Shown one piece after another: positions 1-64,000 of a stretch of 64,000 nucleotides of DNA (positions are counted from its first letter, which is position 1; each line of letters begins with the position of its first letter). The stretch is from an uncultured Pelagibacteraceae bacterium (lineage in GTDB: Bacteria > Pseudomonadota > Alphaproteobacteria > Pelagibacterales > Pelagibacteraceae). The notes under the pieces are model-generated. The model made no database searches. It was not told where the DNA came from and saw nothing but the letters and a program-made list of their open reading frames with translations. The stretch covers positions 1 to 64,000 of the forward strand of contig CACFSU010000003.1 in NCBI GenBank assembly GCA_902569055.1, written 5' to 3'. The position numbers were made by a program, and so were the translations under genes.

Positions 1-1
1 A

Positions 2-664
2 AATAGAAAAGAATTTAATATTTTGTATAAACTTTTCATTGATAAAACTTCTTATCTTTTAAATCATTTAGGTATTAATATTAATTCTGTACCAGTTTTA
101 GATTTACAATATAAATGGAGCTCTAACGTAATAGGAGATAGGTCTTTTTCAAAAAATCCTAAAATTGTGTCAAATATTGGGGATATTTGTATTAATCACT
201 TTAAAACGAATTCAATAGGTACAATAATTAAACACATACCAGGGCATGGATTAGCTAAAGTTGACAGCCATTTTTTTACCCCTAAAATTAATAAATCTTT
301 AAACTATCTTAGAAAAAGAGATTTTGTACCTTTTAAAAATAAAAAAGTTTTTTTTGCTATGACAGCACACATCAAATTTAATAAAATCGATTCTAGAAAT
401 ACTGTCACTCATTCAAAAAAGATGATCAATATAATAAGAAATGATATAAAATTTAAAAATATTTTGATATCTGATGATCTTTCAATGAAAAGTTTAAAAT
501 CATCTATTAAAAATAGAACTATTAAAACTTTTAAAGCAGGATGTAATCTTGCTCTTCATTGTAATGGAAATATAAAAGAAATGATGATTATTGCTGAAAA
601 CTCTCCCAAATTAAGTTCTTTTGTGATTAAAAAAACCTCACAATTTTATAAAATTTTAAGCTAA
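2..664 (+). CDS. nagZ: Beta-N-acetylhexosaminidase (NagZ, GH3), 5' truncated by window edge
   Basis: Frame open from window start; KHIPGHG and ISDDLSMK motifs of NagZ/GH3. Confidence 0.85.
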   Translation, partial: NRKEFNILYKLFIDKTSYLLNHLGININSVPVLDLQYKWSSNVIGDRSFSKNPKIVSNIGDICINHFKTNSIGTIIKHIPGHGLAKVDSHFFTPKINKSLNYLRKRDFVPFKNKKVFFAMTAHIKFNKIDSRNTVTHSKKMINIIRNDIKFKNILISDDLSMKSLKSSIKNRTIKTFKAGCNLALHCNGNIKEMMIIAENSPKLSSFVIKKTSQFYKILS

Positions 665-673
665 TATTCTGAC

Positions 674-1414
674 ATGATTGATTCTAATTCAGCTTTGTTT
701 GAAGTTGATCTAGATAGTTATAATGGTCCTTTAGATATATTATTAGATTTAGCAAAATCTCAAAAAGTTAATCTTGAGGAAATTTCAATTACAAAGTTAG
801 CAGATCAATTTCAAAACTTTATATCAAATAAGCAAGAGCTTAATCTAGAGATAGCATCTGAATATCTTTTAATGGCAACATGGCTTGCATATTTAAAATC
901 TAAATTATTACTTCCTGGTACTCCTGAGGAAGAATTTAAAGTTCAGGAAATCGCTGAAAAATTGAAACTTCAATTGAAAAAATTAGAATTAATTCGTTTG
1001 TTATCTGACCAAATGCTAAAGAGAAAAAGATTAGGTAGAGAAATTAGAACTAGAGGGATGAAAGGAAATATTAAATCAATTTATAGTTCAGAATATAAGA
1101 TAAGTTTATTTGAATTGTTAAAAGCATACACAAATTTCTTAATGACCAAAGATTATCAAAAAATTAATATTCCTAAATTGCCTGTATACACTACTGAAGA
1201 TGGAATTAAAACAATTACAAAGTTTTATGGAAACTTATTAAATTGGAAAAATATTAATGATTTAATTCCTCAAAGTTTTAAAAATGGAAAAAAATATAAA
1301 CAAACAGGTAAAGCTGGAATACTTACTGGTTCATTAGAATTAGTAAAAGAAGGTAACATCATGATTAAACAAGATAAACTTTTTGATGACATTTATATTA
1401 AACAAAATAAATGA
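674..1414 (+). CDS. scpA: Segregation and condensation protein A
   Basis: FEVDLDSYNGPLDILLDLAKSQKVNLEEISI; followed by scpB. Confidence 0.92.
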   Translation: MIDSNSALFEVDLDSYNGPLDILLDLAKSQKVNLEEISITKLADQFQNFISNKQELNLEIASEYLLMATWLAYLKSKLLLPGTPEEEFKVQEIAEKLKLQLKKLELIRLLSDQMLKRKRLGREIRTRGMKGNIKSIYSSEYKISLFELLKAYTNFLMTKDYQKINIPKLPVYTTEDGIKTITKFYGNLLNWKNINDLIPQSFKNGKKYKQTGKAGILTGSLELVKEGNIMIKQDKLFDDIYIKQNK

Positions 1415-2100
1415 TTAAAAAAAAAAATAATGTGATTAGTTTTCCTAATAAATTATCTACTATAGAAAAAGAAATAGAAGGAGTAATTTTTTCTGCTGCT
1501 GAACCATTAGATAAAGATACTATTGAAAGTAAAATTTCAAAGAAAATAAATATTGATAAATCATTAAAAAAACTTCAAAAAGAATATTCAGAAAGAGGCA
1601 TTAATTTAGTCTGTATTTCAAATAAATGGTCTTTTAGAACTTCCCCAAATCTTTCAAATCTAATGACACAAGAAAAAACTGTTGAAAAAAAATTATCTAA
1701 GGCTGCTATAGAAACTTTAGCTATTATTGTTTATCATCAACCAGTCACTAGAGCAGAAATTGAAGAAATAAGAGGCGTTGTATTTGGTACTAATACTCTA
1801 GAAATTTTAATGGAGTTGAATTGGGTTAAACCAGGAGGTCGCAAAAATGTACCAGGTAAACCTATTGTATATGTAACTACTGATGAATTTTTGAGTCATT
1901 TTAATTTACAAAAATTGTCAGATCTTCCTACTGTAGATGAATTAGGAGCTGCAGGATTAATAGATTCAGCAAGTATTGATAACGCTATTTTTGGTACTGG
2001 AAAATTTTATAAAGAAAAGCAAGAGGAAAAAAAAGAAGACATTTACTCAAATATTGATGAAATGTTAAATAGCACCTTAGGAGAAGAAGATAATAAATAA
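1411..2100 (+). CDS. scpB: Segregation and condensation protein B
   Basis: AIETLAIIVYHQPVTRAEIEEIRGV motif; 4-bp overlap with scpA. Confidence 0.92.
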   Translation: MIKKKNNVISFPNKLSTIEKEIEGVIFSAAEPLDKDTIESKISKKINIDKSLKKLQKEYSERGINLVCISNKWSFRTSPNLSNLMTQEKTVEKKLSKAAIETLAIIVYHQPVTRAEIEEIRGVVFGTNTLEILMELNWVKPGGRKNVPGKPIVYVTTDEFLSHFNLQKLSDLPTVDELGAAGLIDSASIDNAIFGTGKFYKEKQEEKKEDIYSNIDEMLNSTLGEEDNK

Positions 2101-2143
2101 AATGTCACTTTTAAAATATTTATAAAAAGTATATAAACAGTCT

Positions 2144-2344
2144 ATGAGTATAGGAATTTGGCAAATCGCAATTGTAGTAATTTTGGTAGTTCTTCTATTT
2201 GGTAGAGGTAAGATCTCAAGTTTAATGGGAGATGTAGCCAAAGGTATAAAAAGTTTCAAGAAGGGCATGGCCTCAGATGTCACTGATGAGTCCGAACAAA
2301 AAAATATTTCTGACGAAAATCAAGATACGAATAACAAAAGTTAG
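2144..2344 (+). CDS. tatA: Sec-independent translocase TatA
   Basis: [24 protein letters not shown]...[14 protein letters not shown]; adjacent tatB, tatC. Confidence 0.92.
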
Positions 2345-2349
2345 ACCAC

Positions 2350-2571
2350 ATGCCTACTATTGGTTGGTTTGAGATTTTAATAGTCGTTGCAATTTCAATT
2401 ATTGTTTTAGGACCAAAGGATTTTCCTATAATGTTAAAAAAAGTTGGTTCTTGGATAGGCACTGCAAAACGATATATTAATAATATTCAAAATGAGGTTT
2501 CAAATATCGATTTAGAAAATAACGATATAAAAAATAAAGATAATAAAAAAGATACTAAAAAAGATGCGTAA
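2350..2571 (+). CDS. tatB: Sec-independent translocase TatB (short)
   Basis: IGWFEILIVVAISIIVLGPKDFPIMLKKVG. Confidence 0.88.
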   Translation: MPTIGWFEILIVVAISIIVLGPKDFPIMLKKVGSWIGTAKRYINNIQNEVSNIDLENNDIKNKDNKKDTKKDA

Positions 2572-3334
2572 TGATGATCAAGAAAGTGGTTTTATTAGCC
2601 ACTTAGCTGAATTAAGAAAAAGATTAATAAATAGTTTTATTTTTTTAATAATTTTTTTTGTAGGTTGTTATATTTTTGCAGAACATCTTTATGGCTTTTT
2701 AGTAGAACCATACGCAAAAGCTGTTAAAGACGATGGTACAAATAGAAGATTAATATTTACTGCATTACAAGAAACTTTTTTAACTTATTTAAAAGTTTCT
2801 TTTTTTGTAGCTTTTTTTGTTACTTGCCCGTTTATACTAACGCAAATTTGGAAATTTATTGCTCCTGGTCTTTATAAACATGAAAAAAATGCAATTTTAC
2901 CTTATTTAATTTTAACACCAATTTTATTTTTTTTAGGTGGAATGCTTGTTTATTATTTGATTATGCCTCTCGCTATTAAATTTTTTTTATCATTTGAAAG
3001 TAGTGGCATATCCACAAATTTACCGATTCAATTAGAAGCAAAAGTAAACGAATATCTTTCGTTAGTAATGAAGTTAATTTTTGCCTTTGGAATAAGTTTT
3101 CAACTTCCTGTGATTTTAAGTTTATTAGCCAGAGTAGGAATCGTAGACTCAGACTTTTTAAAAACTAGAAGAAAGTACGTCATTGTTATAATTTTTGCGG
3201 CAGCAGCTTTATTGACTCCACCAGACCCAGTAACTCAAATCGGTTTAGCTATTCCATTATTAATTCTATATGAATTATCAATTTTTTCTGTAAAATTTAT
3301 AGAAAAAAAGAATCTTAAAAATAACGATGCATAA
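2564..3334 (+). CDS. tatC: Sec-independent translocase TatC
   Basis: FISHLAELRKRLINS; multi-TM; LLTPPDPVTQ. Confidence 0.95.
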   Translation: MRNDDQESGFISHLAELRKRLINSFIFLIIFFVGCYIFAEHLYGFLVEPYAKAVKDDGTNRRLIFTALQETFLTYLKVSFFVAFFVTCPFILTQIWKFIAPGLYKHEKNAILPYLILTPILFFLGGMLVYYLIMPLAIKFFLSFESSGISTNLPIQLEAKVNEYLSLVMKLIFAFGISFQLPVILSLLARVGIVDSDFLKTRRKYVIVIIFAAAALLTPPDPVTQIGLAIPLLILYELSIFSVKFIEKKNLKNNDA

Positions 3335-4586
3335 TTTAAAAGAAATTAGAAAAGATTTTGAAAATTTTATAAAATCTATTCAAAAAAGACCAATTGATAT
3401 AAATTTTAATTTATTAAAAAAGCTTGATGTTAAAAATAGAGAATTAATTCAAAAAAAAGAAGCTCTAGAAAAAGAAAAAAAAGAAATATCAAAATCTAAA
3501 GATGAAAATTTATTTAATAGATCTAAAGAAATATCTGAACAATTAATTAAAATAATTGAAGAACAAAAAAAAATTAAAAATGAACTTGATATAATTCTTT
3601 CAAATATACCTAATGTTACACATTCAGATGTTCCAAATGGTAAAAATGAAAATGATAATGTAGAAATTTTTAAATCTGGAAAAAAACCCAATTTTGATTT
3701 TAAACCAAAAACACATTATGAAATAGGTGAAAAACTTAAAATGTTTGATTTTGATTTAGCTAGTCGAACTACTGGTTCAAGATTTGTATTTGTTAAAGAT
3801 AAATTGGCTTTACTTGAAAGAGCTTTATCTAATTTTATGTTAGATAAACATATGTTTAAAAATGGATATCAAGAAATTTCTCCACCACTTATCGCTTCAG
3901 AAGACACTATGTATGGAACTGGTCAATTACCTAAATTTGAAAATGATCAATTTGAAATTAAATTTGATGAAGGATCAGACAGAAAATTTTTAATACCAAC
4001 TGCTGAAGTAATATTAACTAACATAGTAAAAGATAAAATTGTTGATCTAAAGGATTTACCTATGAGATTTGTAGCCTCAACTCCTTGTTTTAGAAAAGAA
4101 GCTGGTAGTTATGGAAAAGATACCAAGGGCATGATTAGACAACATCAATTTTATAAAGTTGAATTAGTTAGTATAGTTGAAAATGATAAATGTTTAGAAG
4201 AACTTGAAAGAATGACAAATTGTGCTACTGGTATTTTAGATGATTTGTGTCTTCCTTATAGAAAGATGATTTTATGTACAGGCGACATAGGTTTTAGTGC
4301 AGAAAAAACTTATGATATCGAAGTATGGCTTCCATCAGAAAACAAATATAGAGAAATTTCATCATGTTCTTCTTGCTCAACTTTTCAAGCTGCAAGAATG
4401 AAGACTAGATATAAAAATCAAAATAATGAATTAGTAAATGTAGGTACTTTAAATGGTAGTGGATTAGCTATCGGAAGAACCTTAATTGCAGTAATAGAAA
4501 ATTATCAATTAGAAGATGGTTCAGTAATCGTTCCTGAAGTTTTACGTCCTTATATGAATAATTTAGAAAAAATTTCACCTAATTAA
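3327..4586 (+). CDS. serS: Seryl-tRNA synthetase
   Basis: Class II aaRS motifs; TAEVILTN, FRKEAGSYGKDTKGMIRQHQF, SSCSSCSTFQAARM. Confidence 0.96.
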   Translation: MHNLKEIRKDFENFIKSIQKRPIDINFNLLKKLDVKNRELIQKKEALEKEKKEISKSKDENLFNRSKEISEQLIKIIEEQKKIKNELDIILSNIPNVTHSDVPNGKNENDNVEIFKSGKKPNFDFKPKTHYEIGEKLKMFDFDLASRTTGSRFVFVKDKLALLERALSNFMLDKHMFKNGYQEISPPLIASEDTMYGTGQLPKFENDQFEIKFDEGSDRKFLIPTAEVILTNIVKDKIVDLKDLPMRFVASTPCFRKEAGSYGKDTKGMIRQHQFYKVELVSIVENDKCLEELERMTNCATGILDDLCLPYRKMILCTGDIGFSAEKTYDIEVWLPSENKYREISSCSSCSTFQAARMKTRYKNQNNELVNVGTLNGSGLAIGRTLIAVIENYQLEDGSVIVPEVLRPYMNNLEKISPN

Positions 4587-4640
4587 AGTTGTTTTAATTA
4601 AATAGATGGTATAAAAAATCAGCTTTAATAAAGGAGTTTT

Positions 4641-4928
4641 ATGGAAGGTTCAGGAATAGGTCAATTTATACCTCTAATTTTAATTTTTGTTATTTTTTAT
4701 TTTTTCTTAATTAGACCACAACAAAAAAAAGTAAAAGAACATAAAGCTATGGTAGAGAGTTTAAAAAAAGGCGATAAAATTGTTACTTCAGGTGGTATTA
4801 CTGGAACAATAACTAGAGTTATTGATAACGATAAAGTTGAAGTAGAAATTGCTGAAAATATTACCGTTGAAGTAGTTAGAGGAACAGGTATTCAAAGTTT
4901 AATGAATTCCCAAGTAGTTAAAAAATAA
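4641..4928 (+). CDS. yajC: Preprotein translocase subunit YajC
   Basis: FFLIRPQQKKVKEHKAMVESLKKGDKIVTSGGI; adjacent secD. Confidence 0.95.
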   Translation: MEGSGIGQFIPLILIFVIFYFFLIRPQQKKVKEHKAMVESLKKGDKIVTSGGITGTITRVIDNDKVEVEIAENITVEVVRGTGIQSLMNSQVVKK

Positions 4929-4944
4929 ATTTTGCTTAATTAAA

Positions 4945-6498
4945 GTGTTATATTTTTCAAAATTAAGAATAATTTTTATTACATTAATTTCTTTATTTTT
5001 TATATTTATTGCTTCATCAAATTTTTTTAATGTAGAAAGTAATTTATTTAAAAAAAAGATAAATCTTGGCTTAGATTTACAAGGAGGATCATATTTACTT
5101 CTTGAGATTGACAATACACCTGTTATCGAACAAAAATTGCAAAATACTACATCTTTAATAAGGTCATATTTTAAAGATCAAAATATAAAAATTAGAAATC
5201 TTAACTTAGAAAATCAAACAATCAAATTTTCAGTGGATGAAGATTTAAAACAAAAAGTTATAGATACATTTTCTGATGAAAATAGTGAAATAAATCCTTA
5301 TTATGCTAGATTTAAGTCTCATCAATTAAATTTAATAGATATAGGAGACTATTTTGAAGTTAATTTTTCAAGACAAGGATTAATTGAGTTAAAGGTTTCA
5401 TCTCAAAATCAGGCATTAGAAATTGTCAGACGTAGAATAGATGAAATAGGGACTAACGAACCTAATATCCTCAAAAGAGGAAACGATAGAGTTTTAGTAG
5501 AACTACCTGGATTAGATGATCCCATGAGAATTAAATCTCTTCTTGGTAAAACTGCAAATCTAACATTTAGATTTATATCAAAAAATAATGAAGATTCTTT
5601 TGGTGTTGAAAAACTAAAATATGAAAATGGAATAGATGAAGATTTTGTAAGTAAAAGAATAATTCTTAGTGGTGATAATTTGTTAGATGCTCAACCCAGA
5701 ATGGACAATCAATCAAATGAAACAGTAGTTTCATTCACACTTGATAGAGTAGGTGCAAAAAGATTTGGTAAAGCTACATCTACAGGTATTGGAAAGCAAT
5801 TAGCAATAGTTTTAGATGGTAAAATTATTAGTGCACCCGTAATTAGGGACACTATTGCTAGTGGATCAGGTCAAATCAGTGGAGGATTTACATTTCAATC
5901 AGCTACTGATCTATCTTTATTATTAAGATCTGGAGCTTTACCAGCACCTTTAAATATAATTGAAGAAAGAACTGTCGGACCAGACTTGGGTCAAGATTCT
6001 ATTAATGCAGGTATGATTGCTTTAATTATTGGTTTTATTCTTGTTATAGTTTTTATTCTTATAAAATATAAAATTTTTGGATTAATTACTAATATAACCT
6101 TAATTGTTAATTTATTTTTACTAATAGGGATTTTAACTATATTTGAAGCAACTTTGACTTTGCCTGGTATAGCAGGGATAATTTTAACAGTCGGTATGGC
6201 TGTTGATGCAAATGTTTTGATATTTGAAAGAATTAAAGAAGAGTTAAAAAATGAAAAGAATAATTTAATAGCATTTGATAGTGGTTATACTAAATCTAGA
6301 ACTGCAATTTTAGATGCAAATATTACTACTTTATTAGCAGCAATTATTTTATTTTTTATGGGATCAGGTCCCATAAAAGGTTTTTCTTTAACTTTAGGAA
6401 TTGGAATTTTTACAACACTTTTTTCTGTATATTTTATAGCAAGATTACTAACAGTATTGTACGTTTCTAAAAATAAAGAGAAAGAAGGATTAATCTAG
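4945..6498 (+). CDS. secD: Protein translocase subunit SecD
   Basis: NLGLDLQGGSYLLLEID; TVGMAVDANVLIFERIKEE. Confidence 0.96.
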   Translation: MLYFSKLRIIFITLISLFFIFIASSNFFNVESNLFKKKINLGLDLQGGSYLLLEIDNTPVIEQKLQNTTSLIRSYFKDQNIKIRNLNLENQTIKFSVDEDLKQKVIDTFSDENSEINPYYARFKSHQLNLIDIGDYFEVNFSRQGLIELKVSSQNQALEIVRRRIDEIGTNEPNILKRGNDRVLVELPGLDDPMRIKSLLGKTANLTFRFISKNNEDSFGVEKLKYENGIDEDFVSKRIILSGDNLLDAQPRMDNQSNETVVSFTLDRVGAKRFGKATSTGIGKQLAIVLDGKIISAPVIRDTIASGSGQISGGFTFQSATDLSLLLRSGALPAPLNIIEERTVGPDLGQDSINAGMIALIIGFILVIVFILIKYKIFGLITNITLIVNLFLLIGILTIFEATLTLPGIAGIILTVGMAVDANVLIFERIKEELKNEKNNLIAFDSGYTKSRTAILDANITTLLAAIILFFMGSGPIKGFSLTLGIGIFTTLFSVYFIARLLTVLYVSKNKEKEGLI

Positions 6499-7386
6499 AT
6501 GATAGGATTTAATAAATATTATAACAAATTCAATATTTTTTCGATATCATTAGTCATAGTTTCATTACTATTATTAATATTTAAAGGTCTAAATTTCGGT
6601 ATTGATTTTAAAGGAGGAACTCTCATAGAATTAAGATCAACAGAATCAAAAATTAATGTTTCATCATTAAGAGATAATTTAAGCCAAATGAATCTGGGAG
6701 ATATTTCTGTAAAGAACTTTGGAAATGAAACTGATTATTTAATTAAATTTGAAAATAATAATAATAATAATGTTATTAAAGAAATTAAAATTAATTTAGA
6801 TAAATCATTTGGAAATAATTTTAATTTTAGAAGAGTAGAAAATGTAGGTCCAAAAGTGAGTGCTGAACTATTAAAATCAGGTGTTATAGCTATTGCTGTA
6901 GCTTTAACATTAATGCTTATTTATATATGGATTAGATTTGAATGGCAGTTTAGTCTTGGTGCAATTTTAGCTTTATTTCATGATGTAATAGTCACTTTAG
7001 GTTTATTTTCGTTACTTAATCTAGAAATTAACTTATCCATTATAGCAGCCGTATTAACTATAGTAGGATATTCCATGAATGATACAGTTGTTATTTTTGA
7101 TAGAGTAAGAGAAAATTTAAGAAAATATTCAGATATTAAAATCTATGAGTTAACTAATATCTCAATTAATGAAACATTATCTAGAACTCTAATAACTTCG
7201 ATAACTACTTTGTTAGCTTTATTATCAATATTTTTCTTTGGTGGAGAGGTTTTAAAAGGTTTTTCTTTAGCAATGATATTTGGTGTAATTTTTGGAACAT
7301 ATTCTTCTATTTATATTGCAAATACTATTTTAGTAAGACTCAATGTATCTCAAAAAACAGTTTTAAGAGAAGCAGATAAAAATTAA
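6499..7386 (+). CDS. secF: Protein translocase subunit SecF
   Basis: NFGIDFKGGTLIELR; VGYSMNDTVVIFDRVREN. Confidence 0.96.
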   Translation: MIGFNKYYNKFNIFSISLVIVSLLLLIFKGLNFGIDFKGGTLIELRSTESKINVSSLRDNLSQMNLGDISVKNFGNETDYLIKFENNNNNNVIKEIKINLDKSFGNNFNFRRVENVGPKVSAELLKSGVIAIAVALTLMLIYIWIRFEWQFSLGAILALFHDVIVTLGLFSLLNLEINLSIIAAVLTIVGYSMNDTVVIFDRVRENLRKYSDIKIYELTNISINETLSRTLITSITTLLALLSIFFFGGEVLKGFSLAMIFGVIFGTYSSIYIANTILVRLNVSQKTVLREADKN

Positions 7387-7985
7387 TATAAATTTTGAGC
7401 AGCTACCATTGAAAGAAGCATTGGTAGTGATAACAATGTATTAGTTCTAGAAAATAGCATTGCAGTTTTAGCTGATTTGGCTTTTAGATCGGGATCACAT
7501 TCTACAATTCCTAAGGCTCTTTTTTGATTTGGCCAAATAACGAACCATACATTAAAAGCCATAATCAGACCTAACCACATACCAACACCTATAGCTGTAT
7601 GCTTTGGTATTCCTGACCCTATGCTTAAGGTCATTGCATCATGTAGATATCCATTAATGCCAGCTAATATTAATCCTGATATAATTGTAAAAGCTGCTGC
7701 CCATCTAAAATAAAAAAGTGCTGCAGGTGCTATTACTTTTCCTATAGCTGGTTTTTGTTCATCTGGGATTTTTCCCATATTAGGAATTTGAACAAAGTTA
7801 AAATACCAAAGTAAACCAATCCACATTATAGCAACAATTACATGTATAAATCTTAGTAACCAACTCCAAAATAAAATATCAAAAGCAAATCCATCGTTTA
7901 AATAAAAAAGTGCTAAAAATAATATAATAGCCAAAATAACAGAGGCATGAATTGTTTTAGATAAAGATGATAATAAATTAGTCAT
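7383..7985 (-). CDS. PuuD-like (urate hydroxylase N-terminal type) integral membrane protein
   Basis: Multi-TM; RFIHVIVAIMWIGLLWYFNFVQIP; lacks a CxxCH cytochrome c domain. Confidence 0.7.
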   Translation of the reverse strand: MTNLLSSLSKTIHASVILAIILFLALFYLNDGFAFDILFWSWLLRFIHVIVAIMWIGLLWYFNFVQIPNMGKIPDEQKPAIGKVIAPAALFYFRWAAAFTIISGLILAGINGYLHDAMTLSIGSGIPKHTAIGVGMWLGLIMAFNVWFVIWPNQKRALGIVECDPDLKAKSAKTAMLFSRTNTLLSLPMLLSMVAAQNLY

Positions 7986-8026
7986 GATTCATAATTTTTA
8001 TACATCAAATTAGCAAAAAATTAAAT

Positions 8027-10882
8027 CTAATTTAAATGAGGTTTTAGAAACTGACCTGTAAAACTGTCTTTGATTTTAATTATTTCTTCAGGTTTACCTT
8101 CTGCTACAATTTTTCCACCCTTAACTCCACCTTCAGGACCCATATCGACTATATAATCAGCAGTTTTTATAACATCCAAATTATGTTCTATAACGACTAC
8201 AGTATTACCAAGAGCAACAAATGTATGTAAAATTTCTAAAAGTTTTTTGATATCATGTTGATGAAGACCAGTTGTAGGTTCATCTAATATATACATTGTT
8301 CTACCTGTAGATCTTTTTGATAATTCTTTTGCTAATTTAATTCTTTGTGCTTCACCGCCAGATAAAGTAGTGGCCTGTTGACCAATTTTTATATATCCAA
8401 GACCAACCTTTTTTAGAGTTAACAGTTTTGATTTGACATTTGTAATATTTTCAAAATATTCACAACCCTCATCTACTGTCATATTTAATACATCAGCAAT
8501 ACTTTTATTTTTAAATTTAATTTCTAAAGTTTCTCTATTATATCTTGAGCCCTTACACTCATCACATTGTATATAAACATCTGGAAGAAAATGCATTTCA
8601 TAAGTTATTACTCCATCACCTTCACATGCTTCACATCTACCACCTCTAACATTAAAAGAAAATCTTCCAGGTTTATAACCTCTAGATTTAGCTTCGGGTA
8701 AAGATGTAAACCAATCTCTTATAGGTCCAAAGGCACCTGTATAAGTAGCTGGATTTGATCTTGGTGTTCTTCCAATAGGAGATTGGTTAATATCAATAAT
8801 TTTATCAATTAGTTCAGTACCCTTAAAACCCTTAAAAGGTTTAGGAATTTTTCTTGATTTGTTATTATTTAAAGTCAGATTCAAAGCATTAAACAAAGTT
8901 TGAAGTATTAAAGTAGATTTACCACTGCCTGATACTCCTGTAACACAAGTCAGACTACCTAATGGAATTTTTAAGTTTACATTATCAAGATTGTTTCCAG
9001 TGGCACCATTAATTTCTAGAAATCTACCATTTTTGGCCAATCTTCTTTTAGATGGAACAATTATTTTATAAATATTAGACAAATATTTTCCAGTTATACT
9101 ATTTTTATTATCTTGAATTTCTTTGAATGAACCTTGTGCAACTATTTGACCACCATTTATTCCAGCTTGAGGTCCAAGGTCAATTATATGGTCTGCATTT
9201 TGCATAGTTTCTGTGTCATGTTCAACTACTATGACAGTATTTCCCAAGTCTCTTAATCTTTTAAGTGCATTTATTAACTTAGCATTATCTTTTTGGTGTA
9301 GTCCTATTGATGGTTCATCTAAAACATATAGAACTCCAGTCAAACCAGAACCAATTTGAGATGCTAATCTAATTCGTTGAGCTTCTCCTCCTGATAAAGT
9401 TCCTGATTCTCTAGATAGTGTAAGATAATCTAAACCAACATTTAAAAGAAAAGCTAATCTTTCATTTATTTCTTTTAAAATATGTTCTGCAATTTTTAAT
9501 TGTTTATTGTCTAAATTTTTTTCAAGATTTTTAAACCATTGTGCAGCATCAAGAATAGATTTTTCAGTAACTTCACTTATATGTAGTCCATCGATTTTCA
9601 CACACAATGCTTCATCTTTTAATCTATAACCGTTACATCTTTCACATTTAGTATCTGATTGATATTGAGCTATTTCCTCTCTTTTCCAATCACTATCAGT
9701 TTCAAGATATCTTCGTTCTAAATTATTTATTACTCCTTCAAATGTTTTTTTGTGTGAATATTTTTCATAACCATCGTCATAAGTAAATTTTATTTCCTCA
9801 TCATCTGAACCATAAAGAATTATAGTTTTAATTTTTTTTGATAATCTTGACCATTGATCCTCTAAAGAAAAATGATAATGTTTTGCTAAAGATGCTAATG
9901 TCTGTGCATAATATAGTGTTGTTGTTTTAGACCAAGGTTCAATTGCGCCATCTATAATACTTTTTTTTTCATTTGGTATTACAAGGTTAGGATCTACATT
10001 TAATTTGATACCAATTCCTTCACATTCTTCACAAGCACCAAAAGGACTATTGAATGAAAATAATCTTGGTTCAATTTCTTCAATTGTAAAGCCACTTTCT
10101 GGACAAGAAAATTTTGTTGAAAAAATAAGTTTTTTTAATTTTCTAAATTTTTTTGGTAAAGTTTCATCTTCATATTCAATAAACACTAAACCATTAGTAA
10201 GATTAACTGCTGTTTCAATCCCTTCGGCTAATCTGTTTCCCAATGAAGAATTTAAAACAATTCTATCGACTAAAATTGAAATATCATGTTTAACTTTTTT
10301 ATTTAATTCAGGAATCTCATCAATTTCATATAAAGTTTCGTCTACTTTAATTTTTCTAAATCCTCTTTTTTTATAGTTTAATATTTCTTTCTTATATTCA
10401 CCTTTTCTTCCTCTAACTATAGGAGCATAAAGATAAATAGTTGATTTTTTTGAAAGTTCTTTAATTTTATCGACAATTTGAGTAATAGTTTGGGATGATA
10501 TAGGTTTTCCAGTAAAAGGGGAGAATGGTATTCCTGCCCTAGCATATAATACTCTCATATAATCATAAATCTCAGTCACAGTTGCAACTGTTGATCTTGG
10601 ATTTTTTGAGGTATTTTTTTGCTCTATAGATATTGCTGGACTTAAACCTTCAATTAAATCAACATTTGGTTTTTTCATTTTATCTAAAAATTGTCTAGCA
10701 TAAGCTGATAAACTTTCTACGTATCTTCTTTGTCCTTCTGCATAAACTGTATCAAAGGCTAAAGAAGATTTACCCGAACCAGAAAGTCCTGTTATTACAA
10801 CAAATTTGTCCTTGGGGATCTCTAAAGAAATATTTTTTAAATTATGTTCTTTAGCTCCCTTAATAACTATCTTTTTAATCAT
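8027..10882 (-). CDS. uvrA: Excinuclease ABC subunit A
   Basis: Two ABC ATPase domains with CxxC zinc motifs; [13 protein letters not shown]. Confidence 0.97.
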
Positions 10883-10972
10883 AATTTTAGTTGCTTTGAC
10901 TTAATAAAATTAATATTCAGAGTAAATTGTGGTATAATTCTTATTAATTAAATTAACAAATAATAAAATATT

Positions 10973-11431
10973 ATGGCTGGAAGTTTAAATAAAGTACTTT
11001 TAATTGGTCGTTTAGGCGCAGACCCAGAAATTAAACAAATGGTTAATGGTAAAAATGTTGCAAGATTAAGTCTTGCTACAAGCCAATCTTGGAAAGATAA
11101 AAATACCGGTGAAAAAAAGGAAAAAACCGAATGGCACCGTATAGTTGTTTTTAATGAAGGTTTAGTAAATGTAGTACAACAGTATCTTAAAAAGGGTGCT
11201 CAAATTTATGTTGAGGGTCAAATTTCAACTAGAAAATGGAAAGACGAACAATCTGGTCAAGACAAATATTCAACTGAAGTCGTTATTCAAGGATATAATT
11301 CGTCTCTAACAATGTTAGGTAGTGGAAATTCAGGTGGTGGAATTCAATATGATAACAATCAATCTTCATCTTCAGTTTCTGACGATACTACTCAAATATC
11401 AAATGACATGGATGACGAAATTCCATTTTAG
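10973..11431 (+). CDS. ssb: Single-stranded DNA-binding protein
   Basis: [16 protein letters not shown], acidic tail ending DDEIPF. Confidence 0.96.
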
Positions 11432-11436
11432 TTTTT

Positions 11437-14016
11437 ATGGATAAAACTGAAGTTTCTAAAGATAGAAATATAAAACTCATCTCAATGCATGATGAGATGA
11501 GTTCATCTTATCTGTCATATGCAATGAGTGTAATTGTTAGCCGTGCATTGCCTGATGTACGTGATGGTCTAAAGCCAGTTCATCGAAGAATTTTATTTGC
11601 TATGTTTAAAGGTGGTTATGACTGGTCAAAACAATTTAGAAAATCAGCAAGAATAGTAGGTGATGTAATTGGTAAATATCATCCACATGGTGATCAATCT
11701 GTATATGATGCACTTGTTAGAATGGTTCAAGATTTTTCAATGAGTCTACCTTTAGTAGAAGGACAAGGTAACTTTGGTTCTATTGATGGTGATCCTGCAG
11801 CAGCAATGAGATATACTGAAACTAGACTTTCTAAAGTATCTCAATTTCTAATAGATGATATAGAAAAAAATACTATAGAATTTAAAAATAACTATGATGA
11901 AACAGAAAAAGAACCATCTGTATTACCTGCGCAATTTCCTAATTTATTAGTTAATGGTGCTGGCGGTATTGCAGTAGGTATGGCTACAAGTATTCCTCCA
12001 CATAACTTAGGTGAAATAATTGAGGGAACTTTAGCCTTAATTGAAAATAAGGATATTAAAATTAAAGATTTAATGAAACATATACCTGGACCTGATTTTC
12101 CAACAGGAGGAGTAATTATTGGCAAAGATATGATTAAGCAAGGTTACAATAAAGGTAGAGGATCTTTTAAAATTAGAGGTGAAATTTCTAACGAAACTTT
12201 GAAAAATGGAAAAAACAGATTAGTAATTTCTTCAATACCATATCAGGTAAATAAATCTATTTTAAATGAAAGAATTGCTCAATTAGTTAGAGAAAAAAAA
12301 TTAGAGGGAATAAAAGATATAAGAGATGAATCAAACAGAGAAGGTATTAGAGTTTCTATAGATTTAAGAAATGGTGTAGAACCAGAAACGGTTAAAAGGC
12401 AACTTTATAAAAATACTCAAATTGAAAGTTCATTTGGATTTAATACTTTAGCTATTGTTGATGGTAAACCTAAAAATTGTACACTTAAAGATTTTTTAGA
12501 AAATTTTTTAAAATTTAGAGAAAATGTAGTAATTAAAAAAACAAAATTTAATCTTCAAAAAGCAGAAGAGCGTGCTCATATTTTAATTGGACTTTCTATA
12601 TCAGTTGAAAATTTAGATAAGGTTATAAAAATTATACGATCTTCTAAAAACCCTGAAGATGCAAAAAAAAAAATTTTAAAAACTAAATGGAAAATAAATA
12701 AAACTTATAAAATGATTTATTTAATTGAAGGTAAAAGAGTAAAAAATATAAATTATTTATCTGAACCGCAAGTAGATGCTATTTTAGAATTAAGATTACA
12801 AAAATTAACTGCTTTGGGGATTAATGAAATAGAAATAGAAATAAAAAAATTAGGCGAATTAATTTCAAAATTTAAGAAAATTATTTCTTCTAGAAAAGAA
12901 CTTTTAAAAGTAATAAGCAATGAATTAAAAAATATTAAAGAAAAGTTTGGAACTCCAAGAAGAACAAAAATTATTGACGCTGTATTAAACTATAATATTG
13001 AAGAAACTATTCTAAAACAATCAGTCTTAATAACAGTTACTTTACAAGGCTATATTAAAAGAGGTTCACTAAAAAATGTTAAAACACAAAAAAGAGGTGG
13101 TAAAGGTAAAACTGGTATTACAACGAGAAATGAAGATTCAGTTGTTCAAACTTTATCTGTAGATACTCATACATCAGTCTTATTTTTTTCTACTGAAGGT
13201 TTAGTTTATAAAATTAAAGCTTGGAAAATTCCTGAAGGATCAGCTTCATCAAAAGGAAAATCATTATTTAATATTCTTCCATTAAAAAATCATCAATCAA
13301 TTAGTTCAATCATGCCTTTTCCAGAAAGTGATAATAATTTAAAAGATTATCAAATAGTTTTTGCAACTGCCAAAGGTAAAGTTAGGAAAAATAGCCTAGA
13401 AGATTTTGAATCTATAAACACTTCAGGTAAGATTGCAATGAAACTTGATAACAATGATAAAATTGTTGGTGTAAAAATATGCAAAAATGTTCAAGACATA
13501 ATTTTAAGTACTAAATTTGGTAAATGTATTAGATTTGAGTCTAAAAAATTAAGAATTTTTAAAGGAAGATCATCGAAAGGTATTAAAGGAATTGAACTTG
13601 CTACTGATGATGAAATTGTATCATTATCAATAATTGATAGTAATAAAATTAAGAAAAATGGAAAAAAATCAAAAGATGAAAAATCTGAGTTTAAAGCAAG
13701 TGAGAAATTTATTTTATCTGTAACTGAAAATGGATATGGTAAAAAAACTTCCCATTATGACTATCGAGTAACAAATAGAGGTGGTAAAGGAATAATTGGC
13801 ATTATAAATTCACCTAGAAATGGCAACATAACCTCATCATTTCCAGTTTTTGAAGGTGATGAAATAATGATTTCTACCAACAAAGGTAGAGTTATAAGAG
13901 TTGCAGTTAAAGAAATAAGATCAGCAGGTAGAAATACACAAGGTGTTAGAATTATTAGATTATCAGGGGATGAAAAAGTTGTTTCAACAATTAAAATAGA
14001 AGATAATTTAATTTAA
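11437..14016 (+). CDS. gyrA: DNA gyrase subunit A
   Basis: [38 protein letters not shown]; GyrA C-terminal blades. Confidence 0.97.
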
Positions 14017-14510
14017 TGACTAAAGTAGCAATTTATCCTGGGACTTTTGATCCAATAACTTATGGACATATTGATGTAATTAAGAAATCATTGAAATTAT
14101 TTAAAAAAATTGTTGTTGCTGTTTCTGATGTTGAAAATAAAAATTATTTATTTTCTGCAGAAGAAAGAATTGATATAGTAAAAAAAGCACTATTTTCAGA
14201 TCTTAAATTGAATAAAAAAAAAATTATTGTTATTTCTTTTAGTTCATTAACTACTGACTTATGTAAAAGATATAAATCAAATATCATATTAAGAGGATTA
14301 AGAGCAGTTTCAGACTTTGAATATGAATTTCAATTAGCAGGCATGAACAGAAAGTTAAACAATAGTATAGAAACATTATTTTTAATGTCTGATGTGGAAA
14401 ATCAAATTATTTCATCTAAATTTGTTAAAGAAATAGTAAAGTTAAATGGTAATATAAAAAAATTTACTACAAAAAGTACAATTAAATCATTAAAAGAAAA
14501 ATATGATTAA
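14016..14510 (+). CDS. coaD: Phosphopantetheine adenylyltransferase
   Basis: YPGTFDPITYGHIDVIKKS; LRGLRAVSDFEYE. Confidence 0.96.
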   Translation: MTKVAIYPGTFDPITYGHIDVIKKSLKLFKKIVVAVSDVENKNYLFSAEERIDIVKKALFSDLKLNKKKIIVISFSSLTTDLCKRYKSNIILRGLRAVSDFEYEFQLAGMNRKLNNSIETLFLMSDVENQIISSKFVKEIVKLNGNIKKFTTKSTIKSLKEKYD

Positions 14511-15063
14511 ATTTTTAATTAAGGTATTAATTTTCTTTTTATTACAAGTAAATCAATCAATAGCGGAGGAGCATATAATGATTTTAAAATTAAAAGATGG
14601 TGAAGTAAAAATAGAATTATTTTCAGACGTAGCACCTAATCACGTAAAAAGAATCAAAGAATTAGCAGATAGTGGTAAATACGATAATGTTGTTTTTCAT
14701 AGAGTAATAGATGGATTTATGGCTCAAACTGGAGATGTTAAATTTGGTAACTCTAGTTCAGATAATTTTGATTTGTCTAGAGCAGGAATGGGTGGATCCG
14801 ATTTACCTGATTTAAATCAAGAATTTAATAGTTTACCTCATGATAGAGGCACTTTATCTATGGCTAGATCATCAAATCCTAATAGTGCTAATAGTCAATT
14901 TTTTATCTGTTTTAAGCCTGCACCTTTTTTAGATAGGCAATATACTGTTTTTGGTAAAGTAATTGAAGGAATGGAATATGTTGATAAAATTAAAAGAGGA
15001 GATGAAAATAATAATGGTGCTGTAACAGATCCTGACAAAATCATTAGTTTTAAATCATTGTAA
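14503..15063 (+). CDS. ppi: Peptidyl-prolyl cis-trans isomerase, cyclophilin type, N-terminal signal peptide; in-frame internal start at 14578
   Basis: VVFHRVIDGFMAQTGD; GTLSMARSSNPNSANSQFFI; hydrophobic N-terminus. Confidence 0.93.
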   Translation: MIKFLIKVLIFFLLQVNQSIAEEHIMILKLKDGEVKIELFSDVAPNHVKRIKELADSGKYDNVVFHRVIDGFMAQTGDVKFGNSSSDNFDLSRAGMGGSDLPDLNQEFNSLPHDRGTLSMARSSNPNSANSQFFICFKPAPFLDRQYTVFGKVIEGMEYVDKIKRGDENNNGAVTDPDKIISFKSL

Positions 15064-15073
15064 AGTTTAATTA

Positions 15074-16186
15074 ATGGCATTAAAAAAATTTGCCTTTAAA
15101 GTTTTAAATAAGGAAAAATATGCCAGAAGTGGCTTAATCGAAACTCACAGAGGAAATATTCATACGCCAGCTTTCATGCCGGTAGGTACACAAGCATCAG
15201 TAAAAGCTTGTACTATTGATGATATTAAAAAAACAGGTTCAGAAATAATTTTATCTAATACTTATCATCTAATGATAAGACCAGGTATTGAAAGAATTAA
15301 AAGTACTGGAGGTCTGCATGAATTTATGAATTGTGACTTACCTATTTTAACTGACTCAGGTGGTTTTCAAGTTATGTCATTATCAAAACTGAATAGAATA
15401 GATAGAGAAAAAGGTGCAATCTTTAATTCACATGTTGATGGTAAAAAGTATTATTTAAGTCCTGAGGAAAGTATCAAAATACAATTAGGCTTAAACTCAG
15501 ATATTGTGATGGTTATGGATGAATGCCCAAAAAAAAATACAGATTATAAGTATATTGAAAAATCTATGAATTTATCTCTTTATTGGGCCGAACGTTCAAA
15601 AAGTGCTTTTGGACATAATCCTCATAAAGCACTTTTTGGAATTATCCAAGGAGGTTTATTTAAAGACTTAAGAAAAAAATCTTTAGATGGTTTAATTAAA
15701 ATTGGTTTCGAAGGTTATGCAATGGGAGGACTTGCTGTTGGAGAAAGTCAAAATGAAATGTTTGAAGTTTTAGATTATATTAAAAACCTGTTACCCTATA
15801 ATAAACCTCATTATTTAATGGGAGTTGGTACACCATCAGATATTCTAGGTGCAGTTAAAAGAGGTATTGATATGTTTGATTGTGTTTTACCAACAAGATC
15901 AGGCCGAACTGGACTTGCATTTACATGGGATGGAAGGATCAATATAAAAAATAATAAGTATCAGAAGGATAATACATCATTAGATTCTAATTGTTCTAAT
16001 TTTAATTTAAATAAATATTCAAAAAATTATATTAATCATTTATTTAATACCAACGAAATACTTGCCTCAATGCTTTTAACGCTTCACAATATAAATTTTT
16101 ATCAGGAGTTAATGAGTGCTATTAGAAAAAATATTAATCACGGTACTTTTAATGAGTTTCATGACAAATACATTGATAAGTTGTAA
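15074..16186 (+). CDS. tgt: Queuine tRNA-ribosyltransferase
   Basis: TPAFMPVGTQASVKA; SGGFQVMSL; MFDCVLPTRSGRTG. Confidence 0.96.
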   Translation: MALKKFAFKVLNKEKYARSGLIETHRGNIHTPAFMPVGTQASVKACTIDDIKKTGSEIILSNTYHLMIRPGIERIKSTGGLHEFMNCDLPILTDSGGFQVMSLSKLNRIDREKGAIFNSHVDGKKYYLSPEESIKIQLGLNSDIVMVMDECPKKNTDYKYIEKSMNLSLYWAERSKSAFGHNPHKALFGIIQGGLFKDLRKKSLDGLIKIGFEGYAMGGLAVGESQNEMFEVLDYIKNLLPYNKPHYLMGVGTPSDILGAVKRGIDMFDCVLPTRSGRTGLAFTWDGRINIKNNKYQKDNTSLDSNCSNFNLNKYSKNYINHLFNTNEILASMLLTLHNINFYQELMSAIRKNINHGTFNEFHDKYIDKL

Positions 16187-16270
16187 AACGAAGGTTTTTT
16201 TGGATAAAATTGGTATTTGAATTATTAAAATAATTCTGTATATACAATTTTCACTCTTAGTAAATAATGT

Positions 16271-16346
<76 letters not shown>

Positions 16347-16347
16347 T

Positions 16348-17172
16348 TCAAATTTCAATTGGTGGATAATCTAAAATTATTTCACTTGTCCACTCACTTA
16401 TTTTTTTAATTCTGTTATCTGCTGATGGATGAGTACTCATAAATTCTGGAGGAGTTTTTCCTTTATTAAATTCTTTCATTCTTTCCCAAATCTTAACGGT
16501 TTCTCTAATATCATATCCAGATAAAGAAGCAAAAATCATACCTAGGTAATCAGCTTCGCTTTCTTGCTTTCTATTAAATGGATTCATAATTCCTAATTGT
16601 GATAATAATCCAACGGTATTCATACCAGTTGTCCTATTAACTTGAGATAATTTTCCACCACTGGCGATATCTATTATTTGAGTTCCAATATTTAACAATG
16701 TTGATCTACTTGCTCTTTCAACAGAATGTTTTGCTACTGCATGAGCAATCTCATGACCCATTACAGCTGAAAGACCATCAGTGTTTTTAGTAACATCTAA
16801 TATACCAGTATAAACTGCAATTTTTCCTCCTGGCATACACCATGCATTTCTAACTTTTTTATTATCTATTAAAATATATTCCCAATCAAAGTTTGCTGTT
16901 GGATCATTTAGTTTTTGTCTATAAAAATACTCTCCGATAGCATTTTCCATTCTTTTTCCAATTTCTTTTATTTCATTAAGTGCTTTAATATCATCACTTA
17001 GTTTTTCATTTTTTTTTACCTTTTCATAAATTTCTGCTGCTTGTGCATTCAATTTTGCCTCAGGAACAATCTTTAATTGACGTCTTTCAGTAATAGGAGC
17101 TGTAGCACAAGAGTTTAGAACTAATCCACAACAACCACAACCAACATAAGTTAAAAATTTTCTTCTATTCAT
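16348..17172 (-). CDS. M48-family metalloprotease, probable Tat-exported lipoprotein
   Basis: HEIAH zinc motif; N-terminus MNRRKFLTYVGCGCCGLVLNSC. Confidence 0.88.
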   Translation of the reverse strand: MNRRKFLTYVGCGCCGLVLNSCATAPITERRQLKIVPEAKLNAQAAEIYEKVKKNEKLSDDIKALNEIKEIGKRMENAIGEYFYRQKLNDPTANFDWEYILIDNKKVRNAWCMPGGKIAVYTGILDVTKNTDGLSAVMGHEIAHAVAKHSVERASRSTLLNIGTQIIDIASGGKLSQVNRTTGMNTVGLLSQLGIMNPFNRKQESEADYLGMIFASLSGYDIRETVKIWERMKEFNKGKTPPEFMSTHPSADNRIKKISEWTSEIILDYPPIEI

Positions 17173-17282
17173 TTTTATTCAATATTGATATTATATTTAA
17201 CAATGAATCTAAATAATAAAATATTATTAGTTCGTTTTATTATTTCAATTTCTTTTATTAAATATGAAAAAAATTACAATTA

Positions 17283-17900
17283 ATGGCTAAAAAAACTCAA
17301 AAAAAATCTCTGGCATTAATTTTAAGAAATTATTTTATAACAGGGGTAGTTGTTTTAATTCCAATAGGATTTACTATATATTTAAGCAAACTGTTAATTG
17401 GCATATCTTCTAAAATTTTACCTCAGAACATTAATCCAAATAGTTATTTGCCAATAGCAATACCCGGGATAGAAATAATTATTACAGTAATATTTATTAC
17501 TATAGTTGGCGGTCTCTCATTATCCTTTATTGGAAAAAGAGTTTTAAAACTTATTGATGATTTGTTTAAGAAAATACCTTTTTTAAGAACTGTTTATTCA
17601 GCAATTTTACAAATGACTGAAACTTTTTCAAAAAAAGAAGATAGTAAAAAAAGTGTAGTATTAATAGAATATCCACGAAAAGGTGTTTGGGCAGTAGGAT
17701 TTGCAACAAAAGAAAATAATGGAGAGATGGCAAAAAAAACAAATAAAAAGTTAATTAATGTTTTTGTACCAACTACTCCTAATCCTACAAGTGGTTTTTT
17801 ATTAATGTTTCCTATTGATGAAGTAATTTATTTAAATATGACTTTTGAAGAAGCTTCTAAATTTATTGTATCGGCAGGAACATCTTCTGGAAAAAGTTAA
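17283..17900 (+). CDS. DUF502 family membrane protein
   Basis: NYFITGVVVLIPIGFTIYL ... VPTTPNPTSGFLLMFP. Confidence 0.85.
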   Translation: MAKKTQKKSLALILRNYFITGVVVLIPIGFTIYLSKLLIGISSKILPQNINPNSYLPIAIPGIEIIITVIFITIVGGLSLSFIGKRVLKLIDDLFKKIPFLRTVYSAILQMTETFSKKEDSKKSVVLIEYPRKGVWAVGFATKENNGEMAKKTNKKLINVFVPTTPNPTSGFLLMFPIDEVIYLNMTFEEASKFIVSAGTSSGKS

Positions 17901-19948
17901 ACTATATCATTTATAATATCTGCTTGATCATATAATTTCATCAAAATTTTATATTTATTAATGTCCTCATTATTTTTTTCCATTTGTTTAATTTCATTAT
18001 TAGCTAATTCAAATAAATCACTATTGTGTATAGGATCAGCCAATTTAAAAATTTTAGTTCCACTTTGTTTAAATCCTAAAATATCTCCAAAACCTCTCAA
18101 TTTCATGTCTTCTTCTGAAATTACAAAACCATCAGTAGATTCTTTTAAAATATTTAATCTTTTTTTTGCATTTTCTGTTAAAGAGGATTTAAAAACTAAT
18201 ATACAAGTAGCTTGTTTATTTCCTCTGCCAACTCTTCCTCTTAATTGATGAAGTTGAGAAAGACCAAATTTATTAGAATTTTCGATTATAATGACATTTG
18301 CATTTGGAAAGTCAATACCAACTTCAATAATAGTAGTTGAAACTAAAATTTTAAATTCATTTTTTAAAAATTTATTTAATATAATTTCTTTTTGATCAAT
18401 TTCTGTTTTACCGTGTAGAAGTGCAACTTGTTTAGGAAAAATTTTTTTAAGATATTCATATTTTTTTATTGCTGACGAATGATCTAATTTTTTTGATTCT
18501 TCAATTAAAGGACAGACCCAAAAAACTTGACTTCCATTATTAATTTGTTTTTTAATAAATTTAATAACATCGTCAATTTTACTTTCAAGTTTGCTATATG
18601 TATTTACTTCAAATCTTGATTTTGGTTTTTCTTTAATTATAGATAAATCCATATCTCCATAAATTGTCATAGTCAAAGTTCGTGGTATAGGTGTTGCAGA
18701 CATTAATAAAATGTCACAATTATCTCCTCCTTTATCAGATAATTTTTTTCTTTGATTAACTCCAAATTTATGTTGTTCGTCTATTATTATAAAACCTAAT
18801 TTCTTAAATTTAACTTTTTTTTGAAAGATCGAATGAGTACCAAAAATTATATCAATTTTTTTTTCACTTAATTTTTTAACAATTTCTTTCTTTTCTTTAT
18901 ATAAAGATTTACTTGATAATAAATCAATATTTATATCATCTTCAAATATTTTTTTGGCTAATTTATAATGTTGCCTTGCTAATATCTCAGTAGGTGTCAT
19001 TACAGCTACTTGGAATCCTGATTTTACTACATTATAAGCTGCTGTTAATGAAACTATAGTTTTTCCGCTACCAACATCACCTTGTAACAATCTAAACATT
19101 TTATGATTTGATTTTAAGTCTTGATTAATTTCATCTAAAGATTTTTTTTGATCATTTGTCAATTTAAAATCTAGTTTTGATAAAAGTTGTTTTTGATATA
19201 CTAAATGAAAAGTTTTTTTTTGCTTCTTAATTTTTCTAATTTTTCTTCTAATTTCGGAACAAACCAAAAATGATGCTAGTATCTCATCATAAGCGAGTCT
19301 TTCATAAAAATTAGATTTAAATTTGCCTACGTTTTCTGGAGAATGTAATTTTACTATGGCTTCTTTCCAGGAAATATTATTAAATCTTTCTAATATCTTT
19401 TTATTATGCCATTCCTCTATTTTTGGTAAATTTTTTAATATTTGATTAATTATATTGTTATAGATTTTTTCAGATATGCCTTCTGTTAATGAATAATTAT
19501 TATGTTTATATTTAATCAATGAAGCATCTCGAGATACATATTTTGGATTAGTAATTTGATATCTATTTTTAAATTTACTGATTTTGCCACTAACAGTTAT
19601 TTTTATATTCAATGGTAAAATTTTTTTAACATATCCTTCATAGCTATTAAAAAATATACAATCTAATTCACCAGTTTCATCTCTACAATTGACTCTATTT
19701 GGTAAATTTCTAATCCGAGGAAAATTATATTTATAAGGAACTAAAGTAACTGTCTGAATTTCTCCTATTTTTAAATTTTCAATTTTAGTTGAAACACTTC
19801 TATCCGTGTAAGATTTAGGTAATTTCCACAATAAATCAAAAATTGTACTGATTTTTTTCTTTTTAAATAAATTTGATGTTTTTAAACCAACTCCCTTTAA
19901 TTTTTTAATATCGGATAATAAGTAATTGTATGTATTATAAGTTACCAT
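17897..19948 (-). CDS. recG: ATP-dependent DNA helicase RecG
   Basis: LLQGDVGSGKT, DEQHKFGV, LSATPIPRTL, QLRGRVGRG. Confidence 0.96.
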   Translation of the reverse strand: MVTYNTYNYLLSDIKKLKGVGLKTSNLFKKKKISTIFDLLWKLPKSYTDRSVSTKIENLKIGEIQTVTLVPYKYNFPRIRNLPNRVNCRDETGELDCIFFNSYEGYVKKILPLNIKITVSGKISKFKNRYQITNPKYVSRDASLIKYKHNNYSLTEGISEKIYNNIINQILKNLPKIEEWHNKKILERFNNISWKEAIVKLHSPENVGKFKSNFYERLAYDEILASFLVCSEIRRKIRKIKKQKKTFHLVYQKQLLSKLDFKLTNDQKKSLDEINQDLKSNHKMFRLLQGDVGSGKTIVSLTAAYNVVKSGFQVAVMTPTEILARQHYKLAKKIFEDDINIDLLSSKSLYKEKKEIVKKLSEKKIDIIFGTHSIFQKKVKFKKLGFIIIDEQHKFGVNQRKKLSDKGGDNCDILLMSATPIPRTLTMTIYGDMDLSIIKEKPKSRFEVNTYSKLESKIDDVIKFIKKQINNGSQVFWVCPLIEESKKLDHSSAIKKYEYLKKIFPKQVALLHGKTEIDQKEIILNKFLKNEFKILVSTTIIEVGIDFPNANVIIIENSNKFGLSQLHQLRGRVGRGNKQATCILVFKSSLTENAKKRLNILKESTDGFVISEEDMKLRGFGDILGFKQSGTKIFKLADPIHNSDLFELANNEIKQMEKNNEDINKYKILMKLYDQADIINDIV

Positions 19949-19970
19949 TTAATATTAATATAATTTTTTA

Positions 19971-20228
19971 ATGAATAACTATATAGATAATTTAAGAAAA
20001 AGATTAATTTACAGATCACAATATAGAGGCACCAAAGAAATGGATAGGTTAATTGGTTCTTTTGTAAAAAAATATATACATGAATTTAATGAGCATGACT
20101 TAAAAAATTTAGAAATTTTTTTGAATATTGATGATGATACATTATATAAAATTTATAACAATCAATTTGAAATTTCTAGTATTATAGAAACAAAAATTAT
20201 TAAATTATTTAAAAATTATATTTTGTAA
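19971..20228 (+). CDS. sdhE: Succinate dehydrogenase assembly factor 2 (SdhE family)
   Basis: LRKRLIYRSQYRGTKEMDRLIGSF; divergent from recG as in other alphaproteobacteria. Confidence 0.88.
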   Translation: MNNYIDNLRKRLIYRSQYRGTKEMDRLIGSFVKKYIHEFNEHDLKNLEIFLNIDDDTLYKIYNNQFEISSIIETKIIKLFKNYIL

Positions 20229-20234
20229 AATTAA

Positions 20235-20324
20235 TGGCGGAGAGACTGGGATTCGAACCCAGGAAAGAGTTGCCCCTTTGCCGGTTTTCAAGACCGGTGC
20301 TTTCAACCGCTCAGCCATCTCTCC
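20235..20324 (-). tRNA. tRNA-Ser (anticodon TGA), CCA encoded
   Basis: Reverse complement GGAGAGATGGCTGAGCGG...CCGGTCTTGAAAACCGG...TCTCTCCGCCA with long variable arm. Confidence 0.96.
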
Positions 20325-20409
20325 GTGAGCAAGGTTTTATAATTATAAATATTTAATTCAACTATAAAATAGTCTATTTACAATGGTACCTATATATTCT
20401 TAACTACTT

Positions 20410-21288
20410 ATGAAACAAAACTTCAATAAAGGTTTATTATTAACTTCTCTAGGATCTTTTTGGTGGGGCTTTATAGGTGTAATCTATTTTCAATATGTTT
20501 CTTTTATAGGACACGTAGAATTAGTGATACACAGATGCTTATGGACTGCAGTTATGTTAATTTTCACAACCACCTTATTTTCAAAGTGGAAAATATTTTT
20601 ATTAATTATATCAAATAAAAAAAATTTAATTGGTTTATTAGTTTCTGGATTATTAATATTTATAAATTGGTCAGTATGGATTTACGCTGTAGCGACTGAA
20701 AAAATTATTGATGCTAGTTTTGGATATTTTATAATGCCTATTTTAAGTGTTTTATTAGGATACATTTTTTTTAAAGAGAGTTTAAATAAAAAAAGAATTT
20801 TTTCTATTATATTAGTTTTAATATCAATTTTATTTTTAATTTTTTTTAATCTTAAAAGTTTACCTTGGGTTGGTTTAATTGTAGCTTTAAGTTGGGCTTT
20901 TTATAATCTAATCAGAAAAAAAATATATGTAGATACTGACATTGGTTTATTAATTGAGAGTTTATATATTTTACCTTTTGCTCTAATAGGATTTTACTTA
21001 ATAACAAAAAATGGATACAATGATTTCAATCTATTAAATCCTGGATTTAGTCTTTTTTTAATTTTAGCAGGTCCTATGACTGTGATTCCTTTATTTCTTT
21101 ATGTAAGAGGAGTTGAGTTAATAGGTTTAGGTCCTACAGGAATGATCTTTTACATAACACCTACATTACAGTTTGTTTTAGGTTATTTCTATTATAATGA
21201 GGAGTTTTCATTAATAAAATTTCTGAGTTTTATTATTATTTGGATTGCTGTAATCATATATTTAAAAGATTTATATGAGACTCATTAA
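20410..21288 (+). CDS. rarD: EamA-family transporter, RarD type
   Basis: Multi-TM; INWSVWIYAV; GLGPTGMIFYITPTLQF. Confidence 0.85.
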   Translation: MKQNFNKGLLLTSLGSFWWGFIGVIYFQYVSFIGHVELVIHRCLWTAVMLIFTTTLFSKWKIFLLIISNKKNLIGLLVSGLLIFINWSVWIYAVATEKIIDASFGYFIMPILSVLLGYIFFKESLNKKRIFSIILVLISILFLIFFNLKSLPWVGLIVALSWAFYNLIRKKIYVDTDIGLLIESLYILPFALIGFYLITKNGYNDFNLLNPGFSLFLILAGPMTVIPLFLYVRGVELIGLGPTGMIFYITPTLQFVLGYFYYNEEFSLIKFLSFIIIWIAVIIYLKDLYETH

Positions 21289-22267
21289 ATACATTTTAAT
21301 AATAATAATTTTTAGTTTTTCTATTAGTTTTGCTGAAGATTTTAATAACTGGAAAGTTCAATTTAAAAAAAAAGCTCTTTCAAATGGTATTTCAGAAAAA
21401 ACATTCGATTTAGTAATGCTGAAAGTTAAGTTTTTACCAAAAGTAATTGAATATGATCGTTTTCAACCAGAATTTTATGAAGATACAAAAACTTATATTT
21501 CAAAAAGAACTTCTCAAAAAAAATTAGATAATGGTTTAGCTTTTTTTAATAAAAATAAAAAATTGATTAATACTATTGAAAAAGAATTTAATATAGAAAA
21601 AGAATTACTTTTAGCTTTAATGGGAATAGAGACTAATTTTGGTACTTATGTAGGCAAGATGGATATTTTATCATCCTTAGCTACATTAAGTTATGATAAA
21701 AGAAGATCTGAATTTTTTACAAATGAATTGATAACTTTGTTAAAACTTATAGATAATAATCAAATTAATTATAAAACTTTATACGGTTCTTGGGCTGGAG
21801 CTTTTGGTTTTTTTCAATTTATGCCCACAACAATTAAAGATTATGCTTTTGATTATAACAAAGATAATTCTATAGATCTTAAAGATTCTGAAGATGCTTA
21901 TGCATCAGCAGCTAACTATTTAACAAAAATGGGATGGAAAAAAAATCAACCATGTTTTCTAAAAATTAAACTCAATAAAAACATTCCTAATAAATATTTA
22001 AATGTTTCCGCAAAAAAACTTAATAATAAAAAAAAACTAAAATCATTAAAAGAATATATAAATAATTATTCAGAATTAGATGTAAAAAATCAAAATCTTA
22101 ACGTGGCGATCATTACGCCTGATAAAGACATAATACCAGATTCAGAAACTTTAAATCCTGCCTATATTGTTTTTGAAAATTATGAAATAATCTTGAAATG
22201 GAATAGATCTTTAAGATTTGCATTAGCTGTTTGTACTCTAAAAGATAAAATTAAAAATGAAATTTAA
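21275..22267 (+). CDS. Lytic murein transglycosylase (MltB type)
   Basis: GIETNFGTYVGKMDILSSLATLSYD; GSWAGAFGFFQFMPTT; signal peptide. Confidence 0.92.
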   Translation: MRLIKYILIIIIFSFSISFAEDFNNWKVQFKKKALSNGISEKTFDLVMLKVKFLPKVIEYDRFQPEFYEDTKTYISKRTSQKKLDNGLAFFNKNKKLINTIEKEFNIEKELLLALMGIETNFGTYVGKMDILSSLATLSYDKRRSEFFTNELITLLKLIDNNQINYKTLYGSWAGAFGFFQFMPTTIKDYAFDYNKDNSIDLKDSEDAYASAANYLTKMGWKKNQPCFLKIKLNKNIPNKYLNVSAKKLNNKKKLKSLKEYINNYSELDVKNQNLNVAIITPDKDIIPDSETLNPAYIVFENYEIILKWNRSLRFALAVCTLKDKIKNEI

Positions 22268-23000
22268 ATATTTAATTATACTTTTATTGTTTTTATTAAC
22301 TTCATGTGGGTCATATCAATCAAATTTAAAAAAGATAAATAACAAAATTGAAAATAAATATCATAATAGTGGATTTACATTAATTTATAATGAAAATTTA
22401 AATTTGAAAAAACTTGATAATAGATCTTTAATGATTTTTCATAAAAATTTAAAAAAAAATTCTTCAGTTAAATTGACCAACCCATCAAATAATAAGTCAT
22501 TAATTGCGACAGTAAAATCAAAAGATAATTTTTCAAATTTTTATAATTCAGTTATATCTAAAAGAATAGCCGAAGCACTTGAATTAAATTTAAATGAACC
22601 ATTTATAGAAATTACTTTAATTTCGAAAGATTCAACTTTTATAGCTAAAAAAACTAAAACTTTTGAAGAAGAAAAAAAAGTTGCAGAAAAAGCTCCTATT
22701 GACGGTATTAAAATTAGTGATTTAAGCAATAATTCATCTATTACAAATAAAAAAAATAAAAAAGTAAAATTTTCTTACTTTATTAAAGTTGCTGATTTTT
22801 ATTATCAAAAAACTGCCAAACTTATGATTGATAAAATTAAAAATGAAACTAAATTGAATAAACTTAGTATAGTGAAAATTTCAAAAACAAATTATAGGGT
22901 ATTAATAGGACCTTTTAATGATATAAATTCTTTAAAAGAATCTTTTGAAAAAATGAATTCACTTTATTTTGAAAATTTAGAAATAATTAAAAATGTTTAA
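22257..23000 (+). CDS. rlpA: RlpA-like septal lipoprotein with SPOR-like C-terminus
   Basis: Lipobox LLTSC; VKLTNPSNNKS; C-terminal SPOR-like RVLIGPFNDINSLKESFEKM. Confidence 0.75.
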   Translation: MKFKYLIILLLFLLTSCGSYQSNLKKINNKIENKYHNSGFTLIYNENLNLKKLDNRSLMIFHKNLKKNSSVKLTNPSNNKSLIATVKSKDNFSNFYNSVISKRIAEALELNLNEPFIEITLISKDSTFIAKKTKTFEEEKKVAEKAPIDGIKISDLSNNSSITNKKNKKVKFSYFIKVADFYYQKTAKLMIDKIKNETKLNKLSIVKISKTNYRVLIGPFNDINSLKESFEKMNSLYFENLEIIKNV

Positions 23001-24144
23001 AAAAATATTAGTACTTATAGTTTTCAATCTTTTAATAGCTACTTCATCATATTCAAGTTTAGACATAAAAGCTAGAACAGCTATTTTACAAGATTATTTT
23101 TCTGGTGAGATTTTATATGAAAAAGAACCTGACAGATCAATTTATCCAGCATCAATGACAAAAATAATGACTTCCATTATAGCATTTGATTTAATTAAAT
23201 CTGGTGATCTAAGTTTAGAAGATAAATTTATAGTATCTGAAAAAGCTTGGAGACTATCAACATCAGGCTATTCTTCTATGTTTATTATGGTTGGTGACGA
23301 GGTTTCAGTTAGAGATTTATTATATGGTATAATTATAGCATCTGGTAATGATGCATGTATTGCTTTAGCCGAAGGTATTGCGGGAACGGAAGAGGAATTT
23401 GCAATATTAATGACATCTAAAGCTAAAGAATTAGGCATGGATAATACAAATTTTGCTAATTCTTCAGGAATTAATGATCCAGATAATTATTCTACAGTTA
23501 GAGATATTTTAAAAATGTCGAGATATTTAATTAAAGAACATCCTAAATTTTATAAATGGTATGCTATAAAAGAGTTTACATGGGACAGAACTGGAGGAGA
23601 TCCTATTACTCAAGGAAATAGAAATCCTTTACTCTATAAGAATATTGGTTCAGATGGTATTAAAACTGGCTATTTAGCAGTAGAAAAATACTCACTTGCT
23701 TCATCACTTGAAAGAAATGGAAGAAGATTAATAGGGGTTGGTAGTGGATTTGAAACAAAAAGTTCTAGATCAAAAGAAAGTTCCAAATTACTAACATATG
23801 GCTTAACTAATTTTGATTTAGTTGAAATAGTTAAAGCAAATGAACCTTTTGAAAAAATTGATGTATGGTTAGGTAAACAAAAAAATGTAGATGTATATAT
23901 AAAAGATGATATTTATAAGACTATTAAAAAAGCAAAAAAAAATTTACTTAAAATAGTTTTAAAATATGAAGGGCCTATAGAAGCACCTATAAAAAAGGAT
24001 CAAATAATTGGTAAATTACGTGTTGTTTATGATCAAGAACTAATTGGCGAATATGATTTGCTTGCACTAAATAAAGTAGAAAAAGTTAATATATTTACTA
24101 GATTAATTAAATCATTGAATTATTTAATCTGGGGTGATGTCTAG
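22993..24144 (+). CDS. dacA: D-alanyl-D-alanine carboxypeptidase
   Basis: PASMTKIMT (SxxK), SGND (SxN), DGIKTGY (KTG). Confidence 0.95.
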   Translation: MFKKILVLIVFNLLIATSSYSSLDIKARTAILQDYFSGEILYEKEPDRSIYPASMTKIMTSIIAFDLIKSGDLSLEDKFIVSEKAWRLSTSGYSSMFIMVGDEVSVRDLLYGIIIASGNDACIALAEGIAGTEEEFAILMTSKAKELGMDNTNFANSSGINDPDNYSTVRDILKMSRYLIKEHPKFYKWYAIKEFTWDRTGGDPITQGNRNPLLYKNIGSDGIKTGYLAVEKYSLASSLERNGRRLIGVGSGFETKSSRSKESSKLLTYGLTNFDLVEIVKANEPFEKIDVWLGKQKNVDVYIKDDIYKTIKKAKKNLLKIVLKYEGPIEAPIKKDQIIGKLRVVYDQELIGEYDLLALNKVEKVNIFTRLIKSLNYLIWGDV

Positions 24145-24748
24145 AAAACCTGTAATAGTTTTTGAGGGTATAGAGGGTAGTGGTAAAAGCTATCATATCA
24201 ATAATGTTTCTAACTATCTAAAAAAAAGAAAAATTAAACATATTAAAATTCGTGAACCAGGTGGAAGTAAAAATTCTGAAAAAATTAGAAAGTTAATATT
24301 AAGCAAAAAATCTTCTTTTAATAAAGAGACTGATTTACTTCTTTATTTAGCAGCCAGAAATGAAAATATTAGTTTATTAAAGAAATACTATAAAAAAAAA
24401 GTTATATTAATTGATCGTTTTATAGATTCTACTATTTCTTATCAACATTACGGTTTTGGAGTTAATTTAAAATTAATCAAAACTATTAATAATCATATTT
24501 TAAAAAATTTTAAAGTTGATTATACTTTTTTAAACATTGTTAATAAAAAAAATATGCTTAAAAGATTAAGATTAAGAAAATCTCTAAATAGATATGATAA
24601 ATTTAACAAAAAATTTTATGAAAATGTTCAAAAAGGCTTTTTAAAGTTAGCAAAAAAACAAAATAAAAAATATAAAATCATTAATTCTAATTTAGATATA
24701 TCTTACAATAAATCATTAATAGTAAAAATAGTAAATAAATTAATATGA
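24134..24748 (+). CDS. tmk: Thymidylate kinase
   Basis: FEGIEGSGKSYH; REPGGSKNSEKIR; DRFIDSTISYQ. Confidence 0.94.
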   Translation: MMSRKPVIVFEGIEGSGKSYHINNVSNYLKKRKIKHIKIREPGGSKNSEKIRKLILSKKSSFNKETDLLLYLAARNENISLLKKYYKKKVILIDRFIDSTISYQHYGFGVNLKLIKTINNHILKNFKVDYTFLNIVNKKNMLKRLRLRKSLNRYDKFNKKFYENVQKGFLKLAKKQNKKYKIINSNLDISYNKSLIVKIVNKLI

Positions 24749-25677
24749 ATGAAATAAAACCCAACAATCAAAAAAAATTAATTGGTTTAGATAATTATAT
24801 AAATGAATTAATTAATTTATCTAAAAATGATAAGTTGCCAAATAAAATTTTACTGAGTGGTCTTAAGGGTATAGGAAAATCGACTTTAGCATACCATTTA
24901 ATTAACTTTGTATTATCTCAAGATGATGATTTTAAATATGATGAAATTAATTTTAAAATTAATGAAAATAATAAAACTTTTAAAACGATTCAAAATAAAT
25001 CAAATCCTAATTTTAACTTGATAGATATTAAAGATGATAAAAAAAACATAGATATAAATCAAATAAGAAAATTAATCTCAAATTTAAATAAATCATCATT
25101 TAATAATAAACTAAGATTTGTGTTGATTGATAATGTTGAATATTTAAATATTAACTCTGTCAACTCTTTGCTCAAAGTTATAGAAGAGCCAAATATTAAT
25201 ATACATTTTATATTAATAAATAATAATAAAAAAATATTACCCACTTTATCTTCTAGATGTTTAAATTTTAAAGTTTCTCTTACTCATCATGAATGTTTGG
25301 AAATTTCTAAGAAACTTTTAAAAGATCAACTAGATGATTTAATAAACGAAGATTTATTAGATTATTATTTCACACCTGGAAATTTATACAAATTAGTAAA
25401 ATTTGCTGAAAATAATAATTATAATTTAATGAACGTAAGTTTGAATGATTTTTTAAAATTAATTATAAAAGACAATCAATACAAAAAAGATGATTCTCTT
25501 AAATATCTTTTTTTCGATTTAATTGAACATTATTTTAGGAAAATAAATCTAACTATTACATCAAATATTTATGATAAATATAGTTATTTTTTGAAAAGAA
25601 TTTCAGATACAAAAACATTCAATTTAGATGAAGAGTCCTTGTTCACAGAATTCGAAGAAGAAATATTAGATGGATAA
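24745..25677 (+). CDS. holB: DNA polymerase III delta prime subunit
   Basis: LLSGLKGIGKSTLAYHL; NSVNSLLKVIEEPN; LSSRCL; between tmk and metG. Confidence 0.9.
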   Translation: MNEIKPNNQKKLIGLDNYINELINLSKNDKLPNKILLSGLKGIGKSTLAYHLINFVLSQDDDFKYDEINFKINENNKTFKTIQNKSNPNFNLIDIKDDKKNIDINQIRKLISNLNKSSFNNKLRFVLIDNVEYLNINSVNSLLKVIEEPNINIHFILINNNKKILPTLSSRCLNFKVSLTHHECLEISKKLLKDQLDDLINEDLLDYYFTPGNLYKLVKFAENNNYNLMNVSLNDFLKLIIKDNQYKKDDSLKYLFFDLIEHYFRKINLTITSNIYDKYSYFLKRISDTKTFNLDEESLFTEFEEEILDG

Positions 25678-27211
25678 AAATTTTTATATTACTACACCTA
25701 TATATTATCCTTCTGCAAAACCTCATATGGGTCACGCTTACTCAAGTATTATAGCTGATTTTTTTGCAAGATTTAAAAAAATAGATGGTTTTTCTGTTTT
25801 TTTTTTGACAGGAACTGATGAACATGGTCTTAAAATTCAAAGAGCAGCTGAACAAAGAAATCTAGATCCTCTGGAATTGTGTGATCAGATAAGTCAAACG
25901 TTTAAAGATTTATCCAAAACATTAAACTTAACAAACACAGATTTTATAAGAACTACAGAAGAAAGACATAAAAAATCAGTAAAGTATTTATGGAAAGAGT
26001 TAAAAAAAAATGACGATATATACTTATCTAAATATTCTGGTTGGTATTCAGTATCAGATGAAGCATTTTATAATGAAAATGAAATTGAAAATGTCGATGG
26101 AAAAAAAATAGCTACATCATCAAAATCCTCAGTGGAGTGGGTTGATGAAGAATCTTATTTTTTTAGATTATCAAAATGGCAAAAACCACTTTTGGAATAC
26201 TATAAAAATAATCCTAATTTTATACAACCAGAGTCTAGAAAAAATGAAGTTATCAGTTTTGTAGAAAGTGGTTTGAAAGATTTATCTGTCAGTAGAAAAA
26301 GTTTTTCATGGGGTATAAAAGTTCCAGACGATGAAAATCATGTAATATATGTATGGTTAGATGCATTAACTAATTACATAAGTGCATTAAATTATCCTGA
26401 TATAAAAAATCAACTTTTTAAAAGATATTGGCCAGCATCAATACATTTAATTGGAAAAGATATTCTAAGATTTCACGCCATTTATTGGCCTGCATTTTTA
26501 CTTGCAGCAAAAATTAAATTACCAGAAAAAGTATATGGTCATGGTTGGATTTTGTCAGGTGAAGAAAAAATGTCTAAATCTAAAGGAAATATTTTAGATC
26601 CATTAGAAATAATTAAAATATATGGTTTAGATCCATTAAGATATTATTTAATTAAAGAAGTTTCTTTTGGAAATGACGGTAATATTTCACAAAATAAACT
26701 TGAAGATTGTATTAATAGTGATTTAGCCAATAATTATGGAAACTTATGTCAAAGAGTAGTTTCCTTTGCTGTTAAAAATTTAAAGAGTAAAATTCCTAAA
26801 AAAATTAAATTTGAAGATGAAGATATAAAAATTTTAGATAATTATAAAAATAATATTAATAAGATAAGATCAAAAATTGATGAAAATGATATAAATTTTT
26901 ATATAGATTTTATTATAAATTCATTATTTGCTGCAAATAAATATTTTAATGATCAAGAACCATGGAAGAAAAAAGAAGATACTGTAAGATTAAATACTAT
27001 TGTTTATACTACTTTAGAAATTATTAGAAAAATAAGTTTTATGTTATATCCTATAATCCCCGGTACATCACTTAAAGCGTTAAAAATTTTTGATATAAAT
27101 GAGAATGAAATAAATTTTTCATCTATTGAAAAACATGACAATTTAAAACCAGAAAGTAAAATTAATTCTATTGATATACTTTTTAGAAAGATTGAAAAAT
27201 TTGATGATTGA
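25670..27211 (+). CDS. metG: Methionyl-tRNA synthetase
   Basis: TTPIYYPSAKPHMGHAYSSI; KMSKSKGN. Confidence 0.97.
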   Translation: MDKNFYITTPIYYPSAKPHMGHAYSSIIADFFARFKKIDGFSVFFLTGTDEHGLKIQRAAEQRNLDPLELCDQISQTFKDLSKTLNLTNTDFIRTTEERHKKSVKYLWKELKKNDDIYLSKYSGWYSVSDEAFYNENEIENVDGKKIATSSKSSVEWVDEESYFFRLSKWQKPLLEYYKNNPNFIQPESRKNEVISFVESGLKDLSVSRKSFSWGIKVPDDENHVIYVWLDALTNYISALNYPDIKNQLFKRYWPASIHLIGKDILRFHAIYWPAFLLAAKIKLPEKVYGHGWILSGEEKMSKSKGNILDPLEIIKIYGLDPLRYYLIKEVSFGNDGNISQNKLEDCINSDLANNYGNLCQRVVSFAVKNLKSKIPKKIKFEDEDIKILDNYKNNINKIRSKIDENDINFYIDFIINSLFAANKYFNDQEPWKKKEDTVRLNTIVYTTLEIIRKISFMLYPIIPGTSLKALKIFDINENEINFSSIEKHDNLKPESKINSIDILFRKIEKFDD

Positions 27212-27965
27212 CTCACACTGTCATTTAGATCATGAACCTTTATTAAGTGATTTAGATAACGTTATACAAAGATCAAAAAACATAGGTATTGAAAAACTAT
27301 TAACAATATCTACCTCACTTGAAAGCTTTTCAAGAGTCAAAGAAATCGTCAATAAAGATAAAATAATTTATGGCACCGTAGGTATTCATCCACATGAGAC
27401 TAATAAAGATGTGATTAATTCAGAATTTTTAATTAAATCTTTAAAAGAAAACAAAAAAATTATAGGTGTTGGTGAAACAGGATTAGATTTTTATTATAAT
27501 AATAGTGATAAAAAGTATCAACTAGAAAGTTTTAAGATACATATTGATGCTTCATTAAAAACTAATGTACCCTTAATAATCCATTCTAGAGATGCTGAAG
27601 AAGAAACATTTGACATTCTTAATGAATACAAAGATCAAAAACTTAAAATTTTAATGCATTGTTTTACTGGATCAAAAAAATTTTCAGAAAAACTTTTAAA
27701 CTTTAATACATTTTTTTCTGCTAGTGGCATTATTACTTTTAAAAATGCTATTGAATTACAAAAAACATTTAAATCATTACCTATTAATAGAATTTTGATT
27801 GAAACTGATAGTCCATTTTTAACACCTGTACCAAATAGAGGAAAGAAAAATGAACCATCTTATATAGACTTTACCGCGACGAAACTTGCTGAAATCAAAG
27901 GTATAAAAAAATCGGAACTTATTAAAATTACTACAAAAAATTTTAATAATCTATTTTTTCAATAA
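27204..27965 (+). CDS. tatD: TatD-family deoxyribonuclease
   Basis: MIDSHCHLDHE; IHPHE; GETGLDFYY; ETDSPFLTP; start moved from 27171 to the ATG before IDSHCHLD. Confidence 0.93.
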   Translation: MIDSHCHLDHEPLLSDLDNVIQRSKNIGIEKLLTISTSLESFSRVKEIVNKDKIIYGTVGIHPHETNKDVINSEFLIKSLKENKKIIGVGETGLDFYYNNSDKKYQLESFKIHIDASLKTNVPLIIHSRDAEEETFDILNEYKDQKLKILMHCFTGSKKFSEKLLNFNTFFSASGIITFKNAIELQKTFKSLPINRILIETDSPFLTPVPNRGKKNEPSYIDFTATKLAEIKGIKKSELIKITTKNFNNLFFQ

Positions 27966-27970
27966 TATAT

Positions 27971-28741
27971 ATGAAATTTATTATACTTGGTTGTGGAAGT
28001 TCAATGGGTGTGCCAAGACCGGATGGTTTTTTTGGTAATTGTGACCCTAAAAATAAAAAAAATTATAGAACTAGATGTTCTGCTTTAGTCAAAACTTCTG
28101 AACAAAATATTTTAATCGATTCATCACCAGATTTACGACAACAATTGCAGAGACATAGGATAAGAAAAATTGATAAAGTCCTTTTTTCTCATATGCATGC
28201 GGATCAAACTCACGGAATTAATGATTTAAGGTCATTTTATATAAATAAAAAAAGCCAGATAAATGTTTATGCTGATAAATCTACATCAAAATATTTAAAA
28301 AATAGTTTTTCATATATTTTTAAAAGTTTTTCAAAAGAATATCCAGCAATATTAAAATTAAATAAATTACCAAAAAATATTTTAACAATACATAACAATA
28401 AAAAAATTAAGATTAAATCTATTGAGGTTGAACATGGAAAAGTAAAATCTAATTGTTTTATAATTGATAAAAAACTTGCTTATATAAGTGATGTGAGTAA
28501 AATTTATGTTAGAGATTATAAATATTTTAAGAAACTAAGATATCTTATAATTGATTGTTTGTGGTATAATTATCATCCTTCCCATTTTAACTTAGAAACT
28601 TCACTGTCAATAATAAAAAAATTTAAACCAAAAAAATCTATTCTTACTAATCTTTCACCTGTATTAGATTATAAAATACTTAAAAAAATCTTACCTAAAA
28701 ATGTAATTCCAGCTCATGATGGGCTTACAATACAATTATAA
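27971..28741 (+). CDS. MBL-fold metallo-hydrolase (PhnP-like)
   Basis: GCGSSMGVPRPDG; SHMHADQTHGIND. Confidence 0.9.
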   Translation: MKFIILGCGSSMGVPRPDGFFGNCDPKNKKNYRTRCSALVKTSEQNILIDSSPDLRQQLQRHRIRKIDKVLFSHMHADQTHGINDLRSFYINKKSQINVYADKSTSKYLKNSFSYIFKSFSKEYPAILKLNKLPKNILTIHNNKKIKIKSIEVEHGKVKSNCFIIDKKLAYISDVSKIYVRDYKYFKKLRYLIIDCLWYNYHPSHFNLETSLSIIKKFKPKKSILTNLSPVLDYKILKKILPKNVIPAHDGLTIQL

Positions 28742-29281
28742 AATACTTTCTATTTTGCTTATTATTTTTTTTGATGTTGGTTTTGTAAATGAAGAGAATG
28801 TATCTTCGATCTTACCTTTTTTATTTATCAAAATTTTGTGAAAATTCCATTTTGGTATTGCAGATTTACCATAATCTTCCTGTGCCCATTTAAATACTTC
28901 GTGAGCATCTTTACCCTTTACCTCTGTAATACTTGATAAGGGAAAATTGATATTGAAATTTACTTCACAAAATTCTTTTACATCAGAATCATTCTTTTTT
29001 TCTTGATTAAATGAATTTGACGGAACACCAAGTACAATTAATCCTTTTGATTTATACAAGTCCCATAATTTTTGTAAATCTTCATACTGATTAGTAAAAC
29101 CACAATAGCTAGCTGTATTAACTATTAAAACTACTTTGTTTCTATATTCTGCAAAATCTATAATTTCGCCAGAGATGCTCTCTAGATTTAAATCATAAAA
29201 AATTTTATCATAATTCGCTATAGCTGAATTTTTTAAAAAAAACATAAAAGTTGTTAATCCTATTAATATTATTTTCTTCAT
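28736..29281 (-). CDS. Glutathione peroxidase family protein with N-terminal signal
   Basis: VNTASYCGFTNQY; PKWNFHKILINKKG; hydrophobic leader. Confidence 0.9.
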   Translation of the reverse strand: MKKIILIGLTTFMFFLKNSAIANYDKIFYDLNLESISGEIIDFAEYRNKVVLIVNTASYCGFTNQYEDLQKLWDLYKSKGLIVLGVPSNSFNQEKKNDSDVKEFCEVNFNINFPLSSITEVKGKDAHEVFKWAQEDYGKSAIPKWNFHKILINKKGKIEDTFSSFTKPTSKKIISKIESIL

Positions 29282-30450
29282 TTATTAGGTGTAAGTAATA
29301 TTAAAAAGTAACCAAATAAAGTGGATAAAAGTGACCCAGTTAATACACCTATTTTTACACCATCCATGTATTGAGTATTTTCTACGAATGCTAAATTTCC
29401 GACAAAAAGACTCATTGTAAAACCAATTCCAGTTAATACTCCAACACCATAAAAATTATACCAATTTGAATTATTTGGCATTTGAGCAATCTTTGTTTTT
29501 ATTGATATATATGAAAAAATAAAAACTCCTAATTGTTTACCTAAAAATAATCCTAATAGAATGCCTAGAGGCACTTTATCAAGCAATGATCCAAGGGACA
29601 AACCTTCCAAAGATACACCTGCATTAGCAAAAGCAAATAAAGGCATAATTCCAAATGCAACATAAGGGCTAATTGAATGTTCCACTTGAATTAATAAAGA
29701 AAAATCCTTTTCTTTTTTTCTATGAGGTATTGTCATTGCCAATAAGACGCCAGCAATTGTGGCATGAATGCCTGAATTATGTGTAAAATCCCAAAGAAAA
29801 ATACCTACAATTAAATATGGTAAAAATTTTCTTATATTAAATTTATTAATAATTAATAAAACAATAAATGCTAACAGCATAAGACTTAAATATTTTATAC
29901 TTAAATCTCCAGAGTAAAATAAAGCAATGATTACTATTGCTCCTAAATCATCAATAATTGCAAGCGCAGTTAAAAAAACTTTTAATGATAATGGAACTCT
30001 TTTTCCTAGCAAAGATAAAACACCAAGAGAAAATGCAATATCAGTAGCAGAAGGGATGGCCCATCCATTTAAAGTTTCACTATCTCCTAAATTTATAAAA
30101 ACATAAAATAACGCAGGCACTAGCATGCCTCCAACAGCAGCTATTATAGGAAGTAAAGCCTGTTTAATATTAGAGAGTTCACCTTGTAAAAATTCTCTTT
30201 TTATTTCTAAAGTCACGAAAAAAAAGAATATTGCCATTAAGGCATCATTTATCCAATGTAGGACGGACAATTTTAATCCAAAATTATTTATACCGAGAAA
30301 TAAATATTTATTTAAAGTTGAAAAGTATAATTCTGATAAACTTGAATTACTTACTATTAGTGCAATTAAAGCAGCAAATAAAAGAACTAATCCACTGGCG
30401 GCCTCAAGTTTAAAAAACCACCTAAAAGGCTTTGAAATATAATTAATCAT
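29278..30450 (-). CDS. nhaA: Na+/H+ antiporter NhaA
   Basis: NDALMAIFFFFVTLEIKREFLQGEL; GWAIPSATDIAFSLG; LTGIGFTMSLFVGNLAF. Confidence 0.96.
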   Translation of the reverse strand: MINYISKPFRWFFKLEAASGLVLLFAALIALIVSNSSLSELYFSTLNKYLFLGINNFGLKLSVLHWINDALMAIFFFFVTLEIKREFLQGELSNIKQALLPIIAAVGGMLVPALFYVFINLGDSETLNGWAIPSATDIAFSLGVLSLLGKRVPLSLKVFLTALAIIDDLGAIVIIALFYSGDLSIKYLSLMLLAFIVLLIINKFNIRKFLPYLIVGIFLWDFTHNSGIHATIAGVLLAMTIPHRKKEKDFSLLIQVEHSISPYVAFGIMPLFAFANAGVSLEGLSLGSLLDKVPLGILLGLFLGKQLGVFIFSYISIKTKIAQMPNNSNWYNFYGVGVLTGIGFTMSLFVGNLAFVENTQYMDGVKIGVLTGSLLSTLFGYFLILLTPNK

Positions 30451-30452
30451 AA

Positions 30453-30941
30453 TTAAATTAAATCTTTAATAAAAAGCTTTATATCTTTCAATACTTCAAA
30501 AAGGCTAATTATTATATTTTCTAAATTAGGAAAGGTCTTAAAAATAGGTGATTTAAAAGTATCTATAATAATTACTAAGGCTATAAATGTTATAATCAAA
30601 ACAATAATATAAGATAACAATTTACTTAAAGAAAATCTTGATTTTGATTTGTATGGAGTTAATTCATAATTTTTTTTATTATCTTCATTTATAATTTTTT
30701 TAGAATCTTTTTTTATTTTTTTTACAGGTTGTTGAATTTTTTTTTCAAGCACTTTTTTTTTTGGCTCAATAAAACCTTTTTTTAACTTTTCAGATTCTGT
30801 TTTTTTTATAGGTTTTTGAGCAGAAGGTTTATGAAACCATACATGGTTACAGGACCCACATTGAATTGTTCTGCCCGTGGTAGGTATTAATTCAGAATTT
30901 ACATCGAATTTTTTATTACAATTAATGCATTCTATAATCAT
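30453..30941 (-). CDS. Zinc-ribbon (MJ0042-type) membrane protein
   Basis: MIIECINCNKKFDV...RTIQCGSCNHVW; one TM helix. Confidence 0.78.
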   Translation of the reverse strand: MIIECINCNKKFDVNSELIPTTGRTIQCGSCNHVWFHKPSAQKPIKKTESEKLKKGFIEPKKKVLEKKIQQPVKKIKKDSKKIINEDNKKNYELTPYKSKSRFSLSKLLSYIIVLIITFIALVIIIDTFKSPIFKTFPNLENIIISLFEVLKDIKLFIKDLI

Positions 30942-31035
30942 ACAATTTATATATCAGATTTTTATAAAATTGCCTTGATTTTAGTAATCTTTACACTTTG
31001 AAAAAATTAATAAGTACTGTATTAGTAATCTCTTT

Positions 31036-31112
<77 letters not shown>

Positions 31113-31123
31113 TTTAAAATTTT

Positions 31124-31405
31124 ATGAAAAAAGCAAAAATATATATTCCTAATAAAAGCCCAATGCAATCTGGTTATGGTAAAACTGATAAATGGATTTT
31201 AGTATTTGAAACAAATAATCCAACTAATAATCCTTTAATGGGTTGGGAAAGTTCAAATGATACTTATTCTGAGTTAAAATTAGAATTTTCTTCAAAAGAA
31301 TTAGCAATAAATTATGCTAAAAAAATAAAAATTGATTATGAAATAATTGAACCTCGTAAAAGAAAAACCGTAATAAAATCATACGCTGATAATTTTCTTA
31401 AATAA
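31124..31405 (+). CDS. NADH dehydrogenase Fe-S protein 4 (NDUFS4)-like ETC complex I subunit
   Basis: AKIYIPNKSPMQSGYGKTDKWILVFE...NPLMGWESSNDTYSELKLEFSSKELAINYAKK. Confidence 0.88.
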   Translation: MKKAKIYIPNKSPMQSGYGKTDKWILVFETNNPTNNPLMGWESSNDTYSELKLEFSSKELAINYAKKIKIDYEIIEPRKRKTVIKSYADNFLK

Positions 31406-31408
31406 CAA

Positions 31409-32401
31409 ATGTTTAAATTTTTTACTCAAAAGAATTGGTTACTTTGGTCATGGATAGGTTCTTTTATTATTCTTTCATCTCTTTGGATTCAAGTAATAAT
31501 AGATGTCAAAATAAACCAATGGTTTGGTGTTTTTTATGATATGATCCAGAAAGCACTTGCAGAGCCAAACGCTGTTTCAATAGAAGAATATTTTGCAAGC
31601 TTGTTTTCATTTATCACACTGGCTGGTATGTATATTGCTGTTTATGTAGCAATAAGTTTCTTTACAGCTCATTATTTATTTCGATGGAGAACAGCAATGG
31701 TTGAATGGTATCACTCTGTTTATGATAAAGCACGAAAAATTGAAGGTGCATCTCAAAGAGTTCAAGAAGACACTATTAAATTTACAAGAATTATGGAAAG
31801 TTTAGGTACAAGTCTAATAGAATCTATAATGATTTTGATCCAATTTATTCCAATATTATTTGGCTTAAGTATCGGTATTCCTATTTTCTTTTTTGGTGAA
31901 TGGGAATACGGTTTAATAGTAGGAGCCTTGATTTGGACTTTAGGTGGTACTGTTTTTTTAATTGTACTTGGTTTGATATTAAGACTAGTTGGTGTTGAAT
32001 ATGATTTACAAAAACAAGAAGCTGCATATAGAAAAATTTTAGTTATTGCAGAGGATGATGGTAGTGTAAGACCAAAAAGAATTGATGAGTTATTTGATGA
32101 TGTACGAAAAATTCATTTTTTAAGTTATTTACGATACCTATATTTTAATATTGGTCGAATTGCATACTTACAAGCAAATGTTTTATCTGCTTACGTTTTT
32201 TTAGCTCCAGCCATAGTTGCTGGAGTTGTTACGTTAGGTGTTATGCAACAAATCATAAGAGCATTCGGAAGAGTTGAAGGTTCTATGCAATATTTATTAA
32301 AAGCTTGGCCAACTATTATAGAACTTGCTAGTGTCTATAAACGTTTAAAAGAATTTGAAACTAAAATTAAACAAGAAGATTTAATAGATGAAAAAGCTTA
32401 A
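31409..32401 (+). CDS. SbmA/BacA-like transporter
   Basis: Multi-TM; RWRTAMVEWYHSVYDKARKIEGASQRVQEDT typical of SbmA/BacA. Confidence 0.88.
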   Translation: MFKFFTQKNWLLWSWIGSFIILSSLWIQVIIDVKINQWFGVFYDMIQKALAEPNAVSIEEYFASLFSFITLAGMYIAVYVAISFFTAHYLFRWRTAMVEWYHSVYDKARKIEGASQRVQEDTIKFTRIMESLGTSLIESIMILIQFIPILFGLSIGIPIFFFGEWEYGLIVGALIWTLGGTVFLIVLGLILRLVGVEYDLQKQEAAYRKILVIAEDDGSVRPKRIDELFDDVRKIHFLSYLRYLYFNIGRIAYLQANVLSAYVFLAPAIVAGVVTLGVMQQIIRAFGRVEGSMQYLLKAWPTIIELASVYKRLKEFETKIKQEDLIDEKA

Positions 32402-33342
32402 TGTCTATCAATAAAAAATTTGTAGATCAATTTGTTAATATAACATCAAAAGCAGCACTAGCATCCTCATATTTAGTTGGAAAAAAAGATAAAAATGCAG
32501 CTGATAAAGCAGCTGTAGACTCCATGAGATCTGAATTAAATAAACTTAGTATAAAAGGTCAAATAGTAATAGGAGAGGGTGAATTAGATGAAGCACCAAT
32601 GCTTTATGTAGGTGAAGAACTAGGAAACAAAAATGGACCTGAATTAGATATTGCTGTTGACCCGTTAGAAGGTACTAATTTTGCTGCGAATAATCTTCCT
32701 GGTGCTCTTTCGGTTATAGCTGTAGCAGAAAAAAATAATTTATTTAATGCACCTGAAACTTATATGGAAAAAATCTCAACAAAAGTTAAAGAAAAAAACG
32801 TTATTGATTTAGATAACTCAGTAAAAAAAAATATTTCTAATTTAAGTGATTATTTAAATAAAAACCCAGAAAATTTAACAGCATGTATACTTGATAGACC
32901 AAGACACAATCAAATTATTGACGAACTTAAAAAAATGAGAGTAAATTTAAAATTAATTTCTGATGGTGATGTTTCTGGAGCATTACTAGTAACTGATGAA
33001 AAATATAACGTTGATATATTTTTGGGCACAGGTGGTGGCCCAGAGGGTGTTTTAGCTGCAGCTGCTTTAGATGCTTTTGATTGTAGTTTTCAAGGAAGAT
33101 TTTTATTTAAAACAGATATTGATATAATTAGAGCGAAAAAAATGGGTATAAAAGACTTATCAAAAAAATATGAATTAAATGAAATTGTTTCTGGTGACTC
33201 ATTATTTTGTGCAACTGGCATAACATCTGGCGATTTAGTTAGAGGCATTGAGATACAAGATAATGAATTTATTTCTGAAACATTAGTTACGCACAAATCT
33301 AGTGATTTAAAAAGAGTAATAAAATTAAAACAAAATATCTAA
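32401..33342 (+). CDS. glpX: Class II fructose-1,6-bisphosphatase
   Basis: GEGELDEAPMLYVGEELG; AVDPLEGTN; GTGGGPEGVLAAAAL. Confidence 0.95.
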   Translation: MSINKKFVDQFVNITSKAALASSYLVGKKDKNAADKAAVDSMRSELNKLSIKGQIVIGEGELDEAPMLYVGEELGNKNGPELDIAVDPLEGTNFAANNLPGALSVIAVAEKNNLFNAPETYMEKISTKVKEKNVIDLDNSVKKNISNLSDYLNKNPENLTACILDRPRHNQIIDELKKMRVNLKLISDGDVSGALLVTDEKYNVDIFLGTGGGPEGVLAAAALDAFDCSFQGRFLFKTDIDIIRAKKMGIKDLSKKYELNEIVSGDSLFCATGITSGDLVRGIEIQDNEFISETLVTHKSSDLKRVIKLKQNI

Positions 33343-33390
33343 TGATAAGCTTGATTAATGAAACATTTTACAATAAAAAAACAGCATTTT

Positions 33391-33465
33391 GGTCCCTTCG
33401 TCTATCGGTTAGGACACGTGGTTTTCATCCTCGAAAGAGGGGTTCGATTCCCCTAGGGACCGCCA
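33391..33465 (+). tRNA. tRNA-Glu (anticodon TTC), CCA encoded
   Basis: GGTCCCT/AGGGACC acceptor; TTTTCAT anticodon loop; AGGGG-TTCGATT-CCCCT T-arm. Confidence 0.95.
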
Positions 33466-33468
33466 TGA

Positions 33469-33723
33469 ATGAAAAACTACTACGTTTATATAATTTTATC
33501 TAAAGTAAATAATAGATTTATTTCTTATGTGGGTTATACAAAAAACTTAAAAAATCGCCTCACATTGCATAATTCCTCAAAAGGTGCAAAATTTACAAAG
33601 GGAAAAAAATGGAAATACATATATAAGAAAAAATATAACTCAAAATCTGAAGCTATGAAAAACGAATATTTATTAAAAAAAGATAAAAAAAAAAGAAATT
33701 TTATAAAATCTAAATTTATTTGA
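33469..33723 (+). CDS. GIY-YIG nuclease domain protein (UPF0213-like)
   Basis: YYVYIILSKVNNRFISYVGYTKNLKNRLTLHN...GAKFTKGKKWKYIY. Confidence 0.85.
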   Translation: MKNYYVYIILSKVNNRFISYVGYTKNLKNRLTLHNSSKGAKFTKGKKWKYIYKKKYNSKSEAMKNEYLLKKDKKKRNFIKSKFI

Positions 33724-33734
33724 TATATAAATAT

Positions 33735-35870
33735 ATGAAAATATCCATTTTATTACCTTATAAAGAAAATTTTTCACCTGATTATCCTGGTGCTGTTTCA
33801 TTATTTGTCTATGAAACTTCAAAAATAAGTAAATATAAAAAAAATATTACAATATACGGAAATACAAATTTTACTAAAAAATTTAGATTAAAATATGTAA
33901 ACATAGATTTAAAAAAAAAAATATTTATAAGTCAGACAAAATCTTATGTAAAAAAATTTATACAATTAGAAAAAAAAAATAATTCTTCGATTGTTGAAAT
34001 ACATAATAGACCTAGTTATGTTCATATACTAGATGAAAATTTAAGTGATAGAATTTTTACATTATATTTTCATAACGATCCTTTGTCTATGGATGGATCA
34101 AAAACTATAGACCAAAGAAAAAAACTATTAAAAATTTGTTATAAAATTATCTTCAATAGCTCTTGGTCAAAAAAAAGATTTTTAGAAGGATTAGAAAATA
34201 AATTCATTAATAGTAATAAATTAATAATTTGTCATCAATCAGCAAAAAAAGGAAATTTAAAAATAATCAAAAATAAAAAAAAATGGATTACATTTGTTGG
34301 TAAACTTAATAAAGCTAAAGGTTATGATGTTTTTGCAGCTTCAATAAAAAAAATATTAAATAAATATTCTGACTGGAAGGCAGTAATTATTGGTGACGAA
34401 AAAAGAGAAAAAATAAATTTAAATCACAAAAATGCTACAATACTTGGATTTAAAAAACACTCAGAAGTAATTAATATTTTTAAAAAAACAAATATTACGG
34501 TAGCTTGTTCAAGATGGGATGAACCTTTTGGAAGGACCAGCTTAGAAGCATCTGCTAATGGTTGTGCAGTAATAATAACTAATAAGGGTGGCCTACCTGA
34601 AACTGTTACCGATGCTAAAATCATAAATAAACTTACTATTAAAAATTTAACTCAAGCTATTTCTCTTTTAATTAATAATTTTAAGTTACGTAAAAAATTA
34701 CAAACTTTATCAATCAAAAATTTTTACTTAACACATAATTTTGTTTCAAAAAAAATAGATGACTATAGAACAGAAAAATTAAATTATAATAAAAATATTT
34801 CAATAAAATTAAATAAAACAAGCCTAAGGATATTACATATAACAAATTTTAATGAAAGATTAGATGGCAGACTTTTTTTTAATACTGGACGAAGAATCAA
34901 TAATGGTTTGATAAGATTGGGACACAGCGTTTTAGGCTTTAGTGATAGAGATATACAAAAATACTATAAAACTATAAACGATTTAAAAGGATCTAAAAAC
35001 TTAAATGATAAGCTAAAAAAAACTTGTTACAACTATAAACCAGATTTAATTTTGATTGGTCATGCTGATTTAATTTCAAAAGAACAAATTCAGGAACTTA
35101 AAAATGATAATCCTAATACTAAATTCGCTCAGTGGTTTTTAGATCCTTTAAATAAAAATGGTCCAGACTATGAAAGAAATAAATCAAGAATATTAGATAA
35201 AATTAAATTAATGGATGGAACATTTATAACTACAAGTCCATCTGCTTTAAATTTTTTACCTAAAAATCATAAAAATTTTTTTATACCAAATCCAAGTGAC
35301 AATTCATTTGAGACTTTGAATAATTTTAATAAATCATGTAATGTTGATGTTTTTTTTGCATTAAGTCATGGTGTGCATAGAGGTAAATTAAAAACAGGTA
35401 AAACGGATGATAGAGTTGACTTCTTAAATAAACTCCAAAAAATCACACATGACGTTAAATTTGATATTTATGGAATAAATAAAGTTCAACCAATTTGGGC
35501 TGATCATTATTTTAAAACTATTTCAAATTCAAAAATGGGATTAAATTTAAGTAGAGGTGATGCAATTAAATATTATAGCAGTGATAGAATTACTCAAATA
35601 GTAGGGAATGGTTTAGTTTGTTTAATAGATGAAAAAACCCATTATAGAAATTTTTTTAATGATAAAGAAATGGTTTTTTACCATAATATAAGTGATTTAT
35701 CTGAAAAGATTCAAAAAATTTCAAGAGATGAAAAACTTAGAAAAAAAATTGCTAAAAATGGAAAATACAAATATATGAAATATTTTAATTCAAATTTAGT
35801 TGCTGATTTTATAATAAATAAAACGTTCGATATTAATAATAAAAAAAAATATTTGTGGCATGAAAAATGA
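33735..35870 (+). CDS. Two-domain glycosyltransferase: N-terminal GT4-like, C-terminal CgeB-like
   Basis: N-half FVGKLNKAKGYDVF...DEPFGRTSLEASANGCAVI; C-half YYSSDRITQIVGNGLVCLID...; start shifted to M6 of the ORF. Confidence 0.75.
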   Translation: MKISILLPYKENFSPDYPGAVSLFVYETSKISKYKKNITIYGNTNFTKKFRLKYVNIDLKKKIFISQTKSYVKKFIQLEKKNNSSIVEIHNRPSYVHILDENLSDRIFTLYFHNDPLSMDGSKTIDQRKKLLKICYKIIFNSSWSKKRFLEGLENKFINSNKLIICHQSAKKGNLKIIKNKKKWITFVGKLNKAKGYDVFAASIKKILNKYSDWKAVIIGDEKREKINLNHKNATILGFKKHSEVINIFKKTNITVACSRWDEPFGRTSLEASANGCAVIITNKGGLPETVTDAKIINKLTIKNLTQAISLLINNFKLRKKLQTLSIKNFYLTHNFVSKKIDDYRTEKLNYNKNISIKLNKTSLRILHITNFNERLDGRLFFNTGRRINNGLIRLGHSVLGFSDRDIQKYYKTINDLKGSKNLNDKLKKTCYNYKPDLILIGHADLISKEQIQELKNDNPNTKFAQWFLDPLNKNGPDYERNKSRILDKIKLMDGTFITTSPSALNFLPKNHKNFFIPNPSDNSFETLNNFNKSCNVDVFFALSHGVHRGKLKTGKTDDRVDFLNKLQKITHDVKFDIYGINKVQPIWADHYFKTISNSKMGLNLSRGDAIKYYSSDRITQIVGNGLVCLIDEKTHYRNFFNDKEMVFYHNISDLSEKIQKISRDEKLRKKIAKNGKYKYMKYFNSNLVADFIINKTFDINNKKKYLWHEK

Positions 35871-36748
35871 ACAAATATTTAATATTTCGTACAGATAGAA
35901 TAGGGGATTTCTTAGTATCTGCAATTTTGTTAAAGTGCATCAAAAAAAATGATCCAAATGCACATATTACTGTCGTCGCATCAAATAAGAATTCTGAATA
36001 CATAAAAACTTTTCCTTATGTGAATAATGTCATTCAACTTAATAATGATTTTACAAGTAAATTAAGTGTATTTTTTAAATTATTTAAATTTAAGTATAAA
36101 ACTATTATTATTCACGATGATAAAAAAAGATCCAAATTTATTTCTTTCTTTTTAAAATCATCTAATAAAATTAAAATTTTAAAATCACAAGAAGTCACCC
36201 ATATTCAATTAATTAAGCATATTCTACAAAAAATGAATTTTAATTTTTTTGAAGACTCTTTAAATACTTTAACACATAGAGATATAGAAAAATCTAATGA
36301 CAGAAATCTTGTTCAATTACATTTTGATGAAAAATGGATTTTTAATGATTATATAGAAAAATTTATTAATATTGAGCCAACAGAAATTGAGCTAGTTAAT
36401 TTTATAAAAGAAATTCTTAACAAAAATGAGGGAAGGTTGGTCATCACAACTGGTTTTAATTTACCAGATAAAATGAGTAAAATAAAACCTTCACTTATTG
36501 ATTTAAAAGTAAATTTGTATGAAGGATTAAATTTTCTTGAATTAGAGAAAATTACCTCAAAATCTAGTGTTTTAATTTCTTGTCATGGTGCTATTTCACA
36601 CGTCGCTACAGCAAATAATATTAAGCAAATAGATATAATAGATAAATCATATAATTATGGTAAATGGACTAATCATTTTAGAAATTATAAGTTTTTATAT
36701 AGAGATAATTTCGCAAAACTATCTGATAAAATTATAGATTTAATATGA
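35867..36748 (+). CDS. Glycosyltransferase family 9 (heptosyltransferase-like)
   Basis: MNKYLIFRTDRIGDFLVSAILLKCIKKNDPNAHITVVASN; SCHGAISHVATA. Confidence 0.82.
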   Translation: MNKYLIFRTDRIGDFLVSAILLKCIKKNDPNAHITVVASNKNSEYIKTFPYVNNVIQLNNDFTSKLSVFFKLFKFKYKTIIIHDDKKRSKFISFFLKSSNKIKILKSQEVTHIQLIKHILQKMNFNFFEDSLNTLTHRDIEKSNDRNLVQLHFDEKWIFNDYIEKFINIEPTEIELVNFIKEILNKNEGRLVITTGFNLPDKMSKIKPSLIDLKVNLYEGLNFLELEKITSKSSVLISCHGAISHVATANNIKQIDIIDKSYNYGKWTNHFRNYKFLYRDNFAKLSDKIIDLI

Positions 36749-37308
36749 AATTTTTAGAAAAATACAATAATAGCAAAAATATTAGATTTAAATCATTTGA
36801 GGAAACTTTAAAAATTTCTTTCAACAGAGGCTTTAAATCGATAGTCGAAACAGGTACAGCAAGAGGAAAAACAAAATTTTTTTTTATAAAAAGATATAAT
36901 TGGAAAGATGGTATGAGCACTCCTATGTTCGCCGAATATGCAAAATTTATTATGGGTAAACTTCATACTTGTGATATATCCTCAGAAAATATTGAAAATG
37001 CTAAAAAATTTACTAGTGATTTTTCTGAATATATAGAATTTTATATCAAAGATAGCTTAGTTTTTTTAAAAGAATTTGAATATCCAATTGATTTATTATA
37101 CTTAGATTCCTTAGATGGTCATGATCCTATTGCTGCATCAAATCATCAATTAAAAGAGGCTCAAATTGCGATTAAAAAACTTCACGACAAATCATTAATT
37201 TTATTGGATGATAAAGGATCAAAAACAAATCTATCAATTGATTTTTTAACAAAAAATAATTTTAAGATTATTTATGAAACAAATCATCAAGTTCTTTTAT
37301 CTCTATAA
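36745..37308 (+). CDS. Class I SAM-dependent methyltransferase-like protein
   Basis: IVETGTARGKTKFFF; LHTCDISSENIENA; IDLLYLDSLDGHDP. Confidence 0.65.
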   Translation: MKFLEKYNNSKNIRFKSFEETLKISFNRGFKSIVETGTARGKTKFFFIKRYNWKDGMSTPMFAEYAKFIMGKLHTCDISSENIENAKKFTSDFSEYIEFYIKDSLVFLKEFEYPIDLLYLDSLDGHDPIAASNHQLKEAQIAIKKLHDKSLILLDDKGSKTNLSIDFLTKNNFKIIYETNHQVLLSL

Positions 37309-37315
37309 TTAAAGT

Positions 37316-38005
37316 TTATTTGTTCCTGGCAAAAATTAAATCAGCATTAACCCAGTTTATTAATTTATAATTATTATTTATTAATAATTTATATAAATTT
37401 GATTTTGTTATATTTTCTAATGAAAGATTATATGTTTCTAAATCTTTAATATTAATGTCGGTAATTTCTGTAACAATAATATCTATATCAAATTTATTAA
37501 AGTTAAAATTTTTCAAAGCCTCGTATTCGTAATTTTCAATATCAATGGTCAACAAATCTATTTTCGACACTTTGAATTTTGAATTTTCAATAATACTATT
37601 TAATGACTTTCCTTTTATTTTTTTTATTTCTTGAAAATTATTATTCCTACTTTCAACTAATTCTTTGCTAATCGTATTTATTGCTGATCTATTATGATAA
37701 AAAAAAAGATCTTTTTCTTCATTATCATAAGAAGTTACTAATGTTTGTATATTCAAGTCTCTAGTTCTTAATTCATCAAATTGCTTTATCGACTCTTGAT
37801 CTAAATCAATATTAATACCACTCCATCCTTTTTTGTATAATAAATATGTATTGTTATATTTAATTGGATGATTGCATCCCACGTCAATAAATATACCTTT
37901 TTTTTTCTTTTTAAATATTCTTTCAATAACTAAATCAACGTTGCTTAATGAATAAGATTTTTTAGAATACTTTTCATAATAAATCTTTTTTAAATAATTT
38001 ATCAT
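37316..38005 (-). CDS. FkbM-family methyltransferase
   Basis: GIFIDVGCNHPIKYNNTYLLYKKGWSGINIDLD; IDLLTIDIENYEYEALK. Confidence 0.82.
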   Translation of the reverse strand: MINYLKKIYYEKYSKKSYSLSNVDLVIERIFKKKKKGIFIDVGCNHPIKYNNTYLLYKKGWSGINIDLDQESIKQFDELRTRDLNIQTLVTSYDNEEKDLFFYHNRSAINTISKELVESRNNNFQEIKKIKGKSLNSIIENSKFKVSKIDLLTIDIENYEYEALKNFNFNKFDIDIIVTEITDINIKDLETYNLSLENITKSNLYKLLINNNYKLINWVNADLIFARNK

Positions 38006-38007
38006 TT

Positions 38008-38913
38008 TTATAATTTTATTTTATTTAAAGCATTATTTTTGAACAAATTTGCTTCTTGAATATATCTTCTTACCATTTGTGTAGTTTTATGGCCCGTCAT
38101 AGTCATAATATTCCTTTCCTCAGCACCAAACTCTGCTGCAGTAGTAGCAAAACCTGATCTTAGACTATGTCCAGCATATTTTGATGGATCTAAACCTGCC
38201 ATTTCAGCGTATTTTTTAATTATTAAAGCTACTGATTTATCTGAAATTTCAAAAATTTTTCCCTGATTCTTATCTACAAGTTTACAATTAATATAATTTT
38301 TAAGCGTTATAACAGGACAAAATTCTTGATTATCAAAATAGGGGATTGCTTTAACTGCCCCTTCACCAGATTGATCAGTTTTAGATCTCTTAATTAAAAT
38401 TTTAACACCTTCAGGCACAAATTCTACATCTTCATGATAGATGTTAACCAGTTCAGATCTTCTAAAACCACCTGCGAAACCTATTAAGATTAATGCTTTA
38501 TCTCTAATTTTTTCTTTATCTATTGCTTTAATTATTAATTTTAAATCATTGATTAATATAGGTTTTTTTGCTTTTTGTCTTGAACCTAAAGTTCTCTTAA
38601 TTCCATGTAAATTCTCCATTATGATTGGATGTTTGGTATCAATATAATGTCCTTTTAACTTATGAATAACACTTATTGAGGCTATTCTTCTTTTTAAAGT
38701 ACTAAATTTTGATGATTTTGATAGATATGTAATATATAGTGCAATAATTTTAGGCTCAGTTGGGAGATACTGAAACCCATTTTTAGCACAGAATGAGGAA
38801 AAATCTCTAAAATCAGCTTTATAAGCTCTCAAAGTATTATGAGCCTTTGAATTTTTTAAATTATTTAAAGTCTCAATTTCTAAGCTTTTTACATCAGTAA
38901 TTAAATTATTCAT
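38008..38913 (-). CDS. Tyrosine recombinase / site-specific integrase
   Basis: GGFRRSELV (Arg I), HSLRSGFAT (HxxR), TGHKTTQMVRRYIQEA (Tyr); SAM-like N-terminal domain. Confidence 0.93.
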   Translation of the reverse strand: MNNLITDVKSLEIETLNNLKNSKAHNTLRAYKADFRDFSSFCAKNGFQYLPTEPKIIALYITYLSKSSKFSTLKRRIASISVIHKLKGHYIDTKHPIIMENLHGIKRTLGSRQKAKKPILINDLKLIIKAIDKEKIRDKALILIGFAGGFRRSELVNIYHEDVEFVPEGVKILIKRSKTDQSGEGAVKAIPYFDNQEFCPVITLKNYINCKLVDKNQGKIFEISDKSVALIIKKYAEMAGLDPSKYAGHSLRSGFATTAAEFGAEERNIMTMTGHKTTQMVRRYIQEANLFKNNALNKIKL

Positions 38914-38919
38914 AAATTT

Positions 38920-38944
38920 TTCCGATAACCATTAATTATCGGAA
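38920..38944. promoter_or_regulatory. Perfect 9-bp inverted repeat with 7-bp spacer, TTCCGATAA-CCATTAA-TTATCGGAA (candidate recombinase core site or operator)
   Basis: Seen directly; begins 7 nt upstream of integrase start codon. Confidence 0.5.
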
Positions 38945-38992
38945 TACATATATTAGATGATTTTTGATGTCAATAGTTTAAATTAAAAAAAT

Positions 38993-39169
38993 ATGGGTTC
39001 AATTGATGGAGAAATTCCTGCTTTATGGTTTCTAATTAGTTCGATTGGTTTTGTTATTTTAACGTTTATACAATATAGAAATACCGGTAAGAGCTTTAAC
39101 ACAATATTTTTGTCTATAATGGCAATAATATTTTTTATTAGTTATATAATTTTACTAATCCCACACTAG
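38993..39169 (+). CDS. Small (58 aa) predicted two-TM membrane protein
   Basis: MGSIDGEIPALWFLISSIGFVILTFIQYRNTGKSFNTIFLSIMAIIFFISYIILLIPH*; not in the ORF track (<60 aa). Confidence 0.5.
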   Translation: MGSIDGEIPALWFLISSIGFVILTFIQYRNTGKSFNTIFLSIMAIIFFISYIILLIPH

Positions 39170-39254
39170 AAAAGTTATTAACATAACCTGTTGAAAAGTA
39201 AGTAAATTCAACAATTAAGTGATACCTTATTTAAAATAAATGTTGTAGAGTGAT

Positions 39255-39446
39255 TTTAACTTAAGAGGCAACTCTTAACTGGCCAGCCAGAGAAAGGCCG
39301 AGAGGCTCAAGTCTGGAGGGCAGAAAACCCTGTAAAGCAGCGCTAAACATATGGGGTGGTAGGTTCGGCGGTAGCGCATACAACGACGAACCATAAAATT
39401 CTGATCTTTACACCTTAAAAAGTGTAAAGTATCAGGGTTTTTTTTT
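39255..39446 (+). ncRNA. Candidate structured RNA of unknown family, ending in a rho-independent terminator (5' end approximate)
   Basis: GC-rich against AT-rich background; hairpin TTAAGAG-GCAA-CTCTTAA; CCAGA/TCTGG enclosing GCC-GAGA-GGC; AGGG/CCCT; pseudoknot GCGCTA/TAGCGC with GGTTCG/CGAACC; terminator at 3' end. Confidence 0.65.
39401..39446 (+). terminator. Rho-independent terminator
   Basis: CTGATCTTTACAC-CTTAAAAA-GTGTAAAG(T)ATCAG stem followed by GG and nine T. Confidence 0.9.
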
Positions 39447-39725
39447 ATGAAAAAATTCTCCCCTACTAAATTTCAACTAAAAGTCTGGAAATATCTTAAA
39501 ACTATACCAAAAGGTAAAGTAAAAACCTATAAAGAAGTAGCTGTCGGCGTAAAAAGCCCTAAATCAGCTCGTGCTGTAGCTAATGCTTGTGCTAAAAACC
39601 CATATGCTCCTAAAATACCTTGTCATAGGGTGATTAGATCTGATGGAGCTCTTGGGGGCTATTCTGGTAAAGGTGGAATTAAGCAAAAACTCAGATTACT
39701 AAAATCTGAAAAGGTAGTAATTTAG
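39447..39725 (+). CDS. ogt: Minimal methylated-DNA-protein cysteine methyltransferase (C-terminal domain only)
   Basis: FQLKVWKYLKTIPKGKVKTYKEVA; IPCHRVIRSDGALGGYSGG-like active-site region. Confidence 0.9.
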   Translation: MKKFSPTKFQLKVWKYLKTIPKGKVKTYKEVAVGVKSPKSARAVANACAKNPYAPKIPCHRVIRSDGALGGYSGKGGIKQKLRLLKSEKVVI

Positions 39726-40185
39726 CTATATTTTAAGGACTTTTTACGAAAAAAAAATCAGTAAAATCAACATTTTTTTATCATTTTATATGTTTCCCTC
39801 TTAAATAGTATATTTCACCCTTCAGTTGTGCCATATACAAGCTTATAGCCAAAATAGACCCCTCTATGGCCGTTTAAATGGCATATTCAATTAGTGCATC
39901 TCTCTACTATTCAACAATATCAACATTTTTAGCTTTCCTAATTTACAAATTATTTCATGATCATAATGTTAAAAAAACCCTTATTTTAAACAATTATTTA
40001 ATTTTTTTCATAATTAGCAAAAAATCCAAACAATTATTTAGTAAATAAATGTATTTTAATTTTAAATAATTCAAAATAATCTAATAATGATATTATTTAT
40101 TCTATTAATAAAATGTAATAAATACAATAATTTACTATATATACTTAATGCAATACTTTATATATTAGTAAATAAATATTACCTA

Positions 40186-41037
40186 TTATTTAACTTTTTG
40201 GAGAAAATTCTCTCTTCTTGAAATATAAATTCCACTTAATATGATAATAAATAATCCTAAGAAGGTCCAATTATCAGGAAAATCGCTAAAAAAATAATAC
40301 CCTATAATGATATTTGTAATGATTTCAAAATAGCTGAATGGAGCTAGTTTAGAGGCATCAGCGTATTTCAAAGATAGAATAAGAAATAAATGGCCTATAC
40401 ATGCAAATATACCAATAGCTGCCATCATAGACCACTGGTTTATAGTAGGTTTAACCCAAACGAATGGCATTACTGTAGATATAATTATGGCCCCTACTAA
40501 GCCAGTTAACAATAAAGTTAATAAAGGATTGTCTGAACTACTTAGTTTACGAGTTATAATTAAATAAAAGCCGTACATTACACCTGTACCAAGTGCTGCT
40601 AAACTCGCGATGTTTATCTCTAAAAAACCAGGTCGAATAACAACTAAAGATCCTACAAATCCAATAATTACTGCTGACCACCTCTTGAAACCTACTTTTT
40701 CCTCTAAAAAAATTGGAGAAAAAGCAGTGACTATTAATGGGGCAATAAATGCTAAAGTTAAAGCTTTAGCTAAAGATATAACTGAAATAGCATAAAAAAA
40801 ACAAATGTTAGCACTTAATAATATTAAACCTCTAATAAACTGTAATTTAGGTTTATCAGTCCAAACTAAATTTTGCCTAAAAAATAAAAACATTATTGGT
40901 AGAGTGAATACAACAGTAAAAAAATATCTTGCCCAAGTAATTTGTAAAACTGGAAGGTCTGAACTTAAATATTTAGCAAAACCGTCCATTATAGGAAGCA
41001 TTACCCATGCTAATAGGTTAAAAATAATAGCCTTCAT
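40186..41037 (-). CDS. EamA/DMT-family transporter
   Basis: Ten-TM EamA-like; FLEEKVGFKRWSAVIIGFVGSLVVIRPG. Confidence 0.88.
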   Translation of the reverse strand: MKAIIFNLLAWVMLPIMDGFAKYLSSDLPVLQITWARYFFTVVFTLPIMFLFFRQNLVWTDKPKLQFIRGLILLSANICFFYAISVISLAKALTLAFIAPLIVTAFSPIFLEEKVGFKRWSAVIIGFVGSLVVIRPGFLEINIASLAALGTGVMYGFYLIITRKLSSSDNPLLTLLLTGLVGAIIISTVMPFVWVKPTINQWSMMAAIGIFACIGHLFLILSLKYADASKLAPFSYFEIITNIIIGYYFFSDFPDNWTFLGLFIIILSGIYISRRENFLQKVK

Positions 41038-41053
41038 TTAGCTACGATATAGG

Positions 41054-41956
41054 TTAATTAAAGTACTTTAAAGCAAAGAATACGACTAAAGGTATAGTTA
41101 TAAATGACATTAAAGTAGATACCACAATCATGCTAGCAACATTATCAACTATTTTTTTTGGAGAGTAAATTGATCCGACAAGATAATTCAAAATTGCACT
41201 TGGCATAGAACATTGAATAAGCAGAACACCTGCTGCAAATCCCTCTAATTCAAAATATAAAATTAGTAGATAGCCTATTATGGGTCCTAAAATCACACGA
41301 CCAATAGAAGAAAATATTGCTTTATTAAGAGAAAAAACTTTTAATCTTGTAAGAGCTATTCCTAAAGACATTAAAATTAAAAAAATCGTGGCATACATAA
41401 GTAGAAAAGTAGTATTTTCAACAAAAGCAGGGATTCTCAAGTCATAATAAAGAAGTGAAACTGACAAGATAATAGCATAAAAAGGAGGGCTTTTAATAAT
41501 TACATCAATACTAAATTTTCTATCAGCTAGAAAAACACCGAGTGTAAAGTGACATAATATAATTAAAGCAGAAATTGCAGCGGAAACGCCTAATCCTTGA
41601 GAACCATAAGCAAATAAACATATTGGTAAACCCATATTTCCAGTATTAGGCATTATAAAAGGAGGTAATTCTCTTATTATATCTTTAGTATTTTGAATAA
41701 ATAAAAAGACAATACCTACAACGGAAAACCCAACTATAGCTATTAAGTAATACCAAAAATAATCTTTGAAAATATAAAATGAGATATTAACAGGATTAAG
41801 GGCGTAAATTATCATTGCAGGAGTGCCCACATTAGCTGCAAAGTTAGTAATGAATGCAGTATCAATTTTAGGGTTTTTCTTACCTAAATAATATCCAATT
41901 CCAACTACAAAAAAAACAGGAAATAAAACTTCAAAAAGTTTTAAATAAATTTCCAT
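41054..41956 (-). CDS. AEC-family transporter
   Basis: Multi-TM; FIMPNTGNMGLPICLFAYG; QCSMPSAILNYLVG. Confidence 0.88.
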   Translation of the reverse strand: MEIYLKLFEVLFPVFFVVGIGYYLGKKNPKIDTAFITNFAANVGTPAMIIYALNPVNISFYIFKDYFWYYLIAIVGFSVVGIVFLFIQNTKDIIRELPPFIMPNTGNMGLPICLFAYGSQGLGVSAAISALIILCHFTLGVFLADRKFSIDVIIKSPPFYAIILSVSLLYYDLRIPAFVENTTFLLMYATIFLILMSLGIALTRLKVFSLNKAIFSSIGRVILGPIIGYLLILYFELEGFAAGVLLIQCSMPSAILNYLVGSIYSPKKIVDNVASMIVVSTLMSFITIPLVVFFALKYFN

Positions 41957-43245
41957 TAATTAAAAATTCTAATTAATGTTGGTGATTTTAATATATATTT
42001 ATCTTTATTAATCATTTTTAGGCATCTCTGAATATTTAACTCAACAGTACTGTGTGTAATCATCACTATTGTAGCTTTTTTAGATTTTTGACTAGGTGTT
42101 TGAATTAATCTTTTTATAGAAATATTAAATTTTGCCAATTTATCAGTGATTTTTGACATAACACCTGGAACATCTTTAACCTCAAATCTTAAATACAAAG
42201 AGTTAGAATAATTATTTAAATTATAAGATCTTAATTTTTTTTGTTTACTATAAGAAATACCAAAAGGTTTTTTAATACCTCCTTTTAAAATTGAGAGTAA
42301 ATCAGATAATAATGATGAAGAAGTTGCTTCTGGTCCTGCTCCTTCGCCTTGAAGTATATTTACACCTACAGGTTTTCCCTTAAGGATTATTGCATTCATT
42401 ACACCATTAACATTACCTATGTAGGATTTCTTATTAACAAGACATGGATGAACTCTTTCAAAAAGTTTACCATTTATTAATTCTGTTAAACCTAATAATT
42501 TAATTCTCATTCCCAGTTGATTAGAAATTTTAATATCTTTTAAGTCAATATTCTCTATACCTTCCATCAAACACTTGTTTAAAGATATTTTAGAATTAAA
42601 ACTTAGTGAAGATAATATTCTAACTTTTGCTAAAGCATCATATCCATTTAAATCTAATTTTGGATTACCTGGTTCAGCATATCCCAATTTTTGTGCCTTA
42701 GTTAATACTTCTTTAAAATTAAGATTGGAATTTTCCATTTCTGACAAAATATAATTTGTTGTACCATTTAAGACTCCTGAAACTTTAGTGATTTTATTTG
42801 TAGCAAGACCTTCTTTTATAGTTTTGAGTATTGGGATACCTCCAGCAACGGAAGCTTCAAATTCTAAGTTGACATTGTTAATTTCAGCAACTTTACCCAA
42901 TTTATTTCCATGTTTTGCAATTAAAGCTTTATTTGGCGTTATTACATGTATTTTATTTTTTAAAGCTGTTTCAACTATTTTTTTTGATATGCCGTCAGGC
43001 TGACCGATTACTTCAAAAATTAAGTCTGGTTTAAGATTAATTATTTTAAGTGGGTTAGAATAAAATATATTTTTATTTATTTTATATTTTCTTTTTTTAT
43101 TTCGATTTTTAGCCGATATACCAATTATTTTTATTTTTTTTCCTGTTTTAATTAAAATATCTTTCTTTTTTAAATTTAGTTCTTGATACAAATAATTTCC
43201 AATTTGACCTAGACCAATTATTCCTATTTTAAAAGTTTTGCTCAT
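41956..43245 (-). CDS. hom: Homoserine dehydrogenase with ACT domain
   Basis: IGIIGLGQIGNYLYQEL; VAGGIPILKTIKEGL; GVLNGTTNYIL; C-terminal ACT. Confidence 0.95.
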   Translation of the reverse strand: MSKTFKIGIIGLGQIGNYLYQELNLKKKDILIKTGKKIKIIGISAKNRNKKRKYKINKNIFYSNPLKIINLKPDLIFEVIGQPDGISKKIVETALKNKIHVITPNKALIAKHGNKLGKVAEINNVNLEFEASVAGGIPILKTIKEGLATNKITKVSGVLNGTTNYILSEMENSNLNFKEVLTKAQKLGYAEPGNPKLDLNGYDALAKVRILSSLSFNSKISLNKCLMEGIENIDLKDIKISNQLGMRIKLLGLTELINGKLFERVHPCLVNKKSYIGNVNGVMNAIILKGKPVGVNILQGEGAGPEATSSSLLSDLLSILKGGIKKPFGISYSKQKKLRSYNLNNYSNSLYLRFEVKDVPGVMSKITDKLAKFNISIKRLIQTPSQKSKKATIVMITHSTVELNIQRCLKMINKDKYILKSPTLIRIFN

Positions 43246-43419
43246 TTATTTATCGATATTTGGATAAGGGGTATTAATTGCATATTCTTCAAGCTTTATT
43301 TTAAATTCCTCAATAGTCATATTATTCGAAAAATTTAACGTAGATATATTTATTTTATTATTATCATTAACATAAGTACATCCACTCATTAAAAAAAATA
43401 ATATTAGTATTTTTTTCAT
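43246..43419 (-). CDS. Small (57 aa) predicted lipoprotein
   Basis: MKKILILFFLMSGCTYVNDNNKINISTLNFSNNMTIEEFKIKLEEYAINTPYPNIDK*; lipobox LMSGC; absent from ORF track. Confidence 0.65.
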   Translation of the reverse strand: MKKILILFFLMSGCTYVNDNNKINISTLNFSNNMTIEEFKIKLEEYAINTPYPNIDK

Positions 43420-44438
43420 TTTAATCCTTCATTAATATTAAAATTATATAAGATATTCATGTTTTGAATACCTTGCCCTCCTCCACCTTTTATCAAATTA
43501 TCAATTGAGGAAAGTAAAATAACTTTATTTTTAAATTTTGTTTTACATACTGAAATCTTACAATAATTTGAGTTAATTACGTCATTAGTGCTAAGCAATG
43601 AGTTTAATTTTAAAATTTTTACAAATTTATGCTTCTTGTAAAAATTATATAAAGTTTTATGTATTTTTTTAACTTGTACTTTTTTATTTAAATCTAAATA
43701 TATGGTACTTAAAATTCCTCTAAACATTGGAGAAAGATGAGGAGTAAAAATATATTTAAATTTTTGATTAGTGTATTTGCTAATCATTTGTTCAATTTCT
43801 GAATTATGTCTATGGAAGCCAACACCATATGCACTCAATGATTCATATAAATTTTTGTCTTTGTTAACTTTATGTACGTTTCTTCCAGCTCCAGAAAATC
43901 CAGATTTAGAATCAATTATTATATTATCTATTTTTATTAATTTTTTTTTTATTAATGGAATTAAAGGAAGTAATATTGAAGTAGGATAGCATCCAGGGCA
44001 TGCAATTATCTTAAATTTCTTAATTTCTTTACCAGTAATTTCAGGTAAAGCATAAATAGCATTTTTTATCTTGCTTCGAGCTCTATGTTTTTGTTTATAC
44101 CACTTTAAATATTCTAATGCTTTTTCTAGTCTAAAATCAGCAGCTAAATCTATTAGAGTATTTTTGTTTAAAAGATGTTTAGATATATCTTGAGCTTCAC
44201 CATTTGGTAATGCTGTAAAAATTATATCAACATCTTTTAAAAATTTTTTATTAAATTTAACAATTTTAGGTAAATTTTTATTAATAAAAGATTTATCGTA
44301 ATGAGAAATATCTTTACCAACCGAAGTATTGCCACATAAATATTTTACATTGATATGACGATGTTTTATTAATAATTTTATTAATTGAACACCAATATAT
44401 CCAGTTGAACCGGCTAATAAAACGTTAAGTTTAGACAT
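43416..44438 (-). CDS. argC: N-acetyl-gamma-glutamyl-phosphate reductase
   Basis: LAGSTGYIGVQLIKLL; ACPGCYPTSILLPL; SGFSGAGRNV. Confidence 0.95.
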   Translation of the reverse strand: MSKLNVLLAGSTGYIGVQLIKLLIKHRHINVKYLCGNTSVGKDISHYDKSFINKNLPKIVKFNKKFLKDVDIIFTALPNGEAQDISKHLLNKNTLIDLAADFRLEKALEYLKWYKQKHRARSKIKNAIYALPEITGKEIKKFKIIACPGCYPTSILLPLIPLIKKKLIKIDNIIIDSKSGFSGAGRNVHKVNKDKNLYESLSAYGVGFHRHNSEIEQMISKYTNQKFKYIFTPHLSPMFRGILSTIYLDLNKKVQVKKIHKTLYNFYKKHKFVKILKLNSLLSTNDVINSNYCKISVCKTKFKNKVILLSSIDNLIKGGGGQGIQNMNILYNFNINEGLK

Positions 44439-44471
44439 TTTTTATTATAACAGTTTAAAAATAAAAAAAAA

Positions 44472-44909
44472 TTATCTTTTAGAAAATTGAAAGCTTCTTC
44501 TAGCTTTTCTTCTACCAGGTTTTTTTCTTTCTACAGCTCTTGAATCTCTGGTAGTTAATTTTTCTGTTTTTAAAGTAGCTTTAAGATTTTCGTCAAACAT
44601 TATTAAAGCTTTCGATATTCCATGAACCAATGCACCTGCTTGGCCTGTATGTCCACCACCACTAACATTGCATCTTACATCATAAGAAGTCGATTGATTA
44701 ATAATTTCAAAAGGTCTAGTGACTTGCATTTTATGGTTTTCACTTACAAAATATTTATCATAAAGTTTGCCATTTACATAAATTTTGCCTGTTCCTTTTT
44801 TTACCCAAACTTTTGCTATTGATTTTTTTCTTCTTCCTGTAGCGTATTTACTATCTTTTAAATCTATTTTTAATTTAGATTTTTTTGATGAAGTTTGAGA
44901 TAATTCCAT
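44472..44909 (-). CDS. rpsI: 30S ribosomal protein S9
   Basis: YATGRRKKSIAKVWVKKGTGKIYVNGK...RDSRAVERKKPGRRKARRSFQFSKR. Confidence 0.98.
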   Translation of the reverse strand: MELSQTSSKKSKLKIDLKDSKYATGRRKKSIAKVWVKKGTGKIYVNGKLYDKYFVSENHKMQVTRPFEIINQSTSYDVRCNVSGGGHTGQAGALVHGISKALIMFDENLKATLKTEKLTTRDSRAVERKKPGRRKARRSFQFSKR

Positions 44910-44911
44910 AT

Positions 44912-45370
44912 TTAATTTCTTATAATATTTTTGTTATTCAAATTACTTATTTCAATTACTTTAAGATTTTGAGCTGAATGAGGATGTTTGTTCCCTGTAT
45001 AAATCTTTAATTTTGTAAGTTGTTTTTTTCCTAATACTCCAGTAGGCAACATTCTTTTAACGGCTAATTTTAATGTTTCTCCTGGTTTTTTTTTAGATAG
45101 CTTTTCTGGTGTAATTTCTTTAATACCTCCAGGATAGCCAGTATGTCTATAATATTTTTTGTTTTGAAATTTTTTTCCAGTAAATTTTATTTGCTCTATA
45201 TTTTTAACCACTACAAAATCTCCATCATCCATATGAGGAGTAAAAGTAGTTTTATTTTTTCCACGAATTATTTTTGATATTACTGTAGCAAGTCTTCCGA
45301 CAACTACATTTTTTGCATCTATTTCATACCAATCCGAGGATAACTGGTCTTTTTTCAAGAATTTTGTCAT
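44912..45370 (-). CDS. rplM: 50S ribosomal protein L13
   Basis: WYEIDAKNVVVGRLATVISKIIRGK; VKRMLPTGVLGK. Confidence 0.98.
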   Translation of the reverse strand: MTKFLKKDQLSSDWYEIDAKNVVVGRLATVISKIIRGKNKTTFTPHMDDGDFVVVKNIEQIKFTGKKFQNKKYYRHTGYPGGIKEITPEKLSKKKPGETLKLAVKRMLPTGVLGKKQLTKLKIYTGNKHPHSAQNLKVIEISNLNNKNIIRN

Positions 45371-45453
45371 TGTGCGAGGATTAATACTATTATTAATTGC
45401 AAAGTCAATTTGATATTTGCCTTGTAAAATAGATCCAATATGTTAAAAATGAA

Positions 45454-45499
45454 GTGCCGATTTGATCCTATTGCGGGCATATAACTGCTAAAAAGGAAT
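45454..45499 (+). promoter_or_regulatory. SAM-II riboswitch aptamer
   Basis: GTGCCGATTTGATCCTATTGCGGGCATATAACTGCTAAAAAGGA: P1 GTGCC/GGCAT, conserved GATTTGA, TATTGC, GCTAAAAAGG, TCCT/AGGA pseudoknot. Confidence 0.9.
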
Positions 45500-45514
45500 T
45501 TTTCATTTTTTAAT

Positions 45515-45573
45515 CGGTAGGTATTTGAACTGTATTGTGCGCCTTACATTAAGTTAAAGCACTAAAAAAGGAG
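45515..45573 (+). promoter_or_regulatory. SAM-V riboswitch aptamer overlapping the metY Shine-Dalgarno
   Basis: CGGTAGGTATTTGAACTGTATTGTGCGCCTTAC...AAAGCACTAAAAAAGGAG; GTGC(45537-45540)/GCAC(45559-45562) pseudoknot next to AAGGAG. Confidence 0.88.
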
Positions 45574-45578
45574 TAATA

Positions 45579-46907
45579 ATGAGTACAAAAAGAAATAATC
45601 CAGAAACTATAGCCATACATGGTGGAGATTACAGAAGTGATCCTACAACAAATGCTGTTGCGGTTCCTATCTATAGAACTACTTCGTATCAATTTAATAG
45701 TGTTGATCATGCGGCAAACCTCTTCGCATTAAAAGAGTTTGGTAATATTTATACAAGAATAATGAATCCAACAAATGATGTACTGGAAAAAAGAATTGCT
45801 GAACTAGAAGGTGGTTTGGCTTGTTTAACAGTATCATCTGGACAAACAGCATCAGCTTTTTCAGTGTTAAATGTTGCTCAGGCAGGAGATAATATTATTA
45901 GTTCAACTGATCTTTATGGAGGAACTGTATCTTTATTCACTCATACTTTAAGTAAGCTTGGTATTGAAATAAGATATGCGGACCCAAAAGACCCTAAAAA
46001 CTTTGAAAAAACAATAGATGATAAAACTAGAGCTTTTTATGGAGAAACTTTACCTAATCCATATCTAAGAGTATTTCCAATTAAAGAAGTTTCTGACATA
46101 GGTCGAAAATATAACATACCTTTAATAATGGACAACACTGCTGCTCCAGTAATATGTAGACCAATAGAACATGGTGCTGCTGTAGTAGTGCACTCTCTGA
46201 CAAAATATATTGGAGGACACGGCACAGCTGTAGCAGGAAGTATTGTAGATAGTGGTAATTTTGATTGGACAGCAGATCCTAAAAGACAACCATTATTTAA
46301 TAAACCTGATGCTAGTTATAAAGGAGCTATTTGGGGTAAAGTTGTACCTGAACTTACGGGAGCTAATATTCCATTTGCAGTTAGAGCTAGAGTTTGCTTA
46401 TTAAGGGATTTGGGTTCAGCTTGTTCACCAGATAATGCTTTTGCCATTATTCAAGGACTTGAAACTGTTCCTTTAAGAATGAAACAACATTGTGAAAATG
46501 CTCAAAAAGTCCTAGAGTATTTAAAAAAACATAAAGAAATAACAAGAGTAATTTATTCTACTGAACATGATAAACCTCTAGCAGACAGGGCCAAAAAATA
46601 TCTCAATGGAGGAAATGGTCCAATGATTGGAATTGAATTAAAAGGTGGTTTTGATGCTGGTAAAAAATTTATAGAATCTTTAAAAATGTTTTATCATGTA
46701 GCGAATATAGGAGATGCTAGAAGTTTAGCTATTCATCCAGCTAGTACAACTCATAGTCAATTAAATGAAGAGGAGCTTGCTGCTTCAGGAGTTACTCAAA
46801 GTTATGTTAGATTATGTATTGGTTTGGAGCATATTGATGATATTATTGAGGATTTAGATCAAGCCTTAAATAAATCATCAAAAGGTGCTTTAAAAGCTGT
46901 CAGTTAG
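45579..46907 (+). CDS. metY: O-acetylhomoserine sulfhydrylase / aminocarboxypropyltransferase
   Basis: Cys/Met metabolism PLP enzyme: YTRIMNPTNDVLEKRIAELEGG; SLTKYIGGHGT; upstream SAM riboswitches. Confidence 0.94.
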   Translation: MSTKRNNPETIAIHGGDYRSDPTTNAVAVPIYRTTSYQFNSVDHAANLFALKEFGNIYTRIMNPTNDVLEKRIAELEGGLACLTVSSGQTASAFSVLNVAQAGDNIISSTDLYGGTVSLFTHTLSKLGIEIRYADPKDPKNFEKTIDDKTRAFYGETLPNPYLRVFPIKEVSDIGRKYNIPLIMDNTAAPVICRPIEHGAAVVVHSLTKYIGGHGTAVAGSIVDSGNFDWTADPKRQPLFNKPDASYKGAIWGKVVPELTGANIPFAVRARVCLLRDLGSACSPDNAFAIIQGLETVPLRMKQHCENAQKVLEYLKKHKEITRVIYSTEHDKPLADRAKKYLNGGNGPMIGIELKGGFDAGKKFIESLKMFYHVANIGDARSLAIHPASTTHSQLNEEELAASGVTQSYVRLCIGLEHIDDIIEDLDQALNKSSKGALKAVS

Positions 46908-47910
46908 AATTTAAGTATAAGAAATAAACTGACGAACTGACTAAAAATATTGAACTTATTTGGTGCATAGATGCAATATAAATTCCTGCACCAAATATTA
47001 ATGTTAATATGCCCAATAAAATTTGAATAATCAAAAATAAACCTACAAAATTTATTGCTGGATATAAATATCTTAATTTCATTTCGTAAATTCTAAATAA
47101 AATAAAAATATAAAAAATTAATATCGCATAGGCTAAATTTCTATGCATAAATTGAACTAAAGATGGTTCACTAAATGCTGAAAGTTTAAGAATATTAATA
47201 ATTTTATTATCATCAGGAAAATACGAATTACCCATTAAAGGCCAGGAGTTATATATTTGACCGGCGTCCATTCCAGAAACAAAAGCACCAATAATAATTT
47301 GACAATATATAAAAATTAAAAAAAGAAATGCTATATAGAAATTAAACTTTTTATTTAAATTTTTTTGAATTTTCAGATTAAAAAAATTCCATAAAATTAA
47401 TGATATTATAATAAAAGCTATAATCAAATGAACTGATAATCGGAAATGACTTACATCTACTCTATCGACTAAACCACTGGAGACCATGTACCACCCAATA
47501 AATCCTTGAAAACATATTAAGAAAAAAATTAAATATAAATTAATTAACTTTTTATATCCTTCTTTAAATGTAAAAAAAATTAAAGGTATTAAATAAAATA
47601 TTCCTATAAGTCTTCCCAAAAATCTATGAGCCCATTCCCACCAAAAAATTATTTTAAACTCCTGCAATGTCATAGAATAATTTTGTTCCTTAAATTCAGG
47701 TATCTCTTTATATAAATTAAAATAATTATCCCAATCAGTAGTATTTAAAGGCGGTAAAAAACCAGAGAAAAGTTGCCACTCAGTAATTGATAAACCAGAA
47801 TCAGTTAGTCTTGTCAAACCTCCTACGATAATCATTATTGAAATAATCCAAAACATAGTGGCTAACCAAAAAGAAATATAATTTTTTATAACATTATTTT
47901 CTATGTACAT
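46900..47910 (-). CDS. ctaA: Heme A synthase (COX15/CtaA)
   Basis: GGLTRLTDSGLSITEWQLFSGFLPPL; WWEWAHRFLGRLIG; VSGMDAGQIYNSWPLM. Confidence 0.95.
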   Translation of the reverse strand: MYIENNVIKNYISFWLATMFWIISIMIIVGGLTRLTDSGLSITEWQLFSGFLPPLNTTDWDNYFNLYKEIPEFKEQNYSMTLQEFKIIFWWEWAHRFLGRLIGIFYLIPLIFFTFKEGYKKLINLYLIFFLICFQGFIGWYMVSSGLVDRVDVSHFRLSVHLIIAFIIISLILWNFFNLKIQKNLNKKFNFYIAFLFLIFIYCQIIIGAFVSGMDAGQIYNSWPLMGNSYFPDDNKIINILKLSAFSEPSLVQFMHRNLAYAILIFYIFILFRIYEMKLRYLYPAINFVGLFLIIQILLGILTLIFGAGIYIASMHQISSIFLVSSSVYFLYLNSN

Positions 47911-47953
47911 ACTGAAATAAATATAATAATTATACTTTAATCCAACAGAATAA

Positions 47954-48244
47954 ATGTCGCCAAAAAACTTAATTAAATTAAAAAAAATAAGAAAAAATTT
48001 AGATAAATTAGATAATTCTTTTTTAAAGTTAGTTAAAAAAAGAACTATTTTAGTAAATCAAGTTCTCAAATTAAAGGAAAATAAAAACCAAATTGTAGAC
48101 AATAAAAGAATTAAGTTCATTCTTGATCAAATAAGAAAAAAATCAATAAAAAATAAAATTGATCCTAGAATTACTAATCGAATATGGAAAAATATGATTT
48201 GGTCTTATATAAATTATGAAAGAAATAATTTTAAAAAAAAATAA
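47954..48244 (+). CDS. Chorismate mutase (AroQ type)
   Basis: LKKIRKNLDKLDNSFLKLVKKRTILVNQVLKLK; short monofunctional. Confidence 0.82.
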   Translation: MSPKNLIKLKKIRKNLDKLDNSFLKLVKKRTILVNQVLKLKENKNQIVDNKRIKFILDQIRKKSIKNKIDPRITNRIWKNMIWSYINYERNNFKKK

Positions 48245-48436
48245 TTATTTACTGTGAGGTGGCAATTTTTTTTCAACAAAAATTTCATGTTTTCTTGTTG
48301 AAGGGTTATATTTTTTAGCTTTTAACTTTATCTTAGCTTTTTCTCCACCAGCAGGTTTTTTTACATAATAAAAAAAATGACTATCAGGTTTTTCCTCAGG
48401 TACTAATCTAACTTTAATATGCGTTTTTTTTGCCAT
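48245..48436 (-). CDS. rpmG: 50S ribosomal protein L33
   Basis: MAKKTHIKVRLVPE...SHFFYYVKK...KKYNPSTRKHEIFVEKKL. Confidence 0.93.
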   Translation of the reverse strand: MAKKTHIKVRLVPEEKPDSHFFYYVKKPAGGEKAKIKLKAKKYNPSTRKHEIFVEKKLPPHSK

Positions 48437-48826
48437 TTACTTATTTATTTTTAGTTCTTTTATAATTTTAGAAATCTTATTAATTTTATATTTTAAATTA
48501 GTAGCACTTATAAATTTATTTGAAATTTCGTCAAGTTCATTTGATTGCGTTGTATTTAGTAGTTTTTTAACACCTTTGATTGTCATACCTTTGTCTTTTA
48601 ATAAAAATTTAATTTTTTTTAATAAATCAATATTTTTCTGATCATAATATCTTCTATTTCCTTTTAAAATTTTTGGTTTAATTTGTTTAAATTCTTTCTC
48701 CCAAAAACGAATTGTATATGTAGAGAGAGATTTATACTTTTTATCTTTTAAATCTAGTATTTTAGCAACTTCACCAATTGTTCTATAAGCTTGTTCAGAT
48801 TTATCACTCATTTTTAAGGTTAACAA
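48437..48826 (-). CDS. MerR-family transcriptional regulator
   Basis: YRTIGEVAKILDL...TIRFWEKEFKQIKPK...NRRYYDQKNIDLLKKIKFLL. Confidence 0.92.
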   Translation of the reverse strand: MLTLKMSDKSEQAYRTIGEVAKILDLKDKKYKSLSTYTIRFWEKEFKQIKPKILKGNRRYYDQKNIDLLKKIKFLLKDKGMTIKGVKKLLNTTQSNELDEISNKFISATNLKYKINKISKIIKELKINK

Positions 48827-49100
48827 ATTCTTTAAATTCTCTTGAAGGTTTAAATAAAACTACATTTCTCTTTGATATAATTTTTTTTTCCTTTGTTTTA
48901 GGATTTCTTCCTATTCTAGCCTTTTTTTCTCTAATAAAAAAAGTTCCAAAATTTGAAATTTTTAATTTTTTTTCTTTTTTTAAATTTTCAACTATTGTTT
49001 TAAAAAAATCTTCAATCAAATTTTCTGAAATTTTTTTAGAAAAACCAATTTGCATATAAATTAAATTAACTAAATCTTTTTTAGTTAAGTTAATTCTCAT
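48804..49100 (-). CDS. ihfA: Integration host factor subunit alpha
   Basis: HU/IHF fold: LKISNFGTFFIREKKARIGRNPKTKE; upstream of MerR gene. Confidence 0.92.
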   Translation of the reverse strand: MRINLTKKDLVNLIYMQIGFSKKISENLIEDFFKTIVENLKKEKKLKISNFGTFFIREKKARIGRNPKTKEKKIISKRNVVLFKPSREFKEFVNLKNE

Positions 49101-49102
49101 AA

Positions 49103-50101
49103 TTAAATATTATTTTTAATTTTTTCTATTAAATTACCTTTAATTATTCTACTACAAACATCAAGAGAATTCGAAAATCCAATAAAATCAATTCCTCCAT
49201 GGCTTTTAACGACAGGAGAGTCTAAGCCTATAAAAATAGCGCCATTATAAAGTCTAGGATCTAATCTTTTTTTAAATTTCTTTAAATTTGAATAATTTAA
49301 CAAAGATGTAAATTTTCCTATTAAATTTCCTCCAAGTGCATTTTTTAATTCATTAGTTATAAAGTTTGCAGTACCTTCAGCAGTTTTTAAAGCTACATTG
49401 CCTGTAAAACCATCAGAAACTATAACATTAACATCACCATTCATTAACTTATCACCTTCAATATATCCAGAAAAATTAAAATCTTTAATTTGCTTATCAT
49501 TTAAAATTTTAAAAGTTTCTTTAATTATTTCATTACCTTTTAATTCTTCTGAACCTATATTTAATAATGCAAGATTTGGAATATCAAAATACAAAGATCT
49601 ATATAATGAAGCTCCCATAATACTAAAATCAAACAAATTTTTTGAGCTACATTCTACATTAGCGCCAAGATCCAATACTACGCTCATTCCTTTTTTATTT
49701 GGCCATAAAGCTGATAATGCGGGTTTATCAATATTTTCAATCATTTTTAAATTTAACTTTGAGATTACAAGTAACGCTCCTGTGTTACCTGCCGATATAA
49801 CTATGTCTGATTCTTTGTTTTTTACACTTTCTATTGCAAGCCACATACTTGTATCTTTACCTCTTTTGGCCGCTTCTAAAGGACTGTCCTCACTATTTAC
49901 TTTGTTAAAAGTATTAATAATTTCATAATTTTTTATATTAACTTTTGTATCTATTAAACTTTCAATTTTATTTTTGTCGCCAAAAATTTTATAGTAATTG
50001 TTATCATTTGATAAATGATTATGAATAATGCCATCTATAACTTTTTTAGGTGAATTGTCACCACCCATTGCATCTACTGCAATTTTTACCATTTCAGACA
50101 T
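49103..50101 (-). CDS. plsX: Phosphate acyltransferase PlsX
   Basis: IAVDAMGGDNSPKKVIDG; VISAGNTGALL; VSDGFTGNVALKTAEG. Confidence 0.96.
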   Translation of the reverse strand: MSEMVKIAVDAMGGDNSPKKVIDGIIHNHLSNDNNYYKIFGDKNKIESLIDTKVNIKNYEIINTFNKVNSEDSPLEAAKRGKDTSMWLAIESVKNKESDIVISAGNTGALLVISKLNLKMIENIDKPALSALWPNKKGMSVVLDLGANVECSSKNLFDFSIMGASLYRSLYFDIPNLALLNIGSEELKGNEIIKETFKILNDKQIKDFNFSGYIEGDKLMNGDVNVIVSDGFTGNVALKTAEGTANFITNELKNALGGNLIGKFTSLLNYSNLKKFKKRLDPRLYNGAIFIGLDSPVVKSHGGIDFIGFSNSLDVCSRIIKGNLIEKIKNNI

Positions 50102-50115
50102 ATAATAATTATAAT

Positions 50116-50298
50116 TTATTCTTTGGGATCTAAAATTTGACGACCTTTATACATCCCTGTTTTAAAATCTATATGATGAGAAAGTCTATACTCACCTGAT
50201 TTTTTATCTTCAACTACATTTTTAGTAGAAAATCTCATATTTTTAGACCTTCTCATTCCTGTTCTTGATGGTGTTTGTTTACGTTTTGGAACTGCCAT
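50116..50298 (-). CDS. rpmF: 50S ribosomal protein L32
   Basis: [18 protein letters not shown]; upstream of plsX. Confidence 0.97.
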
Positions 50299-50300
50299 AA

Positions 50301-50771
50301 TTAGTGAGTACTTACACTTTTTAAATAAGATTTCAAAGTATTTTTTGAAAGAACTAGTTGAAAATTATCAAAATAATCAACTAAATAGTCAATATAATCA
50401 AAATTATTTAAAAATAACGAAATTTTTTTTTCTTTTTCATCGACTTTAAGTTCATTCCAGAAATGTATTTCTGAAACAATAGCATGAAAAGTATTTATAT
50501 AGTCTTTCATTTTTTTGTTTATAGATTGATCACCATAACCTATCTCTCTAATACTTAATTCTATGTGTCTAAAATTAAAATCATATATTTCCTGAAGAGT
50601 TTTTTCATTTTCAGATTTTTTAAATTCTTTTAAAAAAAAAGCAAAATGTATTAAAAATAATAGTAATCGATCAGAAAATTCATCTTGTTTTTTAATTAAT
50701 CCTTTATAAAGAATCTTATTTGTGGTTAATTTGATTAAATTATTATAAAGATTTAGATAATCAGTATCCAT
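50301..50771 (-). CDS. Ubiquinol-cytochrome c chaperone family protein
   Basis: [18 protein letters not shown]...[24 protein letters not shown]; next to bamE and rpmF. Confidence 0.78.
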
Positions 50772-51231
50772 GAAAAATGTATTTATACTAACTATACTAT
50801 TATTAGCAAGTTGTTCATTAAATAAAGTAGTTCAACATCATGGGGTTCATAATTTAGAAAAAAAACAAACAAAACTAAAAACGAATTATACAAATAGAAA
50901 TGATATAATTAAAATAATAGGTCCTCCATCAACAAAAAGTACATTCGATAATGATGTATATATATATATTGAGAGAAAAACTAGTAGTTCAAGTTTAACT
51001 AAATTAGGTAAAAAAAAACTTATAATTAATAACGTATTAATACTGGAAATTGATAATTCTGGAATTTTGTTAAGTAAAAAATTCTACAACAAAGAAGATA
51101 TGAATGATATTAAGTTTGACAATGATCAAACAGGAATTAATTATTCAAAAAAATCTTTTGTATATAATTTCTTGTCTTCTTTAAGACAGAAAATTGATGA
51201 TCCTCTTGGTAAAAAGAGGATCAAGAATTAA
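50770..51231 (+). CDS. bamE: Outer membrane assembly lipoprotein BamE (SmpA/OmlA)
   Basis: Lipobox LLASC; IIKIIGPPSTKSTFDNDVYIYIERKT. Confidence 0.87.
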   Translation: MKNVFILTILLLASCSLNKVVQHHGVHNLEKKQTKLKTNYTNRNDIIKIIGPPSTKSTFDNDVYIYIERKTSSSSLTKLGKKKLIINNVLILEIDNSGILLSKKFYNKEDMNDIKFDNDQTGINYSKKSFVYNFLSSLRQKIDDPLGKKRIKN

Positions 51232-53337
51232 TTATCCAGCTATTACAGCTAAAAGCAATAAAGCAACAATATTTGTAATTTTTATCATTGGGTTTACGGC
51301 AGGACCGGCTGTATCTTTATAAGGATCTCCAACAGTATCACCGGTTACGGCTGCTTTATGAGCTTCTGAACCTTTTCCACCATGATTGCCATCTTCAATA
51401 AATTTTTTTGCATTATCCCAAGCTCCACCACCAGCTGTCATTGAAACTGCTACAAAAAGTCCAGTTATGATAACACCTAATAGCATTGCACCCACAGCGG
51501 CTAAAGCAGCTACTTGACCACCAATTGATAAAATTACAAAATAGAGAACTATTGGTGAAAGCACAGGTAATAACGATGGAATTATCATTTCTTTAATTGC
51601 TGCTACTGTAAGCAAATCTACTAATTTAGCATAATCAGGTTTTTGTTTTTTTTTCATGATACCCGGATACTTTTTAAATTGCCTTCTAACTTCTACAACT
51701 ACAGCGCTCCCTGCTCTACCTACTGCTTGCATTCCCATGGAGCCAAATAAGTAAGGTAACATTCCACCAATTAACAAGCCTACAACAACATAAGGATTTG
51801 ACAAATCGAAAGTTACAACAATTCCTTCTAAAGATGATCCTGCTACTTTTGAAAAATGTTTAATATCTTCAGTATAAGCGGCAAATAAAACTAAAGCTCC
51901 TAATCCTGCAGATCCTATGGCATAACCTTTTGTAACAGCTTTAGTAGTATTGCCAACAGCATCCAATGCGTCAGTCGTTTTTCTTACTTTTTTATCTAAA
52001 TTTGACATCTCAGCAATTCCACCAGCATTATCTGTAACTGGACCATAAGCATCTAAAGCGACTACCATTCCAGCTAAAGCTAACATAGTAGTAACTGCTA
52101 TAGCTATGCCAAAAAGTCCTGCTATAAAGTTGGTAATTAAAATACCTGCAACAATAATTAACGCAGGAATAGCAGTAGCTTCCATTGATACAGCTAATCC
52201 TTGGATTACATTGGTTCCATGACCAGTTGTTGAAGATAATGCAACAGATTTAACAGGTCTATAACTTGTTCCAGTATAATATTCCGTGATCCAAATTAAT
52301 AAACCTGTAATAACTAGTCCTATTACTCCACAATAGTATAAACTCATACCGTTAAAAGTTTTGTCGTTTACAGTATATTCATTAGTAAAACCAATGACAT
52401 AATCTGTAACGGGCCATAAAATTGCTAATGAAGATATAGCTGAAACTATAAAGCCTTTATATAAAGCATTCATTACATTATTATTTTTTCCAAGTTTTAC
52501 AAAAAAAGTTCCAATGATAGAAGTTAATAAGCAAGCTGCACCAATTGTTAATGGGTATATCATCATGTTTAAGTCACCGACAAAAAAGATTGATGACAAA
52601 ACCATTGTCGCAACAATTGTAACTGCGTAAGTTTCAAATAAATCAGCAGCCATGCCTGCACAATCACCCACATTATCACCAACATTGTCAGCAATTACTG
52701 CAGGATTTCTAGGATCATCTTCTGGAATTCCTGCTTCAACTTTACCAACTAAATCAGCACCTACATCAGCACCTTTAGTGAAAATTCCACCTCCTAGTCT
52801 CGCAAAAATAGAAATTAATGATGCACCGAAACCTAAAGCAACAAGGGCATTCACTATTTCTCTTTCGTCAATATTAAATTTAAGTAATAAATAATAATAA
52901 ACCGCTATAGCTAATAACGCTAATCCTGCAACTAACATTCCAGTAACAGCACCAGATTTAAAAGCTACTGAAAGACCCTGTGCTAAACCTTTTCTTGAAG
53001 CTTCGGCTGTTCTTACATTTGCTTCTACAGAAACCAACATACCAACATATCCAGCAATCCCAGATAAAGATGCACCAATTAAATAACCAAGACCAACTAA
53101 AGGGCTGAATGCAATACTTACTATAACCAAAACAACTGCTCCAACAATAGAAATTGTTTTATATTGTCTTGTAAGATAAGCTTTTGCTCCAATTTGAATT
53201 GCTGAAGCAATGTCTTGCATCTTGGTATTTCCAGGGCTTGAATTAAGAATATTTTTTCCAGTTAAAAATCCATAAACAATGGATAATAAACCAGCTCCAA
53301 TTGTATATAATAAAATAGTTTCGACGGTCACGTTCAT
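51232..53337 (-). CDS. hppA: Membrane-bound H+-translocating pyrophosphatase, K+-independent signature
   Basis: [53 protein letters not shown]. Confidence 0.97.
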
Positions 53338-53415
53338 ATAAACCTTAAGTTATTGGTTGTTAATTTTTTAAGCCCGGACAATACAAAAAAAGATAAAAAA
53401 GACAATAAATAACTT

Positions 53416-54375
53416 TTAAAAGTTATGAATATAACCTTTATTTTTGAGTACTATTTGTGCACCTTTTTCATCAATTATAGCTGATCTTTTTTTACTAGAT
53501 ATTATTTTGCCAATTTTAGAAATTTTTATTCTTAAAATTTTAGAAATTTTTGCAATGATTCTTGCTTTCTTAGATGTTGCTGTAAATATTATCTGATAAT
53601 CATCACCATTAGATATCAAGTTAAGTTTCTTAAGTTTTTTAATTTTAATTAATTTTTTTAAGGGATTTGATATAGGTATTTTATCTAGATCTAACAGAAA
53701 GGATAAATTTTGCTTATTAAGCATTTTTTCTAAATCAGTTATTATACCATCAGATACATCAATAGAAGTATTGGCCAACTTTACTAGATGTTTAGTTAGA
53801 TCTAGATGAATATCTGGTTTATAATATTTGTTAATAAAATAATTAGCTAAATTTTTTCTAATTTTGATTTTATTTTTTAAAATTTTAAGACCTATAAAAC
53901 TATCACCTAAATTACCAGTAACATAAATATCATCATTTAATTTGGCTTTATTTCTATAAATAATTTTATTTGAATAACCTAAAGACATTATAGTAAAGCT
54001 TAATTGGTTTGAAAAAGTAGTATCGCCACCACTTAATTTAATTTTATATTTTTTTTGTTCTTCATGAATTGATTTTGAAATTTTATACAAATTTTTTTTT
54101 GTAAATGTTTTTTTATTACCTGATCCTGAGATAAAATAAAATTTTGGTTGTACTCCTTTGCAAACTAAATCTGATATAGAAGATCTTAAAATTTTTTTTA
54201 AAACAAGATCTGGATTTTTAAAATCAACAAAATGATTTCCTATATTATATGTATCGATAGAGATTATAATACCTTTTTTATAATCAAAAAAAACATCGTC
54301 GTTTAAATCTAAAGAAAATTTATTATTTTTAGATAATTTTGAAAAATAATTTTTAATTATTTCAAATTCATGCAT
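53416..54375 (-). CDS. thiL: Thiamine-monophosphate kinase
   Basis: ISIDTYNIGNHF; KLSGGDTTFSNQLSFTIMSLGYSN; VTGNLGDSFIGLKIL; IDVSDGIITDLEKM. Confidence 0.92.
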   Translation of the reverse strand: MHEFEIIKNYFSKLSKNNKFSLDLNDDVFFDYKKGIIISIDTYNIGNHFVDFKNPDLVLKKILRSSISDLVCKGVQPKFYFISGSGNKKTFTKKNLYKISKSIHEEQKKYKIKLSGGDTTFSNQLSFTIMSLGYSNKIIYRNKAKLNDDIYVTGNLGDSFIGLKILKNKIKIRKNLANYFINKYYKPDIHLDLTKHLVKLANTSIDVSDGIITDLEKMLNKQNLSFLLDLDKIPISNPLKKLIKIKKLKKLNLISNGDDYQIIFTATSKKARIIAKISKILRIKISKIGKIISSKKRSAIIDEKGAQIVLKNKGYIHNF

Positions 54376-54772
54376 TGTTATTTCTTAACTTTTTTCCAAC
54401 ATTATCTAATAAAGCATTAAGATATTTGGTTTGTGAATCTTCAAGAAAATAATTAGATGAATTTAAGTATTCTTTAATGATTATATTAATTGATGTATTT
54501 GGTTTATACATTAATTCATAAGTTGCTGCTCTCAAAATAGTCTGAAAAACTTTGTCTAGATTTTTAAAAACAAATTTATTTCCAAGTTTATTATTTAATT
54601 CATCTAAAATAAGTTCGTTTCTCTCTATGGTACCTAATACGATATCTTTTATAAACTTTTTAAATCTATGTTTAGGGAAATCTAAATCATTACTTTCATT
54701 GTAAAATTTTCCATATAATTTTTGAATAATAATCACTCTTGGATTATTTTTAGGATTAAAATGTGTTCTCAT
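54368..54772 (-). CDS. nusB: Transcription antitermination protein NusB
   Basis: ILRAATYELMYKPNTSINIIIKEYLNSSNYF; neighbours ribH and thiL. Confidence 0.92.
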   Translation of the reverse strand: MRTHFNPKNNPRVIIIQKLYGKFYNESNDLDFPKHRFKKFIKDIVLGTIERNELILDELNNKLGNKFVFKNLDKVFQTILRAATYELMYKPNTSINIIIKEYLNSSNYFLEDSQTKYLNALLDNVGKKLRNNNA

Positions 54773-55158
54773 TTTTGAGACAAAATAGAAATTACTGCTT
54801 TAGCTGCATCAGCACCTTTTTCTTTTCTAGCTTTAGCCTGGCTCATATTCAAACATGTTATTATACCATTTCCTATAGGTTTTTTGTTCATTATAGCTAA
54901 ATCCATAATAGCATTAGAAGATGCTTGTGAAATAAAATTAAAATGTGGAGTTTGTCCTTTTATTACGCATCCTAAGGCAATAAATGCATCGTATTTTTTT
55001 ATATTTTTAGAAATAGTAACAGGAATTTCAAAAACACCAGGAACTTTAATAATTTTAACTCTAGATGATTTTGGAATAAATTTTAAAGCACTTTTTAACA
55101 AACCATCTGAAATATTTTTATAATAATCAGCAATTACAATTAGATATTTTTTTTTCAT
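54769..55158 (-). CDS. ribH: 6,7-dimethyl-8-ribityllumazine synthase
   Basis: VPGVFEIPVTISK; IALGCVIKGQTPHFNFIS. Confidence 0.95.
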   Translation of the reverse strand: MKKKYLIVIADYYKNISDGLLKSALKFIPKSSRVKIIKVPGVFEIPVTISKNIKKYDAFIALGCVIKGQTPHFNFISQASSNAIMDLAIMNKKPIGNGIITCLNMSQAKARKEKGADAAKAVISILSQK

Positions 55159-56258
55159 TAAATTAATTCCTGTTTTTTAATTTTAATACCATAGCCATCT
55201 AAACCAATAACTTTTTTTGGAGATTTAGTAATTAATATCATATTTTTAATTTTTAAATCTTTAATTATTTGAGCCCCTATTCCATAATTTCGGATAAGTT
55301 TATCATTACCTTTTTTATAGAACTCTCTATATTTATAATCTTTAAGAGTTTGAGTTACAGACTTTAGGTTAGTATCTTTAATAAATACTAATACACAATT
55401 TTGATGTTTTTTAAAATATTTCAAAGTTTTATTAAATGAATTAGGTAATTTTTGATTAATTAAGTAATTTTGAACTACATTAGACGAAATCACCCTTACT
55501 CTTGGAATGATGCCTCTTTTAGTATTTCCTTTAATTAAAGCAAAATGCTCTGATCCATCTAATATATTTTCATATATTTTAATTTTATATTTTTGATTTT
55601 TAACAACAATAAAGCTTTGCTTTTTTAATCTAATCAATTTTTCTTTTTTTAATTTATAAGCAATTAGATCTTCAATTTTTCCAATTTTAAGTTTATGTTT
55701 TTTTGCAAAATTGAATAAATCTTGTCCTTTAGCCATAGTCCCATCTTCATTCATAATTTCGCATATTACTGCAGAATTATTTTTCTTAGCTAATTTTGAA
55801 ATATCAACAGAAGCTTCTGTATGACCTGCCCTAACAAGAACACCGCCATCTTTTGCTATAATTGGAAAAACATGACCTGGAGATACAATATCATTTTTAT
55901 TTACATTTCTTTTAGAGGCAATCTTTATAGTTCTAGCTCGGTCTTTAGCAGATATTCCAGTAGTAATTCCTTTTTTTGCTTCAATAGATATAGTAAAAGC
56001 AGTCTTATTTCTGGATAAGTTAATTGGTGACATAAGTGATAAATTTAATCTCTTAGCCTGTAAACTGTCTAATGCTAGACAGATTAATCCCCTACCGTAC
56101 TTAGCCATAAAATTTATATTTTTTGAATTTGTATCAGATGTTGAAATTACTAGATCTCCTTCATTTTCCCTTTTTTCATCATCAACTAAAATGAACATTT
56201 CACCTTTTTTAGCAATTTTAATAATTGTTTCTATTGATGAGTAATTACTTTTTGGCAT
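55158..56258 (-). CDS. ribB: 3,4-dihydroxy-2-butanone-4-phosphate synthase fused to a degenerate GTP cyclohydrolase II-like domain
   Basis: MFILVDDEKRENEGDLVIS; FPIIAKDGGVLVRAGHTEASVD; C-terminal half lacks RibA cysteine cluster. Confidence 0.92.
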   Translation of the reverse strand: MPKSNYSSIETIIKIAKKGEMFILVDDEKRENEGDLVISTSDTNSKNINFMAKYGRGLICLALDSLQAKRLNLSLMSPINLSRNKTAFTISIEAKKGITTGISAKDRARTIKIASKRNVNKNDIVSPGHVFPIIAKDGGVLVRAGHTEASVDISKLAKKNNSAVICEIMNEDGTMAKGQDLFNFAKKHKLKIGKIEDLIAYKLKKEKLIRLKKQSFIVVKNQKYKIKIYENILDGSEHFALIKGNTKRGIIPRVRVISSNVVQNYLINQKLPNSFNKTLKYFKKHQNCVLVFIKDTNLKSVTQTLKDYKYREFYKKGNDKLIRNYGIGAQIIKDLKIKNMILITKSPKKVIGLDGYGIKIKKQELI

Positions 56259-56838
56259 TTAAAAAATTTTTAACGTATTTTGAAAGAATATCTATTTCTA
56301 TATTAATTAAGCTACCTTTTTTAACTTTTGATAAGTTGGTTAATTTAAAGGTATGAGGTATTACCCAAATTTGAAAACCTTTTTTTGTTTTTTTTGATAC
56401 GGTTAAAGAAATTCCATTGATACAAATGGAGGCTTTTTCAATAATATTTTTTCTTTCTTTTGAATTAATTTCAAAGTCAAAAATATAGGATCTATCAATC
56501 TTTTTTACACTTAACGTTTTACCAGTTGTATCAATATGTCCCTGGCATATGTGTCCTGAAATTTTTTGACCATACTTAAGTGGTAACTCCAAATTTATTA
56601 TGTCATTTATCTTTAAATGTTTAAATCTAGATCTTTTTACTGTTTCGTTAGATAAATAAAATTCCATAATCTTATTTTTAATCTTAATTAAAGTTAAACA
56701 TACTCCATCACATGAAACGGAAACTCCTATGTCTTTGGAGCTTATTTTTAGATCTGATTTTACAAAAATATTTATACCTTTAGATCTTTTAGATATTTTT
56801 TTAATCAAGCCCTTATTAAATATAATTCCATTAAACAT
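56245..56838 (-). CDS. ribE: Riboflavin synthase alpha chain
   Basis: MFNGIIFNKGLI; VSCDGVCLTL; GHICQGHIDTTG; INGISLTV. Confidence 0.94.
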   Translation of the reverse strand: MFNGIIFNKGLIKKISKRSKGINIFVKSDLKISSKDIGVSVSCDGVCLTLIKIKNKIMEFYLSNETVKRSRFKHLKINDIINLELPLKYGQKISGHICQGHIDTTGKTLSVKKIDRSYIFDFEINSKERKNIIEKASICINGISLTVSKKTKKGFQIWVIPHTFKLTNLSKVKKGSLINIEIDILSKYVKNFLNAKK

Positions 56839-56839
56839 T

Positions 56840-57946
56840 TTATTTTTTATAGATTGTAATATTATCTTTGATTAATTTAGAGCTAATCTTAAATTTTTTT
56901 TTATACTTTTTATTAAGAATTCCTAAAGAAGTAAAACTCTGATTTATTTTACTTTTTCGTAAGATTTTTGGACTTTGAAATAAATAAAACGTATCAATAA
57001 TTTTCTTTTTAATCAAGTTTTTGGTAATTTTATCACCTCCTTCAACTAGTAAATTTCTTGTTCCTAAAATAAATAATTTTTTTAAGACAATTTTTAAATC
57101 CAATAATCCTCTATTATTTAATTTGGTTTTAATTAAAGTTACTCCTTTTTTCTTCAAAATATTAATTTTTTTAATATTTGACTTATTATAAAATAAAAAC
57201 GTATTATTTTTTTTGGTTGATTTAAAAATATAGCTTTTTAAATTAATTTTTAAACTTCTATCTAAAATTATTCTTTTTGGTGAAAATCTCTCAAAATCTT
57301 TTAATCTACAATTTAGTCTAGGATTATCTATATTAAGAGTTTTACTTGAAATCAATATAGAGTCATTTTTATAACGTAAATAATGACTTATTTTATCTGA
57401 GTTTTTATCAGTTATTCTTTTTGATCCTTTACTATAAATTAACTTATTTTTTGAAACTGCAATTTTGGCAGTTACATAAGGTAATTTAGTAGTTCTATTT
57501 TTAATATATGAGGCATATAAATCTTTAGCATCTTTTTTTAAGAGACCTCTTTTAACTTTAATCTTTTTACTTGATAAAATTTTTAAACTCTTTCCTTTGA
57601 CTCTCTTATCTATATCTTCCATTGAGTAAATTAATTCACTAATACCACTTTTAATTATACTCTTTGTGCAAGGTGGAGTTTTTCCATAATGATTACAAGG
57701 TTCAAGTGTTACATACATTTTTGAACCTTCCAATTTCTCAATGGAATTCTTTATTGCATGATCCTCAGCATGTGGTCTTCCATTAAATCCAGTTTGACCA
57801 ATAGAAATAATTTTATCATCTTTTACAATCAAGCAACCTACTGACGGATTCTCAGCTGTTAAACCTTTTCGAGCACTTGCTAAATTCAAAGCAAGTGACA
57901 TATATTTTTTATCTTTTAATGTAAATTTATCTCTTTTTGTAGACAT
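56840..57946 (-). CDS. ribD: Bifunctional pyrimidine deaminase/reductase RibD
   Basis: [31 protein letters not shown]. Confidence 0.95.
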
Positions 57947-58385
57947 CTATTTTGTCCACAAATTGTACAAAATCTTTTTCTTCTCTAAAATTTCGATAAA
58001 CTGAAGCAAATCTAACATAAGCTACAGGATCAAGTTCTTTTAAACCTTCCATGACCATTGTCCCAATTGTATTTGTTGAAATTTCGTTTTGACCAAGTTC
58101 TTCTAATGCTCTTGAAATTTTACTTATAAATTTTTCAACAGTTTCTGTATCTAAAGGTCTTTTTTTTAAAGCTATATAAATAGATTTTGCTAGTTTATCT
58201 CTATCAAAAACAGATTTTCTTCCATTTTTTTTAAGTACCATCAATGCTCTATATTGAATTCTCTCAAAAGTCGTAAATCTCTCTCCACATTCACACAATC
58301 TTCTTCTACGTATAGCTGTACCATCTTCAGTTGGACGTGAGTCTACAACTGAGGTTTCACCTTTTTTTTTACAAGGACAAATCAT
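57927..58385 (-). CDS. nrdR: Transcriptional repressor NrdR
   Basis: [32 protein letters not shown]. Confidence 0.96.
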
Positions 58386-59695
58386 TTATTTAAGTTTTTA
58401 TAAATTGGAAAATTTGAACATAAGTCGACAACTTCATTTCTCACTTCATTCTCCACTTTACTATTGTCTTCTGGATTCTCTGATAAACCTTTAATAACTT
58501 TAGTAATTAACTGGCCTACTTTCTCAAATTCTTTTAAACCAAAGCCTCTTGTGGTAGCTGCTTGAGAACCTAATCTTATACCTGATGTAATCATAGGTTT
58601 TTCAGTATCAAATGGTATTCCATTTTTGTTACATGTTATGTTGGCTTTACATAAACTTTCTGAGGCTAAATTTCCTTTTACATTAAAAGGTCTTAAGTCA
58701 ACTAACATTAGATGTGTATCTGTTCCTCCAGAATAAATCTTAAATCCATTGTTTTTAAGTGTCTCAGCTAAAATTTTTGCATTTGCTAAGACGTTTTTTA
58801 TATAAGTTTGAAATTCTGGCTTTAAAGCTTCATAAAATCCCGCTGCTTTAGCTGCAATGATATGCATTAAAGGTCCACCTTGATATCCAGGAAAAACTGC
58901 AGTATCAAATTTTTTTCCTAAATCTAAATCGTTAGATAAAATTATTCCTCCTCTAGCACTTCTAAAAACTTTATGAGTAGTTGAAGTTACTACGTGAGCA
59001 TAATCACAAGGATTTGGATAACCTTTACCAGCGACGAGTCCAGAAAAGTGAGCCATATCAACCATTAAATAAGCTCCAACTTTATCTGCTATTTCTCTAA
59101 ATCTTTTAAAATTTATTACTCTTGAATAAGCGCTTCCGCCAGCAATAATCAATTTAGGTTTGTGTTCAATGGCAAGTTTTTCAACATTATCGTAATCAAT
59201 TAATTCAGATTTTTTATCAACATCATAGTTTATTGCATTAAACCATTTTCCTGACATTGAAATTTTTAAACCATGAGTAATATGACCGCCAGAGTTTAAA
59301 CTCATTCCCATAAATGTATCATTAGGTTTTAACAAAGCTAAAAAAACTGCTCCATTAGCTTGTGCTCCTGAGTGAGGTTGAACATTAGCATATTTGCAAT
59401 TAAAAAGTTTTTTTATTCTTTCTAATGCTAGTTGTTCAGCTACATCAACATGTTCACAACCATTGTAATATCTTTTGCCTGGGTAACCTTCAGCATATTT
59501 ATTTGTTAGCACTGAACCTTGTGCCTCTAACACTGCTTGAGAAACAATATTTTCTGATGCAATAAGTTCAATATGATTTTGTTGTCTTATAAGTTCGTCG
59601 TTAATAGCCTTAAAAAGATCAGGATCAGACTGTGAAAGACTTTTTTCAAAAAAATCTTTATAATCAGAATTTAAGTATTTAGTTTCACTGGACAT
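58382..59695 (-). CDS. glyA: Serine hydroxymethyltransferase
   Basis: [47 protein letters not shown]. Confidence 0.97.
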
Positions 59696-59700
59696 ATAAC

Positions 59701-60126
59701 TTATATTTTTATTACTCTTTTTTTATGTCTACCGCCCTCAAATTTAGTGTTAATAAACACTTCAATACATTTAAAAGCAATATTTTTTTTTGTCAATCTA
59801 GAGCCTAATGTAATAATATTTGCATTGTTATGCAATCTAGATAATTTTGTATTTTTTACCGAATAACATACAGCAGCTCTTATTTTTTTATGCCTGTTAG
59901 CGGCCATTGACATTCCTATACCAGAACCACAAACTAAAATTCCAATATTTTTACTATCCTTGCTTACTTTTTTACAAAGTTTATGAGCATAGTCAGGATA
60001 ATTTACTGAAGTTTTTAAATTATTTGTTCCCAAGTCTTGAAAGATATATTTTTTTTTAAATTTTTTTTTTATCTGCTCTTTAAGATTAAATCCTGCGTGA
60101 TCAGAAGAAATAAATATTTTTTTCAA
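59701..60126 (-). CDS. rpiB: Ribose-5-phosphate isomerase B
   Basis: [38 protein letters not shown]. Confidence 0.95.
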
Positions 60127-60127
60127 A

Positions 60128-60718
60128 TTAATTAAATTTATAGTCTAATACACAAGCTACCAAATGAATTCTATTTTCTTCTCCACCATTAAAAGCATTA
60201 TGGTATTTTGTGTTGTTTGTAATCCAAACGGAACCATCAGCTGGTAAATGTTTAGCAACATTGTCTATAACCATTATGGATCCTGGATTAGTAATTATAG
60301 GGATATGTAATCTAGGTTCTGGATCTCTATGCCAACTCAATGTAGATCTAGGTTCTTTTAACAAAATCCTAACTCTTCCTAATTTAAATTTCGATGATAA
60401 AATATCAAAAACTTCTTTAAAATATGTTTTTTTGTAATCTTCTATAAACTCTGTATATGCGGCTTCATTAATTTTTTGATCTCTAATAACTTCCTTTCCT
60501 GATTTGTCCGGTTTTGTCCAAAAAATACCTCTTGCTTTATGACCTTTAATTGAATCCGGATCTCCTGGTATTTGTGTCAATGATATAGCACCAAAATTTG
60601 AAATACCCTTCAAGCCAGTAAAATCTTTTATTTTTAGTATTTCTTCATATGCTTTTAGTAGTTCATTAATATCAAATTTGATATCCTGTTTTTGAAAATC
60701 TTTAAAATTTAAATCCAT
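60128..60718 (-). CDS. Aspartyl/asparaginyl beta-hydroxylase-like dioxygenase
   Basis: STLSWHRDPEPRLHIPIITNPG...YHNAFNGGEENRIHLVACVLD. Confidence 0.8.
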   Translation of the reverse strand: MDLNFKDFQKQDIKFDINELLKAYEEILKIKDFTGLKGISNFGAISLTQIPGDPDSIKGHKARGIFWTKPDKSGKEVIRDQKINEAAYTEFIEDYKKTYFKEVFDILSSKFKLGRVRILLKEPRSTLSWHRDPEPRLHIPIITNPGSIMVIDNVAKHLPADGSVWITNNTKYHNAFNGGEENRIHLVACVLDYKFN

Positions 60719-60791
60719 ATGATTGTTTAATATCTTTTTTAAGTTATATTTATATATAACATTTGTCGCATATTATAAATATATTTAAAAA

Positions 60792-61778
60792 ATGATTACA
60801 GGAAAATTTCCAAGTTTGAGACTAAGACGAAATAGAAAAAGTGATTGGTCAAGAAGGTTAGTCGAAGAAAATAACCTAACTCCTAATGATTTCATATTAC
60901 CAGTATTTTTAATAGATGGAAAAAATAAAAAACAACCAATTAAATCAATGCCAGAGGTTTATCGCTATACATTAGATAAAATAAGTTTGGTAGTTGACAA
61001 AGCCATAAAAAAAGGTCTCCCGATGATTGCATTATTTCCCTATACAGAAAGAAAGAAAAAAAATGCTCTTGGAACAGAGGCTTTAAATGAAAACAATTTA
61101 GTTTGTAAAGCAATACAATTAATAAAAAATAGATATAAAAACGAAATAGGAATAATGTGTGATGTAGCACTGGATCCCTATACATCTCATGGACATGATG
61201 GCTTATTAAAATCAGGATATGTTTTAAATGATGAAACAATCAATGTTTTAATTAATCAATCTCTTTTACAAGCTCAAATGGGTTGTGATGTACTTGCACC
61301 ATCTGACATGATGGATGGTAGAATTGGGAAAATTAGAAAAGCATTAGATAAAGAGAATTTAAAAAATGTACAAATTTTATCTTATGCTGCAAAATATGCT
61401 TCAAGTTTTTATGGTCCTTTTAGAGATGCGGTAGGATCTACAAATTCTCTAAAAGGTGATAAAAAAACTTACCAAATGGATTTTAGAAATAGTAACGAAG
61501 CATTAAGAGAAGTTTCTTTAGATATTAAAGAAGGTGCCGATATGGTTATGGTAAAACCAGGTATGCCATACTTAGATATAATAAAATCAATTAAAGAAAA
61601 GTTTAAGATTCCAGTACTTGCTTACCAAGTATCAGGGGAATACAGTTTGTTATCTAATGCGATAAAAAAGAAACTAGTAAAAAAAGATGTAATATTTGAA
61701 AGCATAATAGCTTTTAAAAGAGCTGGTGCTAATGCGATCGTTAGTTATTATGCCGATAGACTAGATAAAATTCTCTAA
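60792..61778 (+). CDS. hemB: Delta-aminolevulinic acid dehydratase
   Basis: RLRRNRKSDWSRRLV; CDVALDPYTSHGHDG; APSDMMDGRIG; MVKPGMPYLDII. Confidence 0.97.
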   Translation: MITGKFPSLRLRRNRKSDWSRRLVEENNLTPNDFILPVFLIDGKNKKQPIKSMPEVYRYTLDKISLVVDKAIKKGLPMIALFPYTERKKKNALGTEALNENNLVCKAIQLIKNRYKNEIGIMCDVALDPYTSHGHDGLLKSGYVLNDETINVLINQSLLQAQMGCDVLAPSDMMDGRIGKIRKALDKENLKNVQILSYAAKYASSFYGPFRDAVGSTNSLKGDKKTYQMDFRNSNEALREVSLDIKEGADMVMVKPGMPYLDIIKSIKEKFKIPVLAYQVSGEYSLLSNAIKKKLVKKDVIFESIIAFKRAGANAIVSYYADRLDKIL

Positions 61779-62459
61779 CTATTTTAAAGAACTTATAAAC
61801 TGTGATCTTGAAATTGGAAAACTAATATTATTAGGTTTTAATATTGTTTTATCCAAATAATCACCTATAAGTTTTAAACCATTTAGTAAAATTTTTAAAT
61901 CTTTAACAGGTTCAGATTTATCAATTAAAAAATTTGGAACAATTTTTTTTTCAGTTGATGACTCAGCGAAATAAAAAATTTTATTATCAATAATTTTTTT
62001 GTTAGTTATAGATTTTAGTTCTAAATCATAACCTAAGATTTTTAAAAATTGTAATTCCCAATAAATGTAATCTTGAAGCCAATTATCTTTACAAATAATA
62101 GAATAAAATTCATCAATCAAATCGTATATCATTATATTTTTTTGAGATTCAGCGGTTAATAGTTTAATTAAATTCATTGAAGAAGTAATACAATTTAGTT
62201 TTTGAAAATTATCAAAATAGATAGGTGAATATGCTTTGAATATTTCAATTTTAAAATAACCAATTCTATTATCAGATTTTGAATTATAATTTAAAAATAA
62301 TTGATTACCTAGTTGTAAATAGTTCTTAATTTTTTTTGAAGTACCACCAAAAATTATACCAGATATTTTACCATGTTCCTTAGTATAAATTTCAGCAATT
62401 AAAGAATTTTCATTATATCTATTTTTTGATAATAAAAAGCCTGTGTCGTCCCAAATCAT
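61779..62459 (-). CDS. recO: DNA repair protein RecO
   Basis: MIWDDTGFLLSKNRYNENSLIAEIYTKEHGKISGII. Confidence 0.9.
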   Translation of the reverse strand: MIWDDTGFLLSKNRYNENSLIAEIYTKEHGKISGIIFGGTSKKIKNYLQLGNQLFLNYNSKSDNRIGYFKIEIFKAYSPIYFDNFQKLNCITSSMNLIKLLTAESQKNIMIYDLIDEFYSIICKDNWLQDYIYWELQFLKILGYDLELKSITNKKIIDNKIFYFAESSTEKKIVPNFLIDKSEPVKDLKILLNGLKLIGDYLDKTILKPNNISFPISRSQFISSLK

Positions 62460-63127
62460 TTTTTTTCTATGTTATTGTTAAAGCATAAAATAGCTGCATT
62501 TTGTTCAGCATCTTTTTTTGACTTACCTGCCGCTATGTATAATTTTGAATTTTGAAGCTTAACACCGACTTTAAAAGTTGGTTTATGTCTTGGTCCTGTG
62601 TTTGAAATAACTTTATAAGAGGGTAATTTTTTAAATTTTTTTAATGAAAATTCCTGTAATTTCGTTTTAGCATCAATTTCAGTAATCACACTTTCTTTAA
62701 TTTTTTTTTTCCAGAGCTCCAAAATAATTTTTTCTACAATAGAAAAACCTTTATCTAAATATATTGAGCCAATTAAAGCTTCACAGCTATCTGCAATAAC
62801 TTTATCTTCTATTTTAAAATTTCGATTTTTTAAATTATATGTTAAAATAAACTTTTCTAATTCAATATCTTTCGCAATTATTAAACAAGTTTTTTTGTTA
62901 ACTAAGGATGCAAATTTTTTATCTAAGACTCCTTCTTTTTCATTTGGATAAATTTCTAATAGCTTTTTTGCTATAACCAATCCTAAAACTCTATCACCTA
63001 AAAATTCAATTTTCTCATTATTATTAATTTTATTATAACTTTTGTGTGTTAAACTTTTAATCAATAAATTTTTATTTCTAAATTTTAAATTTAACTTCTT
63101 TTCAAGAATTGAGTAGTTAATTTTCAT
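62456..63127 (-). CDS. rnc: Ribonuclease III
   Basis: LTHKSYN...NEKIEFLGDRVLGLVIA; C-terminal dsRBD. Confidence 0.96.
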   Translation of the reverse strand: MKINYSILEKKLNLKFRNKNLLIKSLTHKSYNKINNNEKIEFLGDRVLGLVIAKKLLEIYPNEKEGVLDKKFASLVNKKTCLIIAKDIELEKFILTYNLKNRNFKIEDKVIADSCEALIGSIYLDKGFSIVEKIILELWKKKIKESVITEIDAKTKLQEFSLKKFKKLPSYKVISNTGPRHKPTFKVGVKLQNSKLYIAAGKSKKDAEQNAAILCFNNNIEKK

Positions 63128-63852
63128 TAAATAATTTTTTTGAAAAACCTATTTAATCTAATAGATTTGTGCCATTTCCAAAAAGCAAAAAAATTTCCAA
63201 TAGATTTATCAGAAGAAAAAAAAATAAATTGGGCTTTACCAACTAAATTTTCTTTATGAACATAGAAAAAATAACGACTATCCTTAGAACAATCTCTATT
63301 ATCACCCAAAAAAAAATAATAATTTTCTGGAACTATGAATGGATCAGAATTTTGATATGGAAAATTCTTTAAATATACTGATTTATGTGTTTTTCCATTT
63401 GGAAGTTTTTCCTCAAATGTAAAAACATCGATGGTTGAGTTACCACAATAAATTTTATCTTTTCTTGATATTCTTGATTTTATAATTTCACTGTTGTTTA
63501 AATATAAATTAGAGTCTATAAATTGTAACTTGTCACCTGGTAAACCAATCAATCTTTTTATATAATCCGTTCTATTATCAGCAGGAGTTTTAAATACTAT
63601 AACATCACCTCTATTAGGTTCGGAAAAAAAAATTCTATTTTTTAAAATTGGAGGACTAAATGGAAATGAATGTTTACTATATCCATAAGAATATTTAGTC
63701 ACAAATAATCTATCTCCTACTTGTAAAGTAGGTTCCATAGATGAAGATGGAATATAAAAAGGTTGAATTAATAAGGATCTTATGATCACAGCAATAATAA
63801 GTGCATAAAATAGTGTTTTTAAATTTTCAATTATTATTTTTTTATTAATCAT
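63127..63852 (-). CDS. lepB: Signal peptidase I
   Basis: IPSSSMEPTLQVGDRLFVTKYSYG; DYIKRLIGLPGD; FFLGDNRDCSKDSR. Confidence 0.96.
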   Translation of the reverse strand: MINKKIIIENLKTLFYALIIAVIIRSLLIQPFYIPSSSMEPTLQVGDRLFVTKYSYGYSKHSFPFSPPILKNRIFFSEPNRGDVIVFKTPADNRTDYIKRLIGLPGDKLQFIDSNLYLNNSEIIKSRISRKDKIYCGNSTIDVFTFEEKLPNGKTHKSVYLKNFPYQNSDPFIVPENYYFFLGDNRDCSKDSRYFFYVHKENLVGKAQFIFFSSDKSIGNFFAFWKWHKSIRLNRFFKKII

Positions 63853-64000
63853 TTTTTTGTTTGAATTAGAGTAAATGCTATTGAATAATCTTTTTCGTCA
63901 GAAATTGAAAGAAACAATTCAAAATTATTAAAATTCATCTTTTTTTTAATAAAATTTCTAATTTTTGAATTTATTAAATAAGATGGTTTACCAAATTTAT
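63849..64000 (-). CDS. acpS: Holo-[acyl-carrier-protein] synthase, C-terminal part, truncated by window end
   Basis: Reverse frame FGKPSYLINSKIRNFIKKKMNFNNFELFLSISDEKDYSIAFTLIQTKK*; upstream of lepB. Confidence 0.75.
   Translation of the reverse strand, partial: KFGKPSYLINSKIRNFIKKKMNFNNFELFLSISDEKDYSIAFTLIQTKK

Follow-up and report, generated by a model that had tools for sequence, protein, structure and literature searches.

Introduction

What is encoded in the stretch of unusually GC-rich, non-coding DNA that lies between a small open reading frame (ORF) and an O6-methylguanine-DNA methyltransferase gene on a chromosome fragment of an uncultured SAR11 bacterium? Few cell types in the ocean are as numerous as SAR11 bacteria, which have few regulators. 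A sequence-only reading of the 64,000-nucleotide stretch of Pelagibacteraceae DNA analyzed here (the window) had proposed that this interval specifies an uncharacterized, structured non-coding RNA that contains a pseudoknot and ends in a terminator, and had offered three possible roles: a trans-acting RNA, a riboswitch or attenuator that controls the next gene, or an RNA belonging to a mobile element. We asked to which family the RNA belongs, whether it constitutes a gene in its own right and how it might act.

Results

The interval contains a full-length IMES-2 RNA

A cmscan search matched positions 39254–39394 (+ strand) to the Rfam family RF02035 (IMES-2) with a score of 150.9 bits and an E-value of 2e-39. 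The gathering threshold of the family is 54.7 bits, and the match covers model positions 1–141, which is the full length of the model. The order of the stems is identical to that of the IMES-2 motif, and structurally there is no difference. Because this match to a known family is both confident and full-length, the RNA is not the undescribed family that had been claimed; a hit of this kind was the very result that the sequence-only reading had named as refuting novelty. The IMES-2 family is marine, and its first description, reportedly from 2009, drew on environmental sequences from the sea. To our knowledge, no function has been assigned to it. In agreement with a marine origin, when a collection of genomes was scanned with a sequence pattern, all of the matches listed were sequences named as Pelagibacteraceae or Pelagibacterales. 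A squid genome paper names IMES-2 as probable environmental contamination (PMC6962438). We also considered four weaker motifs of 'Cand. P. ubique' (PMC2704228), which differ from the 39254–39394 RNA in description and neighbors. Neither ARAGORN nor the Rfam models detected a tmRNA at 39254–39446, and the Rfam scan yielded no match to 6S RNA (RF00013) within the 64-kb window. The feature is almost certainly a chromosomal IMES-2 RNA gene. The family is already known and finding it here is unremarkable as a discovery; what is new is modest, namely a conserved upstream box pair, four distinct gene neighborhoods and clean losses, which are described below.

The IMES-2 fold is strongly covariant and includes kissing loops

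As the sequence-only reading had noted, the interval is non-coding and GC-rich, with a G+C content of 51% in 39254–39394 compared to 26% for the whole window. The predicted fold of 39254–39446 has a free energy of –67 kcal/mol, versus –45.9 ± 3.4 kcal/mol for shuffled sequences (z = –6.2). We examined 45 base pairs for covariation in 55 diverse homologues and found that 94.1% of the cells were paired and that both sides had changed in 32 of the 45 pairs. The resulting covariation score was 0.476, versus 0.190 for shuffles and at most 0.101 for slid versions. Thus, the IMES-2 structure, including its pseudoknot, is strongly covariant.

The individual elements all lie on the + strand. Hairpin P1 (39261–39278) is closed by a GCAA loop and is paired in 100% of cells. 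It is followed by P2 (39279–39291/39312–39323), which encloses P3 (39296–39299/39304–39307, with a GAGA loop); in this region (39279–39323), 12 of 15 pairs show both-side changes. All six outer pairs of hairpin P4 (39327–39357) have changed on both sides, and its loop carries GCGCTA (39340–39345), which pairs with TAGCGC (39372–39377) in the loop of hairpin P5 (39362–39392; 95.5% of cells paired). Six fully complementary versions of this kissing-loop helix occur among the homologues: GCGCTA/TAGCGC, GTACTA/TAGTAC, GTGCTA/TAGCAC, GCACTA/TAGTGC, GTTCTA/TAGAAC and GAACTA/TAGTTC. The pseudoknot of the full fold is thus, as predicted from sequence, a kissing interaction between the P4 and P5 hairpin loops. 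The conserved loops are occupied by the GNRA and kissing motifs.

Most of the stems that had been proposed from the window alone hold up under this analysis. The coordinates given for P1, for the CCAGA/TCTGG stem around GCC-GAGA-GGC, and for the interlocked GCGCTA/TAGCGC and GGTTCG/CGAACC helices are all correct, and covariation supports every one of them. The exception is AGGG/CCCT (39317–39320/39328–39331), which is paired in only 77% of cells and is probably not a real pairing. Pairing is more frequent in the alternatives, with GGGCAG pairing with CTGGCC in P2 (95% of cells) and ACCCTGTA pairing with TATGGGGT in P4 (97% for the six outer pairs).

The RNA is followed by a strong intrinsic terminator (39396–39446, + strand), as had been suggested. 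This element consists of a long A+T-rich hairpin (39396–39440; –18.3 kcal/mol) and a T-run that ends at 39446. A generic terminator scan did not list the 39396–39446 hairpin, probably because its stem is A+T-rich and has a bulge in it. Together with the fold and its covariation, the terminator bears out the general description of a structured, pseudoknotted non-coding RNA that ends in a terminator of its own.

IMES-2 travels as a self-contained cassette

In the window, the terminator is followed immediately by a gene with an O6-methylguanine-DNA methyltransferase (MGMT) domain (PF01035; 39447–39725, + strand). On the other side lies a tyrosine recombinase gene (PF00589; 38008–38913, – strand), which is also found in genomes that lack IMES-2. 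Both genes are outside the RNA unit. Between the recombinase and IMES-2 is an ORF for a 58-residue hypothetical, membrane-like protein (38993–39169, + strand) that has no match in Pfam and that adjoins MGMT also in genomes without IMES-2.

We surveyed 190 IMES-2 loci and named the neighboring genes by Pfam. Approximately 90 loci follow mnmA, in most cases with a hypothetical gene converging from the other side, and 87 precede MGMT, with a recombinase or various small genes upstream. Another six are flanked by an SNase gene on one side and a convergent SRAP gene on the other, and three adjoin SelO, two of these with RmuC downstream. Thus, most mnmA settings and all SNase settings have a convergent gene downstream, and MGMT is a neighbor only in the genus of the window. 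Some loci appeared to be inverted relative to their neighbors, but this is an artefact because loci were extracted on the + strand of each contig. The promoter region accompanies the RNA across all four neighborhoods, and a hairpin and T-run equivalent to the terminator are kept in each of the four. A paired box, a promoter element, a compact RNA of ~141 nt with four hairpin domains and a kissing-loop pseudoknot, and a terminator form a self-contained cassette that stays together through relocation as its neighbors change. Because there are four neighborhoods, and the gene downstream is convergent in two of these, we conclude with high confidence that IMES-2 is a free-standing gene and not an MGMT riboswitch. 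The RNA has no conserved role in regulating MGMT.

IMES-2 was detected only in the Pelagibacteraceae and has been lost cleanly

IMES-2 was found in 98 of 147 sampled Pelagibacteraceae genomes, as a single copy in each, and these genomes represent 12 of the 14 genera sampled. None was detected outside the family in wider class and order samples. Searches with two exact patterns found no copies in IMG/VR viral contigs, and none was present among 50,697 phage records. A search with a covariance model of the 55 homologues detected nothing in 11 near-complete genomes of the window's own genus, and only one chance-level match in eight genomes of two further genera (g5 and g12). In two genomes (G003 and G105), whose MGMT proteins are 88–90% identical to that of the window, the small ORF is followed almost directly by MGMT and the RNA unit is absent. 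Mapping presence and absence onto an MGMT gene tree, which is rough because MGMT is short, requires four to five changes, at least two of which are forced by well-supported branches. IMES-2 is dispensable in some lineages and has been cleanly lost from the same site in close relatives.

A conserved box pair lies upstream of the promoter

The element CAAYNANNNAGTGATA (39209–39224, + strand), which includes a putative –35 sequence, is conserved in all four neighborhoods and lies 28–31 nt before the RNA. A putative extended –10 (TGnTnTnnn; 39241–39249, + strand) was recognized from conserved T and G positions in an anchored profile and is weak in the window copy. Transcription would start near 39254. 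Few other sites for CAAYNANNNAGTGATA were found, and the other matches that we examined were mostly in coding sequence, except for one beside groEL in two genomes. At loci L283 and L290, an intergenic promoter-like sequence (CAACAAATTAGTGAT, from position 1501) resembles the IMES-2 element, perhaps by chance. It is followed by what may be a short transcribed unit, made up of a possible tiny ORF (MWFVRIRLHKF...) and a terminator-like hairpin; this unit meets, in convergent orientation, the 3′ end of a gene with a GroEL-like C-terminus.

We aligned 84 diverse upstream regions on CAAYNANNNAGTGATA and searched the 52 bp beyond it for boxes. Nine-mers matching TTATNCACA with no more than one mismatch were present in 79 of 84 regions and perfect matches in 28, compared to 5.2 and 0.3, respectively, for shuffled-letter controls. 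The next 52 bp upstream contained such sites in 13 of 84 regions, none of them perfect, and the opposite strand in six, one of them perfect. The sites mostly form a head-to-tail pair with 9-bp spacing, and the distance from the pair to AGTGAT falls into two classes of 41.0 and 50.3 bp. No third box was found on either side in either class, and the shift between the classes is therefore real; it corresponds to about one turn of DNA, and equally to the length of one box. In the window, the tandem 9-mers lie at 39175–39192 (+ strand), where the copy is degenerate and consists of a near match, TTATTAACA, followed by a poor second box. The sequence TTATCCACA occurred only four times in 1.27 Mb of sampled DNA. 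In the same sample the best other site for the boxes scored 16.4, versus a median of 22.3 for IMES-2, and no clear regulon sharing the boxes emerged. From its conservation and position, the upstream box pair is very probably a regulated site.

The 9-mers resemble the DnaA boxes of bacterial promoters and origins in that they fit the TTATNCACA consensus, and their fixed placement in two spacing classes is what a DnaA-regulated promoter would display. DnaA boxes are not usually arranged head to tail 9 bp apart, however, and DnaA binding to the IMES-2 boxes is only predicted. A search for strict same-strand pairs of TTATNCACA revealed no cluster in 20 Pelagibacteraceae genomes, nor where the origin would be expected. 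Because strict pairs cluster nowhere else in these genomes, DnaA binding at the boxes stays putative; the same result implies that the SAR11 origin lacks the textbook pattern under a strict-pair search. We regard DnaA as a tentative candidate for the protein that binds the boxes. The IMES-2 locus itself was rejected as the replication origin, although at low resolution. Unlike the DnaA boxes of origins, it lies away from the GC-skew turn in the one genome that we examined closely (G022), where the turn is near 1.09 Mb and IMES-2 is at 1.211 Mb. The noisy skew of a second genome (G043) gave no support, and strict box pairs, as noted above, did not cluster in any of the 20 genomes.

Hfq, ProQ and 6S RNA are undetected in the Pelagibacteraceae

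HMM searches for Hfq (PF17209) and ProQ (PF04352) found neither protein in any of the 147 Pelagibacteraceae genomes, and control genomes were positive in both cases. 6S RNA (RF00013) was likewise detected in none of the 147, with positive controls, although the stricter filters used in large searches could miss divergent 6S sequences. In contrast, tmRNA was found in 116 of 147 genomes and in 50 of 53 near-complete ones. With Hfq, ProQ and 6S RNA undetected and tmRNA found, a chaperoned antisense sRNA is unlikely, and a compact protein-binding RNA is our best guess.

Discussion

Of the three roles first proposed for this RNA, that of a trans-acting RNA is the one that we favor. Regulation of MGMT through the terminator is suggested by the window, where the T-run ends right at the start codon of MGMT, and by the 87 loci that share this downstream gene. 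Nevertheless, a riboswitch should hold a consistent same-strand position 5′ of a gene or pathway, and at the other loci the RNA and its terminator are kept with a convergent hypothetical gene, a convergent SRAP gene or RmuC next to them, while relatives without IMES-2 retain MGMT directly after the small ORF. Such control is highly improbable. The neighboring tyrosine recombinase and the polymorphic presence of the RNA would suit a mobile-element RNA served by that enzyme, but each of the two also occurs in the absence of the other. Moreover, each genome has one copy at a genus-specific position, and the exact-pattern searches of IMG/VR and the search of the phage records were empty, so that we consider a mobile-element RNA very unlikely indeed.

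IMES-2 could also act by direct antisense pairing with mRNAs without a known chaperone. A single-copy, free-standing gene with its own promoter and terminator and a patchy distribution across species is reminiscent of many sRNAs, and chaperone-free pairing is compatible with the failure of the HMM searches to find Hfq and ProQ, which speaks against assisted pairing. Nearly all of the conserved unpaired stretches, though, are the GNRA loop, the kissing loop or a short linker, which leaves little accessible seed, and conservation of the structure over 12 genera goes beyond what is usual for antisense sRNAs; that neither Hfq nor ProQ was found also counts against an antisense role. We judge this explanation somewhat unlikely. 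The RNA might instead replace, in this lineage only, a housekeeping RNA such as 6S, to which it is similar in length and in being a free-standing small RNA gene, and which is undetected in the family. This is quite doubtful, as many near-complete genomes without detectable 6S RNA also lack IMES-2, and the IMES-2 fold consists of several hairpins and kissing loops rather than a long rod with a central bubble. A substitute for tmRNA faces a similar objection. The alphaproteobacterial two-piece tmRNA (RF01849) contains pseudoknots, as does IMES-2, but a separate tmRNA coexists with IMES-2 in most of the surveyed genomes that carry it.

For the steps that lead from promoter to function, we infer that IMES-2 has a promoter of its own, at which it would be transcribed by the housekeeping RNA polymerase. 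A dedicated DNA-binding protein would act upstream of the –35 element, and the sequence of the boxes makes DnaA the leading guess for this protein. Once folded, the RNA would work in trans; the likeliest mode is that it binds or sequesters a protein, and antisense pairing assisted by Hfq or ProQ is less likely. On balance, IMES-2 is probably a compact RNA that is transcribed independently, is controlled by a dedicated regulator acting upstream and works in trans by binding a protein. The protein-binding mode, taken by itself, is a plausible but tentative part of this proposal. A more speculative and rather unlikely idea is that IMES-2 is a regulatory RNA linked to replication or growth, and that its transcription is set by DnaA, or its active ATP form, on the tandem boxes. 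If true, IMES-2 would report or control replication initiation in slow-growing SAR11 cells that have no detectable Hfq, ProQ or 6S RNA.

IMES-2 is one of the orphan structured RNAs of SAR11. Recognizing it as a free-standing, dispensable and very probably regulated gene, with a DNA site of its own upstream, limits where its function has to be sought, and close relatives that differ in whether they carry the RNA can serve as a natural comparison. SAM-V and other marine riboswitches are compact structured RNAs of the same genomes, but in contrast to these, IMES-2 is not tied to a single downstream gene. The window itself contains a SAM-V riboswitch (RF01826, 80.6 bits) at 45510–45576 (+ strand), directly upstream of an ORF (45579–46907) whose 442-residue product looks like an O-acetylhomoserine sulfhydrylase. 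SAM-V upstream of such a gene is a known SAR11 arrangement.
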